Positions 1 to 64,000 of a stretch of DNA of 64,000 bases are shown here, piece after piece. Source of the DNA: Rhodobacterales bacterium (GTDB lineage: Bacteria; Pseudomonadota; Alphaproteobacteria; Rhodobacterales; Rhodobacteraceae); contig PDRZ01000022.1 in assembly GCA_002747035.1 (NCBI GenBank), positions 1-64,000 of the forward strand, read 5' to 3'. Below the pieces are notes generated by a model. It ran no database searches. It was not told the origin of the DNA and saw only the letters and a list, made by a program, of their open reading frames with translations. The position numbers were made by a program, and so were the translations under genes. Every line of letters starts with the position of its first letter. Position 1 is the first letter of the stretch.

Positions 1-34
1 CTTGGCGGAATTCGTCCGTCCGTTTCAGTCCCAT
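1..34 (-). CDS. IS3-family transposase OrfA, N-terminal fragment at window edge
   Basis: Only the first 11 codons lie in the window, reading leftward MGLKRTDEFRQ. They follow a strong ribosome binding site (AAAGGAG, then 7 bases, then ATG at 34-32). This opening resembles the start of OrfA proteins of IS3-family insertion sequences common in Rhodobacteraceae, where it begins an HTH domain that binds the element ends. The body of the element would extend left of the window. The upstream terminal inverted repeat should lie around 60-110 but cannot be fixed without the other end. The call rests on a short peptide recalled from the family. Confidence 0.55.
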   Translation of the reverse strand, partial: MGLKRTDEFRQ

Positions 35-99
35 AGTCAGTCTCCTTTGTTGCAGTAAATGCTATCAAAGGAGCGGCATCAAACCGCGACAGGTCCAAT

Positions 100-473
100 C
101 TCGGGCGCGGGGGGCTGCGGCGCCGAGTCCGGATGCGAGGCTCTTCTATCCTTATGACCGGGGCAAGTCTTTCTTAATCCGGATCTTTATGGATATCGTA
201 CTCGGCCGGGTGACCGGAGGTAGCCGTGTAGGAACTTCTCCCATGGCTGTTCAAGTAGGACGTCATCGACCGAAAAGCCTATCGCTAATCGCAAAGAAAA
301 GAATCTTTATAAAACAGTCGATTACATTCGACTGGTGAAGAAAGCCACTGGATTTAGCCGTTTTCCACGACTCGTCGAAGAGAGATGAACCCAATCTCCT
401 CTTTGACACCAACAAGGTCGCGAGAAGGACCTGTCGCCGGGATCTCTGGCGGCTACAGCATAACGGCAGGCAT
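100..473. other. Intergenic stretch without a recognisable gene
   Basis: About 370 bases between the transposase start and the HTH gene. The part from about 260 to 420 is visibly richer in A and T than most of the window, as often seen in mobile-element DNA. An open frame runs across 263-631 on the minus strand, but it overlaps the HTH gene antisense and has no recognisable domain, so it is not called. No tRNA, clear promoter or terminator was seen. Confidence 0.5.
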
Positions 474-839
474 ATGACCCAAGCATCACCGCGAGCATTC
501 AAAGAAGCAATACCCGCCTTGGCGGACATGAAGCCGCGAGTGCGGGTCAACGTAGTGGTCGAACTCACGGGGTTGAAGCGTCGAACAATCACCGACTTGG
601 CGTCGAGGGGCAAAATTCCCGGCGCCGTCAAACACGGCGAGATTTGGACATTTGATCAAGACACACTCGCTCTCTGGCTCACAAAGGGAAACCAATGGCA
701 AGTAACATCTACAAACCCAAAAACAGCAAGAATTACTACTTCCGAGTCTCTATTGACGGAAAGGAATACCGGGAGTCGCTTCGGACAAATTCTAAGCGGG
801 TCGCGGAAAAGAAAGCGCGAGGCAGGATCAAAGAACTGA
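474..839 (+). CDS. Small HTH (excisionase-like) DNA-binding protein
   Basis: A 121-residue protein whose residues about 20-65 read like a MerR/excisionase-type winged HTH: VNVVVELTGLKRRTITDLASRGKIPG is consistent with a helix-turn-helix, followed by a wing and an aromatic-rich strand (EIWTFDQDTLALWL). The last third is basic. Its 3' end overlaps the downstream tyrosine recombinase by about 145 bases in another frame, the usual close coupling of a recombination directionality factor with its integrase. A start at the ATG near 529 is also possible because the ribosome site before 474 is weak. An excision role is inferred from position and fold only. Confidence 0.6.
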   Translation: MTQASPRAFKEAIPALADMKPRVRVNVVVELTGLKRRTITDLASRGKIPGAVKHGEIWTFDQDTLALWLTKGNQWQVTSTNPKTARITTSESLLTERNTGSRFGQILSGSRKRKREAGSKN

Positions 840-1777
840 AAGGGAAGGCCAAGCGAGGCGAGGCCGACTGGCTCTTCCATGCCGGCTTTACAGGCTTCTA
901 CGACAGCCTGGAGCATTTCGATCCCGACCATGGATGGTCCGCGAACACCCGCACAAGGTATCAAACAAGCCTACGACAGATCGGTCTGACGCTGTTGGAG
1001 GTCTTTGAAGAGCGGGGCGAGAATGTTGAATTGGCCGGAGCATGGGAAGTGGATCTGAAAACCATTTCGGAATTTGTTGCTATGCGAAAGGATGCTGGAG
1101 CTTCAATCGCGACGATCAATCGCGACCTCACCGCTTTCAATCATCTCATGAGTTATATCAAAAACCTGGGCTGGATCGAAATAAATCCAGTTCGGCAATT
1201 TGAGAAGACCGGAATGAAGGAAAGCCTGCCGGACATCGTACTCCCCACCGATGAGGCTATCCAAAAGCTGGGATGGCGGGCACCGGGCACACTCTGCTTT
1301 TTCCCGGGCTTCCTTGACGCAACCGGGGGGCGTGTTACAGAGATGTCGATGATCAAATGGGCGGACTTGAAAGGTATGGAAAATCCGGTCGAAGGCCATG
1401 TTACGCTGACCTTACGACACACGAAAGGCCGCAAGATCCGGACCATCACTCTGCGCCAGCAGGCGATCGACATTCTGCTGCAGATCCGCCGCTCCAATAG
1501 CTCGCCATATATCTTCTGGAACAAGACCGAGGAAGGCTACTATCGTAGCGCGGCAAACCTGTTCTGGGACTATGCTCAGGAGACAGATTTCGGTGCCCGC
1601 CTCCACGATATCCGCCACAAGTTTGCCATTGAGCGACTTAAGGAAGGCTGGTCGGTCTATCGCGTGCAACGATATATCGGACACGGGTCGGTGAAGACCA
1701 CCGAGCGCTATTACTTTCGCTACCTCACTCAGGAGCAGCAACTGATCGCCAATGCCGACGGCAATATCGGTCTATAG
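695..1777 (+). CDS. Tyrosine recombinase / phage-type integrase
   Basis: A 360-residue site-specific recombinase. It has an N-terminal SAM-like core-binding region (about residues 60-175) and a C-terminal catalytic domain. Catalytic residues are visible: Arg in ATGGRVTEMS (about residue 212), a beta-hairpin Lys in HTKGRK, HDIRH (His304, Arg307), GHGSVKTTERYY (His330, nucleophile Tyr at 339 or 340). The start ATG follows AAAGGGA. It ends about 225 bases from the 3' end of tRNA-Ser, a standard attachment site, so it most likely integrates an element there. That element lies to the left, mostly outside the window. The set of catalytic residues appears complete, so the enzyme may be active. Confidence 0.93.
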   Translation: MASNIYKPKNSKNYYFRVSIDGKEYRESLRTNSKRVAEKKARGRIKELKGKAKRGEADWLFHAGFTGFYDSLEHFDPDHGWSANTRTRYQTSLRQIGLTLLEVFEERGENVELAGAWEVDLKTISEFVAMRKDAGASIATINRDLTAFNHLMSYIKNLGWIEINPVRQFEKTGMKESLPDIVLPTDEAIQKLGWRAPGTLCFFPGFLDATGGRVTEMSMIKWADLKGMENPVEGHVTLTLRHTKGRKIRTITLRQQAIDILLQIRRSNSSPYIFWNKTEEGYYRSAANLFWDYAQETDFGARLHDIRHKFAIERLKEGWSVYRVQRYIGHGSVKTTERYYFRYLTQEQQLIANADGNIGL

Positions 1778-1798
1778 CGCAGACTTGCCCGAGTTGAC

Positions 1799-1828
1799 GA
1801 AAGCCCCGCCCAAAACGGCGGGGCTTTC
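1799..1828 (+). terminator. Terminator hairpin after the integrase
   Basis: A perfect 12-base inverted repeat, GAAAGCCCCGCC (1799-1810) and GGCGGGGCTTTC (1817-1828), with a 6-base loop, lies 21 bases past the integrase stop. The T run is short and interrupted (TTTCGTCGTT), but stem strength and location support intrinsic termination. Confidence 0.75.
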
Positions 1829-1875
1829 GTCGTTCGGGATGGGCGCAAAGGGCATCGATCAAGCAAAGTTTGGCA

Positions 1876-1930
1876 GCGTCACGGCATAGTCGGTGCATGC
1901 GGTGACGCAGGAACACGGCATAGTATGCCG
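1876..1930. repeat. Paired inverted repeats with 11-base direct repeats between integrase and tRNA
   Basis: Two hairpins sit close together: arms GCGTCACGGCAT (1876-1887) and ATGCGGTGACGC (1897-1908) with one mismatch, and CGGCATA-G-TATGCCG (1916-1930). Both share the direct repeat CACGGCATAGT at 1880-1890 and 1914-1924, 34 bases apart. Placed between int and the tRNA end, these look like arm-type binding sites for the integrase or its directionality factor. This is an inference from position and repetition. Confidence 0.5.
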
Positions 1931-2003
1931 ACTTCTACTTTATCCAAAGGGATGAGGGGTTAGCCACACTTGGCCGTGAAACCAAACTATCTTAATATCT
2001 TAG

Positions 2004-2093
2004 TGGCGGAGAGACAGGGATTCGAACCCTGGGTCCCCGTGAAGGGACAACGGTTTTCGAGACCGCCCCGTTCGACCACTCCGGCACCTCTCC
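2004..2093 (-). tRNA. tRNA-Ser (anticodon CGA), probable integration site
   Basis: Read on the minus strand it begins GGAGAGGTGCCGGAG and ends in an encoded CCA (2006-2004), 90 bases in all, with the long variable arm typical of tRNA-Ser. The acceptor stem pairs GGAGAGG with TCTCTCC (one G-T), the T loop reads GGTTCGAATCC, and the anticodon loop TCTCGAAAA gives CGA, decoding UCG. The 3' half faces the neighbouring integrase, so this end is the likely attachment core shared with a second copy outside the window. Confidence 0.95.
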
Positions 2094-2157
2094 GCGGGGG
2101 CGGGGGATAAAAGCCATAGGTTGCAGGGTGAAACAGTTGAAAATACGAGGTTCCATC

Positions 2158-2997
2158 ATGAAACGCCTGCGCCTTTGCGGGGTTGTTCCGGGTCTTCTGG
2201 CTCTGACCGTCCTGATTTTTCTGCACCCGGCCCATGCTGCCGGGCGGGATCGGGTCGAGGCGTTCCTTGAGGTGACCGGTTTCGGTGTTGCGCTTGATTC
2301 GATTGCGCTTTCCGCGTCCGACGCGCCCTCCATGCTGGGGCGGGAGCCGGGGGATTTCGGCCATGACTGGACCCGGGTCAGCCGCGAAGTGTTCGATACG
2401 GGCGTGATGCGCAGCATGGCCCTGGGGTTTCTTGAAAATGCCCTGACAGAAGAGCTTCTGGATCACGCGGCGGGGTTTTATGCCTCGGATCTGGGTCGGC
2501 GGCTGGTCGAGGCGGAAAACATCGCCCACATGGATGACAATGACGAGGCCAAGCGCAAGGATGGCGAGGAAATCGTGGCCGGATTGCTGAAACAGGGCTC
2601 GCCCCGGTTGGAGTATCTCAAGCGCATGAACACGGCAATTGACAGCTCGGACACCGCCGTGCGCGCGGTTCAGGAGATCCAGGTGCGGTTCCTGATGGCG
2701 GCGGCCAGCGCGGGAGTGATTGACCTCAGGTTGGATGAACCGGCCCTGCGCGCGGTGATGAAGGAAAACGAAGGTGACATGCGGCGGCAGATGGCGGTTT
2801 CGGCGCTGGCCAATGCGGCGCATGTGTATCGCGCGTTTTCCGACGCGGATATGCGTGCCTATGCCGAGGCGCTGGAGGATGAGCGGATGCAACAGGTCTA
2901 TGAATTGATGAACGCGGTCCAGTGGGAAATCATGGCGAACCGGTTTGAAGTGCTGGCCCATCGCATGGCCAATCTGCATCCGGGGCAGGACCTGTGA
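2158..2997 (+). CDS. Exported DUF2059-like protein 1
   Basis: The preferred start is the ATG at 2158, which opens directly into a signal peptide (MKRLRLCGVVPGLLALTV, cleavage near AHAAG); an upstream in-frame ATG at 2128 would bury that signal. The mature protein of about 250 residues is helical and acidic and resembles DUF2059 proteins, whose conserved block (...LTEELLDHAAGFYASDLGRRLVEAE) is seen near residue 95. The stop overlaps the GTG start of a second protein of the same type, so the two are translationally coupled. The family has no settled biochemical role; a periplasmic location is inferred from the signal peptide. Confidence 0.75.
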   Translation: MKRLRLCGVVPGLLALTVLIFLHPAHAAGRDRVEAFLEVTGFGVALDSIALSASDAPSMLGREPGDFGHDWTRVSREVFDTGVMRSMALGFLENALTEELLDHAAGFYASDLGRRLVEAENIAHMDDNDEAKRKDGEEIVAGLLKQGSPRLEYLKRMNTAIDSSDTAVRAVQEIQVRFLMAAASAGVIDLRLDEPALRAVMKENEGDMRRQMAVSALANAAHVYRAFSDADMRAYAEALEDERMQQVYELMNAVQWEIMANRFEVLAHRMANLHPGQDL

Positions 2998-3920
2998 GGG
3001 GGCTGGGCGCGGCGCTGACCGTTTTTGTCCTGTCCGCTTCGTCGGGGCTGGCCCAGTTGCAACAGGCGCAACCAGCGTTGCCGGCGCAACCGGTGCAATC
3101 GACACAATCCACGCAGCAGGCCCCCGCGCACCCACCTGCGCAACCTGCGGAACACACCGCGCGGGCGCAGCTTTACGATGCGCTTGGCCTTCCGGCGATC
3201 ATCGAGGTGATGCATCAGGAGGGCGCGCAGTTCGGTGCCGATCTGGGACAGGATTTCCTGGGCCATGATCCGGCGAAGGGCCATCCGGTCTGGGCGGCGC
3301 GGGTGGCGCGGATTTATGACCGTGACGCCATGCTGGCCTCGGTTCGTGCGGCCTTGGACAAGGAACTGCCCGAGGCGGCGATTGCCCCGCTGCTGGCTTT
3401 TTTCACCGACGAGGTTGGGGCGCGGATTATTGAACACGAACTGCTGGCCCGCCGTGCCTTTCTGGATCAGGGGACCGAAGACACCGCCCGCGCCGGGTTC
3501 AGGGCCGCGCGGGACCGTGGCGAGCGGACAGAGCGCATCGCCCTGATCCGCGCCTATGTCGCGGCCAATGATCTGGTGGGGTATAACGTGGCCGGGGCGC
3601 TGAACTCGAACCTGCGGTTTTACCAGGGGCTTGTGGAAGGCGGGGCATTCGAGATGAGCGAAGAGGACATGCTGCGCGACGTCTGGGAGCAGGAAGAAGA
3701 GACCCGCACCGATACCGATGAATGGTTGATGGCCTATCTTCTGACCGCGTACGATCCGCTGGCGGATAGCGATCTTGACGCTTACGTGACCTTGTCCAGA
3801 AGCGCAGAGGGCAAGGCGTTGAACCGGGCGCTGTTTGCCGGGTTCGATGCCATGTATGGCGATATTTCTTATGCGCTGGGGCTTGCCATTGCCGTTGAAA
3901 TGCGCGGACAGGATCTTTGA
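2994..3920 (+). CDS. Exported DUF2059-like protein 2
   Basis: A 308-residue protein starting at GTG 2994, whose last bases overlap the preceding stop (GTGA). A signal peptide (MRGLGAALTVFVLSASSGLAQ) is followed by a low-complexity Gln/Pro/Ala linker (about residues 22-57) and a helical domain like that of its upstream neighbour, including FFTDEVGARIIEHELLARRAF matching the DUF2059 motif region. The pair probably arose by duplication and acts in the periplasm, perhaps as a heteromer. Function is unknown. Confidence 0.72.
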   Translation: MRGLGAALTVFVLSASSGLAQLQQAQPALPAQPVQSTQSTQQAPAHPPAQPAEHTARAQLYDALGLPAIIEVMHQEGAQFGADLGQDFLGHDPAKGHPVWAARVARIYDRDAMLASVRAALDKELPEAAIAPLLAFFTDEVGARIIEHELLARRAFLDQGTEDTARAGFRAARDRGERTERIALIRAYVAANDLVGYNVAGALNSNLRFYQGLVEGGAFEMSEEDMLRDVWEQEEETRTDTDEWLMAYLLTAYDPLADSDLDAYVTLSRSAEGKALNRALFAGFDAMYGDISYALGLAIAVEMRGQDL

Positions 3921-3977
3921 TCCGGGCAACAGGCTGATCACGGGTCATCGGGTGTAAAGGAATATGACGCGCAGCAA

Positions 3978-4014
3978 TTTCGCATACGAAGATTGTATCG
4001 CTTCGCGTGCGAAA
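3978..4014. repeat. Inverted repeat (14-base arms) after the DUF2059 pair
   Basis: Arms TTTCGCATACGAAG (3978-3991) and CTTCGCGTGCGAAA (4001-4014) pair at 12 of 14 positions plus one G-U in RNA, with a 9-base loop. It lies 58 bases past the DUF2059 stop. There is no T tract, so intrinsic termination is doubtful; it could be an RNA processing structure or protein site. Confidence 0.5.
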
Positions 4015-4156
4015 GACATTGCTATGACCCTATCGCCCAGTCTCGGGGGCAGATGGTGGGTTTTGTCGCAAGCCATCACAAGCTGACCCGCCAGGCCTAT
4101 GTGTCGGTGAGCACAGGAAATATTGGCAGGTATTTCAAATCGCGCGGGTCGTTAAA

Positions 4157-4199
4157 GCGTCCTGCCAAAAACCTGACTCACGGGTTTTCGGCAGGACGC
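4157..4199. repeat. Strong 17-base-arm hairpin upstream of pstS
   Basis: GCGTCCTGCCAAAAACC (4157-4173) is matched by GGTTTTCGGCAGGACGC (4183-4199) with a single mismatch, separated by a 9-base loop. This is one of the most stable hairpins in the window. It has no T tract and sits about 500 bases before the Pho boxes, in a region with no convincing gene. TTAAAGCG just before it and CGCTTTAG at 4261-4268 recall the ends of the dispersed palindromic repeat found elsewhere in the window. Confidence 0.6.
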
Positions 4200-4585
4200 G
4201 CGAAACACATAGATGTCGCGCTGCGTTCGCCTTTTTCCCTGTCTCAGGTTAAAGGTCGAACGCTTTAGCGGGGTTCTTTATGGTGGGGGGGCTCCTGGCA
4301 GATGATGCGCCACGGGTTTCTCAAATCCGGCGCGCTGTGAACGGGCGAAGACCTGCCCCCCAGTGGTTTTTGATTCGGTCAGGGCACCGACCGGATTCTG
4401 GGTGTTCACAGGTGACGGAATCGCCACGTGACACCCCGCGCAGGATACGTTGTCGCACTATCGGGCCATGGAGAGCTTTACCCTTCTGTGCAGCCCCGCT
4501 GACTTGGGCCCGCTGACTTGGGACGGCGCAGAATTGGCCACGAGGGCGCGGTGCGCCCGGGGGGGCAGTTGCCTCGGGAAGAGAC

Positions 4586-4607
4586 ACGAATTTTAGCTAA
4601 AATTCGT
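4586..4607. promoter_or_regulatory. Perfect 22-base AT-rich palindrome, candidate operator
   Basis: The half-site ACGAATTTTAG (4586-4596) is followed immediately by its exact reverse complement (4597-4607). An uninterrupted, AT-rich 22-base palindrome in GC-rich DNA, 92 bases before the Pho boxes, suggests a dimeric repressor or activator site. It does not match a regulator I can name. Confidence 0.5.
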
Positions 4608-4698
4608 ATATCATCTGGACTTCAATGTAACACACCAGGTCCCCGGTTCTGTTTCAATCTAGGTCGGGGCGAGGTCCGGGTTTCGGGAAATTCGCCTT

Positions 4699-4729
4699 CT
4701 GTCATGAAAACGTTACATAGCTGTCACAA
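4699..4729 (+). promoter_or_regulatory. Pho-box array for PhoB upstream of pstS
   Basis: Three 7-base half-sites are phased at 11 bases: CTGTCAT (4699), ACGTTAC (4710), CTGTCAC (4721), separated by A-rich spacers. This matches the direct-repeat Pho box (CTGTCAT with 11-base periodicity) bound by phosphorylated PhoB, which here would replace a -35 element. It lies 83 bases before the pstS start, and phoB itself is the last gene of the run. Confidence 0.85.
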
Positions 4730-4811
4730 AAGCATTGCGTAACGGGCTTAGGTCCGGCCCCAAGGTTTCCCGGGGATGGGGAGCCATTGATCGTTACCCA
4801 GGAGCTGGAAT

Positions 4812-5870
4812 ATGACATCCATGAAACTGACCGCCTCGGCCGTCGCAATCGCGGCCATTTCGGCCTCTGCTGCAACTGCACGTGACAACGTGCAGGTCGC
4901 CGGGTCGTCCACCGTGCTGCCCTATGCTTCGATCGTTGCCGAAGCCTTTGGCGAAAATACCGATTTCCCGACCCCGGTGGTTGAATCGGGCGGGTCTTCG
5001 GCGGGGCTCAAGCGGTTCTGTGAAGGTGTTGGCGAGAACACCATTGACGTGGCCAACGCCTCGCGCAAGATCAAGGACAAGGAAATCAAGACCTGCGCCG
5101 AAAACGGTGTGACCGACATCATAGAGGTACGCATCGGCTATGACGGAATCGTCTTTGCCTCGCAAAAGACCGGTCCGGCCTATGCAGCCTTTGAACCCAT
5201 CGACATCTTCAATGCTCTGGGTGCCAAGGTGATGGTGGACGGCAAGCTGGTCGACAACCCGCACCAGAAATGGAGCGATTTCAACGCCGACCTTCCCGCC
5301 GAAGAGATTGTCGGCTATATCCCGGGCACCAAGCACGGCACCCGTGAAGTGTTTGAAAAGAAGGTCCTGCTGGCTGGCTGTAAAACCTCGGGTGCCTATG
5401 ACCAATATCTGGCCATCGCCAAAGGGGACAGCGAGAAAGCCAGAAAGAAAGCCGCCAAGAAAGCCTGCTATGGTGTGCGTGCGGATGGCAAATCGGTGGA
5501 TATCGATGGCGACTACACCGAAACTCTGGCCCGGATCGACGCCAACCCCGCCGGGATCGGTGTGTTTGGTCTGGCTTTCTATGAAAACAACACCGACAAG
5601 CTGAAAGTGGCCACCGTGTCCAACGTTGTGCCGTCGACCGACTCGATTGCAACCGGGGAATACCCGGTGTCGCGCCCGCTCTACTTCTATGTGAAGAAAG
5701 CGCATATCGGTGTGATCCCGGGCCTCAAGGAATACGCTTCCTTCTTCGTGGCCGAAGAGCTGGCCGGTCCTGATGGTCCGCTGGCCGAATACGGTTTGGT
5801 TGCGGATCCCGAGCTGGAAAAAACCCAGGAGCTGGTCGAAGACGAAGCCACCATGGACTCGAACATGTAA
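4812..5870 (+). CDS. pstS: Periplasmic phosphate-binding protein PstS
   Basis: The 352-residue substrate-binding protein of the high-affinity phosphate ABC transporter. It has a signal peptide (about residues 1-23, ending ASAATARD), then the phosphate-binding fold. The phosphate-contact loops GSSTVLP (about residue 31) and ESGGSSAGLKRF (about residues 57-68), a conserved ASRKIK segment, and the PGTKHGTREVF loop are visible. The start follows CAGGAG. It is the first gene of pstSCAB-phoU-phoB and lies directly downstream of a Pho-box array, so it should be induced by phosphate starvation. A hairpin after its stop could reduce read-through, allowing more PstS than transporter. Confidence 0.96.
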   Translation: MTSMKLTASAVAIAAISASAATARDNVQVAGSSTVLPYASIVAEAFGENTDFPTPVVESGGSSAGLKRFCEGVGENTIDVANASRKIKDKEIKTCAENGVTDIIEVRIGYDGIVFASQKTGPAYAAFEPIDIFNALGAKVMVDGKLVDNPHQKWSDFNADLPAEEIVGYIPGTKHGTREVFEKKVLLAGCKTSGAYDQYLAIAKGDSEKARKKAAKKACYGVRADGKSVDIDGDYTETLARIDANPAGIGVFGLAFYENNTDKLKVATVSNVVPSTDSIATGEYPVSRPLYFYVKKAHIGVIPGLKEYASFFVAEELAGPDGPLAEYGLVADPELEKTQELVEDEATMDSNM

Positions 5871-5886
5871 ACCGGGAGATCCCGGC

Positions 5887-5909
5887 GGGGCGGCATTTTT
5901 CGCCGCCCC
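5887..5909 (+). terminator. Hairpin between pstS and pstC, possible partial terminator
   Basis: GGGGCGGC (5887-5894) pairs perfectly with GCCGCCCC (5902-5909) across a 7-base loop. The downstream tract (AACCCTCCTTTT) is only weakly T-rich, so partial termination or mRNA stabilisation of the pstS message is more likely than a full stop. Confidence 0.55.
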
Positions 5910-5956
5910 AACCCTCCTTTTAGGACCTTTACCCTGCACACCCGAACGGAGCCACC

Positions 5957-7426
5957 ATGTCCGCTTTCTGGCTTTTCCTGACCATCCTGGGGCTGTCTGC
6001 TCTGGGCTTTTTGCTTGGCCGTGGCCGGGCGCTGGCCTCGGCGGGGGGGGATGCGCGCGCGCTGCATTCGCGCCCGCATTATTACGGCGTGAATGTTGCC
6101 CTGATGGTGATCCTGCCTGCGCTGACGCTGATGGCGCTCTGGACCGTAGTCCAGCCGCTGGCGATCAAGGCCAATGTGGCCCAGACGATCCCGGCGGAAC
6201 TGATCCCCGAGGGCGGATCGCTCGATCTTGTCATGACCGATGTGCGCAACGTGGCCGAAGGGCTGGACAAGGCCGTGCGCGCAGGTGTGCTGAGCGAAAA
6301 TCAGGCCCGTTCTGTCCGGTCAGAGTCCACTGACATTCGCGCCCGGCTGGGCGAAGTGGGCGTGGCGCTTGGGTCGGATGTCCATCCCCAGGTGTTGAGC
6401 GGCGCGCAACGTTACCGCGCGCTGGACCGGGCCGGGGAGTTGTGGAAAACCATTCTGGTCATCGCGGCCGCTCTTGGCGGGCTGGGTTTTGCCTATCTGC
6501 GCACGACACGCGGGTTTCGCGCCCGCAACGTGGTGGAAAACATCACCCGCTACGTGCTTGTTTTTGCTGCGCTGATTGCGATCCTGACCACCGTGGGCAT
6601 CTTTTTCGCGCTGATTTTCAACACCGTGGAGTTCTTCCGCACCTATAACTGGACCGATTATCTGTTCGGGACCACATGGCAACCCCATTCGGGCGGTGGC
6701 CGGGACCAGCCGCTGGGTTTGATCCCGCTGCTGTGGGGCACGCTTTACGTGTCGCTCATTGCCCTTGTGGTGGCCGTGCCCATTGGCCTGTTTGCCGCGA
6801 TTTACCTGTCGGAATATGCCACGCCAAAGGTGCGCGGCACGGTCAAACCGCTGCTTGAAATCCTCGCCGGGATCCCGTCGATCGTTTACGGGCTGTTTGC
6901 GCTTCTGACGGTTGGGCCGCTGTTGATGACCGTGTTTGGCGGCGGTGGGCTGGGCTGGATGCAGGGGGCCTCTTCGGTGATGACCGCCGGGCTTGTCATG
7001 GGCATCATGCTGATCCCCTTTGTCAGCTCGCTTTCCGATGACATTATCAACGCCGTGCCCCAGGCGATGCGTGACGGATCGCTTGGCCTTGGCGCGACCA
7101 AATCCGAAACCATCAAACAGGTTGTGTTGCCCGCCGCGCTGCCCGGTATTGTCGGTGCGATCATTCTGGCCGCGTCCCGCGCCATTGGCGAAACCATGCT
7201 GGTCGTGTTCGGGGCAGGGGCTGCGGGCAAGCTGTCCATGAACCCGTTCGAGGCCATGACCACCGTGACCGCCAAGATCGTCAGCCAACTGACCGGCGAC
7301 GCGGATTTCACCCAGCCCGAAGTGCTGGTGGCCTATGCGCTTGGCACCACGTTGTTCGTGGTCACCCTGTCGCTTAATCTTCTGGCGCAATTCATCGTCG
7401 GTAAATACCGGGAGCAGTACACATGA
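5957..7426 (+). CDS. pstC: Phosphate ABC transporter permease PstC (long form)
   Basis: A 489-residue inner-membrane permease. The C-terminal 300 residues carry the usual six-helix permease domain with the EAA-type loop (AVPQAMRDGSLGLGATKSETIKQVVLPAALPGI, about residues 365-397). The N-terminal 165 residues are extra compared with enterobacterial PstC (about 320): two membrane segments (about 4-22 and 46-67) around a soluble, probably periplasmic, domain of about 90 residues. Such long PstC proteins are known in alphaproteobacteria. Start at ATG 5957 after GGAG. Its stop overlaps the pstA start (ATGA). Confidence 0.95.
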   Translation: MSAFWLFLTILGLSALGFLLGRGRALASAGGDARALHSRPHYYGVNVALMVILPALTLMALWTVVQPLAIKANVAQTIPAELIPEGGSLDLVMTDVRNVAEGLDKAVRAGVLSENQARSVRSESTDIRARLGEVGVALGSDVHPQVLSGAQRYRALDRAGELWKTILVIAAALGGLGFAYLRTTRGFRARNVVENITRYVLVFAALIAILTTVGIFFALIFNTVEFFRTYNWTDYLFGTTWQPHSGGGRDQPLGLIPLLWGTLYVSLIALVVAVPIGLFAAIYLSEYATPKVRGTVKPLLEILAGIPSIVYGLFALLTVGPLLMTVFGGGGLGWMQGASSVMTAGLVMGIMLIPFVSSLSDDIINAVPQAMRDGSLGLGATKSETIKQVVLPAALPGIVGAIILAASRAIGETMLVVFGAGAAGKLSMNPFEAMTTVTAKIVSQLTGDADFTQPEVLVAYALGTTLFVVTLSLNLLAQFIVGKYREQYT

Positions 7427-8787
7427 CCTCAGACAGTTCTGCCAATGCAACCGCCGATTCCGCTCCGGTGCAAAAGACGTCGCTTTATACGCTGAGCGCC
7501 CGGACGAAAAAACGCAACGCGGCCGAAGCCCGGTTCAAATTCTACGGTATTGCCGCGATTGCGACGGGGTTGTTCTTTCTCGTCGTATTGCTGAGCCAGA
7601 TCGTGCTCAACGGCTCGGGCGCGTTTCTTCAGGCGCGGATCACCGTGCCGGTGCATCTGGATCAGGCCAGAATTGAAAAGGCCGAGAAATCGGTGATGAA
7701 AACCTCGGGCTATCGCAAGCTGATCGAAGGGGCGTTGCTGGAGCAGATCACCGAACAGGGGATCGCCGGGGACATGAGCAAAGCCAAACATCTGCGCGTC
7801 ATGTTTTCCTCTGGTGCGCCCAACACGCTGCGCCAATATGTGCTGTCCAACCCGGACAGGATCAATTCCACCGTGACGCTGGCGCTGGCAACGTCAAGCC
7901 GGATTGACGGCTATCTCAAGGGCCGGGTCAGCCGCGACAGCATCACCGAGGACAAGAAGATCAATGCCGGTCATCTGGACCTTGCCGATGCCATGCGCGA
8001 CCGGGGCACATTGAAGAAAAGCTTCAACTGGGGGTTCATCACCGGCAACGATGCGTCGGACCTGCGCCCGGAACAGTCGGGCATGGGGCAATCCATGCTT
8101 GGTTCGCTGGCGATGATGATTGTGGTTCTGCTGGTCTGTCTGCCGGTCTCGGTCGCTGCGTCGATCTATCTGGAAGAATTTGCTCCGCGCAACAGGCTGA
8201 CCAATTTTATCGAGGTGAACATCTCGAACCTCGCTGCGGTGCCCTCGATCGTGTTCGGTATCCTCGCGCTGGCCGCGTTCATCCAGTTTGGCGGCGGGAC
8301 GTTGGGGATTGAACAACTGCGCGCCTCGGCACCTCTGGTGGGCGGGCTGGCGCTGTCGCTGATGACCCTGCCCACGATCATCATCGCCACCCGCGCGTCG
8401 CTGAAGGCGGTGCCGCCTTCGATCCGTGACGCCGCGCTTGGGGTCGGGGCGTCCAAGATGCAGGCCGTGTTTCATCATGTGCTGCCGCTGGCCATGCCCG
8501 GGATCATGACGGGCACCATCATCGGCCTTGCCGCGGCCCTTGGGGAAACCGCGCCGCTGCTGCTGATCGGGATGGTGGCCTTTGTCCAGACCGACATTGC
8601 CGGGCTTGGGTCATTTCTGACCGATCCCAATGTGGGGATGCCGGCCCAGATCTATATCTGGGCGACCCGCGCAGATGGCGCATGGTACGAACGCGCCTGG
8701 GGCGGTATCATCCTTTTGCTGGTTTTCCTCATTGCCATGAATACGCTGGCCATCATCCTGCGCCGCAAATTCGAACGCCGCTGGTAA
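7423..8787 (+). CDS. pstA: Phosphate ABC transporter permease PstA (long form)
   Basis: 454 residues, overlapping pstC by four bases. A cytoplasmic N-terminus with one membrane helix (about residues 44-66) precedes a soluble, probably periplasmic domain of about 140 residues that enterobacterial PstA (about 296 residues) lacks. The permease domain begins near residue 220 and includes the EAA loop (AVPPSIRDAALGVGASKMQAVFHHVLPLAMPGIMTG). It pairs with PstC to form the membrane channel, energised by PstB. DUF3333-type N-terminal extensions of this kind are known in alphaproteobacterial PstA. Confidence 0.95.
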   Translation: MTSDSSANATADSAPVQKTSLYTLSARTKKRNAAEARFKFYGIAAIATGLFFLVVLLSQIVLNGSGAFLQARITVPVHLDQARIEKAEKSVMKTSGYRKLIEGALLEQITEQGIAGDMSKAKHLRVMFSSGAPNTLRQYVLSNPDRINSTVTLALATSSRIDGYLKGRVSRDSITEDKKINAGHLDLADAMRDRGTLKKSFNWGFITGNDASDLRPEQSGMGQSMLGSLAMMIVVLLVCLPVSVAASIYLEEFAPRNRLTNFIEVNISNLAAVPSIVFGILALAAFIQFGGGTLGIEQLRASAPLVGGLALSLMTLPTIIIATRASLKAVPPSIRDAALGVGASKMQAVFHHVLPLAMPGIMTGTIIGLAAALGETAPLLLIGMVAFVQTDIAGLGSFLTDPNVGMPAQIYIWATRADGAWYERAWGGIILLLVFLIAMNTLAIILRRKFERRW

Positions 8788-8814
8788 AGCGTGTAAAACG
8801 GAGACACGAGAGAA

Positions 8815-9618
8815 ATGTATGACGCACCAGTCAAAACAGTGGAGAGCGCCGTGACCCAAGACAACACCAAAATCTCGGCCCGCAAGGTTCAGGTCTATTA
8901 CGGTGACACCCACGCCATCAAGGACGTGGACGTGGATATCGAAGACAAGACCGTCACCGCCTTTATCGGCCCGTCGGGATGCGGCAAATCCACCTTTCTT
9001 CGGTGCCTGAACCGGATGAACGACACCATCGACATCTGCCGGGTCCAGGGCGACATCCTGTTGGAGGGCGAAGATATCTACCATGCGCGGGTGGACCCGG
9101 TACAGCTGCGGGCCAAAGTGGGCATGGTGTTCCAGAAACCCAACCCGTTCCCGAAATCCATCTATGACAACATCGCCTATGGCCCCCGAATCCACGGTCT
9201 GGCCAGGAACAAGGCCGAGCTGGACGAGATCGTCGAAAAATCCCTGCGCCGCGGCGCGATATGGGACGAGGTCAAGGACCGGCTTGATGCGCCCGGCACC
9301 GGGCTTTCGGGCGGGCAACAGCAACGCCTGTGCATCGCCCGGGCCGTGGCCACGGAACCCGAGGTGTTGTTGATGGACGAACCCTGTTCCGCACTTGATC
9401 CCATTGCCACCGCACAGGTGGAAGAACTGATCGACGAACTGCGTCAGAATTTCAGCGTGGTGATCGTTACCCATTCGATGCAACAGGCCGCGCGCGTCAG
9501 CCAGAAAACCGCCTTCTTCCATCTGGGCAACCTCGTGGAATATGGCGAAACGGGCCAGATCTTCACCAACCCCATCGACCCCCGCACCGAAAGCTATATC
9601 ACCGGCCGGATCGGTTAA
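8815..9618 (+). CDS. pstB: Phosphate ABC transporter ATPase PstB
   Basis: 267 residues with a complete ABC ATPase set: Walker [10 protein letters not shown] (about residues 52-60), Q-loop [10 protein letters not shown], signature [14 protein letters not shown], Walker [15 protein letters not shown]-loop VTHSMQQ. Cytoplasmic; drives phosphate import through PstCA and takes part with PhoU in signalling phosphate status to the PhoR-PhoB system. The start at 8815 follows GGAGACACGAGAGAA; an internal ATG is not needed. Length agrees with the family. Confidence 0.97.
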
Positions 9619-9638
9619 TCGGCGAAGGAGACCTTCCG

Positions 9639-10367
9639 ATGAATGACGACACACACCATATCGCTTCGGCCTTCGACCGTGATCTGGAAGCGATCCAGGC
9701 CCGGATCATGAAAATGGGCGGGCTGGTCGAACGCGCCATCACCGACGCCGCCAACAGCCTTGAAAAACGTGACGAAGAGCTGGCCGAACAGGTGCGCGAC
9801 AACGACCGGGCGATTGACGATCTCGAGACTCTGATCAACGACGAATGCGTGCGCCTGATTGCGCTGCGGGCTCCCACCGCAATTGATCTGCGGCTGGTGC
9901 TGACTGTGATGAAGATCGCCGGCAATCTGGAACGGATCGGCGATTATTCCAAGAATATGGCGAAACGCACCGGGGTTCTGGTCCATATGGCCCAGATCGA
10001 CGGGGCCAACGTGTCGCTCAAACGAATGGCGCGGGATGTGAAGATCATGCTCAAGGACGCGCTGGATGCCTATATTCAACGCGACGCCGCGCTGGCGCTG
10101 GACGTGATCGCGCGCGACAGCGATATCGACCAGCTTTACAATGCCCTGTTCCGCGAATTCCTGACCTTCATGATGGAAGACCCGCGCAATATCACCCCCT
10201 GTATGCACCTGCATTTCATCGCCAAGAACACCGAACGCATGGGCGACCATGTGACGTCGATTGCCGAACAGGTGGTGTTTCTTGTGACCGGCGAAGCGCC
10301 CGCGGAGGATGTGCGCGACAAGGTCGACCACACCTCCTCGAAACTCTACAGCGAAGACAGGGCCTGA
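9639..10367 (+). CDS. phoU: Phosphate signalling protein PhoU
   Basis: 242 residues, all-helical, with the two-fold PhoU repeat: MKMGGLVERAITDAANSLEKRD near residue 23 and IAKNTERMGDHVTSIAEQVVF near residue 197, including the acidic metal-binding (E/D)xxxD motifs LERIGDYSKN and TERMGDHVTS. It acts in the cytoplasm as the negative regulator linking Pst transporter state to PhoR. Start ATG after GGCGAAGGAG. Located between pstB and phoB, the standard position. Confidence 0.96.
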   Translation: MNDDTHHIASAFDRDLEAIQARIMKMGGLVERAITDAANSLEKRDEELAEQVRDNDRAIDDLETLINDECVRLIALRAPTAIDLRLVLTVMKIAGNLERIGDYSKNMAKRTGVLVHMAQIDGANVSLKRMARDVKIMLKDALDAYIQRDAALALDVIARDSDIDQLYNALFREFLTFMMEDPRNITPCMHLHFIAKNTERMGDHVTSIAEQVVFLVTGEAPAEDVRDKVDHTSSKLYSEDRA

Positions 10368-10372
10368 CCCTC

Positions 10373-11062
10373 ATGTCCGCCGAACACCCCAGTGTGCTTC
10401 TGGTCGAAGATGAACCGGCACAGCGCGAAATACTCGCCTATAATCTACAGGCCGAAGGCTTTGACGTGCTGCGCGCCGCGGATGGCGAAGAGGCGTTGGT
10501 GATGGTCAGCGAGGCCCCCCCCGACATCATCCTGCTGGACTGGATGCTGCCCAATGTGTCGGGGATGGAAGTGTGCCGGAGGCTCAAGGCCCGGCCCGAA
10601 ACCCGCGCCGTGCCGATCATCATGCTGTCGGCCCGATCAGAAGAGATGGACCGGGTGCGCGGGCTGGAAACCGGGGCGGATGATTACGTGGTCAAACCCT
10701 ATTCCGTGGTGGAATTGATGGCGCGTGTGCGTACCCAGCTGCGCCGCACCCGTCCGTCCACGGTGGGCGAGCGATTGGAATATGATGACATCGTGCTGGA
10801 TTCCGAAACCCACCGGGTGACGCGGAACGGCGTGCCGTTGAAACTCGGTCCGACCGAGTTTCGCCTGCTGTCGACCTTCATGGAAAAACCCGGTCGGGTA
10901 TGGAGCCGCGAGCAGCTTCTTGACCGGGTCTGGGGGCGGGATGTTTACGTGGATACCCGCACCGTGGACGTGCATATCGGCCGGCTGCGCAAGGCGTTGA
11001 CAAGCCAGGGGGGCAGTGACCCGGTGCGCACCGTGCGCGGCGCGGGCTATTCGCTGGGCTAA
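10373..11062 (+). CDS. phoB: Phosphate regulon response regulator PhoB
   Basis: 229 residues: receiver domain (Asp13-Glu14 acidic pocket, phospho-acceptor Asp56 in LLDWMLP, Lys in VVKPYS near 106) and a C-terminal winged-helix OmpR-type domain (about 130-228, ending RTVRGAGYSL). It starts six bases after phoU. It activates promoters with Pho boxes such as the one before pstS, giving auto-amplification. The histidine kinase PhoR is not in this window, so it must be encoded elsewhere. Confidence 0.96.
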   Translation: MSAEHPSVLLVEDEPAQREILAYNLQAEGFDVLRAADGEEALVMVSEAPPDIILLDWMLPNVSGMEVCRRLKARPETRAVPIIMLSARSEEMDRVRGLETGADDYVVKPYSVVELMARVRTQLRRTRPSTVGERLEYDDIVLDSETHRVTRNGVPLKLGPTEFRLLSTFMEKPGRVWSREQLLDRVWGRDVYVDTRTVDVHIGRLRKALTSQGGSDPVRTVRGAGYSLG

Positions 11063-11116
11063 CGGCCATTCCATGGCGCGGCCATGCGGCCATCCGATGT
11101 GATCCTGGGCGTTTCA

Positions 11117-11167
11117 TTAAAGCGTTTCCGCATGACTTTGTTACAGCGTGGTGTGGAAACGCTTTAA
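11117..11167. repeat. Dispersed palindromic repeat, copy 1 (single unit)
   Basis: Perfect 13-base arms TTAAAGCGTTTCC (11117-11129) and GGAAACGCTTTAA (11155-11167) with a 25-base centre that itself has weak symmetry. It lies between the convergent phoB and LysR genes and could act as a bidirectional transcription stop. Related copies are at 49682-49738, 54636-54750 and 58850-58964. Confidence 0.85.
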
Positions 11168-11301
11168 CCTTTCCGGGGAACTTCGCGCGCATTCGCAAAA
11201 CCCGCGCGGGGGATGCCGCTCCGGTGCCGCCCCGGTGCCGCATTTTCACCCCCTATAAGACTGGGTCAAATAGGGGTTAACCCATACCGACAGGGAATGG
11301 A

Positions 11302-12210
11302 TCACCGGGGCAACATGTCTTCGTTGGCGACTTCCTGTTTAAGCCAATCGCGAAAGGCGGCCAATGCGCGGTCTTCCGATTTCGTGTCGGGCCAGATCAG
11401 CCAATAGGCCCCAAGGCTCTGCACCGGCCCGCCCGTGGCGATTTTCAACCGCCCCTCGATCAACTCCCGTTCAACAAGGTATTCAGGCAACAAGGCCACG
11501 CCCAGCCCGTGAAGGGCGGCCTGAATGATCGTGGAAAACTGGTCGTGAAACGTGCCAATGGTGCGCCCGCTTTCCACCCCCTGCCGCGCGAACCAGTCTT
11601 CCCAGGCCCGGGGCCGGGTTTGGATATGCAAGAGCGGCAGGCGCAACAGGTCACGGGGGCCGGTGATCTGCATCCCGGCCAGAAGATCGGGGTTGGCCAC
11701 GGGCACCACGGTTTCATCCAGAAGTTTCATCTTTTCGGTGTTTGGCCAATCTCCCTTCCCGAAATGTAACGCTGCATCAAAGGGTTCAGTGTCAAAGTTA
11801 AAGCTGTTTAGCCGGGTGGTCATGTTGATCGTGATGTCCGGGTGCTGTTCGGCAAATCGGGGCAGGCGCGGAACCAGCCACCGCATCCCGAACGTGGGCA
11901 GGATGGCCAGATTGACCGCGCCTCCGCCGGGATTGGTGGTGACGCGCAACGAGGCCTGTGCGATCTGGTGCAGGGCGGTGCGGATCTCTTCGGCATAGCG
12001 TTCCCCGGCTCCTGTCAGAACCAGCCGCTTGTTCTTGCGCTGGAACAGCTTGACGCCCAGTTGGGATTCCAGCCCCTGAAGCTGCCGCGACACCGCGCTT
12101 TGGGTCAGGGAAAGCTCCTGAGCCGCTGCGGTGGCGCTGCCCAAACGGCCCACGGCCTCCAGCGCCTGTAGGGCCGGGATTGCGGGCAAAAGGCGGCGCG
12201 GCGCGGTCAT
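11302..12210 (-). CDS. LysR-family transcriptional regulator (GcvA-like), next to gcdH
   Basis: About 302 residues: N-terminal winged HTH (LGSATAAAQELSLTQSAVSRQLQGLE, about residues 21-46) and a periplasmic-binding-like effector domain (about 90-295). ATG 12210 (MTAPRR) is preferred because GAGGA sits at normal spacing; ATG 12219 would be too close to it. It is divergent from glutaryl-CoA dehydrogenase across about 110 bases, the arrangement of LysR regulators that sense a pathway intermediate, so control of gcdH by glutarate or glutaryl-CoA is a reasonable inference. The protein groups by sequence with the GcvA-type branch (ALxAFEAVARxGS-like opening). Confidence 0.9.
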   Translation of the reverse strand: MTAPRRLLPAIPALQALEAVGRLGSATAAAQELSLTQSAVSRQLQGLESQLGVKLFQRKNKRLVLTGAGERYAEEIRTALHQIAQASLRVTTNPGGGAVNLAILPTFGMRWLVPRLPRFAEQHPDITINMTTRLNSFNFDTEPFDAALHFGKGDWPNTEKMKLLDETVVPVANPDLLAGMQITGPRDLLRLPLLHIQTRPRAWEDWFARQGVESGRTIGTFHDQFSTIIQAALHGLGVALLPEYLVERELIEGRLKIATGGPVQSLGAYWLIWPDTKSEDRALAAFRDWLKQEVANEDMLPR

Positions 12211-12237
12211 GTATTCCATTTCCTCATGTATTAATGC

Positions 12238-12252
12238 GAAATATACGATTTC
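12238..12252. promoter_or_regulatory. Candidate LysR operator between regulator and gcdH
   Basis: GAAAT-ATACG-ATTTC is a perfect interrupted palindrome of 15 bases, in an AT-rich patch of the divergent promoter region. LysR regulators typically bind short dyads of this size in such positions. Assignment is by location and symmetry only. Confidence 0.45.
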
Positions 12253-12321
12253 ATATGCGTAAAACGCAAGCTAGAATGCCGCCCGAACGCACCGTTTAAC
12301 CCGCCTTAAAGGATTGCTGAT

Positions 12322-13542
12322 ATGACTGAAAAACCTGCCCTTCGCGCCAAGGATGCGCCTGATCTTGGACGTTTTTCCTGGGATGATCCGTTCCGGTTTG
12401 ACGATCAGCTCTCCGAAGACGAACGTATGATCCGCGACAGCGCCCGCGCCTATGCGCAGGAAAAACTGCAACCCCGGGTGACGGACGCCTTTGAAAACGA
12501 AGTGACAGACCCGGAGATTTTCGCCGAGATGGGCGGAATGGGCCTTCTTGGGGTGACCACACCGGAACAATATGGCGGGCTGGGGTCGGGCTATGTCTCC
12601 TATGGCCTTGTTGCGCGCGAAGTGGAGCGGGTGGACAGCGGATACCGCTCGATGATGTCGGTACAGTCCAGCTTGGTGATGTATCCGATTTACGCCTATG
12701 GCTCCGAGGAGCAGCGCAACAAATACCTGCCCAAACTGTCCAGCGGTGAATGGATCGGTTGTTTCGGGTTGACCGAACCCGATGCCGGGTCCGATCCGGC
12801 GGGTATGAAAACCACCGCGAAGAAAACCGAAGGCGGTTATGTGCTGAACGGGTCCAAGATGTGGATTTCCAACGCGCCGATTGCCGATGTTTTCGTGGTC
12901 TGGGCCAAGTCCGAAGCCCATGGCGGCAAGATCCGTGGCTTTGTACTGGACAAGGGCACCAAGGGGCTTAGCGCCCCGAAAATACAGAACAAATTGTCCC
13001 TTCGCGCCTCGATCACCGGGGAAATCGTGATGGAGGATGTCGAGGTGGGCGAAGAGGCGCTTCTGCCTCATATCGAAGGGTTGAAAGGCCCGTTCGGGTG
13101 TCTCAACCGCGCGCGCTATGGCATCAGCTGGGGTGCCTTGGGGGCCGCAGAATTCTGCTGGCATGCCGCCCGTCAATACGGGCTGGACCGGCACCAGTTC
13201 CGCCGCCCCCTGGCGCAAACCCAGCTGTTCCAGAAAAAGCTGGCCGACATGCAGACCGAGATTACGCTTGGCCTTCAGGCGAGCCTGCGGGTCGGGCGGT
13301 TGATGGACGAGGCCAACGCCGCACCCGAAATGGTGTCGATCGTGAAAAGAAACAATTGCGGCAAAGCGTTGGACATCGCCCGCATGGCGCGTGACATGCA
13401 TGGCGGCAACGGGATCAGCCTTGAATTCCACGTCATCCGCCATATGGTGAACCTTGAAACGGTGAACACCTATGAAGGCGCTCATGACGTTCATGCCCTG
13501 ATCCTTGGACGCGCACAGACCGGGCTTCAGGCATTCTTCTGA
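12322..13542 (+). CDS. gcdH: Glutaryl-CoA dehydrogenase
   Basis: A 406-residue acyl-CoA dehydrogenase that oxidises and decarboxylates glutaryl-CoA to crotonyl-CoA in lysine, tryptophan and related degradation, passing electrons to ETF. N-terminal helical, central beta and C-terminal helical domains are complete. FAD-binding [14 protein letters not shown] (about 149-162) and KMWISNAP are visible. The catalytic base is Glu385 in [16 protein letters not shown], a segment diagnostic for GcdH among acyl-CoA dehydrogenases; [12 protein letters not shown] is likewise typical. Start ATG 12322. Divergent LysR regulator upstream, strong terminator downstream, so probably monocistronic. Confidence 0.95.
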
Positions 13543-13556
13543 TCCCAAAGCCCATT

Positions 13557-13596
13557 TTTCCCGCCGGATTTGCTCTCACCCGGCGGGAAATTTTTT
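13557..13596 (+). terminator. Intrinsic terminator of gcdH
   Basis: CCCGCCGG (13560-13567) pairs with CCGGCGGG (13580-13587), extended by TTT/AAA, followed by TTTTTT (13591-13596). A classical rho-independent terminator 15 bases after the stop. Confidence 0.92.
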
Positions 13597-13748
13597 GTTT
13601 CGGGCATATATCAAAGTCGTATCTTTTGTTTTTCTTCGCGACCCTCCTTGCGCAGACGCCATAATGGCGGGGGCAGGGCCTGTGCCGTTCGGGCCGCGCC
13701 CATTTTTCCGGCTTAAAGCGGGGCACTCAGGACCCGGTCACAGAAAAG

Positions 13749-13783
13749 AAAACCCCGCCGTGCGGATCGCAGGGCGGGGTTTT
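13749..13783 (-). terminator. Terminator of the MepK-like gene (bidirectional form)
   Basis: AAAACCCCGCC (13749-13759) pairs with GGCGGGGTTTT (13773-13783) over a 13-base loop. Read leftward it ends in TTTTCTTTTC, 20 bases after the stop of the minus-strand gene. Confidence 0.88.
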
Positions 13784-13802
13784 CCTGAATATCATGAGAG
13801 GC

Positions 13803-14372
13803 TTACCGGCCCCAGCTACGCACCGGGCCGCAATCCATATGAACAAAGTTGGATCCGGAATATCGGCCGACACCGCCGCCGCGACAGGCGCTTGCGGCGC
13901 GGGCCATCTGGCTGACCGAGCGCGAGGACAGGCGAAGATCGGCGGCCTGACCTTTCATATGCAGCGAATTCTTGGCAACCCCGCGCGACCGCGACCGCAG
14001 CATGGCATTGGTCTTCGGGCTGCGATAGCCCGAGAGCAACATATAGGGTTCCTTGACATCCATCAGGTTGTGCGACGCGGCCATGATGTCGATGGTGCGC
14101 AGGTCGATGTATTTCACATCCCCCGTGCGCCAGTCGCGCATGAAGTGATGCACTTCCTTGATCGCCTCTTTGATATAGCTGCCTTCCACCCAATAGATCA
14201 TGTCGATCTTTTCACCGGTGCGGGCCGAATACATCTTGATACGGCGAATATCGCCTGCGCCGCGCAACACGCCAGCGGCGCTGGAAAATGTGGGGGCCGC
14301 GGTGATTGTGGTTGCCGCAAATGCACCAAGCAGTGCACGCCGTGAAATGTTCAACGAGCTTTTATCCGTCAT
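13803..14372 (-). CDS. Tat-exported murein endopeptidase, MepK/DUF882 type
   Basis: 189 residues. The ATG at 14372 is preferred over an in-frame TTG two codons earlier. A twin-arginine signal (SLNISRRALLGAFAATT) leads into a DUF882 / peptidase M15-like domain. Zinc ligands are visible in HMKGQAADLR (His, Asp) and FVHMDCGPVR (His). In E. coli the homologue MepK (YcbK) cuts 3-3 cross-links in peptidoglycan and is encoded beside the L,D-transpeptidase LdtD (YcbB). Here the neighbour, divergently transcribed, is also an LdtD-like enzyme, which supports the assignment strongly. Confidence 0.87.
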   Translation of the reverse strand: MTDKSSLNISRRALLGAFAATTITAAPTFSSAAGVLRGAGDIRRIKMYSARTGEKIDMIYWVEGSYIKEAIKEVHHFMRDWRTGDVKYIDLRTIDIMAASHNLMDVKEPYMLLSGYRSPKTNAMLRSRSRGVAKNSLHMKGQAADLRLSSRSVSQMARAASACRGGGVGRYSGSNFVHMDCGPVRSWGR

Positions 14373-14378
14373 AGTCAA

Positions 14379-14750
14379 AGCGCCGTCCCGTCGCTTACCT
14401 GTTTATATAGCCGGGATGTTACCCGGCACCTGCTTTTACATCCCCAGATGCGCCGCTCTTATTGCATAGATCGAATCGTCAGCAAAGCGCCATTTGGTTC
14501 AAATTGAGAGGTATCAAGCTGTTTCGGCAGAAAATTGCTGAAATTCTGCGGATTGTGGTTTCGGTGCGGAGAAACGAAAATTTTTCGTTAGGAAACAATA
14601 AGACTCTCGCGTCGCCAGAGGGGAATTTTCGCGATCTTGCCGCAAATAGCATAGTTGTGAATGGACAAAAGGCGGCCGGATAACGCAATAAAGGGCAGAA
14701 TTTTGCAGAATCTTAATGACAGACAAAATTACAGACGAGCGGGGACTTTG
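14379..14750. promoter_or_regulatory. Divergent promoter region between MepK-like and LdtD-like genes
   Basis: About 370 bases with no recognisable gene and a clearly lower GC content than the flanks, especially 14500-14740. It should hold both promoters, but no regulator site could be identified with confidence. Confidence 0.5.
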
Positions 14751-16367
14751 ATGACTTTTCTACAGGCAAGACGATCCACAGCCGCGGGGTTGGCCGCGAT
14801 GTTGTGTACTGCAATCGCCATTCTTTTTGCACCGGTGCCTGCCAGCGCCCAGGTGACGGCGTTCAAACAAGCGGTGGCCGAAGCCGCTGCCAAGGACAAG
14901 GACCTGGCCGCGTTTTACCAGGCCAACGGCTATAAATCGCTATGGACCGGCACGTTTGGTCGTGATGCCAGCCGCCGCAAGGCGCTGTTTGCCGCGATTG
15001 CCAATGCGGGTGTACACGGGCTTCCGGTCAAACGGTATAATGCCGAAAGCCTGAAGGCACAGCTTAAATCGGTGCGCAACCCGCGCGAGCGTGGCAAGCT
15101 TGAGGTCGCGTTGTCCCGCACCTTTGTTCAATATGCCCGCGACATGCAGACCGGTGCCATCAAGCCCCGCACAATCGACAGCGGAATCGTGCGCGCCATC
15201 CCGTATCGCGCCCGCAGCTCGTATCTGGTGAATTTCGCCAAAAGCAACCCCAACGGGTTTTTCAAGGCGCTGCCGCCCAAGACCCCGGAATATACGCGGC
15301 TTCTGAAGGAAAAGATGAAGCTGGAAAAGCGGCTGGCAAATGGCGGCTGGGGTCAGAAGGTCCCGGCGAAATCGCTGAAACCCGGTCAGTCGGGCAATGC
15401 GGTGGTGATCCTGCGCAACCGTTTGGTTGCCATGGGCTACATGAACCGCTCGTCGGCACAAAGCTATGACGCCAAGATGCAAAAGGCGGTTCAGCAGTTC
15501 CAGCTGGATCACGGGTTGGCCGCCGATGGGGTTGCTGGTCCCGGCACCATGGCCGAAATCAACAAATCCGTGCAGTCGCGCCTGCAAACGGTCATCGTGG
15601 CCATGGAGCGGGAACGCTGGGTCAACCAGCCGCGCGGCAAGCGTCACGTGCTGGTCAATATTCCGGACTTCACGGTCAAGATCATCGACAATGAAAAGGT
15701 CACCTTTGAAACCCGTGCCGTGGTGGGGGCCAACAAGGCAGACCGCCGCAGCCCCGAATTTTCGGACGTGATGGAGCACATGGTGATCAACCCCACCTGG
15801 AACGTGCCCCGGTCGATCGCGGTGAAAGAATATCTGCCGATGATGAAGAAGAACCGCAATGCCGCCAGCCACCTGCGTCTGGTCGATTCCCGCGGTCGCA
15901 CGGTCAGCCGCGCCAACATCAACTTTGGTGCCTATAATGAACGCACCTTCCCGTTCAACATCAAACAGCCGCCCAGCCGCCGCAACGCGTTGGGGCTGGT
16001 GAAATTCATGTTCCCGAACAAATACAACATCTATCTGCACGATACGCCGGCCAAGAACCTGTTCAGCCGCGAAACCCGTGCCTATAGCCATGGCTGTATC
16101 CGCCTGCATAAGCCATTTGAATTTGCCTATACGCTTCTGGCCAAGCAGTCATCGAACCCCCAGGGCGAGTTCAAGGCCTATCTTGATACGGGCAAGGAAA
16201 AGGCGGTTGCGTTGAAAGAACAGGTGCCGGTGCATATCATTTACCGCACCGCGTTCACGTCGCCAAAGGGGCGGATGCAATACCGTCGTGACATTTATGG
16301 TCGGGACGCGCGCATCTGGAACGCGCTGGCAAAAGCGGGGGTTTCCCTTCGCGCTGTGGGGGGGTAA
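14751..16367 (+). CDS. L,D-transpeptidase, LdtD/YcbB type
   Basis: The ATG at 14751 gives a 538-residue protein that begins with a signal peptide (cleavage near PASAQV); the frame is open further upstream but without a signal there. Order: N-terminal scaffold domain, peptidoglycan-binding domain (GQSGNAVVILRNRL to GVAGPGTMAEIN, about 210-272), then a YkuD catalytic domain with HDTPAKNLFSRETRAYSHGCIRL in which Cys449 is the nucleophile. It forms 3-3 meso-diaminopimelate cross-links in the periplasm. Divergently paired with a MepK-like endopeptidase that would open the same bonds. Confidence 0.92.
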   Translation: MTFLQARRSTAAGLAAMLCTAIAILFAPVPASAQVTAFKQAVAEAAAKDKDLAAFYQANGYKSLWTGTFGRDASRRKALFAAIANAGVHGLPVKRYNAESLKAQLKSVRNPRERGKLEVALSRTFVQYARDMQTGAIKPRTIDSGIVRAIPYRARSSYLVNFAKSNPNGFFKALPPKTPEYTRLLKEKMKLEKRLANGGWGQKVPAKSLKPGQSGNAVVILRNRLVAMGYMNRSSAQSYDAKMQKAVQQFQLDHGLAADGVAGPGTMAEINKSVQSRLQTVIVAMERERWVNQPRGKRHVLVNIPDFTVKIIDNEKVTFETRAVVGANKADRRSPEFSDVMEHMVINPTWNVPRSIAVKEYLPMMKKNRNAASHLRLVDSRGRTVSRANINFGAYNERTFPFNIKQPPSRRNALGLVKFMFPNKYNIYLHDTPAKNLFSRETRAYSHGCIRLHKPFEFAYTLLAKQSSNPQGEFKAYLDTGKEKAVALKEQVPVHIIYRTAFTSPKGRMQYRRDIYGRDARIWNALAKAGVSLRAVGG

Positions 16368-16397
16368 TCCTAGCCCCAAATCATAGGGGCAAGAGCC

Positions 16398-17492
16398 ATG
16401 AGTCACACAATTCAGGACATTGCAACGGCGCTTGGGGCAACTGCCCTTGGTGCCGTTGACATTGAAGTGACCGGCATCGCCGAGCCGGGCGATGCCCGGG
16501 CCGATCAGCTCGCGCTGGCCATGAAGCCGGAATATGCCGAGGCCCTGCCAAAGGGCGCGGCCCGGGCGGCCATGGTCTGGGACGGGGCCGATTGGCAGGC
16601 GCTTGGGCTTGAGGCGGCGATCATTCCGCCACGCCCGCGTTTTGCCCTGTCTGGCCTGTCGGCGATGATGGACCACGGAGCCGGGTTCAGCGATGGTATT
16701 CATGACATGGCGGTCATCCATGAAACCGCCAGACTGGGGCAGGGGGTCAGCGTGGGTCCCTTTACCGTGATCGGGGCCGGGGCCGAGATTGGCGATGGGA
16801 CCGTGATCGGCCCGCAATGCTATGTCGGCACCAACGCCCGGATCGGCACGGATGGATTGATGCGCGAAGGTGCGCGCGTGGGTCACGGCTGTAGCCTTGG
16901 CAACCGCGTGATCCTGCAACCCGGCGCGGTTGTGGGGGGGGATGGGTTTTCCTTTGTGACGCCCGAAGAATCCGCTGTTGAGCGCAGCCGTGCCTCGCTT
17001 GGGGATCAGGGCGAACAGGACACCCAGAGCTGGGCCCGCATCCATTCCTTGGGCGCTGTTACGGCGGGGGATGATGTCGAGTTCGGCAGCAACTGCAACA
17101 TTGATCGCGGCACGATTCGGGACACTCGGATCGGCAACGGAACCAAGATCGACAGCCTGGCCCATGTGGGCCACAATGTGATCATTGGCACAGACTGTCT
17201 GATCTGTGGTCAGGTGGGGATCGCCGGATCGGCCCGGATCGGCAATAACTGTGTCTTTGCCGGACAGGTCGGGATCGGGGACAACCTGTTCGTTGGGGAT
17301 AATGTGATTGCCGGGGGGGCGACCAAAATCATGTCCAATGTGCCCGCCGGGCGGGTGATCCTTGGCTATCCGGCGGTCAAGATGGACCAGCACGTGGACA
17401 TGTACAAGGCGCTGCGCCGCCTGCCGCGCCTGATGACCGAGTTCAAGACGCTCAAAGCCCGGCTTGAGGCATTGGAAAACGGCGACGGGTAA
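16398..17492 (+). CDS. lpxD: UDP-3-O-acylglucosamine N-acyltransferase LpxD
   Basis: 364 residues. An N-terminal uridine-binding domain (about 1-100) is followed by a left-handed beta-helix of hexapeptide repeats (about 105-310) with the catalytic His in [11 protein letters not shown] and the pantetheine-contact region [13 protein letters not shown], and a short helical C-terminus. It adds the second hydroxyacyl chain from acyl-ACP in lipid A synthesis. It is not in the usual bamA-lpxD-fabZ-lpxA order here; instead it is followed by an acyl carrier protein and a ketosynthase, suggesting a locus for lipid A acyl supply. Start ATG after GGGGCAAGAGCC. Confidence 0.95.
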
Positions 17493-17591
17493 GCTGTCGC
17501 AGAAATGTTGCAAATCCACTGTTTTGGTTTAAACCGAAAGCGATTAAGTCTTTGGCCATAATCGAAACGGGCCACGGGAAGGGTTGAAAAG

Positions 17592-17852
17592 ATGAGCATC
17601 GCGGAACAGGTGATCGGGATCATTGCGGAACAGGCGGTTCTGGACCCGTCCGACGTGACCCCGGACAGCACATTGGAAAGCCTTGGCATCGACAGCCTCG
17701 GGCTTGTTGAAAGTATTTTCGCCATCGAAGAGGCGTTCGATATTTCGATCCCCTTCAACGCCAATGAACCCGAGGCCAGCGATTTCGACATCTCGTCCGT
17801 TGCGGCGATCATTGCCGGGATCAAAAAACTGGTGGCGGAACAGGCCGGGTAG
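17592..17852 (+). CDS. Acyl carrier protein (dedicated)
   Basis: 86 residues, acidic, four-helix carrier fold. Ser35 in LGIDSLGLVES is the phosphopantetheine attachment site. It differs from housekeeping AcpP (no DSLD motif; DSLG instead) and lies five bases before a ketosynthase, so it probably serves that enzyme rather than bulk fatty acid synthesis. Start ATG after GGGAAGGGTTGAAAAG. Its position after lpxD suggests specialised acyl chains for lipid A, by analogy with AcpXL loci of rhizobia, but the sequence alone does not prove this. Confidence 0.9.
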   Translation: MSIAEQVIGIIAEQAVLDPSDVTPDSTLESLGIDSLGLVESIFAIEEAFDISIPFNANEPEASDFDISSVAAIIAGIKKLVAEQAG

Positions 17853-17857
17853 AGACC

Positions 17858-19066
17858 ATGAAACGGGTTGCCATCACCGGGGCGGGCACGATCAACGCGC
17901 TTGGCCATTCCGTGCCGGATACGCTTGAAGCGATGCGCGAAGGCCGCTGTGGCATCGGCGAACTCTTTATGCAGGACGTTGACCGGCTTGCCGTGCGCAT
18001 CGGTGCCCAGGTCCGGGGGTTCGAGGCCGAAGGGCTGTTCAACCGCCAGCAGATGGCGCTTTATGACCGGTTCACCCAATTCACCCTTGTTGCTGCGCGC
18101 GAGGCGCTTGCCCAGGCGGGGCTGGAATTTCACGGCGAACTGGCGGCGAAATCCGGTGTCGTGCTTGGCAATTCCGGCGGCGGCATGACCACGCTGGATG
18201 ACAATTACCGCACGGTTTACGAAGACGGCAAAAACCGGGTGCATCCGTTTGTTGTGCCCAAGCTGATGAATAACGCCGCCGCGTCCCATGTGAGCATGGA
18301 ATTCAATCTCAAGGGGCCGTCCTTTACCGTGGCCTCGGCCTGTGCGTCGTCCAACCACGCCATGGCCCAGGCGTTCCAGATGGTGCGCACCGGCATGGCA
18401 CCGGTTATGGTCACGGGCGGATCGGAATCCATGTTGTGTTTTGGCGGGGTCAAGGCGTGGGAAGGGCTGCGGGTGATGTCCAAGGATGCCTGCCGCCCGT
18501 TTTCCGCCAACCGCAACGGCATGGTTCAGGGCGAAGGCGCGGGGCTGTTTGTTTTCGAAGATATGGATCATGCCAGGGCACGCGGGGCCGACATATTGGC
18601 CGAGGTGGCGGGGTTCGCCATGTCCTCGGATGCGGCCGATATTGTGATGCCCTCCAAACAGGGCGCGGCGCGGGCCATTCGCGGCGCGCTGGAAGACGCG
18701 CGGCTCAACCCGTCGGATGTCGGTTACATCAACGCCCATGGCACCGGCACGGCGGCCAATGATAAAACCGAATGCGCCGCTGTGGCGGATGTGTTCGGTG
18801 CCTATGCGGACAACCTGATGATTTCCTCGACCAAATCCATGCACGGCCATCTGATTGGCGGCACCGGCGCGGTCGAGCTTCTGGCCTGTATCATGGCCCT
18901 GCGCGATGGGGTGATCGCGCCGACGATCGGCTATGAAGAGCCCGACCCCGAATGCGCGCTGGACGTGGTCCCGAACCAGGCACGAGAGGCTCAGGTGGAC
19001 GCGGTGCTGTCCAACGCTTTTGCCTTTGGCGGGCTGAACGCCGTGCTGGCCCTGAAACGGGTTTAG
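17858..19066 (+). CDS. Beta-ketoacyl-ACP synthase (FabF-like)
   Basis: 402 residues, thiolase-fold condensing enzyme. The Cys-His-His triad is visible: Cys162 in VASACASSNHA, His in INAHGTGTAANDKTE (about 299), His in TKSMHGHLIGGTGAVE (about 335). The Lys of the last motif is also present. It elongates acyl chains by decarboxylative Claisen condensation with malonyl-ACP. Starts five bases after the dedicated ACP gene, so the two form a unit. Related to KAS II enzymes of secondary or lipid A-type acyl pathways; a housekeeping role is less likely because no other fab genes are adjacent. Confidence 0.9.
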   Translation: MKRVAITGAGTINALGHSVPDTLEAMREGRCGIGELFMQDVDRLAVRIGAQVRGFEAEGLFNRQQMALYDRFTQFTLVAAREALAQAGLEFHGELAAKSGVVLGNSGGGMTTLDDNYRTVYEDGKNRVHPFVVPKLMNNAAASHVSMEFNLKGPSFTVASACASSNHAMAQAFQMVRTGMAPVMVTGGSESMLCFGGVKAWEGLRVMSKDACRPFSANRNGMVQGEGAGLFVFEDMDHARARGADILAEVAGFAMSSDAADIVMPSKQGAARAIRGALEDARLNPSDVGYINAHGTGTAANDKTECAAVADVFGAYADNLMISSTKSMHGHLIGGTGAVELLACIMALRDGVIAPTIGYEEPDPECALDVVPNQAREAQVDAVLSNAFAFGGLNAVLALKRV

Positions 19067-19248
19067 CAGGACGAGCACCTCCAAAGGATGTCCCAGGGGG
19101 GCAGGGGTGCGGACCATAGCCCCCGGTTCGCCCGCAGCGCCTGCAATCCGGTTTGCGCCCTGATTTTTACGCGCAGTTCCAATGGGAAGGTTTCGGTTTT
19201 CGTGCCATCCCTTTAACCTGATCCGTGAACGGCACCGAAGGGGCAAAC

Positions 19249-20664
19249 ATGAGCGATTTCCTGAACTGGGACGCGCTGCGTCTGTCAAAGGCAATCGAGG
19301 ATCGCCAGATCAGCGCAGAAGAGGTGATGCGCGCCACGCTGGCGCGGATTTCCGAGGTGAATGGCACGGTGAACGCCCTCGTATCCCTGCGGGATCAGGA
19401 GGCGTTGCTGGCCGAGGCGCGTGTGGCCGATCACATGCCCCGGCGCGGCTGGATGCATGGGCTTCCGCTGGCGGTCAAGGATCTCGCCAACGCGCGGGGG
19501 CTGTCCACTTCGATGGGCTCGCCGCTGTTAGCCGGGCAGGTGGCAGATCACGATGACCTGTTCGTGAAGCGGATGCGTGATGCAGGTGCGATTATCATCG
19601 GAAAAACCAATACGCCGGAATTCGGGCTTGGCTCGCATACGTTCAACCCGGTGTACGGGGCGACGCGCAACCCCTATGACTGTTCGCGCTCGGCGGGGGG
19701 GTCGTCGGGTGGGGCGGCGGCGGCTCTGGCCTGTCGTATGCTTGCTGTTGCCGACGGGTCCGACATGATGGGGTCGCTGCGCAATCCTGCGGCGTGGAAC
19801 AATGTTTACGGCTTCCGGCCCAGCTTTGGTCGTGTGCCCTCAGAGCCCGTGGGGGACAGTTTCCTGCACCAATTGGCCACCAATGGCCCCATGGCACGCA
19901 GCCCGTCGGACATTGCCGCGCTTCTGGATACCCAATCCGGGCCGGATCCGCGCCAGCCCCATGGCTGTCAGGTTTCACCGGTCCTGCCGCATATCAAGGC
20001 CGATATCAAAGGGCGTCGTATCGGGTGGCTTGGCAACTGGGGTGGAGCCTATGAGATCGAACCGGACTTGTTGGCCGCTGGCACGGCGGCGTTGCAGAGT
20101 TTTCGCGACTTGGGTTGCGAGGTCGAAGAGATCGCCCCGCCATTTTCCGCAGATCAGATTTGGCAGGCGTGGACCACCTTGCGCAGCTGGGCGGTGGTGG
20201 GGGGGCTGGCCCGGTACATTGCCGGGGATGAGACACGCGCACAGATCAAATCGACGGCGATCTGGGAGATCGAGCGGGGCATGGCCCTGACTGCGACAGA
20301 GGTGCACAAGGCCAGTGTCATCCGCTCGCAGTGGTTCAGGAAAGCCGCGCAACTATTTGATAAATATGACGCCCTTGTGTTGCCAACAACACAGGTCTGG
20401 CCGTTTCCTATAGAGTGGGACTACCCGGAAACGATCAATGATCGCCCCATGGACACCTATCACCGCTGGATGGAAATCGTCATCCCCATCGGGCTTTTGG
20501 GGTTGCCCTGTCTGAACCTGCCCGCCGGGTTTGGGGCGGCGGGGCTGCCGCATGGGTTGCAACTGTTTGGGCCGCGTGGCGGTGATCTGGGGGTGCTTCA
20601 GATCGCAGAACAGTGGCACGCCGCCACCTCGCATCTGGATCAGCTTCCGCCGCTGCTGTCCTAA
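19249..20664 (+). CDS. Amidase-signature hydrolase
   Basis: 471 residues from ATG 19249 (preceded by GAAGGGG); a GTG at 19225 is less likely. The amidase-signature triad is visible: Lys in GLPLAVKDLANARG (about 75), cis-Ser in the SAGGSSGGAAAALA block, nucleophile Ser in GSDMMGSLRNPAAWNN. The family hydrolyses amides or ureas; the C-terminal half is the substrate-determining part and gives no clear clue. Not GatA, because no gatC or gatB is adjacent and GatA-specific segments are not evident. Substrate unknown. Confidence 0.88.
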   Translation: MSDFLNWDALRLSKAIEDRQISAEEVMRATLARISEVNGTVNALVSLRDQEALLAEARVADHMPRRGWMHGLPLAVKDLANARGLSTSMGSPLLAGQVADHDDLFVKRMRDAGAIIIGKTNTPEFGLGSHTFNPVYGATRNPYDCSRSAGGSSGGAAAALACRMLAVADGSDMMGSLRNPAAWNNVYGFRPSFGRVPSEPVGDSFLHQLATNGPMARSPSDIAALLDTQSGPDPRQPHGCQVSPVLPHIKADIKGRRIGWLGNWGGAYEIEPDLLAAGTAALQSFRDLGCEVEEIAPPFSADQIWQAWTTLRSWAVVGGLARYIAGDETRAQIKSTAIWEIERGMALTATEVHKASVIRSQWFRKAAQLFDKYDALVLPTTQVWPFPIEWDYPETINDRPMDTYHRWMEIVIPIGLLGLPCLNLPAGFGAAGLPHGLQLFGPRGGDLGVLQIAEQWHAATSHLDQLPPLLS

Positions 20665-20743
20665 AGTTTGATTTTACAATCTTGATTTTACGGTAAAAAC
20701 CCGCTCTGCTTGCAAAAAGGTGAGTGTGAGAAGGGGGAGGCTC

Positions 20744-21559
20744 ATGTCAGAAACAGCGGCGGCGGCGGAAACCGAAGAAACGCCAGAACTCGGGGTGCCC
20801 GAATTGCGCCCGGTCGAATTTTCAATGATGGGCGAGGCGTTGAAACGTGGCTGGGCCGACATGAAACGCGCCCCGGTCTTCGGGTTCATCTTTGCAAGCG
20901 CCTATGTGATCGTGGGGTTCATCCTTGCGGCCATCACTCTCGCCACCGGGCAATCTTACTGGTTGGTCTTTGCGGCCGTCGGCTTTCCCCTTGTGGGACC
21001 CTTCGCCGCGGTGGGGCTTTATGAAGTGTCACGCCGGATCGAGCTGGGCCGACCCCTGGATATCTACAAGGTGTTCGGCGTGGTGCTTCATCAAGGCAAA
21101 CGTCAATTACCGTCGATCTGTGCAATCATCATCATGGTGTTTCTGTTCTGGTTCTTCATCGCCCATATGGTTTTCGCGCTGTTCCTTGGATTGTCGACAA
21201 TGACCAATGTTTCAAGCTCTTACGAGGTTTACCTCACCGCGAACGGGTTGATGATGTTGGGGGTCGGGACCCTGGTCGGGGCCGCCTTTGCGGCGCTGCT
21301 CTACATGATCACCGTGATTTCCATGCCGCTGCTTCTGGATCGCGATGTGGACTTTGTGACGGCGATGATTACCAGTTTTCAAACCGTCACGGCCAATCCT
21401 GTGCCGATGTTTGCCTGGGCGCTTTTTATCGGGGTGCTGACGATCCTGGCTATGTTGCCCGCATTTCTCGGGCTTTACCTTGTGTTGCCGCTGTTGGGTC
21501 ATGCAAGCTGGCATCTTTATGACCTGCTGAAACAGCCGGAAACGGACAGCGCCTCCTGA
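20744..21559 (+). CDS. DUF2189 integral membrane protein
   Basis: 271 residues from ATG 20744, which has a strong ribosome site (GGGGGAGG). A short acidic N-terminus is followed by about six membrane helices (near 49-70, 75-97, 125-155, 172-200, 225-250). The loop [14 protein letters not shown] and the motif [17 protein letters not shown] match the DUF2189 family of alphaproteobacterial membrane proteins. No function is established for the family. Confidence 0.8.
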
Positions 21560-21604
21560 AATGCGCAAGCGGGCCAGCAGGGAGACCGACCTGCGACGCG
21601 GCCC

Positions 21605-22450
21605 TTACCGGAACGGCTCTTCCAGCCGCAGCAGGCGGCGATGAAATTCGTTCAGTTCCTCGGGCGCAACAAGCCCCGATTTGCGCGCGGTTTCATATAT
21701 CGCCTTCGGGTTGTGTTGAATATGTTCATACGCCATCCGGGCCGCGCGACATCCCGACAGGGATTCCTTGACCGTGCGGGTGGCATAGCCTTCCCAGAAA
21801 TTGTTGTCATAGGACGATACGCGGGACAGAAAATTGAAACTACAGGTCAGCGCCCCGCGCCGTGAAACAAGTGCGACAATGCCTTGTTCCTGAAACATTA
21901 GGATGCCACGGAATTCGCGGCTGATGGGGTCGGGGTACAGCCCTTGCATGCGCATCACTTCGCGCGGTTCGTATCCGCGCAGGAAGGTGAACCCGTCCTT
22001 GCGGTAGACATAGACCAGTCCCAGCACAACCCGCGTCACGTCCGTAAAGCTCGGGCGGCTGAATCTGAAGAAACCGGACGGCAGCTGTTCTTCGTGAATG
22101 TTCGTTGATCCCTGGCTCAGAAACGGCGCAACCTCCGGGTGGGTGATCAAACCCGCGCCACGCTGGTTGATCTGGTCCACAGGCTCAAGCAGAATACGCG
22201 CATCCACATCAAAGAACGTGCAAATCCGGTGCAGCACATCGGGACGGGGGAAACTTTCGCCGCTCAGATACCTGTTGAACTGCGTCCGGTTCACGCCCAG
22301 TTCACGGCAAAGCCCGGCGACGGACGGATAGCGATTGGCCAACTGGCGCAGATTCGCACCGAAAATAGATCTCAGTTCGGAAGGGGCGACCGTTGGAGAA
22401 GGGGCGACCGTTGGAGAAGGGGCGACCGTTGGAGTTGTCATAGCGCACAT
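21605..22450 (-). CDS. XRE-family HTH regulator with a repeat-encoded N-terminus
   Basis: 281 residues. The HTH lies at about residues 30-85 (LRQLANRYPSVAGLCRELGVNRTQFNRYLSG); the remaining 190 residues form a conserved-looking domain I cannot name. Residues about 7-24 consist of TVAPSP repeats encoded by three exact 18-base tandem copies. ATG 22450 is chosen because GGAG lies seven bases before it. It is divergent from a small gene across about 250 bases containing a GACGCA dyad, so it may regulate itself and that gene. Confidence 0.85.
   Translation of the reverse strand: MCAMTTPTVAPSPTVAPSPTVAPSELRSIFGANLRQLANRYPSVAGLCRELGVNRTQFNRYLSGESFPRPDVLHRICTFFDVDARILLEPVDQINQRGAGLITHPEVAPFLSQGSTNIHEEQLPSGFFRFSRPSFTDVTRVVLGLVYVYRKDGFTFLRGYEPREVMRMQGLYPDPISREFRGILMFQEQGIVALVSRRGALTCSFNFLSRVSSYDNNFWEGYATRTVKESLSGCRAARMAYEHIQHNPKAIYETARKSGLVAPEELNEFHRRLLRLEEPFR
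22381..22434. repeat. Three exact 18-base tandem repeats inside the XRE gene
   Basis: The unit AAGGGGCGACCGTTGGAG occurs at 22381-22398, 22399-22416 and 22417-22434 without a mismatch. Each copy adds six residues (TVAPSP in the gene's frame), so copy-number change would keep the frame and lengthen or shorten the tail before the HTH domain. Confidence 0.95.
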
Positions 22451-22543
22451 TCTGAAACTCCGTATCTGCTGTGGCCTGCATTTGTCTCGCCATGAGTGAT
22501 GCAGCGATTCGAAATCAGCTTAACAGACTGGCCCTGGAATGGT

Positions 22544-22571
22544 GACGCAAAAATGCGTCCATTATGACGCA
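22544..22571. promoter_or_regulatory. Candidate operator with three GACGCA half-sites
   Basis: GACGCA-AAAA-TGCGTC (22544-22559) is a perfect dyad, and a third GACGCA begins at 22566, 22 bases (two helical turns) after the first. It lies in the divergent region between the XRE regulator and the small OB-like gene. Binding by the neighbouring regulator is an inference. Confidence 0.55.
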
Positions 22572-22702
22572 AAACAGCATCGCTTCGTAGCGGAGTTGTC
22601 ACATTTCCGGGCAATTCAGACACTGATTGAGGAATGGGCATCAGGTGGGAAATGACCGAAAAGTGAGTGATGACTTTGGACTGTATGGAGTTAAGGAAAA
22701 AT

Positions 22703-22999
22703 ATGTATGGTGTTGTTATCTGGAGCGATTTCAATGATGGCAAAGCGGTTATCTGGTGTGAAGATCACGGTGATTTGGCCTATTTCAACGTGCCCAGTGA
22801 AAGCGTTTTCTCCGGTCCCGCGCTTGATCCCGGTGACCTCGTGTATTTTCAGCTTCAGGAACACAATCGGATGCGGTTGGCCAACAATCCCCGGCTTGTA
22901 AAAGAATCCGCCTTTCCTGCTCTCGCGGATCAGATCAGTCCCACGCCACCACAGGCAGCAAAACCGGTCACAGACAACGTGTTTGCTTTCCCCGGCTGA
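22703..22999 (+). CDS. Small protein with a possible cold-shock-like OB fold
   Basis: 98 residues from ATG 22703, preceded by AAGGA; in-frame ATGs at 22667 and 22685 are less favoured. The pattern MYGVVIWSDFNDGKAVIW, then LDPGDLVYFQL, then RLANNPRLV recalls cold-shock domains (G-V-V-W-F...GD-V-F...A-N-V), but the RNA-binding aromatics are not clearly conserved and the C-terminal 30 residues are Pro/Ala rich. Divergent from the XRE regulator. Function unknown; the fold suggestion is by eye. Confidence 0.65.
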   Translation: MYGVVIWSDFNDGKAVIWCEDHGDLAYFNVPSESVFSGPALDPGDLVYFQLQEHNRMRLANNPRLVKESAFPALADQISPTPPQAAKPVTDNVFAFPG

Positions 23000-23024
23000 C
23001 CGTAACGCCCCGGGAAACCAAAAG

Positions 23025-23048
23025 AAAAGGCCCCGTGGGGGGCCTTTT
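23025..23048. terminator. Bidirectional terminator between the small gene and ilvH
   Basis: AAAAGGCCCC (23025-23034) pairs with GGGGCCTTTT (23039-23048) over a four-base loop. It serves the small plus-strand gene ending at 22999 and the minus-strand ilvH gene ending at 23073, giving a T run in either direction. Confidence 0.88.
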
Positions 23049-23072
23049 CAGTTTGAAATCCAAGGTTCGGTG

Positions 23073-23633
23073 TCAACTGCCGCGCGACAGGGCCGCAACC
23101 CCGGTGCGGGCCACTTCGACAAGCCCGAGAGGGCGCATCAGATCGGTGAAGGCGTCGATTTTTTCCGGCGTACCGGTGATTTCAAACACAAAGCTCTCAA
23201 GAGTGCTGTCCACCACATTGGCGCGGAAAATATCGGCAAGCCGAAGCGCTTCGACCCGCTTTTCCCCATCTCCGGCGACCTTCAACAGCGCCAGTTCGCG
23301 TTCCACCGACGCACCTTCCACGGTCAGGTCATGCACCGCGTGCACCGGCACGATCCGGCCCAGCTGGGCCTTGATCTGCTCGATCACCTGCGGCGTGCCG
23401 GTGGTGACGATGGTGATGCGGCTGCGATGGCCTTCGTGGTCGATCTCGGCCACGGTCAGGCTGTCGATATTGTACCCGCGACCGGAAAACAGCCCAATGA
23501 CACGGGCCAGAACCCCCGCCTCGTTGTCGACAACAACAGCCAATGTGTGGGACTCGGTCACATCGCTGAAGGTCGGGCGCAGATTATAGGCCGAATGCTT
23601 GTTCGAGCCTTTTTTGATTTTCAGAGCGTTCAT
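23073..23633 (-). CDS. ilvH: Acetolactate synthase, regulatory small subunit
   Basis: 186 residues from ATG 23633 (AAAGGA nine bases upstream); the longer frame overlapping ilvI lacks a sensible start. An N-terminal ACT domain (HTLAVVVDNEAGVLARVIGLFSGRGYNIDSLTV, about residues 23-56) binds valine for feedback control, and the C-terminal half (about 95-186) stimulates the large subunit. It lies 35 bases after ilvI on the same strand and forms the ilvIH operon controlled by the upstream attenuator. Length agrees with the family, slightly longer than E. coli IlvH (163). Confidence 0.95.
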   Translation of the reverse strand: MNALKIKKGSNKHSAYNLRPTFSDVTESHTLAVVVDNEAGVLARVIGLFSGRGYNIDSLTVAEIDHEGHRSRITIVTTGTPQVIEQIKAQLGRIVPVHAVHDLTVEGASVERELALLKVAGDGEKRVEALRLADIFRANVVDSTLESFVFEITGTPEKIDAFTDLMRPLGLVEVARTGVAALSRGS

Positions 23634-23667
23634 GGCTTCAAATCCTTTTCCAATGGGGTCCGGTCGA

Positions 23668-25422
23668 TCAGACCAGAACCGCGCCTTTCGACCCGATAGC
23701 ATCCTGCGTGCTGGCTTCGCCCAGCAGCATCTTGTTATGCGGTTCGCCCGACGGGATCATCGGGAAGCAGTTCTCGTGCTTTTCAACCATACAGTCGACG
23801 ATCACCGGTCCATCATAGGCGATCATTTCCCTGATCGCCTCGTCCAGATCTTCCGGGTTGTCCACCCTGATGCCCTTGCACCCGAACGCCTCGGCCAGTT
23901 TCACGAAATCAGGCAGGGATTCGCTCCACGAACTGGAATAGCGTTCACCGTGCAGCAATTCCTGCCACTGGCGCACCATGCCCAGACGTTCGTTGTTCAA
24001 AATGAACTGTTTGATCGGCAGGCGATATTGCATCGCCGTGCCCATTTCCTGCATGTTCATCAACCAGCTGGCTTCGCCCGCCACGTTAATCACAAGACTG
24101 TCGCGATGGGCCATCTGGACACCAACCGAGGAGGGCAGGCCATAGCCCATGGTGCCAAGACCGCCCGAGGTCATCCACCGGTTGGGATCGTTGAAGGTCA
24201 GGTATTGCGCCGCCCACATCTGGTGCTGGCCGACCTCGGTACAGACATAGCGGTCGTGATCGCGGGTCAGCGCCTCAAGCCGCGCCAGTGCGTATTGGGG
24301 TTTGATGACACTGCCGACCTGTTCGAATTTCAGACAATTGACCGCGCGCCAGTCGTCAATCCGGGCCCACCATTCCTGAAGTCCCGCCTTGTCGGTTTTG
24401 CGACCACGGGATTTCCAGACCTTGAGAATGTCTTCCAGCACATGCCCCACATCGCCAACAATCGGGATATCCACGCGGATCACCTTGTTGATCGAACTGG
24501 GGTCGATGTCGACATGGGCCTTGGTCGATTTGGGCGAGAAGGCCGACACCAATCCGGTGATCCGGTCATCGAACCGCGCACCGATATTGATCATCAGATC
24601 ACAGTCGTGCATCGCCATGTTGGCTTCGTACAAACCGTGCATACCCAACATGCCGATCCATTTGTCGCCGGTGCCGGGATAGGCACCAAGCCCCATCAGG
24701 GTCGAGGTGATGGGAAAGCCGGTCGCCTCCACCAGCTCGCGCAACAGCTGGCTCGCCGCCGGGCCGGAATTGATCACGCCGCCGCCGGTGTAGAAAACCG
24801 GCCTTTTCGCCGTTTCCATGGCTTCGACCAACTCCTTGATCGCCTCCATGTCGCCTTTGACCTGGGGCTGGTAATGGCTGACATCGGTTTTCTGGGGCGG
24901 GGTGTATGTGGCGCTGGCGAATTGCACATCCTTGGGGATATCAATCACAACCGGCCCCGGACGGCCCGTGGTCGCCACGTGGAACGCTTCGTGAATGGTC
25001 GGAGCCAGCGATTCCGTGTCCTTAACCAACCAGTTATGCTTGGTACAGGGGCGGGTGATGCCCACGGTATCGGCTTCCTGAAAGGCGTCATTGCCAATCA
25101 TGAAGGTCGGCACCTGACCGGTTAAAACCACGATCGGGATACTGTCCAGCAGCGCGTCGGTGATCCCGGTCACCGCATTGGTGGCCCCGGGGCCGGATGT
25201 TACAAGAGCCACGCCGGGCTTGCCGGTGGACCGGGCATACCCTTCGGCCGCATGAACCGCGCCCTGTTCGTGGCGGACCAGAACGTGGCGAATATCATTC
25301 TGAAGAAAAATCTCGTCATAGATCGGCAGGACAGCCCCGCCCGGATATCCAAATACCACATCGACACCCTGATCCTTGAGGCACTCAACGATCATTTTCG
25401 CTCCGGTCATCTGACGTGTCAT
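23668..25422 (-). CDS. ilvI: Acetolactate synthase, catalytic large subunit
   Basis: 584 residues, thiamine-diphosphate enzyme that condenses two pyruvates (or pyruvate and 2-oxobutyrate) to start valine, leucine and isoleucine synthesis. N-terminal TPP-pyrimidine domain with catalytic Glu in [18 protein letters not shown] (about residue 51), central FAD-type domain, and C-terminal TPP-PP domain with the Mg-binding region. [20 protein letters not shown] is typical of AHAS. Start ATG after GGAGCTAAAAAC. Expression should follow branched-chain aminoacyl-tRNA supply through the leader at 25461-25560. Confidence 0.96.
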
Positions 25423-25460
25423 GTTTTTAGCTCCAGTTCAAACGTCAACAGTTTCAGCAC

Positions 25461-25487
25461 AAAAAAGCCCCCGCGAATGGCAGGGGC
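25461..25487 (-). terminator. Attenuator terminator of the ilvIH leader
   Basis: On the minus strand GCCCCTGC (25487-25480) pairs with GCGGGGGC (25474-25467), one G-U pair and a five-base loop, followed by TTTTTT (25466-25461). It sits between the leader peptide and the ilvI ribosome site, so it stops transcription before ilvI unless a rival structure forms. Confidence 0.9.
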
Positions 25488-25529
25488 GCATGGGGATGGT
25501 TATGGCAATCCGTTACCGGCCCATGCGCC
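25485..25529 (-). promoter_or_regulatory. Anti-terminator hairpin of the ilvIH leader
   Basis: Reading leftward, GGCGCATGGG (25529-25520), inside the last codons of the leader peptide, is perfectly complementary to CCCATGCGCC (25494-25485), whose end overlaps the base of the terminator's first arm. A ribosome stalled on the upstream Leu/Val/Ile codons would leave this hairpin free to form and block the terminator; one reaching the stop would cover it. The mechanism is inferred from known ilv and leu leaders. Confidence 0.8.
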
Positions 25530-25560
25530 AAGAACCTACAATTACGACGAGCGGTGTCAT
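25513..25560 (-). CDS. Leader peptide of the ilvIH attenuator (MTPLVVIVGSWRMGR)
   Basis: A 15-codon reading frame on the minus strand, ATG at 25560-25558 and TAA at 25515-25513, preceded by AAAGGG at nine bases. Residues 4-8 are Leu-Val-Val-Ile-Val, all products of the pathway that the downstream operon starts (CTC GTC GTA ATT GTA). This is the layout of transcription attenuation leaders for branched-chain amino acid operons. It lies about 90 bases before ilvI, followed by mutually exclusive anti-terminator and terminator structures. Confidence 0.92.
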   Translation of the reverse strand: MTPLVVIVGSWRMGR

Positions 25561-25590
25561 CGGCAAAAACCCTTTCATGCATTGCGGCGA

Positions 25591-25618
25591 CCTTATGTCT
25601 GCGGCGGTGCAGCGTCAA
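25591..25618 (-). promoter_or_regulatory. Probable promoter of the ilvIH leader transcript
   Basis: On the minus strand TTGACG (25618-25613) and ATAAGG (25596-25591) are spaced by 16 bases. A start a few bases further would place the leader ribosome site and ATG 20-30 bases into the RNA, as expected for an attenuator leader. Confidence 0.55.
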
Positions 25619-25827
25619 CAGTCAAATCTCTGAATAAAATGTCGCAGGGTGTATTTTTTGGGTTCTTTTATTTCTCTCTGCGCGGTGATGGCGAATTATT
25701 GATAAATTTCAGGCGGAAATTCTGCCCTCTTTCCTCTCAAAATGTCGCAAAGCCCCAGCGCGGCAAAGCGTCCGATAGCGGGATCGGAAGGAACGGCCAT
25801 GATGGGCCAGTGAAAGAGGAGCACGCC

Positions 25828-27783
25828 ATGAACAGCCAGAGCCACTTGTTTACACCGCTTGAGATCGGCGGGATGACGGTGAAAAACCGCATCCTGTCCA
25901 CGGGGCATGACACGACCCTGCCCACCGATGATCGGGTGAATGCGGAGCTGATCGCCTATCACGCCGCCCGCGCGGCGGGCGGGGTGGGGCTGATCGTGTC
26001 CCAGGTGGTGGGGGTGCATGAAACCGCCCGCTATACCAATCACGTGCTGATGGCGGTCGAGGATGGCTGTATTCCCGGGTTCCGCGATTTGGCGCAAGCG
26101 GTGCAGGCCCATGATGCGCGGCTGGTGGTACAGCTTTTTCACCCCGGGCGCGAGATCATGGAAAGCGCCGATGGCACCCTGCCGGTGGCCTATGCGCCGT
26201 CGGCGGTGCCGTCGGACCGGTTTCACACCATCCCGCGGGAAATGTCGGGGGCGATGGTGGAAGAGATCATCGCCGGATATGGTGCCGCCGCCCGGCGCAT
26301 GGCCGATGCCGGGGTGGACGGGGTCGAAATCGTGGCGTCGCACGGCTATCTCCCGGCCCAGTTCCTGAGCCCGCAAACGAACCTTCGAAGCGACAAATGG
26401 GGCGGGTCCGAGGAGAACCGTCTGGCTTTCCTGCGCGCCATTCTCGACGCCGCCCGTAAGGGCGGAGGAGAGGGCTTTGTCGTCGGTCTGCGCATTTCGG
26501 GGAATGAATATGTGGAAGGGGGCATGGACGATTCCGCCACCCTGTCCGCGATCCGCGCGCTGGCCCCAAAGCTTGACTATGTGAATGTCATCGCCGGAAC
26601 GTCGGCGACGCTGGGCGGGGCTATTCACATCGTGCCGCCCATGTTTCAGGGCACGGCCTATCTTGCGCCCTTCGCGGCACAGGTGAAAGCGGCGGTGGAG
26701 GTCCCCGTGCTGGTCGCGGGCCGGATCAACCAACCGCAAGAGGCGGAAGCGGTGATTGCCAGCGGTCAGGCAGATATGTGCGGCATGACCCGCGCGCTGA
26801 TCTGTGATCCGGACATGCCGCACAAGGCGGCGGCGGCCCGGTTTGACGACATCCGCGCCTGTATCGGGTGTAACCAGGCCTGTATCGGCCATTTTCACAA
26901 GGGCGTGCCGATTTCCTGTATCCAATACCCGGAATCCGGGCGTGAACTGATCTTTGGCACGCTCCCGAAAACCGATATGCCCCGCCGGGTGATGGTGGTT
27001 GGGGCAGGACCCGGGGGGCTGAAGGCCGCCGCTACCGCAGCCCGGCGGGGCCATCACGTGGCGCTGCACGACGCCGCAGCCCAACCAGGGGGACAGGCGC
27101 GATTGGCCCAGCTTCTGCCCGGACGCGCGGAATTCGGCGGGATCATCACCAACCTTGTGCGCGAGGCTGAACTGGCGGGGGTAGAGATACAGCTCAACTC
27201 CCGGGTGACCCGCGCGATGATCGACGCTGACCGGCCCGATGCGGTGATCATCGCCACGGGTGCCACTGTGCGCCTGCCCGATGACCTTGAAACGGAGGAT
27301 GCCGCTCATGTGGTTCAGGCGGTGGATGTGTTACAAGGCAAGGCCGATCCGGGAAGCCGCGTGGTCATTGCGGATTGGCGCGCCGATTGGGTTGGCTTGG
27401 GGCTGGCTGAACGGCTGGCTGCCGCCGGGCACCACGTGCGCCTTGCCGTGAATGCGCCCCATGCGGGCGAGGCGCTGCAATCCTATGTGCGCGACAGCAT
27501 GGTGGCCCGCATCCATGCGCTTGGGGTCGAGGTGATCCCCTATGCCCGTCTTTACGGCGCGGATGGGGACAGCGTTTACCTGATCCATCAGGCCAGCGGT
27601 GAACCTATGGTGCTGGAAGATGTGGATACGTTGGTTCTGGCTCAGGGCGGCAGGGCGCAAGATGACCTGATCCGCGAACTTGAGAACTGGGACGGCCAAG
27701 TTGTAGCCATCGGCGATTGTCTTGCACCGCGCACGGCGGAAGAGGCGGTTTTGGAAGGGCTGCGCGCCGGCTGTGCCGTGTGA
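25828..27783 (+). CDS. Old Yellow Enzyme-type Fe-S flavoprotein oxidoreductase (DCR/TMADH family)
   Basis: 651 residues from ATG 25828 (AGAGGA upstream); the open frame extends further left antisense to ilvI but that part is not coding. An N-terminal FMN TIM barrel (about 1-330) is followed by a 4Fe-4S motif CIGCNQAC...C with spacing x2-x3-x11 as in 2,4-dienoyl-CoA reductase, then an NAD/FAD Rossmann part with VMVVGAGPGGLKAA (about 388). The barrel Tyr (SHGYLPAQFL) is kept, but the His of dienoyl-CoA reductases (GWHE region) is not seen. Related enzymes demethylate methylamines or methylated amino acids; the substrate here is unknown. Confidence 0.87.
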   Translation: MNSQSHLFTPLEIGGMTVKNRILSTGHDTTLPTDDRVNAELIAYHAARAAGGVGLIVSQVVGVHETARYTNHVLMAVEDGCIPGFRDLAQAVQAHDARLVVQLFHPGREIMESADGTLPVAYAPSAVPSDRFHTIPREMSGAMVEEIIAGYGAAARRMADAGVDGVEIVASHGYLPAQFLSPQTNLRSDKWGGSEENRLAFLRAILDAARKGGGEGFVVGLRISGNEYVEGGMDDSATLSAIRALAPKLDYVNVIAGTSATLGGAIHIVPPMFQGTAYLAPFAAQVKAAVEVPVLVAGRINQPQEAEAVIASGQADMCGMTRALICDPDMPHKAAAARFDDIRACIGCNQACIGHFHKGVPISCIQYPESGRELIFGTLPKTDMPRRVMVVGAGPGGLKAAATAARRGHHVALHDAAAQPGGQARLAQLLPGRAEFGGIITNLVREAELAGVEIQLNSRVTRAMIDADRPDAVIIATGATVRLPDDLETEDAAHVVQAVDVLQGKADPGSRVVIADWRADWVGLGLAERLAAAGHHVRLAVNAPHAGEALQSYVRDSMVARIHALGVEVIPYARLYGADGDSVYLIHQASGEPMVLEDVDTLVLAQGGRAQDDLIRELENWDGQVVAIGDCLAPRTAEEAVLEGLRAGCAV

Positions 27784-27908
27784 TCCGGGCGGTGTGATCT
27801 GTACGGGTGCGATGCCGTGAAACGCCCTGAAACCGGGGCGCTGCCAGCATGTACCCCGTACCATGCCGTCCCGCACCATACCACGCTGGCGTCGAGTGTC
27901 GGCGGTGC

Positions 27909-28730
27909 TTACCGGCGTTTGGGCACCATGTCCGGCAGGGTGATGCTGGCCACCTGTTCCGCAATTGGGTCGGTGGACAGCGGGTGGATCATCGCCTCGT
28001 GATCCGAAGGCTCCCCCAGGGGCTCCCAGTCGCCGTTCTTGTAAACTTCCATCCCGGAAAACTTGGCCTTGTATCCCATCTTTGGCGAACCGGGAACCCA
28101 GTAACCAAGATACACGAACGGCAACCCCGCCTCGCGTGCGATGGTGATGTGATCAAGGATCAGATAGGTACCAAGGCTGTCGCGCATCCGTTTGGGTTCG
28201 AAAAAGGAATAGACCATGCTGACCCCATCATCCAACACGTCCGTCAGGCACACGGCGGTCAACGACTCGGTTTCGGTATCCGTATATTCAACGATCCGGC
28301 TGCGGATCGGGGTCTCTTCCACCATCGCCGCGAATTCGAACACATCCATATCAGCCATGCCCCCGTCGGCATGGCGGCTGTCCAGATATCGGCGGAACAG
28401 CTCGTACTGATTCTCGGTGGCCCAGGGGGACGTTGCCTTGCGGCTTAACATCCGGTTGCGTTTCAAAACCCGCTTCTGGCTGCGGGACGGGGCGAAGTCC
28501 GACACCCGGATCCGCGCAGACAAACAGGCGCTGCATTCGGCACAGGACGGACGATACAGCACGTTTTGCGACCGCCGGAACCCCTGTTTGGAGAGGGTGT
28601 CATTCAAACGACAGGCGTTTTCCCCCTGTAGTGACGTGAACAGTTTACGCTCCATCCGCCCTTCGAGATAAGGGCAGGGTTGCGGGGCAGTTACGTAAAA
28701 CTGTGGGGCAAGCGGAAGGGAATGGCGCAT
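27909..28730 (-). CDS. bpt: Aspartate/glutamate leucyltransferase (Bpt)
   Basis: 273 residues. It transfers leucine from Leu-tRNA to N-terminal Asp or Glu, marking proteins for ClpS-ClpAP degradation. The N-terminal Cys-rich part (CPYLEGR, then [21 protein letters not shown], about 63-83) and the C-terminal ATE domain ([23 protein letters not shown], then [18 protein letters not shown]) are clear matches to bacterial ATE1-like enzymes. Length is typical for Bpt. An arginyltransferase specificity cannot be ruled out from sequence alone, but in this group the bacterial Bpt type is the expected one. Confidence 0.93.
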
Positions 28731-28851
28731 TTCGGGTCTTAAATCTGTTCGAAAGTGGTGGAAAGAACGATAGCATTCCGCGCGTAATTGTCCATGGTTT
28801 GATTAAAATGATCGTTAACGCCCCCGCATAGCCCGGTATCCCTGCGCACAC

Positions 28852-28917
28852 GGGCCAGCCGGGGAAAAACGGGCCGACCGGGAAAAAGAGGGGCCAATCC
28901 GGGCAAAAGAAGAGGCC
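28852..28917. repeat. Degenerate tandem repeat, period about 20, upstream of bpt
   Basis: GGCC followed by CCGGG and an A-rich run recurs at about 28852, 28871, 28891 and 28914 with substitutions between copies. It lies in the 200 bases between the RDD gene stop and the bpt start. The copies are short and diverged, so significance is limited. Confidence 0.4.
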
Positions 28918-28929
28918 GGAGATGCCAGC

Positions 28930-29397
28930 CTAGCCCCCCGCGCGGCGGTTGAGCGCAACAGTCCCCATCACGTGATCGGTCAACCCCTGACCCCGCGCCG
29001 TGGTCAGCATCAACACCACCGATACCACCTGTAAAACCCCAAAGGACAGGGACACGGAATAGCCCAGCGTGTGCATAAACGCCTCAGAAAGCGAAAACCG
29101 CTGGCCCTGAGCCGTGCGGAATTCGATCGCCATCATCCGCATCCCAAAGGTGGCCGACCCGTTGGCCAGCGTGACAACGCGATAGCCAAACCCGATCACC
29201 ATCCACAGGAAGGGCAGAAAAAACAGCCCCGTAAATGCGGTGAACGGAATGGCAATCACCGTCAGAACCATCACGAAAAACGCATCAAAGACCCAAGCGA
29301 CAAGCCGCTTCATGGGGACATCGGCGTAAAATTCCGGCTGTGCATGGGGGTCGGGCAAATGCCAGTCGGGGTCGCGGGAGGCGCTGTAATGGGTCAT
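28930..29397 (-). CDS. RDD-family membrane protein
   Basis: 155 residues with a cytoplasmic N-terminus and three membrane helices (about 33-50, 54-75, 115-140). The family hallmark is present as MKRLVAWVFDAFFVMV (Arg-x-x-Ala-x-x-Asp variant) and GSATFGMRMMAIEFRTAQG. RDD proteins are small membrane proteins, some linked to ion antiport; no specific function can be given here. Same strand as bpt and the DUF2852 gene. Confidence 0.85.
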   Translation of the reverse strand: MTHYSASRDPDWHLPDPHAQPEFYADVPMKRLVAWVFDAFFVMVLTVIAIPFTAFTGLFFLPFLWMVIGFGYRVVTLANGSATFGMRMMAIEFRTAQGQRFSLSEAFMHTLGYSVSLSFGVLQVVSVVLMLTTARGQGLTDHVMGTVALNRRAGG

Positions 29398-29551
29398 GGG
29401 GCTTTCTTATCAGATTTGAGAGGGCTGAACAGGTCAGACGAGATAACAGGTCGAGCGGCGCACGTGACACCGGCAATGCCGCGCTGAACGTCCCCGGCAA
29501 CGTCGGAGAAGGGAAAGCGCCGTGGCGCTTCCCCCCGAGGATGATCCGGGA

Positions 29552-29977
29552 TCAGGCGTCTTCTTTTTCGTCCTGTTCCTGCGTGGCGGCTTTGGCGCGC
29601 TCGTCCATGAACTCGTCAAACTCGGCCTTGTCCTTGGCATCGCGCAGACGTTGCAGAAAGGCTTCGAACTGGTCCTGTTCCTCTTCCAGACGGCGCAGCG
29701 TGTCGGCCTTGTAGGCGTCAAAGGCGCTGTTGCCGGTGCCGCCCGTTCTGTGGCGCATATGATGGTTGCGGGATTGGCGGCTGCAGGAACCTTTGAACAT
29801 GCGTTTACTCCAGATCATGTAGAAGAGAAGGGCAAGCCCGACGGGCCAGAACAGGATGAAACCCAGCACCATGGCAGCAATCCAGGCACCTTTGCCCTTG
29901 CTGTCAAGCCAGCTTTCGGCTTTGGAAAACCAACCTTGCGGGGTGGTGGTATGTGCGGTGTGGGCGGCGGTGGTCAT
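29552..29977 (-). CDS. DUF2852 membrane protein
   Basis: 141 residues from ATG 29977, which has GGAG six bases upstream; the in-frame ATGs further upstream lack a site. One membrane segment (about 31-55, GAWIAAMVLGFILFWPVGLALLFYMIW by position) and a charged C-terminal coiled-coil (about 88-135, RRLEEEQDQFEAFLQRLRDAKDKAEFDEF by position). It matches alphaproteobacterial DUF2852 proteins; function unknown. Confidence 0.82.
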   Translation of the reverse strand: MTTAAHTAHTTTPQGWFSKAESWLDSKGKGAWIAAMVLGFILFWPVGLALLFYMIWSKRMFKGSCSRQSRNHHMRHRTGGTGNSAFDAYKADTLRRLEEEQDQFEAFLQRLRDAKDKAEFDEFMDERAKAATQEQDEKEDA

Positions 29978-30152
29978 GTCTTTCTCCAATGTTAGCGTTG
30001 ACGTGGTGGCGTTGTGTTTCGGTTGTGATGTTATCGCCATTAACATTGAATAAGATTGGGGGGAATGTGCTCTTTCGCAAGGGGTAATGTGAAAAGATTT
30101 TACATTTTTCTTGATTGCGCTTTTATTTCAACGCGTTAATGGCGCGTCGCTG

Positions 30153-30614
30153 TCAAATGGTGAAATCTGCCACTTGCGCCCCGGAAATCCGGACAAGGTC
30201 TTCGGGTGCCACTGAAAACACATGCCGGGGCGTTCCGGCTGCGGCCCAGACCAGCGAAAACTCTTTTAGACGCGGATCAAGGAAGGCGCGGATCGGGGTG
30301 AGATGCCCCACGGGCGACACGCCGCCAATGGCAAACCCGGTCTGTTCGCGCACCAGCCGCGCATCGGCCTTGCCCAACGGTTCCCCGGCCAGGGCCGCAG
30401 CTTTGGTGCTGTCCACCTGGTTGCCGCCTGCGATGATGAACAGGATCGCCTCGCCACTGTCTTCGCCGCGAAAGATGATGGATTTGGCGATCTGGTCCAC
30501 GTCGACTCCCAATTCATCCGCCGCCATCTGGGCCGTGCGCGCCTCTCCGGTTTCCAACAGGATCGACGACACCCCCTCTAACGCGGTGCGCACACGGGTA
30601 ACGGATTTGGACAT
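30153..30614 (-). CDS. YbaK/EbsC-type aminoacyl-tRNA deacylase
   Basis: 153 residues from ATG 30614, preceded by GGGAG. The YbaK fold is recognisable: AADELGVDVDQIAKSIIFRG (with the conserved Lys of the editing pocket), then VREQTGFAIGGVSPVGH (the GGVSP loop). Members remove wrong amino acids from tRNA, chiefly Cys or Ala from tRNA-Pro. The exact substrate is not determinable. Divergent from glnE across about 135 bases. Confidence 0.88.
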   Translation of the reverse strand: MSKSVTRVRTALEGVSSILLETGEARTAQMAADELGVDVDQIAKSIIFRGEDSGEAILFIIAGGNQVDSTKAAALAGEPLGKADARLVREQTGFAIGGVSPVGHLTPIRAFLDPRLKEFSLVWAAAGTPRHVFSVAPEDLVRISGAQVADFTI

Positions 30615-30749
30615 GACACTCTCCCTTGGACATTTCTGCCTAAGCCTAGCTGACTTTGACTGACCCTGCAATCCGGTTGCGTGGGATACAAGCCCCCAAA
30701 TTTGCGCGGAATCATTGACGCCACTCTGTCGCTTATCCATGAACAGGAC

Positions 30750-33560
30750 ATGAATTTCGCATCCCGTATCACCCGCGCGCCCCGCGCCTTTGATCCCGTT
30801 GCCGGGGACGAGGCGCTGACCCTGTTCCCAACCCTGTCCGGCGAAGAGGCCGAGGTGATACGCGGCACCGCCGGATGCAGCCCCTATCTCAAGGGGCTGA
30901 TGACGCGCGAGGCCGACTGGATGGCGCGCGCGCTGGAGGACCCCGAAGCGGCGTTCGAAACCCTGATGGCGGCGCTGCCCGGCATTGCCGCGCCCGATAT
31001 CGCTCCGGAACTGCGCCGCGCCAAGCGCCGCGTTGCGCTTTTGACCGGCCTGGCCGATCTGGGCGGGGTCTGGGCATTGGAAGAGGTGACGGGCCGGTTG
31101 ACCTGCTTTGCCGATCTGGCCGTGGATGTGGCGATGAAGGCCGCGCTTGCGCCGCTGATCAAACGGGGCAAGCTGCCCGGTGCCACCGGGGATGACCTTG
31201 AAACCAACGGTGGCTGGGTCGCGCTGTCCATGGGCAAGATGGGGGCGGGCGAGCTGAATTACAGCTCGGATATCGACCTGATCTGCCTGTTTGACGAAAC
31301 CCGCTATGACCCGGCGGATTTCATGGAAGCGCGCAGCGTGCTGGTCCGCGCCACCCGCAAGATGGCCGCAACGCTCAGCGACCTGACCGGCGACGGCTAT
31401 GTGTTCCGCACCGATCTGCGCCTGCGCCCCGATCCGGCGGTTACCCCGGTCTGTATCGCCATGGAGGCGGCCGAGCGGTATTACGAAAGCCTCGGGCGCA
31501 CATGGGAGCGCGCGGCCTATATCAAGGCACGGCCCGGGGCCGGTGATATTGCGGCGGGCGAGCGGTTCCTTGAAACGCTACGTCCCTTCGTGTGGCGCAA
31601 ACACCTTGATTTCGCCGCGATCCAGGACGCCCATGACATGCGCCTGCGCATCCGCGAACACAAAGGGTTAGGCGGCACGCCACAGCTTGCCGGGCATGAC
31701 ATGAAACTGGGACGCGGCGGCATTCGCGAGATCGAGTTTTTCACGCAGACCCGGCAGTTGATCGCCGGGGGGCGGGACCGGTCGCTGCGTCTGCGTGGCA
31801 CGGTCGAAGGGTTGACCGCGCTGGCCGCCAGGGATTGGCTGCCCGAAGACACGGCCCGGACCCTGACCCGCCACTATCGCCATCACCGCGAGGTTGAACA
31901 CCGTATCCAGATGGTGAATGACGCGCAAACCCACAGAATGCCCAAGACCGACGAAGGCATTGACCGCATTGCCGCCTTCATGGGCACCGACCGCGCAACG
32001 ATGGAGGCCGATCTGATGGCGCGGTTCGAAGAGGTGCATGCGCTGACCGAAGGGTTCTTTGCCCCCGATGCCCCCGATGCGGTCGATCCCTCGGGGCTTG
32101 GCGACGGCATCAGCGAAACCGCGTTTGACACCGAGGTGCTATCGCGCTGGCCCACCTATCCGGCGCTGCGGTCGGAACGGGCGGTGGAAATCTTTAACCG
32201 CCTGAAGCCCGAAATCCTGCGCCGTCTTCAGAGTGCGGCCCACCCCAATGAGGCGTTGCTGGCCTTCGACGGGTTTCTCGCGGGCCTGCCTGCGGGGGTG
32301 CAGCTGTTTTCCCTGTTCGAGGCCAATCCCCAGTTGATCGACCTGCTGGTCGATATCGCTGGCACCGCACCGGAACTGGCGCGCCACCTGTCGCGCCATT
32401 CTTCGGTGTTTGACGCGGTGATCGGGGGGGATTTCTTTGCGCCATGGCCGGGGATGCAAAGCCTGCTGGACGAGTTGGCGACACGATTGCAGCACGAAGA
32501 CGATTACGAACGCAAACTGGATCTGACCCGCCGTTGGGCCAAGGAATGGCATTTCCGCATCGGCGTGCATCACCTGCGCGGCCTTGTCGATGCGGGCGAG
32601 GCAGGGGCGCAATATGCCGATCTGGCCGAGGCGTCGCTGGCCGCGCTCTGGCCCCATGTGGTGGCGCAGTTTGCCAGCAAACACGGGACCCCGCCGGGGC
32701 GGGGGGCCTGCGTGCTGGGCATGGGCAGCCTGGGGGCAGGGCGGTTGAACGCGGCCTCGGATCTGGACCTGATCGTGATCTATGACGCACAGGGCGCGGA
32801 AATGTCCGAAGGCCGCCGCCCGCTGGCCACACGCCCCTATTATGCGCGCCTGACGCAGGCGATGTTCACCGCCGTGACGGCCGCCACGTCCGAAGGCAAA
32901 CTTTACGAAGTCGACATGCGGCTGCGCCCGTCGGGGACGCAAGGCCCGGTGGCGACAAGCTGGGAGAGTTTTCAAAGCTACCAGATGGGGGATGCCTGGG
33001 TCTGGGAACATCTGGCGCTGACCCGTGCGCGGGTGGTTGCAGGCTCCGAAACGCTGGGACAGGACCTTGAAACCTTCCGCCAGACCCTGTTGCGCGACAA
33101 GGGCGGCGATCACGCCCGGATCCTCAGGGAGGTGGGCGAGATGCGCGACCGCATCGCCGCCGCCAAATCCGCGTCGGGTCCGTGGGAAGCCAAGATCGGC
33201 GCGGGCCGTATGCAGGATGTGGAACTGATTTCCCAGGCGGGTGCCCTGATGGCGGGTGATCCTGCGCGTTCGGTGATCGACGGGTTGGCGTCCGGTGTCG
33301 CAATCGGATGGCTGAGCGACGCGGATAGCACAGCTCTCAGCGATGCTTATGGGCTTTGCTGGCAGGTACAGGTGACGGCCAAGCTGCTCTCCTCCAAACC
33401 TCTGGATCACGAAGCGTTGGGGATCGGTGGCGCGGCGATGCTGAAACGCGAAACCGGGGGCACGGCGCTCGAGGAACTGTCGGCGCGTCTCGACAGGGTC
33501 TGTGGCCGTGCCGGGGATGTGATCGACGCCGCGTTGCGCAGGGTGCCGTCAAACGCGTAA
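30750..33560 (+). CDS. glnE: Glutamine synthetase adenylyltransferase / adenylyl-removing enzyme
   Basis: 936 residues from ATG 30750 (ACAGGA upstream); a GTG at 30681 would add 23 residues without similarity. Two nucleotidyltransferase domains are present: the N-terminal de-adenylylation domain with NYSSDIDLICLFD (about 194-206) and the C-terminal adenylylation domain with NAASDLDLIVIYD (about 669-681), each followed by a helical domain. Controlled by PII signalling, it switches glutamine synthetase off when nitrogen is ample. Length matches the family. A small conserved gene follows after 11 bases. Confidence 0.96.
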   Translation: MNFASRITRAPRAFDPVAGDEALTLFPTLSGEEAEVIRGTAGCSPYLKGLMTREADWMARALEDPEAAFETLMAALPGIAAPDIAPELRRAKRRVALLTGLADLGGVWALEEVTGRLTCFADLAVDVAMKAALAPLIKRGKLPGATGDDLETNGGWVALSMGKMGAGELNYSSDIDLICLFDETRYDPADFMEARSVLVRATRKMAATLSDLTGDGYVFRTDLRLRPDPAVTPVCIAMEAAERYYESLGRTWERAAYIKARPGAGDIAAGERFLETLRPFVWRKHLDFAAIQDAHDMRLRIREHKGLGGTPQLAGHDMKLGRGGIREIEFFTQTRQLIAGGRDRSLRLRGTVEGLTALAARDWLPEDTARTLTRHYRHHREVEHRIQMVNDAQTHRMPKTDEGIDRIAAFMGTDRATMEADLMARFEEVHALTEGFFAPDAPDAVDPSGLGDGISETAFDTEVLSRWPTYPALRSERAVEIFNRLKPEILRRLQSAAHPNEALLAFDGFLAGLPAGVQLFSLFEANPQLIDLLVDIAGTAPELARHLSRHSSVFDAVIGGDFFAPWPGMQSLLDELATRLQHEDDYERKLDLTRRWAKEWHFRIGVHHLRGLVDAGEAGAQYADLAEASLAALWPHVVAQFASKHGTPPGRGACVLGMGSLGAGRLNAASDLDLIVIYDAQGAEMSEGRRPLATRPYYARLTQAMFTAVTAATSEGKLYEVDMRLRPSGTQGPVATSWESFQSYQMGDAWVWEHLALTRARVVAGSETLGQDLETFRQTLLRDKGGDHARILREVGEMRDRIAAAKSASGPWEAKIGAGRMQDVELISQAGALMAGDPARSVIDGLASGVAIGWLSDADSTALSDAYGLCWQVQVTAKLLSSKPLDHEALGIGGAAMLKRETGGTALEELSARLDRVCGRAGDVIDAALRRVPSNA

Positions 33561-33571
33561 AGGACAACCAG

Positions 33572-33856
33572 ATGAAAGGTGATGCATTGGACCCGAAGGC
33601 CTTGATCCGCGAAGCATATAACATCGAAGGTATCTCCGCGCCGGAATGCCGGTCGGTGTTTCTGGACTGGGCGCTGTCCCACCCCGAAGGGTTTGATACC
33701 CGCGCAGCGCTGATCCAGTTGCTTGAACGCCATGCCAGCGGGGCCGAGGAACACCCGATGACCCAGGTGCTGCGCGACGGGCTGCAAAAGACAGAGGCGC
33801 ACGGGCGTCGTGGCGGGCGACAGGCGCGCCTGTCCCGGACGACCCGGTTAAACTGA
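33572..33856 (+). CDS. Small conserved-type protein downstream of glnE
   Basis: 94 residues from ATG 33572, with AAAGGA at normal spacing, 11 bases after the glnE stop, so likely co-transcribed. Features: acidic first half with AYNIEGISAPECRSVFLDWALSHP, then LIQLLERHASGAEEHPMTQVLRDGL and a basic tail with RRGGRQARLSRTTR. No membrane segment or signal peptide. I do not recognise a domain. Confidence 0.72.
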   Translation: MKGDALDPKALIREAYNIEGISAPECRSVFLDWALSHPEGFDTRAALIQLLERHASGAEEHPMTQVLRDGLQKTEAHGRRGGRQARLSRTTRLN

Positions 33857-34287
33857 TCGCGCGCGCCTCTGACAACGGTGCCGATCCGCCGGAGGGTCAC
33901 GTTCACGGCATGATTTGCCCTGCCAAACGCCCGATTGGCGGTCCCAGACCGCCGCATTCTTACGCCATGTTTTCCCTTGCGGTCCAGACAGGGACTCAAG
34001 GCAATGTGAGCGACGTCATGACCACACCCAACACTCCCCGCCCGTTGATCCCGCGCCGACAGTGATGGAAATCTGATGTCGGGATCAGGGTCGGGAAGGC
34101 ACGCGCTTGCCCATGAGGAAATGAACCACCCGGCTTTCGCATTGTTTGCGAGGGCTGTTTCTTCGTTCAAGCCCTTGATATACCTTCCTCTATCGAACCT
34201 CTCTCGGCCCAAATCGTGAACAGCACCGGACACGGGCCGGACACAGGGCGGATAGGGGCCGGATAAAGGACAGCGAAAGTTGACATC
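33857..34287. other. Intergenic region before rsgA
   Basis: About 430 bases with no gene that can be supported: the frames that cross it are antisense extensions of neighbours. Codon bias is absent and no strong hairpin, tRNA or repeat was seen. It should carry the rsgA promoter. Confidence 0.5.
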
Positions 34288-35364
34288 ATGACACGGGATG
34301 ACTCCCAACTCTTTGCAAATCTTGAAACCTCCGGGCCGCGCCCCTTGTCCGCGCTCCAGAAACTGGGCTGGCAAAACATCTTTTCGGCACAGCTGTCCCC
34401 CGAAGACATGACCCGCACCCCGCCTGTGCGCGTCTGCGAAGTTCATCGCAGCGGGTTGACCGTGCGCGGCGATGGCACCATCGCCCACCTGCCGCCAAGC
34501 CTTGACGCAACGGTTGGGGATTGGCTGTTGTACAACATTGAAAACCCTGTGCAATCCGTTGTTTTAAAACCCAAAAGCCTGTTTAAACGCCGGGCGCCGG
34601 GCCATGGGCGCGAGGTACAGAAAATTGCGGCCAATGTGGACACGGTGTTTGTTGTGTCCTCCTGTAATGCGGATTTCAACGTTGCGCGGCTGGAACGCTA
34701 TGTTGCGCTGGCGTTCAAGGCCGAGGTGGCGCCGGTCATCGTGCTGACCAAACCCGATTTGTGCGAAGATTCAATGGGTTATGCGCAACAGGCGCAGGCG
34801 ATATCGAACCGGGTTCCGGTGTTGGTGCTCAATGCGCGGGACGGGGACGCGCAGACTGCGCTCTCTGAATGGTGCAAGCCGGGGCAGACCGTGGCGTTTC
34901 TGGGGTCTTCGGGGGTTGGCAAATCCACTCTGGTCAATGCCCTGATGGGCGCGGATGCAACGGAAACGGCGGCGATCCGCGAAGACGATGCCAAGGGGCG
35001 GCACACCACCACCAGCCGCCAGTTGTATTTCACGCCCGAAGGGGTGGCCATTTTGGACACCCCGGGAATGCGGGAACTTCAACTTACCGATGTAAGGAGC
35101 GGAATTGAAACCCTTTTCGCAGATATGCTTGAGCTATCGCATCAGTGTAAATTCCGTGATTGCAGCCATGAAACCGAACCGGGATGCGCGGTGCGGGCCG
35201 CAGTGGAAAACGGTGATCTGGACCCTGCCCGGCTGGACCGCTGGCGCAAGCTTGAGACCGAGGACCGGCTCAACTCGGCCACCCTGGCCGAACGGCGCGC
35301 GCGCGATAAACCGTTTGGTAAAGTGGTGCGCAACGCGACGAAACACAAGAAAAAGGGGCGCTGA
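34288..35364 (+). CDS. rsgA: Ribosome small-subunit maturation GTPase RsgA
   Basis: 358 residues. An N-terminal OB fold (about 45-105) precedes a circularly permuted GTPase domain with G4 (VLTKPDLCE, about 151) ahead of G1 (GSSGVGKST, about 207) and G3 (DTPGMRE), and a C-terminal zinc knuckle CKFRDCSHETEPGC. It helps late 30S subunit assembly by checking the decoding centre. The order G4-G5-G1-G2-G3 is diagnostic. Start ATG 34288. Convergent with hpt. Confidence 0.95.
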   Translation: MTRDDSQLFANLETSGPRPLSALQKLGWQNIFSAQLSPEDMTRTPPVRVCEVHRSGLTVRGDGTIAHLPPSLDATVGDWLLYNIENPVQSVVLKPKSLFKRRAPGHGREVQKIAANVDTVFVVSSCNADFNVARLERYVALAFKAEVAPVIVLTKPDLCEDSMGYAQQAQAISNRVPVLVLNARDGDAQTALSEWCKPGQTVAFLGSSGVGKSTLVNALMGADATETAAIREDDAKGRHTTTSRQLYFTPEGVAILDTPGMRELQLTDVRSGIETLFADMLELSHQCKFRDCSHETEPGCAVRAAVENGDLDPARLDRWRKLETEDRLNSATLAERRARDKPFGKVVRNATKHKKKGR

Positions 35365-35430
35365 CCCGTCAGCGGAGCCGGTTCAGGGGTCCGCTGCCCG
35401 TGAGTCCGGTGGTGATTCTGGTGCCTGTGG

Positions 35431-35997
35431 TCATGCGCCCGGTTCAGGATCGGACACCGGCTCCACGAACCGCACCTTGCCGATATAGGGCAGGTTGCGG
35501 TTCCGCTGGGCAAAGTCGATGCCGTAACCAACAACGAACTCGTCCGGAATCTCAAACCCGATCCAATCGGCGCGCACCCCGGTTTCCCGGCGGCTGGGTT
35601 TGTCGAGCAACGCAATGGTGCGCAATTTGCGCGGGTGACGGCTTTCCAGCACATGGATCACATGATCCAGCGTATAGCCGGTGTCGACGATATCCTCGAC
35701 CACCAGCACATCACGCCCTTCGATCTGGCCGCGGATATCCTTCAATATCCGCACCTCGCGCGAGCTTTCCATGCCGTCGCCATAAGAAGAGGCCTCAAGA
35801 AAATCCACCTCGACCGGCATATCCAGTTCGCGCACCAGATCGGCGATAAAGACGAAAGAGCCGCGCAGCAACCCCACCACGACAAGCTTGTCTGTATCGG
35901 CAAATTCCTGTTTGATTTCGTGGCAAAGATCTTCGATCCGGGCGGCGATTGTCTTGGCCGAGATCATTCTGTCAATCACATAGTCGCGCTGTGGCAT
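35431..35997 (-). CDS. hpt: Hypoxanthine phosphoribosyltransferase
   Basis: 188 residues from ATG 35997, preceded by AAGGGG; the longer frame upstream is not needed. The PRPP-binding motif [17 protein letters not shown] (about 106-122), the N-terminal active-site loop LLRGSFVF, and the C-terminal [19 protein letters not shown] purine pocket are visible. It salvages hypoxanthine (and possibly guanine) to the nucleotide. Divergent from the RatA-like gene, only about 80 bases between starts, which must contain both promoters. Confidence 0.94.
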
Positions 35998-36077
35998 GAT
36001 ATCCCCTTGCATTTTCGCGCGCAGAATACGACATCCTAGGCCACTGTCACGTGGAAAACCCGTCAAGAAGGGGCGTC

Positions 36078-36521
36078 ATGCCGACCCATCACGAAACCCG
36101 CACGCTGCCCTATAGCGCCCAACAGATGTATGACCTTGTTGCGGATGTGACCAAATACCCTCAATTCCTGCCCTGGTGCGCGGCGGCGCGGGTGCGGTCG
36201 GTATCGCCGATTGATGGCGGAGAAGAGGTGTTGGCAGATCTGGTGATTTCGTTCAAAGTGTTTCGCGAACGGTTCGGAAGCCGGGTGCAATTGTTGCCAG
36301 ATGTGCCCAGAATCGTGACCGAATATCTGGACGGGCCGTTCAAATACATGAAATCCACGTGGGATTTCAAGGATGTAGAGGACGGCTGTGACGTGACCTT
36401 TTTCGTGGATTTCGAATTCAGAAACATCATTTTGCAAAAGGCCATCGGGTTGGTTTTCAATGAAGCAATGCAACGCATCGTGCGCGCCTTCGAAGACCGG
36501 GCGAAGGTGCTTTATGGCTGA
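36078..36521 (+). CDS. RatA/COQ10-like START-domain protein
   Basis: 147 residues from ATG 36078 (AAGAAGGGG upstream). A single SRPBCC/polyketide-cyclase fold fills the protein: TLPYSAQQMYDLVADVTKYPQFLPWC at the N-terminus, WDFKDVEDGCDVTFFVDFEF in the middle and a long C-terminal helix. This subfamily includes mitochondrial COQ10, a ubiquinone-binding protein, and E. coli RatA. In alphaproteobacteria a ubiquinone-related role is favoured. The last codons overlap the start of the MmgE/PrpD gene. Confidence 0.9.
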   Translation: MPTHHETRTLPYSAQQMYDLVADVTKYPQFLPWCAAARVRSVSPIDGGEEVLADLVISFKVFRERFGSRVQLLPDVPRIVTEYLDGPFKYMKSTWDFKDVEDGCDVTFFVDFEFRNIILQKAIGLVFNEAMQRIVRAFEDRAKVLYG

Positions 36522-37758
36522 CTGGCTTGCGCCCGCTCTGGTCCCGCCCTCGGACAGGGCACTTGCGGTGATGCGCCTTTCCCTTGTGGACTGGCTGGCC
36601 TGTGGCATTGCCGGGGTGGCCGAGCCCGTGTCGCGCGCCACAAGGGCGTTGGCGAAAGAGGAAGGCGGGGCCGGGCAGGCGACGTTGTTTGGCGGCGGGC
36701 GGGCACCTGTGCGTATGGCGGCGCTGGTCAACGGGGCCACGTCACATGCGCTGGACTATGATGACACGCATTTCGCCCATATCGGCCACCCTTCGGTGGC
36801 GGTGATTCCGGCGGCGCTGGCCATGGGCGAGCGTCAGGGGGCCGGGTTCCACAGCGTTTTGCGCGCGGCCCTGGCCGGGTGCGAAGCGTCAGTTCGGTTT
36901 GGTCTGATGCTGGGGCGGGGGCATTACCAGGTCGGGTTTCACCAGACCGCCACCGCCGGGGCCTTTGGCGCGACAGTGGCGGCGGGGCTGTTGCTTGGGC
37001 TGGAGCGGTCGATGCTGGATCAGGCACTGGGATTGGTCAGCACCCGCGCCAGCGGTCTGAAATCGCAGTTCGGCACCATGGGCAAGCCCTATAATGCGGG
37101 GATTGCTGCAGCCAACGGGGTCGAGGCGGCGGTGTTGGCGGCGCAGGGCTTCGTATCAAATCCCGGCGCGCTTGAGGGGCAGAACGGGTTTTTACCCACC
37201 CATCACGCGGATGGCGCGCCCGACATGTCCCCGGGTTTCCTGATGGAGCAGGTCAGTCACAAGTTCCATGCCTGTTGCCATGGGCTTCATGCGATGCTGG
37301 AGGCGTTGGAGGCGTTGAAGCCGCTTGATCCGGGCGGGGTCGAGACGGTGGAGATCACCACCCACCCGCGCTGGATGACGGTGTGCAACCAACCCGAACC
37401 GGCCACGGGTCTGGAGGCCAAGTTCAGCTATCGCGCCGTGACCGCTCTGGCTCTTCTGGGCTATGATACGGCGGCGCTTGGCAGTTATGACGATGCGCTT
37501 GTCCGTGAACCCGCTGTTATGGCGTTGCGCGACAAGGTGCGGGTCGGCGCCGATGACGCGATCCCCGAAACCGCGGCGGTGATCCGGGTCAAGGCCGGGC
37601 AATGGCACGAGGCGCGGCATGATCTGAATACGCCCCTGACGCTGGACCAGCGCAGCCAGCGGGTGCGATCCAAGGCAGAGAGCCTGTTGGGCCATGACGC
37701 GGCGTGGCAGGCCGTGCAAGAGGGCGATTTGCCCGCTGTTCTTCGTTTGATGCAATGA
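36514..37758 (+). CDS. MmgE/PrpD-family protein
   Basis: 414 residues from ATG 36514, overlapping the previous stop by eight bases. All-helical domain typical of PrpD with ALVNGATSHALDYDDTHF (about 72-89) and GHPSVAVIPAALAMGE, then the C-terminal alpha/beta lid domain with VTVxIT-like VETVEITTHPRWM. Characterised members are 2-methylcitrate dehydratase and cis-aconitate decarboxylase. No other methylcitrate genes are adjacent, so the substrate remains open. It is shorter than typical PrpD (about 480). Confidence 0.85.
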   Translation: MADWLAPALVPPSDRALAVMRLSLVDWLACGIAGVAEPVSRATRALAKEEGGAGQATLFGGGRAPVRMAALVNGATSHALDYDDTHFAHIGHPSVAVIPAALAMGERQGAGFHSVLRAALAGCEASVRFGLMLGRGHYQVGFHQTATAGAFGATVAAGLLLGLERSMLDQALGLVSTRASGLKSQFGTMGKPYNAGIAAANGVEAAVLAAQGFVSNPGALEGQNGFLPTHHADGAPDMSPGFLMEQVSHKFHACCHGLHAMLEALEALKPLDPGGVETVEITTHPRWMTVCNQPEPATGLEAKFSYRAVTALALLGYDTAALGSYDDALVREPAVMALRDKVRVGADDAIPETAAVIRVKAGQWHEARHDLNTPLTLDQRSQRVRSKAESLLGHDAAWQAVQEGDLPAVLRLMQ

Positions 37759-37761
37759 AAA

Positions 37762-37779
37762 CGGGCCCCGAAGGGCCCG
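37762..37779. terminator. Terminator hairpin between the MmgE/PrpD gene and amt
   Basis: CGGGCCC (37762-37768) pairs with GGGCCCG (37773-37779) over a four-base loop, between two converging genes. No strong T run follows on the plus strand; on the minus strand GTTTTCATTGC follows, fitting the amt gene better. Confidence 0.65.
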
Positions 37780-37806
37780 CTCGTCTGACCTTACAGTCAG
37801 CCTCGC

Positions 37807-38985
37807 TTAGGAGGTGAAGTCATAGGCCCGTTCGCCATGGACGCTCAGGTCAAGTCCGTTGGTTTCGGTTTCGACATCCACCCGCAGCGGAGTGATCATG
37901 GCGCAGAGTTTGACCAGCCCCCAGCTGACCACACAGGTGAACACACCGACAATGGCCAGCGATCCCAACTGGGCGGTAAAGCTGCCTGCGCCGAACACGG
38001 CAATCATGATCGTGCCAAAGATGCCGCCGACGCCATGCACCGCAAACACGTCCAGCGTGTCGTCGATTCTGAGCGTGTTGCGGATCACGTTCACCGCTTC
38101 CTGACACAGGATGCCAGCGATGGCCCCAATGGCCAGCGCTTCGATCGGGCCGACAAATCCGCTGGCCGGGGTGACCGAGGCCAGCCCGGCGATGGTGCCG
38201 GTCACAAGACCCACAAGCGAGGCCTTGCCGTATTTGATCTTTTCCCACAGCGCCCAGGTCAGCGACGCGGTGGCGGCCGAGATATGGGTGACGGTCAAAG
38301 CCATGGCCGCGCCGCCATCCGCGGCCAGTTGCGAGCCGCCATTGAAGCCGAACCAGCCGACCCACAGCATGGCCGCGCCGATCATCACATAGCCGGGGTT
38401 ATGCGGCGGCGTGGTGCGGTTCTTGCGTGGGCCCAGCACCACGGCAATGATCAGCGCCGCAATCCCTGCGGTTTCATGAACCACGATGCCCCCGGCGAAA
38501 TCCCTGACGCCGGTTTCACCGAAAATACCACCATCGGCCAGAAAACCACCGCCCCAGATCCAATGGGTCACGGGGGCATAGCAAAGCAGCATCCACAGGC
38601 CCGAGAACAGCAACACGAAGCCAAATCCGATCCGTTCCACATAGGCCCCGACGATCAGCGCGGGCGTGATGATCGCGAATGTCATCTGGAACGCAAAAAA
38701 CAGCACCTCGGGCAGGGTGCCCGACAGGCTGTCAGTCGTGACGCCGTTCAAAAACGCCTTGCCCAGCCCGCCCCAATAGGCACCGCCGTCGCCAAAGGCG
38801 ATGGAATAGCCAAAGGCAAGCCACAGCAGGCTCATCAGACAGGCGATGGCGTAAACATGCATGAAAACGCTGAGCACATTTCGCGCACGTACCAGCCCGC
38901 CGTAAAACAGCGCCAGCCCGGGCAGCGACATAAAAAGGACCAGCGCCGTGGCGACGATGATCCATGCGGTATCCGCTCCGTTCAT
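37807..38985 (-). CDS. amt: Ammonium transporter
   Basis: 392 residues from ATG 38985 (AAGGAAGAATT upstream). Eleven membrane helices; the family-specific pore features are present, including LALFYGGLVRARN, the twin histidines in IVVHETAGIAALI and DVFAVHGVGGIFGT, and YAPVTHWIWGGGFL. It conducts ammonium across the inner membrane at low external supply. No glnK gene is next to it, unlike many bacteria, so its PII partner must be elsewhere. A TTGACA element lies about 110 bases upstream. Confidence 0.95.
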   Translation of the reverse strand: MNGADTAWIIVATALVLFMSLPGLALFYGGLVRARNVLSVFMHVYAIACLMSLLWLAFGYSIAFGDGGAYWGGLGKAFLNGVTTDSLSGTLPEVLFFAFQMTFAIITPALIVGAYVERIGFGFVLLFSGLWMLLCYAPVTHWIWGGGFLADGGIFGETGVRDFAGGIVVHETAGIAALIIAVVLGPRKNRTTPPHNPGYVMIGAAMLWVGWFGFNGGSQLAADGGAAMALTVTHISAATASLTWALWEKIKYGKASLVGLVTGTIAGLASVTPASGFVGPIEALAIGAIAGILCQEAVNVIRNTLRIDDTLDVFAVHGVGGIFGTIMIAVFGAGSFTAQLGSLAIVGVFTCVVSWGLVKLCAMITPLRVDVETETNGLDLSVHGERAYDFTS

Positions 38986-39093
38986 AATTCTTCCTTCCAC
39001 AAGGGTGAGTGAGTGTTGGGAAGGGGGTTTAGAGAAGCGGCGCGCCGAAAAAAGCGGCAGAGGTTCTGAGAGGGGGTAAAAAACCGCTCAAAC

Positions 39094-39099
39094 TGTCAA
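39094..39099 (-). promoter_or_regulatory. Candidate -35 element of amt
   Basis: A perfect TTGACA on the minus strand, about 110 bases before the amt start. A clear -10 element at 17 bases is not obvious, so the promoter may depend on an activator such as NtrC. Confidence 0.35.
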
Positions 39100-39132
39100 G
39101 TGGGCAATTACTGGGCAGAAGCTTTGGGGGCA

Positions 39133-39149
39133 CGCCTAAGAAATAGGCG
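39133..39149 (-). terminator. Small hairpin after the cinA-like gene
   Basis: CGCCTA (39133-39138) pairs with TAGGCG (39144-39149) over five bases, 13 bases past the minus-strand gene. The stem is short and no T run follows, so it is a weak candidate. Confidence 0.35.
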
Positions 39150-39161
39150 AAACAGAAACTC

Positions 39162-39629
39162 TTACCGCAGGGCCGACAGCAGCAGAAACAGCGCATGATC
39201 CCGCGCCGCCTGTCGCACATAGCGGCGACCGCGCGGGCCGAACTCCACCGTTTCCACATCCGTGACCCGGCCCTCAGAGGCCAGCCCGAAACACACCCGC
39301 CCCTCTGGTTTGAACTCGGATCCGCCCGGCCCGGCAATGCCGGTGATCGACACGGCCATCCCGGCACCCGACCGCGCCACCGCGCCTTCGGCCATTTCCC
39401 GCGCCACCTCTTCGCTGACCGCGCCGACCCGGTCCAGCGTCTGGGCCGCGACCCCCAGCATCTCGATCTTGGCCGTGTTGGAATAGGTGACAAAGCCGCG
39501 CTCAAACACGTCCGACGACCCCGGCACTTCGGTCAGCGCGGCGCTGACCAACCCACCGGTACAGCTCTCGGCAGTGGCGATGCGAATCCCCTTGGTCCGG
39601 GCCAGTTCAAGCACATGTTCAGCGGTCAT
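39162..39629 (-). CDS. CinA C-terminal-type nicotinamide-nucleotide amidohydrolase
   Basis: 155 residues, consisting of the CinA C-terminal domain alone (PncC type). Motifs IRIATAESCTGGLVSAALTEVPGSSDVF (about 15-42) with the catalytic-site Ser/Cys region, and AVSITGIAGPGGSEFKPEGRVCFG (about 100-123) are typical. It deamidates NMN in NAD recycling. Its ATG overlaps the pgpA stop (ATGA), so it is the last gene of ispDF-pgpA-cinA. Confidence 0.9.
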   Translation of the reverse strand: MTAEHVLELARTKGIRIATAESCTGGLVSAALTEVPGSSDVFERGFVTYSNTAKIEMLGVAAQTLDRVGAVSEEVAREMAEGAVARSGAGMAVSITGIAGPGGSEFKPEGRVCFGLASEGRVTDVETVEFGPRGRRYVRQAARDHALFLLLSALR

Positions 39630-40114
39630 AGGAACAGGCTATGCCACAAATAGCCGGTGATTCCCACGGTCAGCGCGGCGGCAATCCCGGCAAAGATGTC
39701 GTCCAGCATCACGCCAAGCGCATCTCCGCGCCGGTCGGCCCGGCCAATGGGACCGGGTTTCAGGATGTCAAACGCCCGAAAGGCAAGGAACCCAACCACC
39801 CAGCCGGGCCACAGCGCCAGCACGTCCGCGCCCGCATGGGTGGCTCCGACCATCACCGGGATCAAGGCGATCCACTGGCCCGCCACCTCATCAATCACGA
39901 TTTCGCTGGGGTCGTGGTCCGCCATGCCCCGGGTTTCCACGGCCGTGGCCCACCACCCTGCGAAAAAGGCCACCACGGCCCCCACCGCAACCGCAGGCCA
40001 ACCGCCCAGCTGGAACAGCGCCCAGGCCACGGGCAGCGCGGCCAGCGACCCCCATGTGCCAGGGGCAGGGCGCAGATGCCCGACGTAAAAGAACGTGGCA
40101 ATCAGATGAGTCAT
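39626..40114 (-). CDS. pgpA: Phosphatidylglycerophosphatase A
   Basis: 162 residues with four membrane helices. Conserved PgpA motifs are present: [17 protein letters not shown] (about 12-28), [19 protein letters not shown] (about 68-86) and [18 protein letters not shown] (about 113-130). It removes the terminal phosphate of phosphatidylglycerophosphate to make phosphatidylglycerol. Both ends overlap neighbours by four bases, showing tight coupling with ispDF and the cinA-like gene. Confidence 0.93.
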
Positions 40115-41271
40115 GGTTTCACCAGTGTCGCCGTGGCTATCGCGGCAATCCCTTCTTCGCGTCCGGTGAACCCCAACCGTTCGCTGGTGGTGGCCTTGAT
40201 GCTGACACGGTTGGGGTCCATCTCCAGGATCCGCGCCATTGCCGCCTGCATATCGCCTGCATGGGGGCCAACCCTGGGGCGTTCACAGATCAAGGTACAG
40301 TCTACGTTCGAGATCGTGAACCCCATGTCGCGGGCCATCTGGGCGGCGTGGGACAGGAAGATATGGCTTGCTGCGCCCTTCCATTGCGGGTCCGTGGGGG
40401 GGAAATGGCGGCCAATGTCGCCTTGCGCCAGCGCGCCGTAAATCGCATCTGTCACCGCGTGCATCCCGACATCGGCGTCGGAATGGCCCTGAAGCGCCCG
40501 ATCATGAGGCACCCTGACCCCGCACAGCCAGACGTGATCGCCGGGGCCGAACCGATGCACGTCAAACCCGTTGCCCAATCTAATATCCATGCTCTTGTGA
40601 GTCCTTTCTGCCAGGATCTTCCCGACCCGCGCGAAATCCTGTGCGTGAGTGATTTTCAAATTGTCCTCGTGGCCGGGGACAATGGCCACCTGCATCCCGG
40701 CATGGCGCGCCACTTCCACATCATCCGCCGCGTCGCCCGGATGGGCTTCATGGGCGGCGCATATGGCGGCGAATCGGAACCCCTGCGGGGTTTGCGCCCG
40801 GTAAAGACCGCTGCGGTCCTGGGTGCCGGTGACTGTACCGTCCTGGCCGCGCCACAACGCGTCCGTGACCGCCAGCGCCGGGGCCGCGCCCTCGGCCCAG
40901 TCCAGAGCGGCGCTTACGGCCGCGATCACCGTGCCGGGCACTGAGGCCCGCGCCACGTCATGGATCAACACCCGGTCGATGCTGCCATCCTGTCCCCCCG
41001 CCAGATCGGCAAGGGCCCGCAGCCCGTTTTTAACCGACCCGGCCCGGGTCTCGGCGCCCGAAGTCACCTGAACGCCCTGGGGCGGGTCAAACCGGTCCAT
41101 ATCATCGGGATGCAGCACAACCATGATCCGGTCCACCTCTGGCGCGTCCTGAAACGCCGCGAGGGTCCAATCAATGACCCGCCGACCGGCCAGAGCGCGC
41201 CATTGTTTGGGCGCACCGGGGCCGGCGCGGGTGCCGCGCCCGGCGGCAACGATAAGAGCGGCTGTGATCAT
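40111..41271 (-). CDS. ispDF: Bifunctional IspD/IspF isoprenoid enzyme
   Basis: 386 residues from ATG 41271; the open frame continues far upstream antisense to dusB but that part is not coding. The IspD half (about 1-225) starts [17 protein letters not shown], the CTP-binding loop, and attaches CMP to methylerythritol phosphate. The IspF half (about 228-386) has metal ligands in GNGFDVHRF and [18 protein letters not shown] and forms the cyclodiphosphate. Fusion of these non-consecutive MEP-pathway steps is a known alphaproteobacterial trait; IspE must be encoded elsewhere. Divergent from dusB. Confidence 0.95.
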
Positions 41272-41463
41272 GCGCGTGAGCGGTCCGTTTGGTTTCCAGA
41301 CCCTCAATAGGAGGTGTAACAGGCAAGGGCAATCCTTGGCGCTTTCGCGGGGAATGCCTGTTTTTTGGGCATATCGCTGTTGCAGCCTCAAAATGAGGCA
41401 TTGTTTCATTGAGCTTTCCGCGAAACAGGCGTAGCCCCAAGGCACTGCACAAGGATAAAGCGT

Positions 41464-42456
41464 TTGACCGTGACCCGCACCCATTTGCCCGAACAGCCCT
41501 CTTTGACCCCACCTGTGGCGCTTGCGCCGCTGGCCGGGATCACCGACCTGCCGTTTCGTAATCTGGTTGGTCGGTTTGGCGCGGGATTGGTGGTGTCCGA
41601 GATGATTGCCAGCGGGGAATTCCTCACCGCGCGCCCGGGCAGCCGGGAAAAGGCGGAACTGGGGTTGGATCATGCCAATACCGCCGTCCAGATCGCCGGT
41701 CGCGACGGCCCCACCATGGCCGAAGCCGCGCGCATGGTCGAATCGATGGGGGCCCGGGTCATTGACATCAATATGGGCTGTCCTGCGAAAAAGGTGACCG
41801 GGGGCATGTCGGGTTCGGCGCTGATGCGGGATCTGGATCATGCACTGACACTGATTGACGCGGTTGTGGCGGCGGTGTCGGTGCCGGTCACGCTGAAAAC
41901 CCGGTTGGGATGGGATCACGATACCCTGAACGCCGCCCAACTGGCACAACGGGCACAGGATGCGGGGGTACAGCGCATCGTGATCCACGGGCGCACCCGG
42001 AGCCAGTTTTACAAGGGGGATGCCGACTGGGCCGCGATTGCGCCGGTGGTCGGGGCGGTGGAAATCCCGGTTTTGGCCAATGGCGACATCGTGGACAGCG
42101 CCAGCGCGGGCAAGGCCCTGCGCGACAGCGGGGCACAGGGCGTGATGATCGGGCGCGGCGCACAGGGACAGCCCTGGCTGCTGGCTCAGATCGCCCATGA
42201 CCTGTTTGGCACCGCGGCCCCGGACATTCCACAGGGAGGCGATCTTATTGACATGATATCAGAGCATTACGAGGACATGCTCACCTTTTATGGGGCCGAG
42301 ATCGGCACCCGCGTCGCCCGCAAGCATCTGGGCTGGTACATGGATCACGCCCGGTCGCCCGCCCCGTTGCGGCACGACCTGCTGACCACGCGGGATCCCA
42401 AACAGGTTCTGGCCCTGATCCCCGACGCGATGACACAGGAAAGGCATGCCGCATGA
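41464..42456 (+). CDS. dusB: tRNA-dihydrouridine synthase (NifR3 type)
   Basis: 330 residues. The proposed start is TTG 41464, with AAGGA nine bases upstream; no ATG is available before the conserved sequence. An FMN TIM barrel (about 1-245) with [18 protein letters not shown], the catalytic Cys in [12 protein letters not shown] (about 103), and [12 protein letters not shown] is followed by a helical tRNA-binding domain. It reduces uridines in tRNA. As the historical nifR3, it heads the ntrBC operon in Rhodobacter and relatives, and the overlap with ntrB here (ATGA) repeats that arrangement. Confidence 0.94.
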
Positions 42457-43556
42457 CCGCGCTCCAGGATGCCATCTGGGTTTCCCTGCCCGTTCCCGCG
42501 CTGATCGTGGGGGCGGATGATACCATTCTGGATATCAATCCGGCGGCAGAAGGCTTTCTCATGTCCTCGGTCAAATCCATGCGCGGACAGCCGGTGTGGG
42601 ACAAGGTGATGATCGATGCGCCGCTGGAAGAGGCGTTTGAACGCGCCCGTACCGTGCGCACCCCGCTGTTTGTCAATGACGTGGACGTGGGCACAGGTCA
42701 GCGCGCGCCGCTGCAGTGTAATCTACAGATTGCGCCGCTGGCGGGGGATGATGCGGCTATGCTGTTCCTGATTTCCCCACGCGAACTGGCCGGGCGCATG
42801 ACCCAGAGCCAGACGGTGAAATCGGCGGCGAAATCGGCCATAGGCATGGCTGAAATGCTGGCCCATGAAATCAAGAACCCGCTGGCGGGGATCACCGGCG
42901 CGGCGCAACTTCTGAGCATGAACCTCGCCCCGGAAGACCTTGAACTTACGGACCTTATTGTCGCCGAAAGCCGCCGTGTCGTTAAGCTTCTGGAACAGGT
43001 AGAGCAATTTGGCAACCTGTCTCCCCCCGATTTCAAACCGGTCAACCTGCATGACCTGCTGGACCGGGCGCGGCGGTCGGCGCTTCTGGGGTTCGGGGCG
43101 CATATGACGATTGTCGAGGATTACGACCCCTCGCTGCCCGCGGCCTATGGCGACCCGGATCAGCTGTTGCAGGTGTTACAGAACCTGCTCAAAAACGCAT
43201 CCGAAGCGACGGGCAAGGGCGGTGGCACCATCCGGTTGCGTAGCTTTTATGAACATTCCTTCCGGCTGCGGCGCAGCAACGGGTCGGGCCAGAACCTGCC
43301 GCTTCAGATCGAGGTGATCGACGACGGCCCCGGAGTACCAAAGGACATCGTCGGCGACGTGTTTGATCCCTTCGTGTCGGGCCGTGAAAACGGCACGGGG
43401 CTTGGGCTGGCTTTGACGGCCAAGATTCTGTCGGACCATGGCGGCTGGATTTCTGTCAACTCGGTGCCGGGCAAAACCGTATTTCGCATTTCCCTGCCGG
43501 TTGCGCCGGATCAGCGCATGTCGGACACCCCGCCAACGCGCAACACAAAGGAGTAG
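42453..43556 (+). CDS. ntrB: Nitrogen regulation sensor kinase NtrB
   Basis: 367 residues, cytoplasmic. An N-terminal PAS domain (about 8-115), a dimerisation/phospho-acceptor helix with MLAHEIKNPLAGITGAAQLL (about 135-154) and a HATPase domain with N box (LQNLLKNASEA), G1 (IDDGPGVP) and G2 (GTGLGLALT). In response to PII it phosphorylates or dephosphorylates NtrC. Its start overlaps dusB and its stop lies six bases before ntrC. Confidence 0.95.
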   Translation: MTALQDAIWVSLPVPALIVGADDTILDINPAAEGFLMSSVKSMRGQPVWDKVMIDAPLEEAFERARTVRTPLFVNDVDVGTGQRAPLQCNLQIAPLAGDDAAMLFLISPRELAGRMTQSQTVKSAAKSAIGMAEMLAHEIKNPLAGITGAAQLLSMNLAPEDLELTDLIVAESRRVVKLLEQVEQFGNLSPPDFKPVNLHDLLDRARRSALLGFGAHMTIVEDYDPSLPAAYGDPDQLLQVLQNLLKNASEATGKGGGTIRLRSFYEHSFRLRRSNGSGQNLPLQIEVIDDGPGVPKDIVGDVFDPFVSGRENGTGLGLALTAKILSDHGGWISVNSVPGKTVFRISLPVAPDQRMSDTPPTRNTKE

Positions 43557-43562
43557 CACCCA

Positions 43563-44927
43563 ATGGACGGCACGGTTCTGGTCGCGGATGACGACCGCAC
43601 TATTCGCACGGTTCTGACACAGGCGCTGACCCGTGCCGGATGCAGGGTCCATGCCACCTCGTCGTTGACCACCCTGATGCGCTGGGTCTCGGAAGGGCGG
43701 GGCGACGTGGTGATTTCGGACGTGGTGATGCCCGATGGTAACGGTCTGGAAATGCTGCCAAAAATTGCCGATGACCGGCCGGGGCTTCCGGTCATTGTGA
43801 TCTCGGCCCAGAACACGATCATGACCGCGATTCAGGCCGCCGAGGCCGAGGCCTATGATTACCTGCCCAAACCCTTTGATCTGCCTGACCTGATGAAACG
43901 CACCGCGCGGGCTCTGGAAAACAGCCACCGCAATCCAACCCGGGTGCAGGATGAAGACGCCGACCGGCCCGACGAACTGCCCCTTGTTGGGCGCACCCCG
44001 GCGATGCAGGCGCTCTATCGGCTGGTGGCGCGGGTGATGAATACCGACATGGCCGTTCTGATCTCGGGCGAAAGCGGGACGGGCAAGTCGCTGATTGCCC
44101 GGGCGATCCACGATTTTTCCGACCGCCGGACCCTGCCTTTCGTCACCGTCACGGCCAGCGATCTGCGCGATCTCGAAGGCCCGGACCGCATTCTGGCGCG
44201 GGCCAGGGCCGGGTCGGTGCTGTTTGATGAAATCACCGATATGGACACGGATCTGCAGGCGCGGATCGTGCGGATGATTGACCATCCCGGTGATCACGTG
44301 CCGCGGTTCATGGCGACAAGCCAGGGCGACCTCTCGGCCGCGATGGACGCGGGCACCCTGCGCCAGGACCTCTATTACCGTCTCGACGGGGCCACGATCC
44401 AGGTGCCTTCGCTGCGCGAACGGGTGGATGATATTCCCCTGCTGGCCAGCTATTTTCTTGGCAATGACGAACGGGATGGCGCGACCATGCGTTTTCTGTC
44501 CGATGACGCGGTGGCGTTGATGCGCAAATACAGCTGGCCTGGCAATGTGCGACAGCTTGAAAATACCGTGCGCCGCCTGGCCTTGACTGCCCGCAGCGAT
44601 GAAATCACCCGCTCCGAAGTGGAAGCGGTGCTGGGTAGCCAGCCGGGCACCGAACCGGTGCTGGAGGGCAAGACCGACAAGCTCTCGGCCAGCGTCGCCC
44701 GCCACTTGCGCCGCTATTTTGACCTGCATGGCAATGTGTTGCCGCCGCCGGGGCTTTATGCCCGGATCCTGCGCGAGGTCGAAGGCCCGCTGATCGAAAT
44801 CGCCCTGGATGCCACAGGGGGCAATCAGGCCAAATGCGCCGACCTTCTTGGGATCAACCGCAATACGCTCAGAAAGAAGATCACCGAGCTTGATATTCAC
44901 GTGACACGGCGCCGCAAATTGATGTAA
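43563..44927 (+). CDS. ntrC: Nitrogen regulator NtrC lacking the GAFTGA motif
   Basis: 454 residues: receiver (Asp53 in ISDVVMPDG), AAA+ domain (Walker A GESGTGKS near 167) and a Fis-type HTH ([22 protein letters not shown], near 420-441). The loop that normally carries ELFGHEKGAFTGA is shortened: after [22 protein letters not shown] it goes straight to [10 protein letters not shown], so the sigma-54 contact motif is absent. This matches R. capsulatus NtrC, which activates the housekeeping RNA polymerase. It should control amt, gln and other nitrogen genes. Confidence 0.95.
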
Positions 44928-45029
44928 ATTGGCAACATAACCGTGGCACGAAGGTCGCAATATGCCTTCGAAGACCATGAAAACAAGGCGGTAGCCGTGG
45001 CAACACGGCAGTGATCAAGAGGGCAGCGG

Positions 45030-47309
45030 GTGGCATCCCGGGCAAAAGATTCGACGTGGAACAAGCTGAGCCGGCTGCGCAGAAAGCGGCGTGCGCAGAA
45101 TATCGCCACCCTCGGGCTGGTGGTTCTGGCACCTGTTCTGGTGCTTGCGACCTATCTGGTTCTCGGGCCAATGGGGCAGGGGGCGAACTCTTCGGCGCTG
45201 CGTTTCGTGCTGCTGGCCGATTTCATCTATGTCATGCTGGTGGCCGCTCTGGTGCTGCAACGTGTCGCGCGGATGATCGCCGCACGGCGCGCGCAATCGG
45301 CGGGGTCGCGGCTTCACCTGCGGCTGACCGGGGTGTTCGTGATCATGGCGCTTATTCCGGCGGTGACGGTGGCGATATTTGCCGTGCTCACCGTGAATAT
45401 CGGTCTTGAGGGCTGGTTTTCGGAACGGGTCCGCCATGTGGTCAGCAGTTCGGTACAGGCGGCTCAGGCCTATCAGAACGAACACCGGCGCGACCTCGAA
45501 GGTTCGGCCCGGGCGCTGGCGCGCACCATCGACCTGTCGCGCACTGCCCAGCCCTTTATGACGGACGCGGATATCCGCCAGGTTCTGACCATTGGTCAAC
45601 AGCGGTTCCAGCCGGGGATGAGCGAAGCCTATGTGATCGACGGCACCGGGGAATTGCGGGCGCGGGGCGAACGGTCCTATTTGTTCGATTTTGAAAAGCC
45701 GAGCGCGCAGGAAATCGAAACCGCGCGTCTGGACGGGATCGTGGTGCTACAGGATTGGAACAACAACGAATTCCGCGCCATTGTCCCGCTGTCGGCCTTT
45801 CCCGACAGGCTGGTTTATGTCAGCCGCGATGTGGACGGGACCATTTTGAACCTGCTGGATGAAACCCGCGAAACCGCGCTGCTCTATCAACAGCTGGAAA
45901 GCGAACGGGGGCGGGTTCTGTTTCAATTCGGGCTTGTCTATCTTGGGTTTGCGGTGATCCTGATCCTTGCGGCGATCTGGCTTGGCCTGTGGTTTGCCGA
46001 ACGGCTCTCCGGCCCTGTGGGCCGTCTCGCGGGGGCGGCGAAACGTGTGGGGGCCGGGGATCTGGATGTGCAGGTGCCCGTTGAAGAGGGTGATGATGAA
46101 ATTGCCATGCTGGGGCGGTATTTCAACCAGATGACCAAACAGCTCAAAGGTCAGCGCACCACCCTGTTGGCCAATACCGAACAAATTGAGCGGCGGCGCA
46201 GATTGTTCGATTCTGTGCTGGGGTCTGTGACCTCGGGCGTGGTTGGCGTGGATCTTGAGGGGCGTGTCACCTTCGTCAACCGTTCGGCCGAACGGCTTCT
46301 GGACTGGCATGAGGATCGTGCCCACACCGCGCTCAAAGTGGCGGTGCCTGAATTCGGGCCGCTGTTTGAAACCCTGCGCAATGGACCGGCCAGCGTGGTG
46401 CAGGAGGAAATCAAGGTGACCCGCGCCGGGCGGCTTGAAAACCTGTTGGTGCGCATGTCCACCCGCCGCGGAGAGGATGGGGCCGAAGAGGGGTTCGTGG
46501 TGGCCTTTGACGATGTCACCGACCTTGTCAGCGCCCAGCGCATGGCGGCCTGGGGCGACGTGGCCCGCCGCATTGCCCATGAAATCAAGAACCCGCTCAC
46601 CCCGATTCAGCTTTCGGCCGAGCGGATCAAGCGCAAATTTTCCCGTTATCTGGATGAAGACAATGCCGAAAGCCTGGATCAACTGACCGGTGTGATCGTG
46701 CGCCAGACCGGCGATCTGCGCCGGATCGTGGACGAGTTTTCGAAATTCGCCCGGATGCCGGAACCGGATCGGCGTCATGAAAGCCTGACCCGGATCCTGT
46801 CTGACGCGGTTGTCCTGCAACAATCGGGCCAGCCGGACGTGACCCTCACGACCGCCCTGTCCGACGATACGCTGGACGGTGAATTTGATGCCACGATGAT
46901 CAGCCAGGCGCTGACCAACCTGATCAAGAACGCGGGCGAAGCAACCCAGACCTGGTGCGCCGCCCATCCGGATCATGGGGGATATGCCCCCGCGATTCAC
47001 GTGACAAGCACCCGGGACGCGGATCAGGCGATTGTCACCATTTCGGATAATGGCATCGGCCTGCCCGAAGACCGCGCCAAGCTGTTCGAACCCTACGTGA
47101 CCACCCGGGACGAGGGCACCGGGCTTGGCCTGCCCATCGTCAAGAAGATTATCGAGGAACACGGCGGCAGCCTGTCTCTTGAAGACGCAGACCCCTTTGC
47201 GGGCTGTGATCACCACGGCGCCATGGCGCGTATCATTTTGCCGGTGTCCCGCGCGGACCCGGAACAGCAGACAGAACCAGAACAAAATAACGGTGTGAGG
47301 CGCAAATGA
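45030..47309 (+). CDS. ntrY: Membrane sensor kinase NtrY
   Basis: 759 residues. Membrane helices near 27-50, 59-75 and 92-118 and a further one near 295-320 enclose a periplasmic sensing region; HAMP (about 321-375), PAS (about 385-490), phospho-acceptor helix RIAHEIKNPLTPIQLSAERIKRKF by position (about 513-536) and HATPase (about 625-740, GTGLGLPIVKKI). It phosphorylates NtrX and has been tied to nitrogen and redox signals and cell envelope processes in alphaproteobacteria. The start at 45030 lies about 100 bases after ntrC and could use its own promoter. Confidence 0.94.
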   Translation: MASRAKDSTWNKLSRLRRKRRAQNIATLGLVVLAPVLVLATYLVLGPMGQGANSSALRFVLLADFIYVMLVAALVLQRVARMIAARRAQSAGSRLHLRLTGVFVIMALIPAVTVAIFAVLTVNIGLEGWFSERVRHVVSSSVQAAQAYQNEHRRDLEGSARALARTIDLSRTAQPFMTDADIRQVLTIGQQRFQPGMSEAYVIDGTGELRARGERSYLFDFEKPSAQEIETARLDGIVVLQDWNNNEFRAIVPLSAFPDRLVYVSRDVDGTILNLLDETRETALLYQQLESERGRVLFQFGLVYLGFAVILILAAIWLGLWFAERLSGPVGRLAGAAKRVGAGDLDVQVPVEEGDDEIAMLGRYFNQMTKQLKGQRTTLLANTEQIERRRRLFDSVLGSVTSGVVGVDLEGRVTFVNRSAERLLDWHEDRAHTALKVAVPEFGPLFETLRNGPASVVQEEIKVTRAGRLENLLVRMSTRRGEDGAEEGFVVAFDDVTDLVSAQRMAAWGDVARRIAHEIKNPLTPIQLSAERIKRKFSRYLDEDNAESLDQLTGVIVRQTGDLRRIVDEFSKFARMPEPDRRHESLTRILSDAVVLQQSGQPDVTLTTALSDDTLDGEFDATMISQALTNLIKNAGEATQTWCAAHPDHGGYAPAIHVTSTRDADQAIVTISDNGIGLPEDRAKLFEPYVTTRDEGTGLGLPIVKKIIEEHGGSLSLEDADPFAGCDHHGAMARIILPVSRADPEQQTEPEQNNGVRRK

Positions 47310-48724
47310 GTGATATTCTGATTGTCGATGACGAAAAGGACATCCGCGAACTGATTTCGGATATTCTCGAAGACGAAGGCTATAGCACCCGCAAGGCCGG
47401 GAATTCGGATGACGCGATAAAGGAACTCGCCACGGAACAGCCCGGGCTGCTGATCCTCGATATCTGGCTGAAGGACAGCAAGATGGACGGGATCGACATC
47501 CTCAAACTGGCCAAAAAGGATTACCCGGACGTGCCGGTCGTGATCATCTCTGGCCATGGCAATATCGAAATCGCCGTGGCCGCGATCAAACAGGGGGCCT
47601 ATGATTTCATCGAAAAGCCCTTCAATATCGACCAGTTGCTGGTGGTGATCCGCCGCGCCATGGAAACCTCGCGTCTGCGCCGTGAAAACGTCGCGCTGAA
47701 ACGCAAAGACGGGAATGTGGCCGAGATGATCGGCAACTCCGCCGCCTTCCGCACGATGCTGGGACAGTTGGACAAGGTCACGAAATCCAACGGGCGCGTC
47801 ATGTTGTCGGGCCCCTCGGGCGTGGGAAAAGAGGTGGCCGCGCGCTATATCCACAGCCATTCGAACCGGGCGGATGCGCCTTTCGTGGTGGTCGGCTGTG
47901 CCTCGATCGATGCGGACCGGATGGAGGAAGTGCTGTTTGGTCGCGAAAGCGCCGAGCGCGGGGTAGAGCCGGGCCTGCTGGAAGAAGCCAACGGGGGCGT
48001 GATCTATTTCGACGAGGTCGCGGATATGCCGACCGGCACGCAATCCAAAATTCTGCGCGTACTGGTGGATCAACAGTTTCTGCGCGTCGGGGGAAATGAC
48101 AAGGTGCGTGTGGATCTGCGCGTGATCTCCTCTACCTCGCGCGACCTTGGCGCAGCGATTGAAAACGGCGAATTCCGCCAGGAACTGTATCACCGGCTGA
48201 ACGTGGTGCCCATCGTGGTGCCGTCGCTGGAAGAGCGGCGCGAAGATATCCCGGTTCTGGCCGAACACTTCATCGAAATGTTCAACAAGACCCAGGGCCT
48301 GCCCCTGCGCCCCCTGTCGGAAGAGGCGGCGGCGCTGATGCAGACCATGGTCTGGCCCGGCAATGTCCGCCAGTTGCGTAACGTGATCGAACGGCTGCTG
48401 ATCCTTGGGGACGGATCCGGCGAAATCGAAGCGCGCGAATTGCCCGGAGAGGAAGACAGCGGCCAAACCGAAGATGGCCGCGTTGTGCTGTCCGGCGTGT
48501 TGGCCACGCTGCCACTGCGCGAAGCGCGCGAGGCGTTTGAACGGGAATACCTGCTGACACAGATCAACCGGTTTGGCGGCAATATCTCCCGCACCGCCCA
48601 GTTTGTCGGCATGGAGCGCAGCGCGCTGCACCGCAAGCTCAAATCTCTTGGGGTGGTGACCACCTCGAAATCCGGGGCGCGGGTGGCAAGGGTCGAAGAC
48701 GGGGCCGACGAGGCCACCGGGTAA
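47306..48724 (+). CDS. ntrX: Response regulator NtrX
   Basis: 472 residues, overlapping ntrY by four bases. Receiver with Asp52 (LLILDIWLKD), AAA+ domain with Walker A-like GPSGVGKE (Lys kept, Ser/Thr replaced by Glu) and the segment LFGRESAERGVEPGLLEEANGG in which GAFTGA is not present, then a Fis-type HTH (FGGNISRTAQFVGMERSALHRKL, about 428-450). NtrX of this group is known to differ from classic sigma-54 activators. It probably regulates transcription as a dimer without remodelling sigma-54. Confidence 0.94.
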   Translation: MSDILIVDDEKDIRELISDILEDEGYSTRKAGNSDDAIKELATEQPGLLILDIWLKDSKMDGIDILKLAKKDYPDVPVVIISGHGNIEIAVAAIKQGAYDFIEKPFNIDQLLVVIRRAMETSRLRRENVALKRKDGNVAEMIGNSAAFRTMLGQLDKVTKSNGRVMLSGPSGVGKEVAARYIHSHSNRADAPFVVVGCASIDADRMEEVLFGRESAERGVEPGLLEEANGGVIYFDEVADMPTGTQSKILRVLVDQQFLRVGGNDKVRVDLRVISSTSRDLGAAIENGEFRQELYHRLNVVPIVVPSLEERREDIPVLAEHFIEMFNKTQGLPLRPLSEEAAALMQTMVWPGNVRQLRNVIERLLILGDGSGEIEARELPGEEDSGQTEDGRVVLSGVLATLPLREAREAFEREYLLTQINRFGGNISRTAQFVGMERSALHRKLKSLGVVTTSKSGARVARVEDGADEATG

Positions 48725-48730
48725 TCCCCC

Positions 48731-49141
48731 ATGTCCAGAACGCTCAAGGCGCAACACTGGCGGCGGCTGGAAACGCTACAGGCGAAGTGCAAATTCGCCC
48801 CCATGACCAACCGACCGGCCTGCGCCACGATCAACGGCTTCATTGTTGCCCCTGCCGGAGCGTCTCTGATCACAGGCTTTCTGGATCACGCGCTGGCGGC
48901 TGTGGCGACGCGGAAATGGGACAATATCTATTGACTCACGGGTCCCGGTGCCCTGACCTTCTTTCTCTATCACACCCCGGACCCGCCCTGCGAAATTCTG
49001 CCACAGGGGGTGTTGAAATCCGAACTGTTTACCCAGATTGACGCCCCCTACAAACACACGCCTGCCAACTGGCGGGTGCATGAACATCAACAGGGGATGA
49101 CAGATCTGGATGTGCTTGAGGATTGCCTTGCAATCCTTTGA
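48731..49141 (+). pseudogene. Decayed gene, possibly a glycosyltransferase remnant, with in-frame TGA
   Basis: One frame runs from ATG 48731 to a TGA at 49139-49141 but is broken by TGA at 48932-48934. The reading on both sides is coherent: NGFIVAPAGASLITGFLDHA, then after the stop LTGPGALTFFLYHTPDP. In DXD-type sugar transferases (GT32-like) this region reads roughly NGFI...P...W-LTGP, so TGA probably replaced a Trp (TGG). The N-terminal catalytic part with the DXD motif is missing. It lies just after ntrX and is not part of that operon's function. Confidence 0.55.
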
Positions 49142-49150
49142 AATAAAATT

Positions 49151-49612
49151 CTATTTTCCCGGATCAACAATCTGCCACTGGCCATTTTGGCGGATCACAC
49201 AACTTGTCGGGGTCAGTTTCGGGAACACTTTGGTCTGACCCGGCGCAACCCTGATATTGGCCTTGCAGTGCGGGATCTTCACCCGCTCGTATCCGCCATC
49301 CGTCATGCACTGGGCCACCACCTGTTCGCGTAACGGTGCGTTGGCGTCATAGATTTCCACCTGATCCGGTCCGTAATGCCCCGGGATCGTGTAGCATTTT
49401 TCATCCGAGTCGCAGATCTGGCGCGACGGGTAGTAGGGGCCGGGAATGATGCGTGTGCGCTGGCTCACCGGCACTTTCTGCGCCCCGCTGACCTTGCAAT
49501 TCATCAGATCGCGATCCTTGCGCGCCACCTCGACGCCCGGCTTGTAATAGGTGCCAAGCGGCAGACACCCGGTCAGAAACGCCAGCGCGGCGCAGGCCAG
49601 TATCGATTTCAT
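49151..49612 (-). CDS. Hypothetical lipoprotein
   Basis: 153 residues from ATG 49612 (AAGGGG upstream; an in-frame GTG one codon earlier is less likely). The signal peptide ends with lipobox LTGC, acylated Cys16. The mature part has an even spread of Cys residues (CKVSG, ICDSDEKCYTIP, QCMTDGGYE, HCKAN, SCVIRQNGQW) that may form disulfides in the periplasm. No named domain was recognised. The gene is divergent from trkA. Confidence 0.82.
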   Translation of the reverse strand: MKSILACAALAFLTGCLPLGTYYKPGVEVARKDRDLMNCKVSGAQKVPVSQRTRIIPGPYYPSRQICDSDEKCYTIPGHYGPDQVEIYDANAPLREQVVAQCMTDGGYERVKIPHCKANIRVAPGQTKVFPKLTPTSCVIRQNGQWQIVDPGK

Positions 49613-49681
49613 CACATACCCCTTGCGTTAACCTCTGCAAATATAGGTCGCAGCAGAGCAAAGGCCAAGGGCGCGCGCGAC

Positions 49682-49738
49682 TAAAGCGTTTCCACATCAC
49701 GCTGATACACTGATTCAACGTCATGCGGAAACGCGTTA
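49682..49738. repeat. Dispersed palindromic repeat, copy 2 (single unit)
   Basis: Arms TAAAGCGTTTCC (49682-49693) and GGAAACGCGTTA (49727-49738), one mismatch. Between them ACATCACGCTGA and TCAACGTCATGC are also nearly complementary, so the whole 57 bases can fold into one long hairpin. It lies in the divergent region between the lipoprotein gene and trkA. Confidence 0.85.
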
Positions 49739-49949
49739 ACTTCCCGTTGAACCGGTTGTTTTGGGTTGCAACGGCGAAATGTCTTAACTCCCCCGCTTTC
49801 TGTCCCGCTTTCCTCCCTATGTGCGTCCGCGACCCGTCCAAGATCCGCCCGGGCCTCCCGGGCCGTAATGCGCCTTTGGGAATTGACCGTCTGCGCCCCA
49901 TCTGTCATGCAAAACACCCAATGCACCGGAAACAAACGGGGGTGGTGCC

Positions 49950-51326
49950 ATGAAAGTCATCATTTGCGGCGCGGGACAGGTCGGTTGGCAGATCGCACGC
50001 CACCTGTCGGGCGAAAAAAACGATGTCACCGTGGTGGATTCCAATGCCGATCTTGTGCGCCGGGCGACGGATTCGCTGGATGTACAGGGAATCGCCGGCT
50101 TTGCCTCTTACCCCGACATTCTGGACCGCGCCGGGGCACGGGACGCCGACATGGTGATCGCCGCCACCTATTCGGACGAGGTCAACATGGTGATCTGCCA
50201 GATCGCCCATTCCATCTTTGCCGTACCGCGTAAAATTGCCCGGCTGCGCAGCCAATCCTACCTGACGGCGATCTATTCAGACCTTTACCGGCGCGACCAC
50301 CTGCCCATTGACGTTGTGATCAGCCCGGAACGCGAGGTGGCCGAGGCCGCGCTGGCCCGCCTGTCGGAACCTGCGGCCTTTGACACGGAAACCTTTCTGG
50401 ACGGCAAGGCCCAGCTTCTGGGGCTCACCATCGACGAAGACTGTCCGGTGATCAACACGCCCCTGCGCCAGCTCTCCGACCTGTTTTCCACACTCCGGGT
50501 GATCGTGGTCGGCATCCGCCGCAACGGGCACCTGTTTGCCCCCGAAGCAAGCGATCAGATATTTGTCGGGGATGATGCGTATCTCTGTCTGGCCTGCGAC
50601 GACGTGAATCGCACGCTGGAAGTGTTCGGCAAAACCGTGCGCAACCAAGAGCGGGTACTTCTGATCGGAGGCGGCAATGTGGGGCTGGCCGTGGCCCGCG
50701 CGCTGGAACAGGACAAGGACCGCATCCGGGTCAAGGTGATCGAACGCAATCGCAAGATCGCCGAGGTGGCCGCCGAGTCGCTTGAACGCACCATCGTGCT
50801 GCACGGGGACGGGCTGGATGCCAACCTGTTGGCCGAGGCAAACATCGAACGCTGCGACGCGGTGCTCTGTGTGACGGATGATGATAAAACCAACATGCTC
50901 GCCGCCGTGCGGGCCAAGGCCGAAGGGTGTCCCATGGCCATCGCTCTGATCAATGACCCGACGCTGGCCCCGCTGATGGGGCCCATGGGGATCGACGCCT
51001 ATATCAATCCCCGCGCCACCACGGTCAGTTCGATCCTGCGCCACATCCGCCACGGGCGGGTGCGCGGTGTCTATTCCATCGGCGATGCCGAGGCCGAGAT
51101 GATCGAGGCCGAAGTGCTGTCCACCTCGCCCATTGCCGGACAACAGCTGCGCGACATCGACTTTCCCGAAGGGGTGCTTGTGGGCGCGGTGTTGAAAGAG
51201 GACAAGGTGTACAAGCCCACCGGCGGGCTCAAAATCGACGAAGGCAACGTGATCGTGCTGTTTGCCCTGGCCAAGGACGTGCCCGAGGTCGAGCGGCTGT
51301 TGCAGGTGACCATCGACTTCTTCTGA
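49950..51326 (+). CDS. trkA: Trk potassium uptake protein TrkA
   Basis: 458 residues with two RCK modules, each a Rossmann NAD-binding RCK_N (MKVIICGAGQVGWQIARHLSG at 1-21; VLLIGGGNVGLAVARALE near 231) followed by RCK_C. It is the peripheral regulatory subunit that gates TrkH with nucleotide. Start ATG 49950. The next gene, 30 bases on, is trkH, so both components of the uptake system are produced together. Confidence 0.96.
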   Translation: MKVIICGAGQVGWQIARHLSGEKNDVTVVDSNADLVRRATDSLDVQGIAGFASYPDILDRAGARDADMVIAATYSDEVNMVICQIAHSIFAVPRKIARLRSQSYLTAIYSDLYRRDHLPIDVVISPEREVAEAALARLSEPAAFDTETFLDGKAQLLGLTIDEDCPVINTPLRQLSDLFSTLRVIVVGIRRNGHLFAPEASDQIFVGDDAYLCLACDDVNRTLEVFGKTVRNQERVLLIGGGNVGLAVARALEQDKDRIRVKVIERNRKIAEVAAESLERTIVLHGDGLDANLLAEANIERCDAVLCVTDDDKTNMLAAVRAKAEGCPMAIALINDPTLAPLMGPMGIDAYINPRATTVSSILRHIRHGRVRGVYSIGDAEAEMIEAEVLSTSPIAGQQLRDIDFPEGVLVGAVLKEDKVYKPTGGLKIDEGNVIVLFALAKDVPEVERLLQVTIDFF

Positions 51327-51356
51327 TCCCGTTCCCGCTTTGCGAAAGGCGCGCCC

Positions 51357-52883
51357 ATGCTGCGGCTCAAGGACATTCCCCTGTTTCTGATCCTCGCGGC
51401 GATTGCCGCGCTGGCCATGTATGTGCCGGCGCTGCACGGGCTGACCTATCAGCGGTTCGCCGAGGCGCGGGCCTTCTTCTATGCCGGAACCCTCGGGCTT
51501 TTTGCGGTCAGCATCATCGCCATCGCGATTTCCAACCGGCCACGGCGGCGACAGGGGGGGCTTTCGGACCTGCTGGGGTTGTTTTCCGCCTTTGCCGCCC
51601 TGCCGCTGTTCCTGGCGCTGCCGTTCTATGAGGGGCTACGTACCACCAGCTTCGTCAACGCCTATTTTGAAATGCTGTCTTCGCTGACCACCACCGGGGC
51701 GACCCTGTTTGACCCGGACCGGCTGTCGGACACCATGCACCTGTGGCGCGCGCTTGTGGGTTGGCTTGGCGGGGTGCTGATGTGGGTCTGTGCCGCCGCC
51801 GTGCTTGCGCCTCTGTCGCTGGGCGGGTTCGAGGTGACGGCCAGCGCCGAGGCGGGGTTTGGCGATCTGCAGGCGGCGCGCCCGGTCGAGAGGTTCGATC
51901 GCACCGATGCCAACCGCCGCATGGCGCGCACCCTGCGCGCGCTGGTGCCGATCTATGTGGGGCTGACGGCGGTGCTGTGGCTCTGCCTGCTGATCGCGGG
52001 GGACACGCCGTTCGTGGCGATAATCCATGCCATGTCCACGCTGGCCACCTCTGGCATTACCTCGCTGGATGGGCTGGCGGCGGGGCAATCGGGGGTGGTG
52101 GGCGAATTGCTGATCTTCCTGTTTTTGTTCTTTGCCCTGTCACGCCTGACCTTTTCTTCGGACACGCTGGCCAGCGCCCGCCAGCCGCTGTTACAGGACC
52201 CCGAATTCCGCGTTGGCCTGTTGCTGATTTTTGGGGTGCCACTGCTGCTGTTCCTGCGCCACTGGGTCGCGGCGTTCGAGGTGGACGAGGTGGAAAACTT
52301 CTCCGCCGCACTGTGGGCGCTTTGGGGGGCGATCTTTACCGTGCTTTCCTTCCTGTCCACCACGGGGTTTGAAAGCGCTGGCTGGGAAAGCGCGCGCGAC
52401 TGGTCGGGCCTGGGTACGCCGGGGCTGATCCTGCTGGGCCTGTCGCTGATTGGGGGCGGGGTGGCGACCACGGCGGGCGGGGTGAAACTGTTGCGGGTCT
52501 ATGCGCTTTACCTCAACGGGCTGCGGGAAATGGAGCGGCTGGTGCATCCGTCCTCGATCGGAAGCCCCAAGGGCCAGGGGCGGCGCATCCGGCGGCAGGG
52601 GGCGTTTATCGCCTGGATCTTCTTTATGCTCTTTGCCCTGTCCCTGGCGTTGATCACCGTGATCCTCGCGGCCCAGGGCGCAGGGTTCGAAGAGGCCATC
52701 CTGCTGTCCATCGCCACGCTTTCAACCACCGGCCCGTTGATCTCGGCCGCCGCCGAAACGCCGGTTACGCTGATTGAACTGGGGGTCGGGGCCAAGCTGA
52801 CACTGAGCGCGGCGATGGTTCTGGGTCGACTTGAAACTCTTGCCATCATCGCGCTGATCAATCCCCTGCTGTGGCGCGATTGA
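51357..52883 (+). CDS. trkH: Trk potassium transporter membrane subunit TrkH
   Basis: 508 residues, four repeated M1-P-M2 units. Filter-loop sequences resembling the family's T-x-G are seen at [40 protein letters not shown] and [14 protein letters not shown], spaced as expected, and the segment [22 protein letters not shown] is typical of TrkH. It moves K+ across the inner membrane together with TrkA. Confidence 0.95.
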
Positions 52884-53025
52884 CGCGGTTTTCGCGTTGA
52901 CTTTCGGGGCGGCGAATTTTTGGGCTGGCATATCGGTAACGCCCGCGACATACTTGGCCCACGAAACCCGACACCAGACCGGGGCCGATACGCGGCATCC
53001 CTGCAAGAACAAAGGCAATTTCACC

Positions 53026-53265
53026 ATGGCTTCGGACAGACAAAACCTGCAAGACGCGTTTCTTAATCATGTGCGCAAGACCAAGGTTCCGGTCACCATT
53101 TTCCTGATCAACGGGGTGAAATTGCAAGGCGTGATTACGTGGTTTGACAATTTCTGCGTTCTGCTGCGCCGGGATGGGCAATCGCAACTGGTCTACAAAC
53201 ACGCGATTTCCACGATCATGCCGTCCCAGCCGATTTCGCTTTACGAAGGTGAAGACGCGAATTGA
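53026..53265 (+). CDS. hfq: RNA chaperone Hfq
   Basis: 79 residues from ATG 53026 (AAAGG upstream; the longer open frame is non-coding before it). Sm1 motif ([36 protein letters not shown] by position 8-43) and Sm2 ([12 protein letters not shown]), with proximal-face residues Q8-like, F/Y and the KH motif present. Short C-terminal tail, as in alphaproteobacteria. It pairs small RNAs with mRNAs. The stop overlaps the hflX start, as in the widespread hfq-hflX unit. Confidence 0.97.
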
Positions 53266-54569
53266 GCGATCACACATCCGGGACATTCCAACATGACGAG
53301 GGCAAGGCGCGGCCCACCCGCGCCTGGGTCCTGCATCCCGACATAAAGTCAGCCCCCGACCGCCGCGACCCCGATCGCCGCCTAGAAGAGGCCGTGTCTC
53401 TGGCTGCCGCTCTTCCCGAACTTGATGTGGCGGGGGCCGAATGCGTGCGCGTCCAGCGCCCCCATCCCGGGCTGTTGTTCGGCAGCGGCAAGATCGAAGA
53501 GCTGAAGGCGCGGTTCCACGACAATGAAATCGACCTGGTGCTGATCGACGGCCCGGTCTCGCCGGTCCAGCAACGCAATCTCGAAAAGGCGTGGAAGGTC
53601 AAACTTCTGGACCGCACCGGGTTGATCCTTGAAATCTTTTCCGACCGTGCGCGCACCCGCGAAGGGGTGTTGCAGGTGGAAATGGCCGCTCTGTCCTATC
53701 AACGCACGCGACTGGTGCGCGCCTGGACCCACCTTGAACGCCAACGGGGTGGGCTTGGCTTTGTCGGTGGTCCCGGTGAAACACAGATCGAGGCCGACCG
53801 CCGCGCCATCGACACCCAGCTCAATGCGCTGCGCCGTCAATTGGCCAAGGTGGTGAAAACCCGCGATCTGCACCGCAAGGCCCGGGCCAAAATTCCCTAT
53901 CCCATCGTGGCGCTGGTTGGCTATACCAATGCCGGGAAATCCACCCTGTTCAACCGCCTGACCGGGGCCGAGGTAATGGCCAGGGACATGCTCTTTGCCA
54001 CGCTGGACCCGACCATGCGCCGGGTGGTCCTGCCCGATGGCGGCCCCGAGGTGATCCTGTCGGACACGGTGGGGTTTATCTCGGACCTGCCCACCGAACT
54101 GGTCGCCGCCTTCCGCGCCACACTGGAGGAGGTGCTGTCCGCCAACCTGATCGTTCATGTCCGTGATATTGCCCACCCGGAAACCGAAGAACAGGCACGG
54201 GATGTGGAAGCCATCCTGACCTCTCTGGGGGTCGATGACGACACGCCGCGGATCGAGGTCTGGAACAAGCTTGACCTGCTGGACGCGGCAGAGGCAGAGG
54301 CCGTCCGCACCCGCGCCGCGCGGACCGACGGAATCGTGTCCCTGTCGGCGCTGACGGGCGAGGGGATGGACAGCTTCCTCTCTGCGGTGGCCGAGGCGCT
54401 GACTGAACAACGCCATGGCGAAACCTTGTCTCTAAGCTTTGCACAGGGCAAGCAACGGGCGTGGTTGTTTGACCAGGGCGTGGTTGAATCCGAGGAACAG
54501 ACCGACACCGGGTTTTTGGTCGAGGTGCTGTGGACCGACCGGCAAAAGGCGCGGTTCGCGGCGCTGTGA
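53262..54569 (+). CDS. hflX: Ribosome-associated GTPase HflX
   Basis: 435 residues starting at TTG 53262, overlapping the hfq stop (TTGA); no ATG precedes the conserved N-terminal domain, and GAAGGTGAAG upstream can serve as ribosome site. An N-terminal HflX domain with [17 protein letters not shown], a coiled coil ([21 protein letters not shown] region), and a GTPase domain: G1 [10 protein letters not shown]3 [11 protein letters not shown]4 NKLDLL. It splits stalled ribosomes under stress. Confidence 0.95.
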
Positions 54570-54635
54570 CGGACCGGGTACGGGCAAGCTGTGCGGTTTC
54601 AATCCCCCCCGCGCTCAATTTCCTTAAAGCGTTCC

Positions 54636-54750
54636 TAAAGCGTTTCCGCATTACGTTGATCAGCGTGATGTGGAAATACTGCGCAACACAGTAGGGATAT
54701 GGGCGTTTCCAGCTCTTGCTGTGATCAGAAATAACCGGAAACGCATTTAA
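54636..54750. repeat. Dispersed palindromic repeat, copy 3 (composite of two units)
   Basis: Unit A begins TAAAGCGTTTCCGCATTACG and ends GATGTGGAAA (54636-54676); a spacer with TACTGCGCAACACAGTAGGG (54677-54696) follows; then unit B from GCGTTTCC (54703) to GGAAACGC (54737-54744). It lies between the converging hflX and penicillin-acylase genes. The same modules occur in inverted order at 58850-58964. Confidence 0.87.
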
Positions 54751-54875
54751 CAAATGCCGCATTGCGGCGGTGCCGCTTTGGTGCCGCTGAAATGCGCAAA
54801 AGTCACCCCTTGGGGTCTGCTGCACTGCAGCGACATTAACCCATTGATACAAAACATGAATTTTTTGCGCAACCC

Positions 54876-57344
54876 CTACTGAACAGGCTCAAGCCGGGTC
54901 ACCCCAACCGATGCCGCCCGCGCCAAATCGGGGTCCAATGACATCGGAATATACTCGCCGCGCCGCCAAAGCTGCGCCATGTTGTCATAGTGGCGGGACA
55001 GGAAATGCCCCGATTGCCCGGTTGAGGTGATGAAAACCGAACTGTGCGGGTCGGCAAAGTCATAAACCCCCCGGTATCCTGCCCCGTGCACGTTGCGGAA
55101 CGGGTCCGGCCCGGTGCCCAGCGTCAGACCGCGTTGCAGGGTGTTGTCCCCACCAGACGTGGATTGGCGAATGTTCACGAAGTACCTGAGAAGACGCACA
55201 TTTCCCAGAACCGGGTGATCATGTGCCGCCTGATGCGCATCGCCCCAGCGCAAGGATTCCAGAGCCACCCCGTAGCGTTCATCGATCCAGATCAATGCGT
55301 CATCCAGAGCCGTGCGGGCGATGTCGGTACAGCTCTCTCTGGGCGAAGACTGGATCACGTCGCACCACACACCCGCCCCGGTGACATTGCGAAAAACCCG
55401 CTCGATGAATAGCGGTTCTACATGGGTAAATTCTTCCGCCAGCGGGCCAAGCTCATCGCGGATCAACCGCGCCTGAAGGGCGCGCATCCAGGCGGCATAG
55501 ATCAACGGCTCGGGCATGTGCTCGTTCATCTCACCATTCCAGTTTGCCAGCAATTCCAAGGCTTTCTGGCGTTGACGTTCGGGCGTGCCCTCCGGGGCGG
55601 GGGAGCCGGTGAACCACAGGTCGGCCCCCACCAGCGGCAAAAGCGAGCGTGCCGTGATGCTGACCGTATCCAGCTGGGCTTCGATGAAACTGTCCCGAGT
55701 ATGCACCTGACGGCTTTGCATCAGGCGTTGCCAGCGCGTCATGCGTTGCGTGTCCCCCCAGTCAAAGCTGACATGCAGCGGGAACGGGCGGTTAACCAAT
55801 TTGTTATTGGTATTGCCTACGATCCCTCCCTGTGGCGCGTCAAAGATGGGGTTTGCGCTATAAGGCGAGAGACCCTGCCACCGGTTCTGCGGCAACCATC
55901 CCCGCGTGGGCATCCGGCCCTGGCTGTCATGCCCCGCATCGCGCCGGGGCATGACCCCGATGGTTTTCATGGCAACGCCATGGTGATCCGCCAGAATCAG
56001 GTTTTGCGAAGGCGCAACAAACCCGGACCCGGCGGCGATCGCTTCGGTCACGTTATGGGACTGCATCACCCCGATCGCAGCGGACATGGAACTGTCGCGT
56101 TCTGAGGTGCCGGTCCAGGCCACACTGGCCACGTGTCCGGCCGGGGTAATCCGGCCCAGATTGGCGTGGGTCCCGGGCAAAACCGGGCCGTTATCGGTCC
56201 AGCGCAGGGTCAGCGTCACAGGTTCGCTTTCTGCGATCTTGATGATGGATTTGCGGGTTTTAAAAGGTTTGAACCCGTTCGGGGTGCGGTATTCCCCGGG
56301 GTTTTCCGGGTTCAACTCTTCCACATAGACATCCAGATCGTCCATGTAGGATGAGGCGACGCCCCAGCCAAGCCGGTCTGAACGTCCGCTCAGCACCACG
56401 GGCATCCCCGGGATTGTTCCGCCGATGACCCCGCCAGAGGCAAGTTCGAGCCGGGCCAGATACCAGATCGACGGCGCGCTCAACCCAAGATGCGGGTCAT
56501 TCGCCAGCAGGGTCCCGCCCGAGGCCGAACGCGTTTCAGCCGCCGCCCATGCCCCTGAAGCTCCGGCAAAGGCCCGCCGTTGAAAGGGCGAAAGAGGATG
56601 GGGTTTTGTTTCGGCGTAATTATTTTTATTCAATGTATTATGCGGCATAATTGATGCAAAATTCGGAAGCGCCGCAACCCCGGTTCCGGGGGCATCGGGC
56701 AGAATATCCGACAGCCGATCAGGGTTTGCCAGCGCAAGAGACGTCCGCGCTCGCAGCACCTCGGTTTCCAGATGCCCGGTCATCTGCAACGCCATCAGCT
56801 TGAGAATCGCAATCGAATCCGTGGGCCGCCACGCGGAAATCGGTGCGTTAAAGACAAAGAACTCGGGCGCGCCGCGGCCAAGCGAGGCTGTGTTGATTTC
56901 CTCAAGCCGGGCGTTGACCCCTTTGGAATACGCCTCCAGCGCGGCCCTTGTCCGGGCGTCCTGCGCGTCGACCGAGCTTTCGGCAAGGCGGTAAAGATCA
57001 AACCGCCGGATGGTGCTGTCTGTGGTCAGGGTGGCGGGACCAAACAATTCGGACAGCCGCCCCTGTGCAGTGCGGCGCAGGATCGTCATCTGCCACAACC
57101 GGTCCTGGGCATGGGCATAGCCCAGTCCGAAAAACACATCCGCATCGGATGCGCCGAACACATGGGGCACGTTGGCATTGTCGCGTACGATCTCAATCGG
57201 TGCTGAGATACCATGTGTTTTCAGTGTTTTATCGTAAGTCGGCAGGGAACGCGAGGCGAGATAATACACCAGCGACACGGCAATGACCGTGAGCACGAGA
57301 AACGCCGTGACGATCCGAACAAGCCATTGAAACACCGTAACCAT
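54876..57344 (-). CDS. Penicillin acylase-family N-terminal nucleophile hydrolase
   Basis: 822 residues with an N-terminal membrane anchor or signal (about 7-30). The precursor has an alpha region, a spacer and a beta region. The nucleophile after self-cleavage is probably Ser in FAGASGAWAAAE (about residue 260), where better-known members have G-S-N-x-W; TLLANDPHLGLSAPSIWY follows as in the family. Members cleave acyl side chains of beta-lactams, acyl-homoserine lactones or other amides in the periplasm. The substrate is not evident; a role against AHL signals is possible but unproven. Confidence 0.88.
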   Translation of the reverse strand: MVTVFQWLVRIVTAFLVLTVIAVSLVYYLASRSLPTYDKTLKTHGISAPIEIVRDNANVPHVFGASDADVFFGLGYAHAQDRLWQMTILRRTAQGRLSELFGPATLTTDSTIRRFDLYRLAESSVDAQDARTRAALEAYSKGVNARLEEINTASLGRGAPEFFVFNAPISAWRPTDSIAILKLMALQMTGHLETEVLRARTSLALANPDRLSDILPDAPGTGVAALPNFASIMPHNTLNKNNYAETKPHPLSPFQRRAFAGASGAWAAAETRSASGGTLLANDPHLGLSAPSIWYLARLELASGGVIGGTIPGMPVVLSGRSDRLGWGVASSYMDDLDVYVEELNPENPGEYRTPNGFKPFKTRKSIIKIAESEPVTLTLRWTDNGPVLPGTHANLGRITPAGHVASVAWTGTSERDSSMSAAIGVMQSHNVTEAIAAGSGFVAPSQNLILADHHGVAMKTIGVMPRRDAGHDSQGRMPTRGWLPQNRWQGLSPYSANPIFDAPQGGIVGNTNNKLVNRPFPLHVSFDWGDTQRMTRWQRLMQSRQVHTRDSFIEAQLDTVSITARSLLPLVGADLWFTGSPAPEGTPERQRQKALELLANWNGEMNEHMPEPLIYAAWMRALQARLIRDELGPLAEEFTHVEPLFIERVFRNVTGAGVWCDVIQSSPRESCTDIARTALDDALIWIDERYGVALESLRWGDAHQAAHDHPVLGNVRLLRYFVNIRQSTSGGDNTLQRGLTLGTGPDPFRNVHGAGYRGVYDFADPHSSVFITSTGQSGHFLSRHYDNMAQLWRRGEYIPMSLDPDLARAASVGVTRLEPVQ

Positions 57345-57508
57345 TTTATCTCCTGTCGGGGGCGACTCTGCCGTTCCCCTATACCCGTTTCAACTCTTGA
57401 AATCACGAGGCAGCGGCGTTTTTTTCCACTTGCCCTGATTTCCTGATACCGAATTTGCAGCAAAGGCTTTAGACAGATTTAAAACGATGGATTGCAAGGG
57501 GAAAGAGG

Positions 57509-58381
57509 ATGGCAAAACTGGCATTTCTGGGTTTGGGCGTTATGGGATATCCGATGGCGGGGCACCTGGCCGCAGCCGGGCACGACGTCACGGTTTATAA
57601 CCGCACAACGGTCAAGGCCGAGGCCTGGACGAAACAACATGGCGGAGGCTTTGCCGCAACCCCGCGCGACGCGGTGGCAGGGGCCGAAATGGTCATGGCC
57701 TGTGTGGGCAATGACGATGACCTGCGGTCTGTGTGCCTTGGTGAGGATGGTGCCTTTGCGGGGATGGGCCAGGGGACGCTGTTCGTGGATCATACCACGG
57801 TCTCGGCGGCAGTGACGCGCGATTTGCACGGGGCAGGGGCCGAGTCCGGGATCGGCTTTGTCGACGCGCCCGTATCCGGCGGTCAGGCTGGCGCGGAAAA
57901 CGCTGTACTTTCAATCATGTGCGGCGGATCACAGGCGGATTTTGACCAGGCAGAGCCGGTCATGCGGGCCTATGGCCGGTCGATCAAACGCCTTGGCGAA
58001 ACCGGCGCGGGGCAGTTGACCAAGATGGTCAACCAGATCTGTATCGCCGGGTTGGTTCAGGGCCTGTCCGAAGGGCTGCATTTCGCCGAGAAAGCCGGCC
58101 TTGATATCCGTGAGGTGGTCGACGTGATCCAGGGCGGCGCGGCCGGCAGCTGGCAGATGGTGAACCGCCACGAAACCATGGCCGACGATGCGTTCGAGCA
58201 TGGCTTTGCCGTGGATTGGATGCGCAAGGATCTGGGCATCTGTCTTGCCACGGCCAATGAAAACGGGGCGTCTCTGCCCGTGACCGCGCTGGTGGACCAG
58301 TTTTACAAGGATGTGCAGAAGCTGGGCGGGGGGCGTTGGGATACGTCGAGCCTTATCAAGCGGTTACGCGCCATGGATTAA
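57509..58381 (+). CDS. 3-hydroxyisobutyrate dehydrogenase-family oxidoreductase
   Basis: 290 residues: N-terminal Rossmann domain with AFLGLGVMGYPMAGHLAAAGHDV (GxGxxG at about 7-12) and NRT after the second strand, which favours NADP; substrate motif VDAPVSGGQAGAENAVL (about 118-134); catalytic Lys in GAGQLTKMVNQI (about 172). The C-terminal all-helical domain is complete. Related enzymes reduce or oxidise 3-hydroxyisobutyrate, tartronate semialdehyde or succinic semialdehyde. Start ATG 57509 after AAAGAGG. Confidence 0.9.
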   Translation: MAKLAFLGLGVMGYPMAGHLAAAGHDVTVYNRTTVKAEAWTKQHGGGFAATPRDAVAGAEMVMACVGNDDDLRSVCLGEDGAFAGMGQGTLFVDHTTVSAAVTRDLHGAGAESGIGFVDAPVSGGQAGAENAVLSIMCGGSQADFDQAEPVMRAYGRSIKRLGETGAGQLTKMVNQICIAGLVQGLSEGLHFAEKAGLDIREVVDVIQGGAAGSWQMVNRHETMADDAFEHGFAVDWMRKDLGICLATANENGASLPVTALVDQFYKDVQKLGGGRWDTSSLIKRLRAMD

Positions 58382-58438
58382 GCTCCCTTTGTGTTTGCTT
58401 TGTGGGGGCGTGGGGAGTTTTACGGAAGAGGAAAGGGG

Positions 58439-58774
58439 TTAGTGGGACGCGCTGTCAGAGAACAGCTGGATCACCACAATCCCGGTGATAATCAGCGTTA
58501 TGCCAAATACAGCAGGTAGGTCAAGCCGTTGTTGGAAAACAAGAAATCCGATCAGGGCAATAAAAACGATCCCCATTCCCGACCACAGGGCATATACCAC
58601 CCCCACAGGCATGGTTTTAAGCGTCAGGGATAACAACCAGAAGCTGATTCCGTAGGCGCTGATCACAAGCAGCGAAGGCCAGACGCGGGTGAACTGCTGG
58701 CTGGCCTGAAGCGCGCTTGTGCCAATGGTTTCGGCAACCACCGCGAGGATCAGGTAAACATAATGTGTGGGCAT
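58439..58774 (-). CDS. SMR-family multidrug/cation efflux protein
   Basis: 111 residues from ATG 58774. Four membrane helices with Glu in LAVVAETIGTSAL (about residue 14, the proton/substrate carboxylate of EmrE), PVGVVYALWSGMGIVFI (about 55-71, the GVVYAxW signature) and GITLIITGIVVIQLFS. It exports lipophilic cations or guanidinium-type compounds in exchange for protons. Only one SMR gene is present, so it should work as a homodimer. The longer frame upstream is repeat-derived, not coding. Confidence 0.92.
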   Translation of the reverse strand: MPTHYVYLILAVVAETIGTSALQASQQFTRVWPSLLVISAYGISFWLLSLTLKTMPVGVVYALWSGMGIVFIALIGFLVFQQRLDLPAVFGITLIITGIVVIQLFSDSASH

Positions 58775-58849
58775 TGTGTGGCTCTGGAGTTGCTTTGCCT
58801 GAAATTGAACGCCAAACCGGGGCGTTCGGCAATGCCAAAAGCGACAGGA

Positions 58850-58964
58850 TAAAGCGTTTCCAGTTATTGTTGGATCACAGCAATAGCGGGAAACGCTCAC
58901 ATCCCTACTGTGTTGTGCAACGTTTCCACATTACGCTGAGTCAACGTAATGCGAAAACGCTTTA
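58850..58964. repeat. Dispersed palindromic repeat, copy 4 (composite, inverted relative to copy 3)
   Basis: From left to right: unit B (GCGTTTCCAGTTATTG to GGGAAACGC, to about 58895), spacer ATCCCTACTGTGTTGTGCA (58901-58919), then unit A (GTTTCCACATTACGC to AAACGCTTTA). The spacer is nearly the reverse complement of that in copy 3. It lies upstream of the SMR gene and downstream of icd. Confidence 0.87.
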
Positions 58965-59056
58965 GGTAGCCAGAGCGGGTGTGCTGTCGTGCCTCGACAG
59001 GCACCCCTTGTTCCGGGATGAAAACGGATTTGTCCAGAGCGCCGTATCCAATTGAA

Positions 59057-59081
59057 AACGGGCCGGAAAACCCGGCCCGTT
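59057..59081 (-). terminator. Terminator of icd
   Basis: AACGGGCCGG (59057-59066) pairs with CCGGCCCGTT (59072-59081) over five bases. Reading leftward the stem is followed by TTCAATT. It lies 22 bases past the icd stop. Confidence 0.82.
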
Positions 59082-59102
59082 GCTTGTTCAATGGTGTTTG
59101 GC

Positions 59103-61319
59103 TTAACCGATGATCGCGTTCAGGGTGGTACTGGGGCGCATAACCTGGGCCAGCTTGGCTTCGTCACTGGTATAGTACCCGCCGGTATCTGCCGCGCCGC
59201 CCTGCGCCGCAGCCAGTTCGGCCACGATGGCGGCTTCGCCGTCTGCCAAGGCTTTGGCAACAGGGGCAAATTCGGCGGCCAGATCGGCGTCATCGGATTG
59301 TGCGGCCAAGGCTTCGGCCCAGTATCGGGCGAACCAGTAGTGGCTGTCGCGGTTGTCCGGCTCACCCACTTTGCGCGAGGGCGAACGGTTGAAATCCAGA
59401 ATGCCCTGGGTTGCGGCTTCGGCTGCGGCACCAAGTACGGCGGCCTTTGCGTTGCCTTTGACATCGGCCAGGAAGTTCAGGCTCTCTCCGAGGGCACAGA
59501 ATTCCCCCATCGAGTCCCAGCGCAGGTGGTTTTCAGCATGCAGCTGTTGCACGTGTTTGGGGGCCGAACCACCAGCACCGGTTTCAAACAGGCCACCGCC
59601 GTTCATCAGCTTGACGATCGACAGCATCTTGGCCGAGGTGCCCAGCTCCAGGATCGGGAACAGGTCGGTCAGATAGTCGCGCAGCACGTTGCCAGTGATC
59701 GCAATGCTGTCTTTGCCCGCTGTGATGGTGGCCAGCGATTGTGCCGTTGCTTCACGTGGGGCAAGAATCTGGAAAAGGTCCGCTTTTCCAGCGGCCTCCA
59801 GTGCGGGTTTCACGTATTTGATCAGCTGCGCATCGTGTCCGCGATTGGCGTCCAGCCAAAAGATCGCTTCTGAACCCGTCAGGCGCTGACGATCCAGAGC
59901 CAGTTCGATCCAGTTTTCGATCGGGGCCTTCTTCACGGTGCAGGCGCGCCAGATGTCTCCCGCTTCCACGTCATGCGAATGCAGGGTGTCCCCATTTGCG
60001 AGCACAACGCGGATTGTCCCGTCGGCGGGGGCTTCGAAGGTGGTGGGGTGGGAGCCGTATTCTTCGGCTTTTTGCGCCATCAGGCCAACATTCGCCACCG
60101 ACCCGGCGGTGGTGACATCCAGCGCGCCGTTGGCTTTGAAGAAGTTGATGGTTTCGTCATAAACGCTGGCATAGCACCGGTCGGGGATCACACAGTTGGT
60201 GTCGCCCTTGGCCCCGGTTTCATCCCAGCCCTTGCCGCCCGCGCGGATCACGGCGGGCATCGAGGCGTCGATAATCACATCCGAGGGCACGTGCAGGTTG
60301 GTGATGCCCTTGTCGCTGTCGACCATATACATGGAGGGGCGGTTCAGCGCCTCGATTTCGGCTTTGATCTCGGCAGCATTGTCCAGCGTGTCAATCGCGG
60401 CCAGTACATCGCCCAGACCCGAGTTGGACGAGCCTCCGGCGGCGGTAATCGCGTCGCCATGCTTATCCCAGACCGGTCCCAGCCACGCCTTGACCGCGTG
60501 GCCAAAGATGATCGGGTCGCTGACCTTCATCATGGTCGCTTTCATGTGAAGCGAAAACATCGTGCCGTCCGCAATGGTGTCTTCGATGGCACCCTCCAGG
60601 AACGCGCCAAGCGCCTTGGCCGACATGAAGGTCGCGTCGGCAATGGTGCCGGCCTCCAGGGGCCAGCGGTCTTTCAACACTGCGACCGTTCCGTCCCTGG
60701 CGACAAACTCAATTTTCGCGTCACCGGCCTGGTCTTCGGTGATGGTGGCCGACACTTCGTTGGCATAAAAATCGTTGCCGGGCATGGACGACACTTTGGT
60801 TTTGCTGTCCGACACCCAGGCACCCATGGAATGGGGATTTTTTTGCGCATAGTTCTTGACCGCGCGGGCCGAACGGCGGTCTGAATTGCCTTCGCGCAGA
60901 ACCGGGTTCACGGCCGAGCCCTTGATCGCGTCATATTTGGCGCGCACGGCTTTTTCTTCGTCCGATGCGGGGGCTTCGGGGTAGTCGGGCAGGGCATAGC
61001 CCAAGCCCTGAAGCTCTTCGATGGCCGCGACCAACTGGGGGACCGAGGCCGAGATGTTGGGCAGCTTGATGACGTTGGCATCGGCCGTTTTCACCAGTTT
61101 GCCAAGTTCGGCCAGGTCGTCGGCGATGCGCTGTTCTTTCTTGAGGTATTCGGGGAAGGCCGACAGGATACGGCCAGCCAGCGAGATATCCCTGGTGCCA
61201 ACGGTGATATTGGCAGCAGCGGCGAATTTCTGAATGATCGGCAGGAACGATGCGCTGGCAAGCTCGGGCGCTTCGTCGACCTTGGTGTAGATGATGTCCG
61301 GGTTGGATGTGTTGGCCAT
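59103..61319 (-). CDS. icd: NADP-dependent isocitrate dehydrogenase, monomeric type
   Basis: 738 residues from ATG 61319, preceded by AGAGGG. The length and sequence ([30 protein letters not shown] at the N-terminus by position; [31 protein letters not shown]-type segment [16 protein letters not shown]) identify the monomeric family, about 740 residues, rather than the 45-kDa dimeric enzyme. It converts isocitrate to 2-oxoglutarate in the TCA cycle, producing NADPH. A strong terminator follows. Confidence 0.96.
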
Positions 61320-61512
61320 GAGTGATCCCTCTTCGGCTTGCAATTCAACTTCTTCTTGGGCGCCCTATAGCGCGTTTCAGAGGGAAATGGAAGATGGTAT
61401 GCGAAGGTATACGGTTTTCATTTGAGGTGTTTCGACGCAACTCCGGGACATTGCCAAACCCTGCCGGTTGGCGCACAACCAAGGCCCGGGATCAAGACGA
61501 CCAGAAGGCACC

Positions 61513-62136
61513 ATGGAACCGCTCAATTTTATCCGTACATCCGTGATGATCGAACGCTCGGTTTCGATTGAAGCGCCTGTGCGGCTGGAGGACAACGTGG
61601 TGTTAAAGAGGGTGAGCCGGATTGGACGCTATTCCTATATGAATCATGGCAGCAGCCTGGGGGCTCATTGTACGCTGGGGCGGTTCTGTTCCGTTGCCCG
61701 GAATGTCCAGATAGGGGCCATGGATCACCCGACCAGCTTCTTGTCGACACATCCGTTCCAGTATCTTGACTATCATTTCAAACGGGTGCCGGGGTATCGC
61801 GATGCGGTGCGGGTGCCGTTTGACCGGGGCGACCCCACGGTGATTGGCAACGACGTCTGGATCGGGACCAACGCGGTGATTATGCGGGGCGTCACAGTGG
61901 GGGACGGGGCCATCATCGCCGCCAATGCCTTTGTTGACGCCGATGTGGCACCCTATCAAATCGTTGGGGGACTGCCTGCGAAACCGATCCGGCCGCGGTT
62001 TGATGAGACCACGATTGTACGGTTGCTTGCGGTGCGTTGGTGGGATCTGGACTACAGCCAGATTGCAACCCTGCCTTTTGATGACATCCACGCGGCGTTG
62101 GACCGGTTGGAAGACATCCGCACAGCCGGGGCGTAA
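61513..62136 (+). CDS. Hexapeptide-repeat acyltransferase (CatB/xenobiotic type)
   Basis: 207 residues from ATG 61513 (AGAAGG upstream). Left-handed beta-helix repeats from about 15 to 155, with the loop HPTSFLSTHPFQY and catalytic His near residue 78, and GNDVWIGTNAVIMRGVTVGDGAIIAANAFV, the acetyl-CoA-binding coil typical of CatB-like O-acetyltransferases. Substrate may be a sugar or antibiotic; the class includes chloramphenicol and streptogramin acetyltransferases, but most chromosomal members modify cell-surface sugars. Confidence 0.87.
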   Translation: MEPLNFIRTSVMIERSVSIEAPVRLEDNVVLKRVSRIGRYSYMNHGSSLGAHCTLGRFCSVARNVQIGAMDHPTSFLSTHPFQYLDYHFKRVPGYRDAVRVPFDRGDPTVIGNDVWIGTNAVIMRGVTVGDGAIIAANAFVDADVAPYQIVGGLPAKPIRPRFDETTIVRLLAVRWWDLDYSQIATLPFDDIHAALDRLEDIRTAGA

Positions 62137-62140
62137 CCTG

Positions 62141-63343
62141 CTACCCCCACGCCTCGACCTGTTTAAGCCAGAGCATCAACAGAACGGCCACGCAGGACAA
62201 CCCACATATCCCAATGGCAAGGGGCAGGGGAGTTCCATCAAAGGCCAGGCCCAGAGGGATGGCAAATACCATGGCCACCACGGTTGCAGTCCCGGCGATC
62301 ATCGATGCCGCCAGCCCGGCAATATGGCCCAACGGCTCCATTCCCATGGCGTTGAGATTGCCAAGGGTCATGCCCACCATGAAGAACACCGAAGTCTGCC
62401 AGAACACAAACAGGCCAAACCGCAAATCCATTCCAAGCCCGGCGTTTTCCCACAGGATCACCGCTGCCGAAATGACGAGTTGCGAAAACAGGGCCGCTGT
62501 CACCAGCCGCCGCATTCCCAGCCGGACCACAAGCATGGCGTTGATCACGCTGGCCGTGCCCGAGATCACGGCCACCAGCCCGAACCAAAGGTGAAAGCTT
62601 TCCCCGCGCCCAAAGGACTGGTCATAGACGGGTTGGACGCTGGACAGCATTCCAAACAGGATAGCATAGCACAGCGTCTGTACCGAGATTGAAATCCGAA
62701 CGCTTGGAATGCGCATCATTTCAAGCAGGGCGTTCCGAATTTTTGAGGCCTGGAACGGACGGCGCGCCGCGCGGGGCAGGGTTTCGGGTTGGCGTAGCCC
62801 CATCCAAAGCGCGCCAACCAGAGCAAACAGAATGAAGGCGATGAACACACTGCGCCACCCGGAAAAGTCGATGATCAGCGCCCCCATGGCCGGAGCAATG
62901 GCGGGAACCAGGGTGAAGATCAGCATGACGATGGACATCAGCCGGGCCATCTCGCGCCCTTCATACATGTCTCGGATGATGGCCATGGACACAATCCGTG
63001 GCCCGGCGATCCCCAGCCCCTGAATGACGCGGGCCAGCAACACAAGTTCAAGCGTCGGCGCAAACCAGGCCAAAGCCGCCGCCGCGATGTAGACCGTTGC
63101 GCCCCACAGGATCACCGGCTTACGCCCGAACGTATCGCTGAGCGGTCCGGCAACAAAGGTGCCAAGCCCCATGCCAATGACAAAGGAGGTGAGTATCAAC
63201 TGCGCGCGATTGGGATCGGCGGGCGACAGTTCGGCCCCGATTTCGGGCAGGGCAGGCAGCATCGAGTCGATGGAAAACGCAATAGTTGAAAACATCATCG
63301 CCATCAGCGCGACGAACTCGGCATAGGACAAACGATTGGGCAT
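62141..63343 (-). CDS. Bcr/CflA-type MFS drug exporter
   Basis: 400 residues from ATG 63343 (AAAGG upstream). Twelve membrane helices; motif A-like GPLSDTFGRKPVILWG after helix 2 (about 65-80) and AVIIxRM-type LLARVIQGLGIAGPRIVSMAIIRDMYEG (about 102-129), both typical of the Bcr/CflA group. It uses the proton gradient to export drugs or metabolites. It is convergent with the acyltransferase gene, whose stop is four bases away. Confidence 0.9.
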   Translation of the reverse strand: MPNRLSYAEFVALMAMMFSTIAFSIDSMLPALPEIGAELSPADPNRAQLILTSFVIGMGLGTFVAGPLSDTFGRKPVILWGATVYIAAAALAWFAPTLELVLLARVIQGLGIAGPRIVSMAIIRDMYEGREMARLMSIVMLIFTLVPAIAPAMGALIIDFSGWRSVFIAFILFALVGALWMGLRQPETLPRAARRPFQASKIRNALLEMMRIPSVRISISVQTLCYAILFGMLSSVQPVYDQSFGRGESFHLWFGLVAVISGTASVINAMLVVRLGMRRLVTAALFSQLVISAAVILWENAGLGMDLRFGLFVFWQTSVFFMVGMTLGNLNAMGMEPLGHIAGLAASMIAGTATVVAMVFAIPLGLAFDGTPLPLAIGICGLSCVAVLLMLWLKQVEAWG

Positions 63344-63455
63344 CTGATTACCTTTGATCAACAGGATCAGCCCCCAATATCAGCAGAGTTAGCGCGCGCA
63401 ATCGAAAACCATGTGCACAGACGCACAGTCGCGGGTACAACCCGTTTGTGTGGGG

Positions 63456-63872
63456 TCAGGGTTCAGGATCCTGATCCAGATTGGCCACCGCCTCGTAGTC
63501 TTCGGCGGGCTTTGTGGGCTCGCCGTGATGATGATGGTGATGGTGGTGATGATGTTTGTGTTTGCCCTGTTTATGGGCCAGCCGGGCGATCAACCAATCC
63601 TCGTGGTCCTGGCGTTTTCGCACCATGTAGGTGCCAAATTCGTGGATTGCGATGGCAAAAATGCCAAGGCCGAGAAAGATGAATATCGTTGTGAACACCT
63701 TGCCGATTGCCGTGGCGGGGACAAGGCTCCCGTATCCTACTGTCGATAGGGTGACGACGGAAAAGAAATAAGCGTCAACCCAGTTCCACCCTTCCACATA
63801 GTGGAAGAACACCGTGCCGAAGGCGATGATGCTCAACAACAAGGTGGCGATGATGCGGGGCGATATGTTCAT
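63456..63872 (-). CDS. Two-helix potassium channel with a poly-His tail
   Basis: 138 residues. Two membrane helices (about 8-26 and 57-80) flank a pore loop with the selectivity filter TLSTVGYGSLVP (TVGYG, about 43-47), the core of a K+ channel. No RCK or cyclic-nucleotide domain follows; instead the C-terminal cytoplasmic tail contains HK followed by ten His residues, encoded by mixed CAT and CAC codons. Its ATG overlaps the stop of the upstream DsbA-family gene. The His tract could bind Ni2+ or Zn2+; that is inferred. Confidence 0.88.
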   Translation of the reverse strand: MNISPRIIATLLLSIIAFGTVFFHYVEGWNWVDAYFFSVVTLSTVGYGSLVPATAIGKVFTTIFIFLGLGIFAIAIHEFGTYMVRKRQDHEDWLIARLAHKQGKHKHHHHHHHHHHGEPTKPAEDYEAVANLDQDPEP

Positions 63873-64000
63873 GCCTTGGCGCGCCCTTCCGGCTGCTCTT
63901 GGCCTGCGGGAGCGAGCTGGGCCGTGACTTCATCAATGACTTTCATCCAGAGCTCGGCTGGTTGCGCTCCGGGGACGGCATGGCGGCTGTCCACGATGAA
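63869..64000 (-). CDS. DsbA-family (FrnE-like) oxidoreductase, C-terminal fragment
   Basis: The last 43 codons of a gene that begins beyond the right edge. FIVDSRHAVPGAQPAELWMKVIDE matches the C-terminal end of FrnE/2-hydroxychromene-isomerase-like DsbA proteins (typically F-x-V-x-x-x-Y-x-V-S-G-A-Q-P). The stop TGA overlaps the channel gene ATG (ATGA), so the two are co-translated. The CxxC part is outside the window. Confidence 0.75.
   Translation of the reverse strand, partial: FIVDSRHAVPGAQPAELWMKVIDEVTAQLAPAGQEQPEGRAKA

Follow-up and report, generated by a model that had tools for sequence, protein, structure and literature searches.

The segment directly upstream of ilvIH, read on the minus strand from position 25618 to position 25461 of the window (the whole stretch of 64,000 nucleotides that was analysed), is very probably a ribosome-mediated transcription attenuator, which would make ilvIH expression dependent on charged Leu-, Val- and Ile-tRNA. 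Judged from the sequence of the element and of its relatives, acetolactate synthase would most likely be made only when branched-chain amino acids are scarce. The observation of a preliminary description, that the parts of an attenuator lie here in the right order, was confirmed by sequence comparison and stands far above chance expectation.

All the parts were found where that description had placed them. The -35-like TTGACG (25613-25618) and the -10 region CATAAGG (25591-25597), within which ATAAGG lies at 25596-25591, 16 nt from TTGACG, are followed by AAAGGG (25570-25575), the likely ribosome-binding site of the leader. The leader ORF MTPLVVIVGSWRMGR* runs from ATG to TAA at 25513-25560 and encodes 15 residues; its control codons CTC GTC GTA ATT GTA occupy 25551-25537. 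Codons 11-14 correspond to the 5' strand of a 10 bp switching helix, GGCGCATGGG (25520-25529), recognized by direct reading and in the alignment. The next element is a small hairpin, CCG-GUAA-CGG (25510-25519), defined in an alignment of 116 sequences and carrying the leader stop UAA in its tetraloop. The 3' strand of the helix, CCCATGCGCC (25485-25494), was assigned from the alignment and from a partner-exchange test. The GC-rich terminator hairpin GCCCCTGCCATTCGCGGGGGC (25467-25487), read directly and also picked up by the terminator scan, shares 3 nt with this strand. The T6 tract at 25461-25466 is the expected premature 3' end.

The element lies directly upstream of the gene for the acetolactate synthase large subunit. 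The gene ilvI, with its ATG at 25422, covers 23668-25422 on the minus strand and matches NF006581 (acetolactate synthase 3 large subunit) with 1113 bits for a cut-off of 974. It is accompanied by ilvH, the small subunit gene, at 23073-23702 on the minus strand (NF008864, 224.5 bits, cut-off 119, residues 50-208 matched); the true start of ilvH may lie downstream of the first ATG in its ORF. The source genome is an incomplete assembly of 2.52 Mb, 77.67% complete, and among named organisms its ilvI is closest to that of Rhodobacteraceae such as Marimonas, Lentibacter and Roseovarius. An ORF of 281 codons at 21605-22450 on the minus strand looks by eye like a regulator and carries a three-fold PTVAPS repeat at its N-terminus.

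Taken by itself, the window sequence gives modest support. The fold z-score was -1.73, with 11 of 200 shuffled sequences folding as well, and three terminator-like sites were counted in 3 kb compared to a shuffled mean of 2.1; single-sequence folding is uninformative here. At the gathering score, the Rfam search of the whole window returned tRNA only and no riboswitch family. At a loose threshold, five matches fell within 25400-25700; one was to the family Atu_C8, discussed below, and the four others, which look like chance, were set aside.

The comparison with relatives was far more informative. The sample comprised 149 genomes, one per genus of the family and including the window genome; the first 100 residues of IlvI found a match in each, and the sequence upstream of the best match was read. 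A strict rule, drawn up after leaders had been seen, called for an ORF of 8-25 codons with at least four Ile/Leu/Val in six and a terminator 20-45 nt past the stop. A leader and terminator satisfying it lie before ilvI in 134 of the 149 genera. Among dinucleotide shuffles the rule was satisfied by 1 of 740, and among other 400-nt stretches from the named loci by 2 of 2160. One genome, L146, was left out solely on length, the first start codon giving too long an ORF. Nine leaders were placed by hand, bringing the total to 141 of 149. Weak cases among them are L147, whose longest run is IAI, L175, with only LLDV, and L153, which lacks a T4 after the hairpin. Among the best 80 named loci, 79 have a leader ending in RMG, and the 80th (L045) offers only 101 nt of upstream sequence. 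No such leader was seen in the upstream stretch read in seven of the 149 genera (L170, L207, L208, L218, L224, L225 and L227). The stretch before ilvI looks AT-rich in L224, L225 and L227.

The control signals are retained as well. In 140 of 141 cases a TTGAC occurs no more than 90 nt ahead of the leader, versus 8 of 135 stretches taken further upstream, and an SD-like 4-mer lies between -18 and -4 in 130 of the 141. Less confidence attaches to the -10 assignment: the consensus over 116 family sequences is CATAAT, its spacing is uncertain and is best at 15 nt in 78 of 140 leaders, and the promoter pair proposed earlier was absent from the output of the promoter scan.

A covariance model of 96 positions (R1), built from 54 of 112 leaders, gave at E <= 0.01 a total of 134 matches in 131 of the 149 family genomes; 129 of these matches, in 128 genomes, lie directly before ilvI. 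The window genome has one strong match. The G024 genome has ilvI matches in two places, both preceded by an attenuator of their own (G024:C24:54116-54210 and G024:C49:87742-87837). The leader peptide of G141 is that of one G024 copy, and contamination is possible.

The leader peptide is uniform in size, with exactly 15 codons in 107 of the 141 leaders. Val is present in 140, Leu in 135 and Ile in 122 of them, and 117 leaders combine all three. Codon choice is strongly biased in codons 2-9 of the 79 named leaders, where CTA accounts for 57 of 93 Leu codons, compared with 71 of 3633 in ilvI, and GTA for 114 of 229 Val codons, compared with 176 of 3578 in ilvI. Such rare codons would give a sharper response to tRNA charging. 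The Gly codon at position 9 is GGA in 58 of 100 leaders, and this preference suggests that the rare-codon bias may partly reflect the avoidance of local structure. Arg in RMGR is encoded by CGC in 100 of 100 leaders preselected for 15 codons and for an RM close to the end; as six codons are possible, the RMGR end seems to reflect the RNA. The reading frame is also locked in position relative to the helix: the stop codon begins 13 nt past the start of GCGCATGG in 113 of 115 leaders, and the last control codon sits 8 nt ahead of GCGCATGG in 93 of 115. In L128 (G061 contig 118) a TAG stop ends the leader immediately ahead of the helix strand, into which most leaders continue; this may be natural variation or a sequence error, the contig being small.

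An alignment of ilvI leaders across relatives had been proposed as a check, with conserved branched-chain codons and compensatory stem changes as the supporting outcome, and both were observed. Alignment A1 holds 116 of 132 leaders, the omitted ones being 15 strongly diverged or awkward sequences and the duplicate L141. In the switching helix and stop hairpin taken together, 6 of 13 pairs have two-sided changes (shuffled mean 1.4, with 0 of 500 shuffles as high) and 93.6% of the cells are paired, versus 20.9-59.9% in slid versions. For the stop-codon hairpin by itself, 92.2% of the cells are paired over the 116 sequences and all three pairs show two-sided changes; in the terminator these affect 5 of 8 pairs. 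Both the helix with its stop hairpin and the terminator exceed all 500 shuffles on every measure, the shuffles ignoring relatedness. Between the stop hairpin and the 3' strand of the helix, a further small hairpin could be drawn in 83 of 117 leaders; its register was inconsistent, and it is not claimed.

The most diverged leaders were examined by exchanging partners. In the 25 leaders whose 5' strand has lost CGCATGG, the mean energy was -26.7 kcal/mol with the own partner versus -19.7 kcal/mol with exchanged ones, and 0 of 20000 permutations was as good. The own partner ranked first in 8 of the 25 leaders and in the top three in 16; the poorest ranks were those of L175 (14th), L193 (9th) and L181 (7th), so that some of these leaders gain nothing from their own partner over a foreign one. 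Different motif strings explain why 25 diverged leaders enter this test and 27 enter the overlap count given below. In these lineages RMGR is gone and the pairing is retained. The leader ORF with its Ile/Leu/Val run is accompanied by an intrinsic terminator between leader and gene, and by an alternative helix, selected for pairing, of which one strand lies within the ORF.

We propose that the element works in the following way. When all tRNAs are charged, the leading ribosome would reach the leader stop and cover the 5' helix strand and the stop-codon hairpin. With this strand covered, the terminator would form and transcription would end at 25461-25466. When Leu-, Val- or Ile-tRNA is scarce, the ribosome would stall on codons 4-8, and the helix GGCGCAUGGG:CCCAUGCGCC could form with the stop-codon hairpin nested inside. 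The helix would take the first three bases of the terminator stem, leaving little energy to close the terminator base at the U tract, and the polymerase would read into ilvIH. The leading edge of the ribosome is about 13 nt ahead of the A site; assuming this value, stalls at four of the five control codons free the whole helix strand in 65 of 115 leaders, the commonest class. The sequences establish the anatomy, its conservation, the compensatory changes, the codon bias and the positional locking; translation of the leader, stalling, termination and the direction of the response we infer.

The earlier suggestion that stalling favours read-through is consistent with this geometry; its weaker point is that the anti-terminator shares only 3 nt with the terminator and that both are predicted to be able to coexist. 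The minimum-energy fold of the window element (-33.0 kcal/mol) contains the full terminator together with a 7-bp helix, so that base pairing alone does not make the two exclusive. Helix and terminator share 1-4 nt in 113 of 114 canonical leaders and are 14 nt apart in the remaining one; in 17 of 27 leaders scored as diverged, 1-17 nt separate the end of the helix from the terminator. With an overlap of 3 nt in the window and none in some relatives, the switch is not a plain strand exchange, and a classical antiterminator with full overlap was considered and dropped in view of these overlaps. The presence of the helix nevertheless changes the closing energy of the overlapped terminator pairs from -9.9 to -1.5 kcal/mol in the window, and from -7.6 to -1.0 kcal/mol on average in 113 canonical leaders. 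Since these pairs sit at the U tract, we deem clipping of the terminator base enough. For leaders with a gap, crowding in the exit channel is a suggestion. Only 6 of 108 leaders have an upstream strand that rivals the helix partner by equalling it or coming within 3 kcal/mol of it (mean for the upstream strand -12.9 kcal/mol, against -21.6 kcal/mol for the helix); the scarcity of such competitors leads to the prediction that lost leader translation would give read-through.

Could the locus hold a constitutive promoter-proximal terminator next to a hydrophobic ORF present by chance, without translational regulation? The poor single-sequence statistics (fold z -1.73, a terminator scan near the shuffled rate) would suit such a reading, to which the strict-rule counts (134 of 149 versus 1 of 740 and 2 of 2160), the compensatory changes and the rare control codons leave almost no credit. 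A metabolite-binding riboswitch, or a protein-binding leader, acting in place of ribosome stalling would equally place a structured and conserved RNA ahead of a biosynthetic operon, and would accommodate a helix and a terminator that are not strictly exclusive. What is conserved at the core, however, is a set of simple helices together with an ORF that has control codons and a stop at a fixed position, and no riboswitch family reached the gathering score in the window, which makes this explanation highly improbable.

An unlikely possibility, deserving somewhat more attention, is that the leader RNA acts chiefly as an independent small RNA or encodes a functional small peptide, like rnTrpL/peTrpL of Sinorhizobium, its position at ilvI being secondary. 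Attenuators can double as trans-acting RNAs, as described for rnTrpL in the accessible part of PMC10117765. The window leader moreover resembles the Rfam small RNA family Atu_C8 (RF02502) over its full length, with 27.5 bits and an E-value of 0.0012, below the gathering cut-off of 50. Against this possibility, peptide positions 2, 3, 10 and 11 vary freely and the invariant CGC codon points to RNA pairing; RMGR is lost where pairing is kept, and 129 of the 134 family matches are directly before ilvI. We retain ribosome-mediated attenuation of ilvIH as the preferred reading.

The matches away from ilvI revealed a second branch. Four of the five such matches in the family (L260, L261, L263 and L264) precede the gene of a transporter with 390-417 residues. 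The model matched 9 of 230 genomes of the wider class, six of them outside the family, and in five of these six (L251-L255), which belong to other alphaproteobacterial families, the match lies before the same kind of transporter. The two transporters that were scanned, those of L251 and L230, are Bcr/CflA-type MFS proteins (TIGR00710, above cut-off). MITVVVVVMRERRVDR and MNPKSVVVVVSRRCMVR are examples of leaders in this branch, in which L254, L255 and L261 have only a degraded or weak one. Neither L262 (G125, family) nor L256 (class) had a leader and gene that fitted, and both matches were set aside. In a survey of transporter loci, an automatic rule was satisfied in 5 of 30 from the class (L265, L266, L268, L270 and L272) and in 3 of 30 from the family (L295, L312 and L310), the L310 match being judged spurious. 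L263 was not among these 60 loci. Of 14 further transporter stretches inspected by eye, L269 retains the RNA layout although its leader is degraded, and in L299 the leader is weak; the other 12 showed no attenuator, including the window genome's own homologue, L275. The distribution of the transporter attenuator is patchy.

Atu_C8, filed as a small RNA of Rhizobiales, has much in common with the ilvI element: a Val/Ile-rich ORF with GRMG or a close variant towards its end, the GCGCATGGG/CCCATGCGC helix, a hairpin that contains the stop codon, and a terminator. It differs by its location before a Bcr/CflA transporter instead of ilvI, by a leader apparently without a 5' UTR, and by a helix which ends about 8 nt ahead of the terminator. 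Scores above the cut-off came from one genome among 240 of the class and, within one order, from 6 of 36 genomes, the first included; in all six of these unselected genomes the match lies directly before a Bcr/CflA-like transporter. The above-cutoff loci are L230 (1480-1640), L242-L246, L326 (195-314) and L327 (217-337). L326 and L327 are named Rhizobium replicons in which Atu_C8 also precedes the transporter; they were found through the transporter and are therefore not independent. Read by eye, the leaders are for example MRMMQVSVVVGRRMGKAA, MIGIETIVVVGRRVGKAV and MKIAMVLVVVIGRMGRMV; the stop codon is in the hairpin loop and the stem varies (GGCGG/CCGCC, GGATGG/CCATCC). Of eleven sub-threshold matches, L231 alone lies before ilvI, with its own leader, and neither ilvI nor such a transporter was seen at the others. 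On this layout Atu_C8 looks like a transporter attenuator. Five of 25 matching transporter regions were read, two having Atu_C8, two a TPP riboswitch and one neither. The TPP riboswitches stand before transporter relatives on Agrobacterium and Mesorhizobium plasmids (L325 274-390 and L329 256-372), which places the transporter group under differing RNA controls from one replicon to another.

The trp, leu and ilvGMEDA operons of E. coli are controlled by four-strand attenuators, in which stalling at control codons decides the choice of terminator. The window element resembles these systems in its control codons and in its predicted stalling and terminator choice; unlike them, it lacks a strong upstream competing strand and has a minimal terminator overlap. 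The pairing of strand 1 with strand 2 typical of E. coli trp has a counterpart in only the 6 of 108 leaders with a competitor. Closer to the present case, Vitreschak reportedly predicted in 2004 branched-chain-dependent ilvIH attenuators in alphaproteobacteria, and those predictions are said to have the gene, the logic and the bacterial class in common with our element. In Corbino 2005 (PMC1273637) an alphaproteobacterial ilvB leader peptide is mentioned as already described, and in Valverde 2008 (PMC2573895) an S. meliloti ilvIH cis regulatory element is listed, both with Vitreschak 2004 as the source. The Caulobacter crescentus ilvBN/ilvIH attenuator is in print in Schrader 2014 (PMC4117421), which cites Tarleton 1994. 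It resembles our element in that a rho-independent terminator and a leader containing tandem Ile and Val codons precede an acetolactate synthase operon; it differs, by its description, in that Leu is among the control codons here. The stop-codon hairpin and the rare-codon bias are features observed in the present leaders. In Rhodobacterales, uORFC-8-2 (PMC8632094) is a Cys-codon attenuation motif before cysS, also ribosome-mediated and from the same order; amino acid, gene and structure are different, and the main text does not contain the term ilvI. As attenuation of ilvIH/ilvBN in alphaproteobacteria is already in print, the ilvI element joins a known class of regulators. The stop-codon-hairpin layout, the rare-codon bias and the transporter branch were not found in the literature searched, in which subscription journals are thinly covered, and the same literature yielded no paper on an ilvI attenuator in Rhodobacterales or a transporter attenuator of such a type.

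We consider it reasonably probable that one module has been reused in Alphaproteobacteria, with Leu/Val/Ile codons before ilvIH and a Val run before a Bcr/CflA-type transporter, that Atu_C8 is a mis-filed valine-responsive attenuator, and that in many members the helix abuts the terminator without overlapping it and would prevent termination, not through strand exchange, but by clipping the hairpin at its base or crowding it there within the RNA polymerase exit channel. The Rfam small RNA label of Atu_C8 could then be corrected to transporter attenuator. The natural variants, including those with rebuilt helices, allow a test of how little overlap an antiterminator needs. The element also offers a route to annotating an ORF of 15 residues, which is likely to escape gene callers. 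For the family, it represents a compact putative attenuator, present as a single copy at ilvI in most genera.
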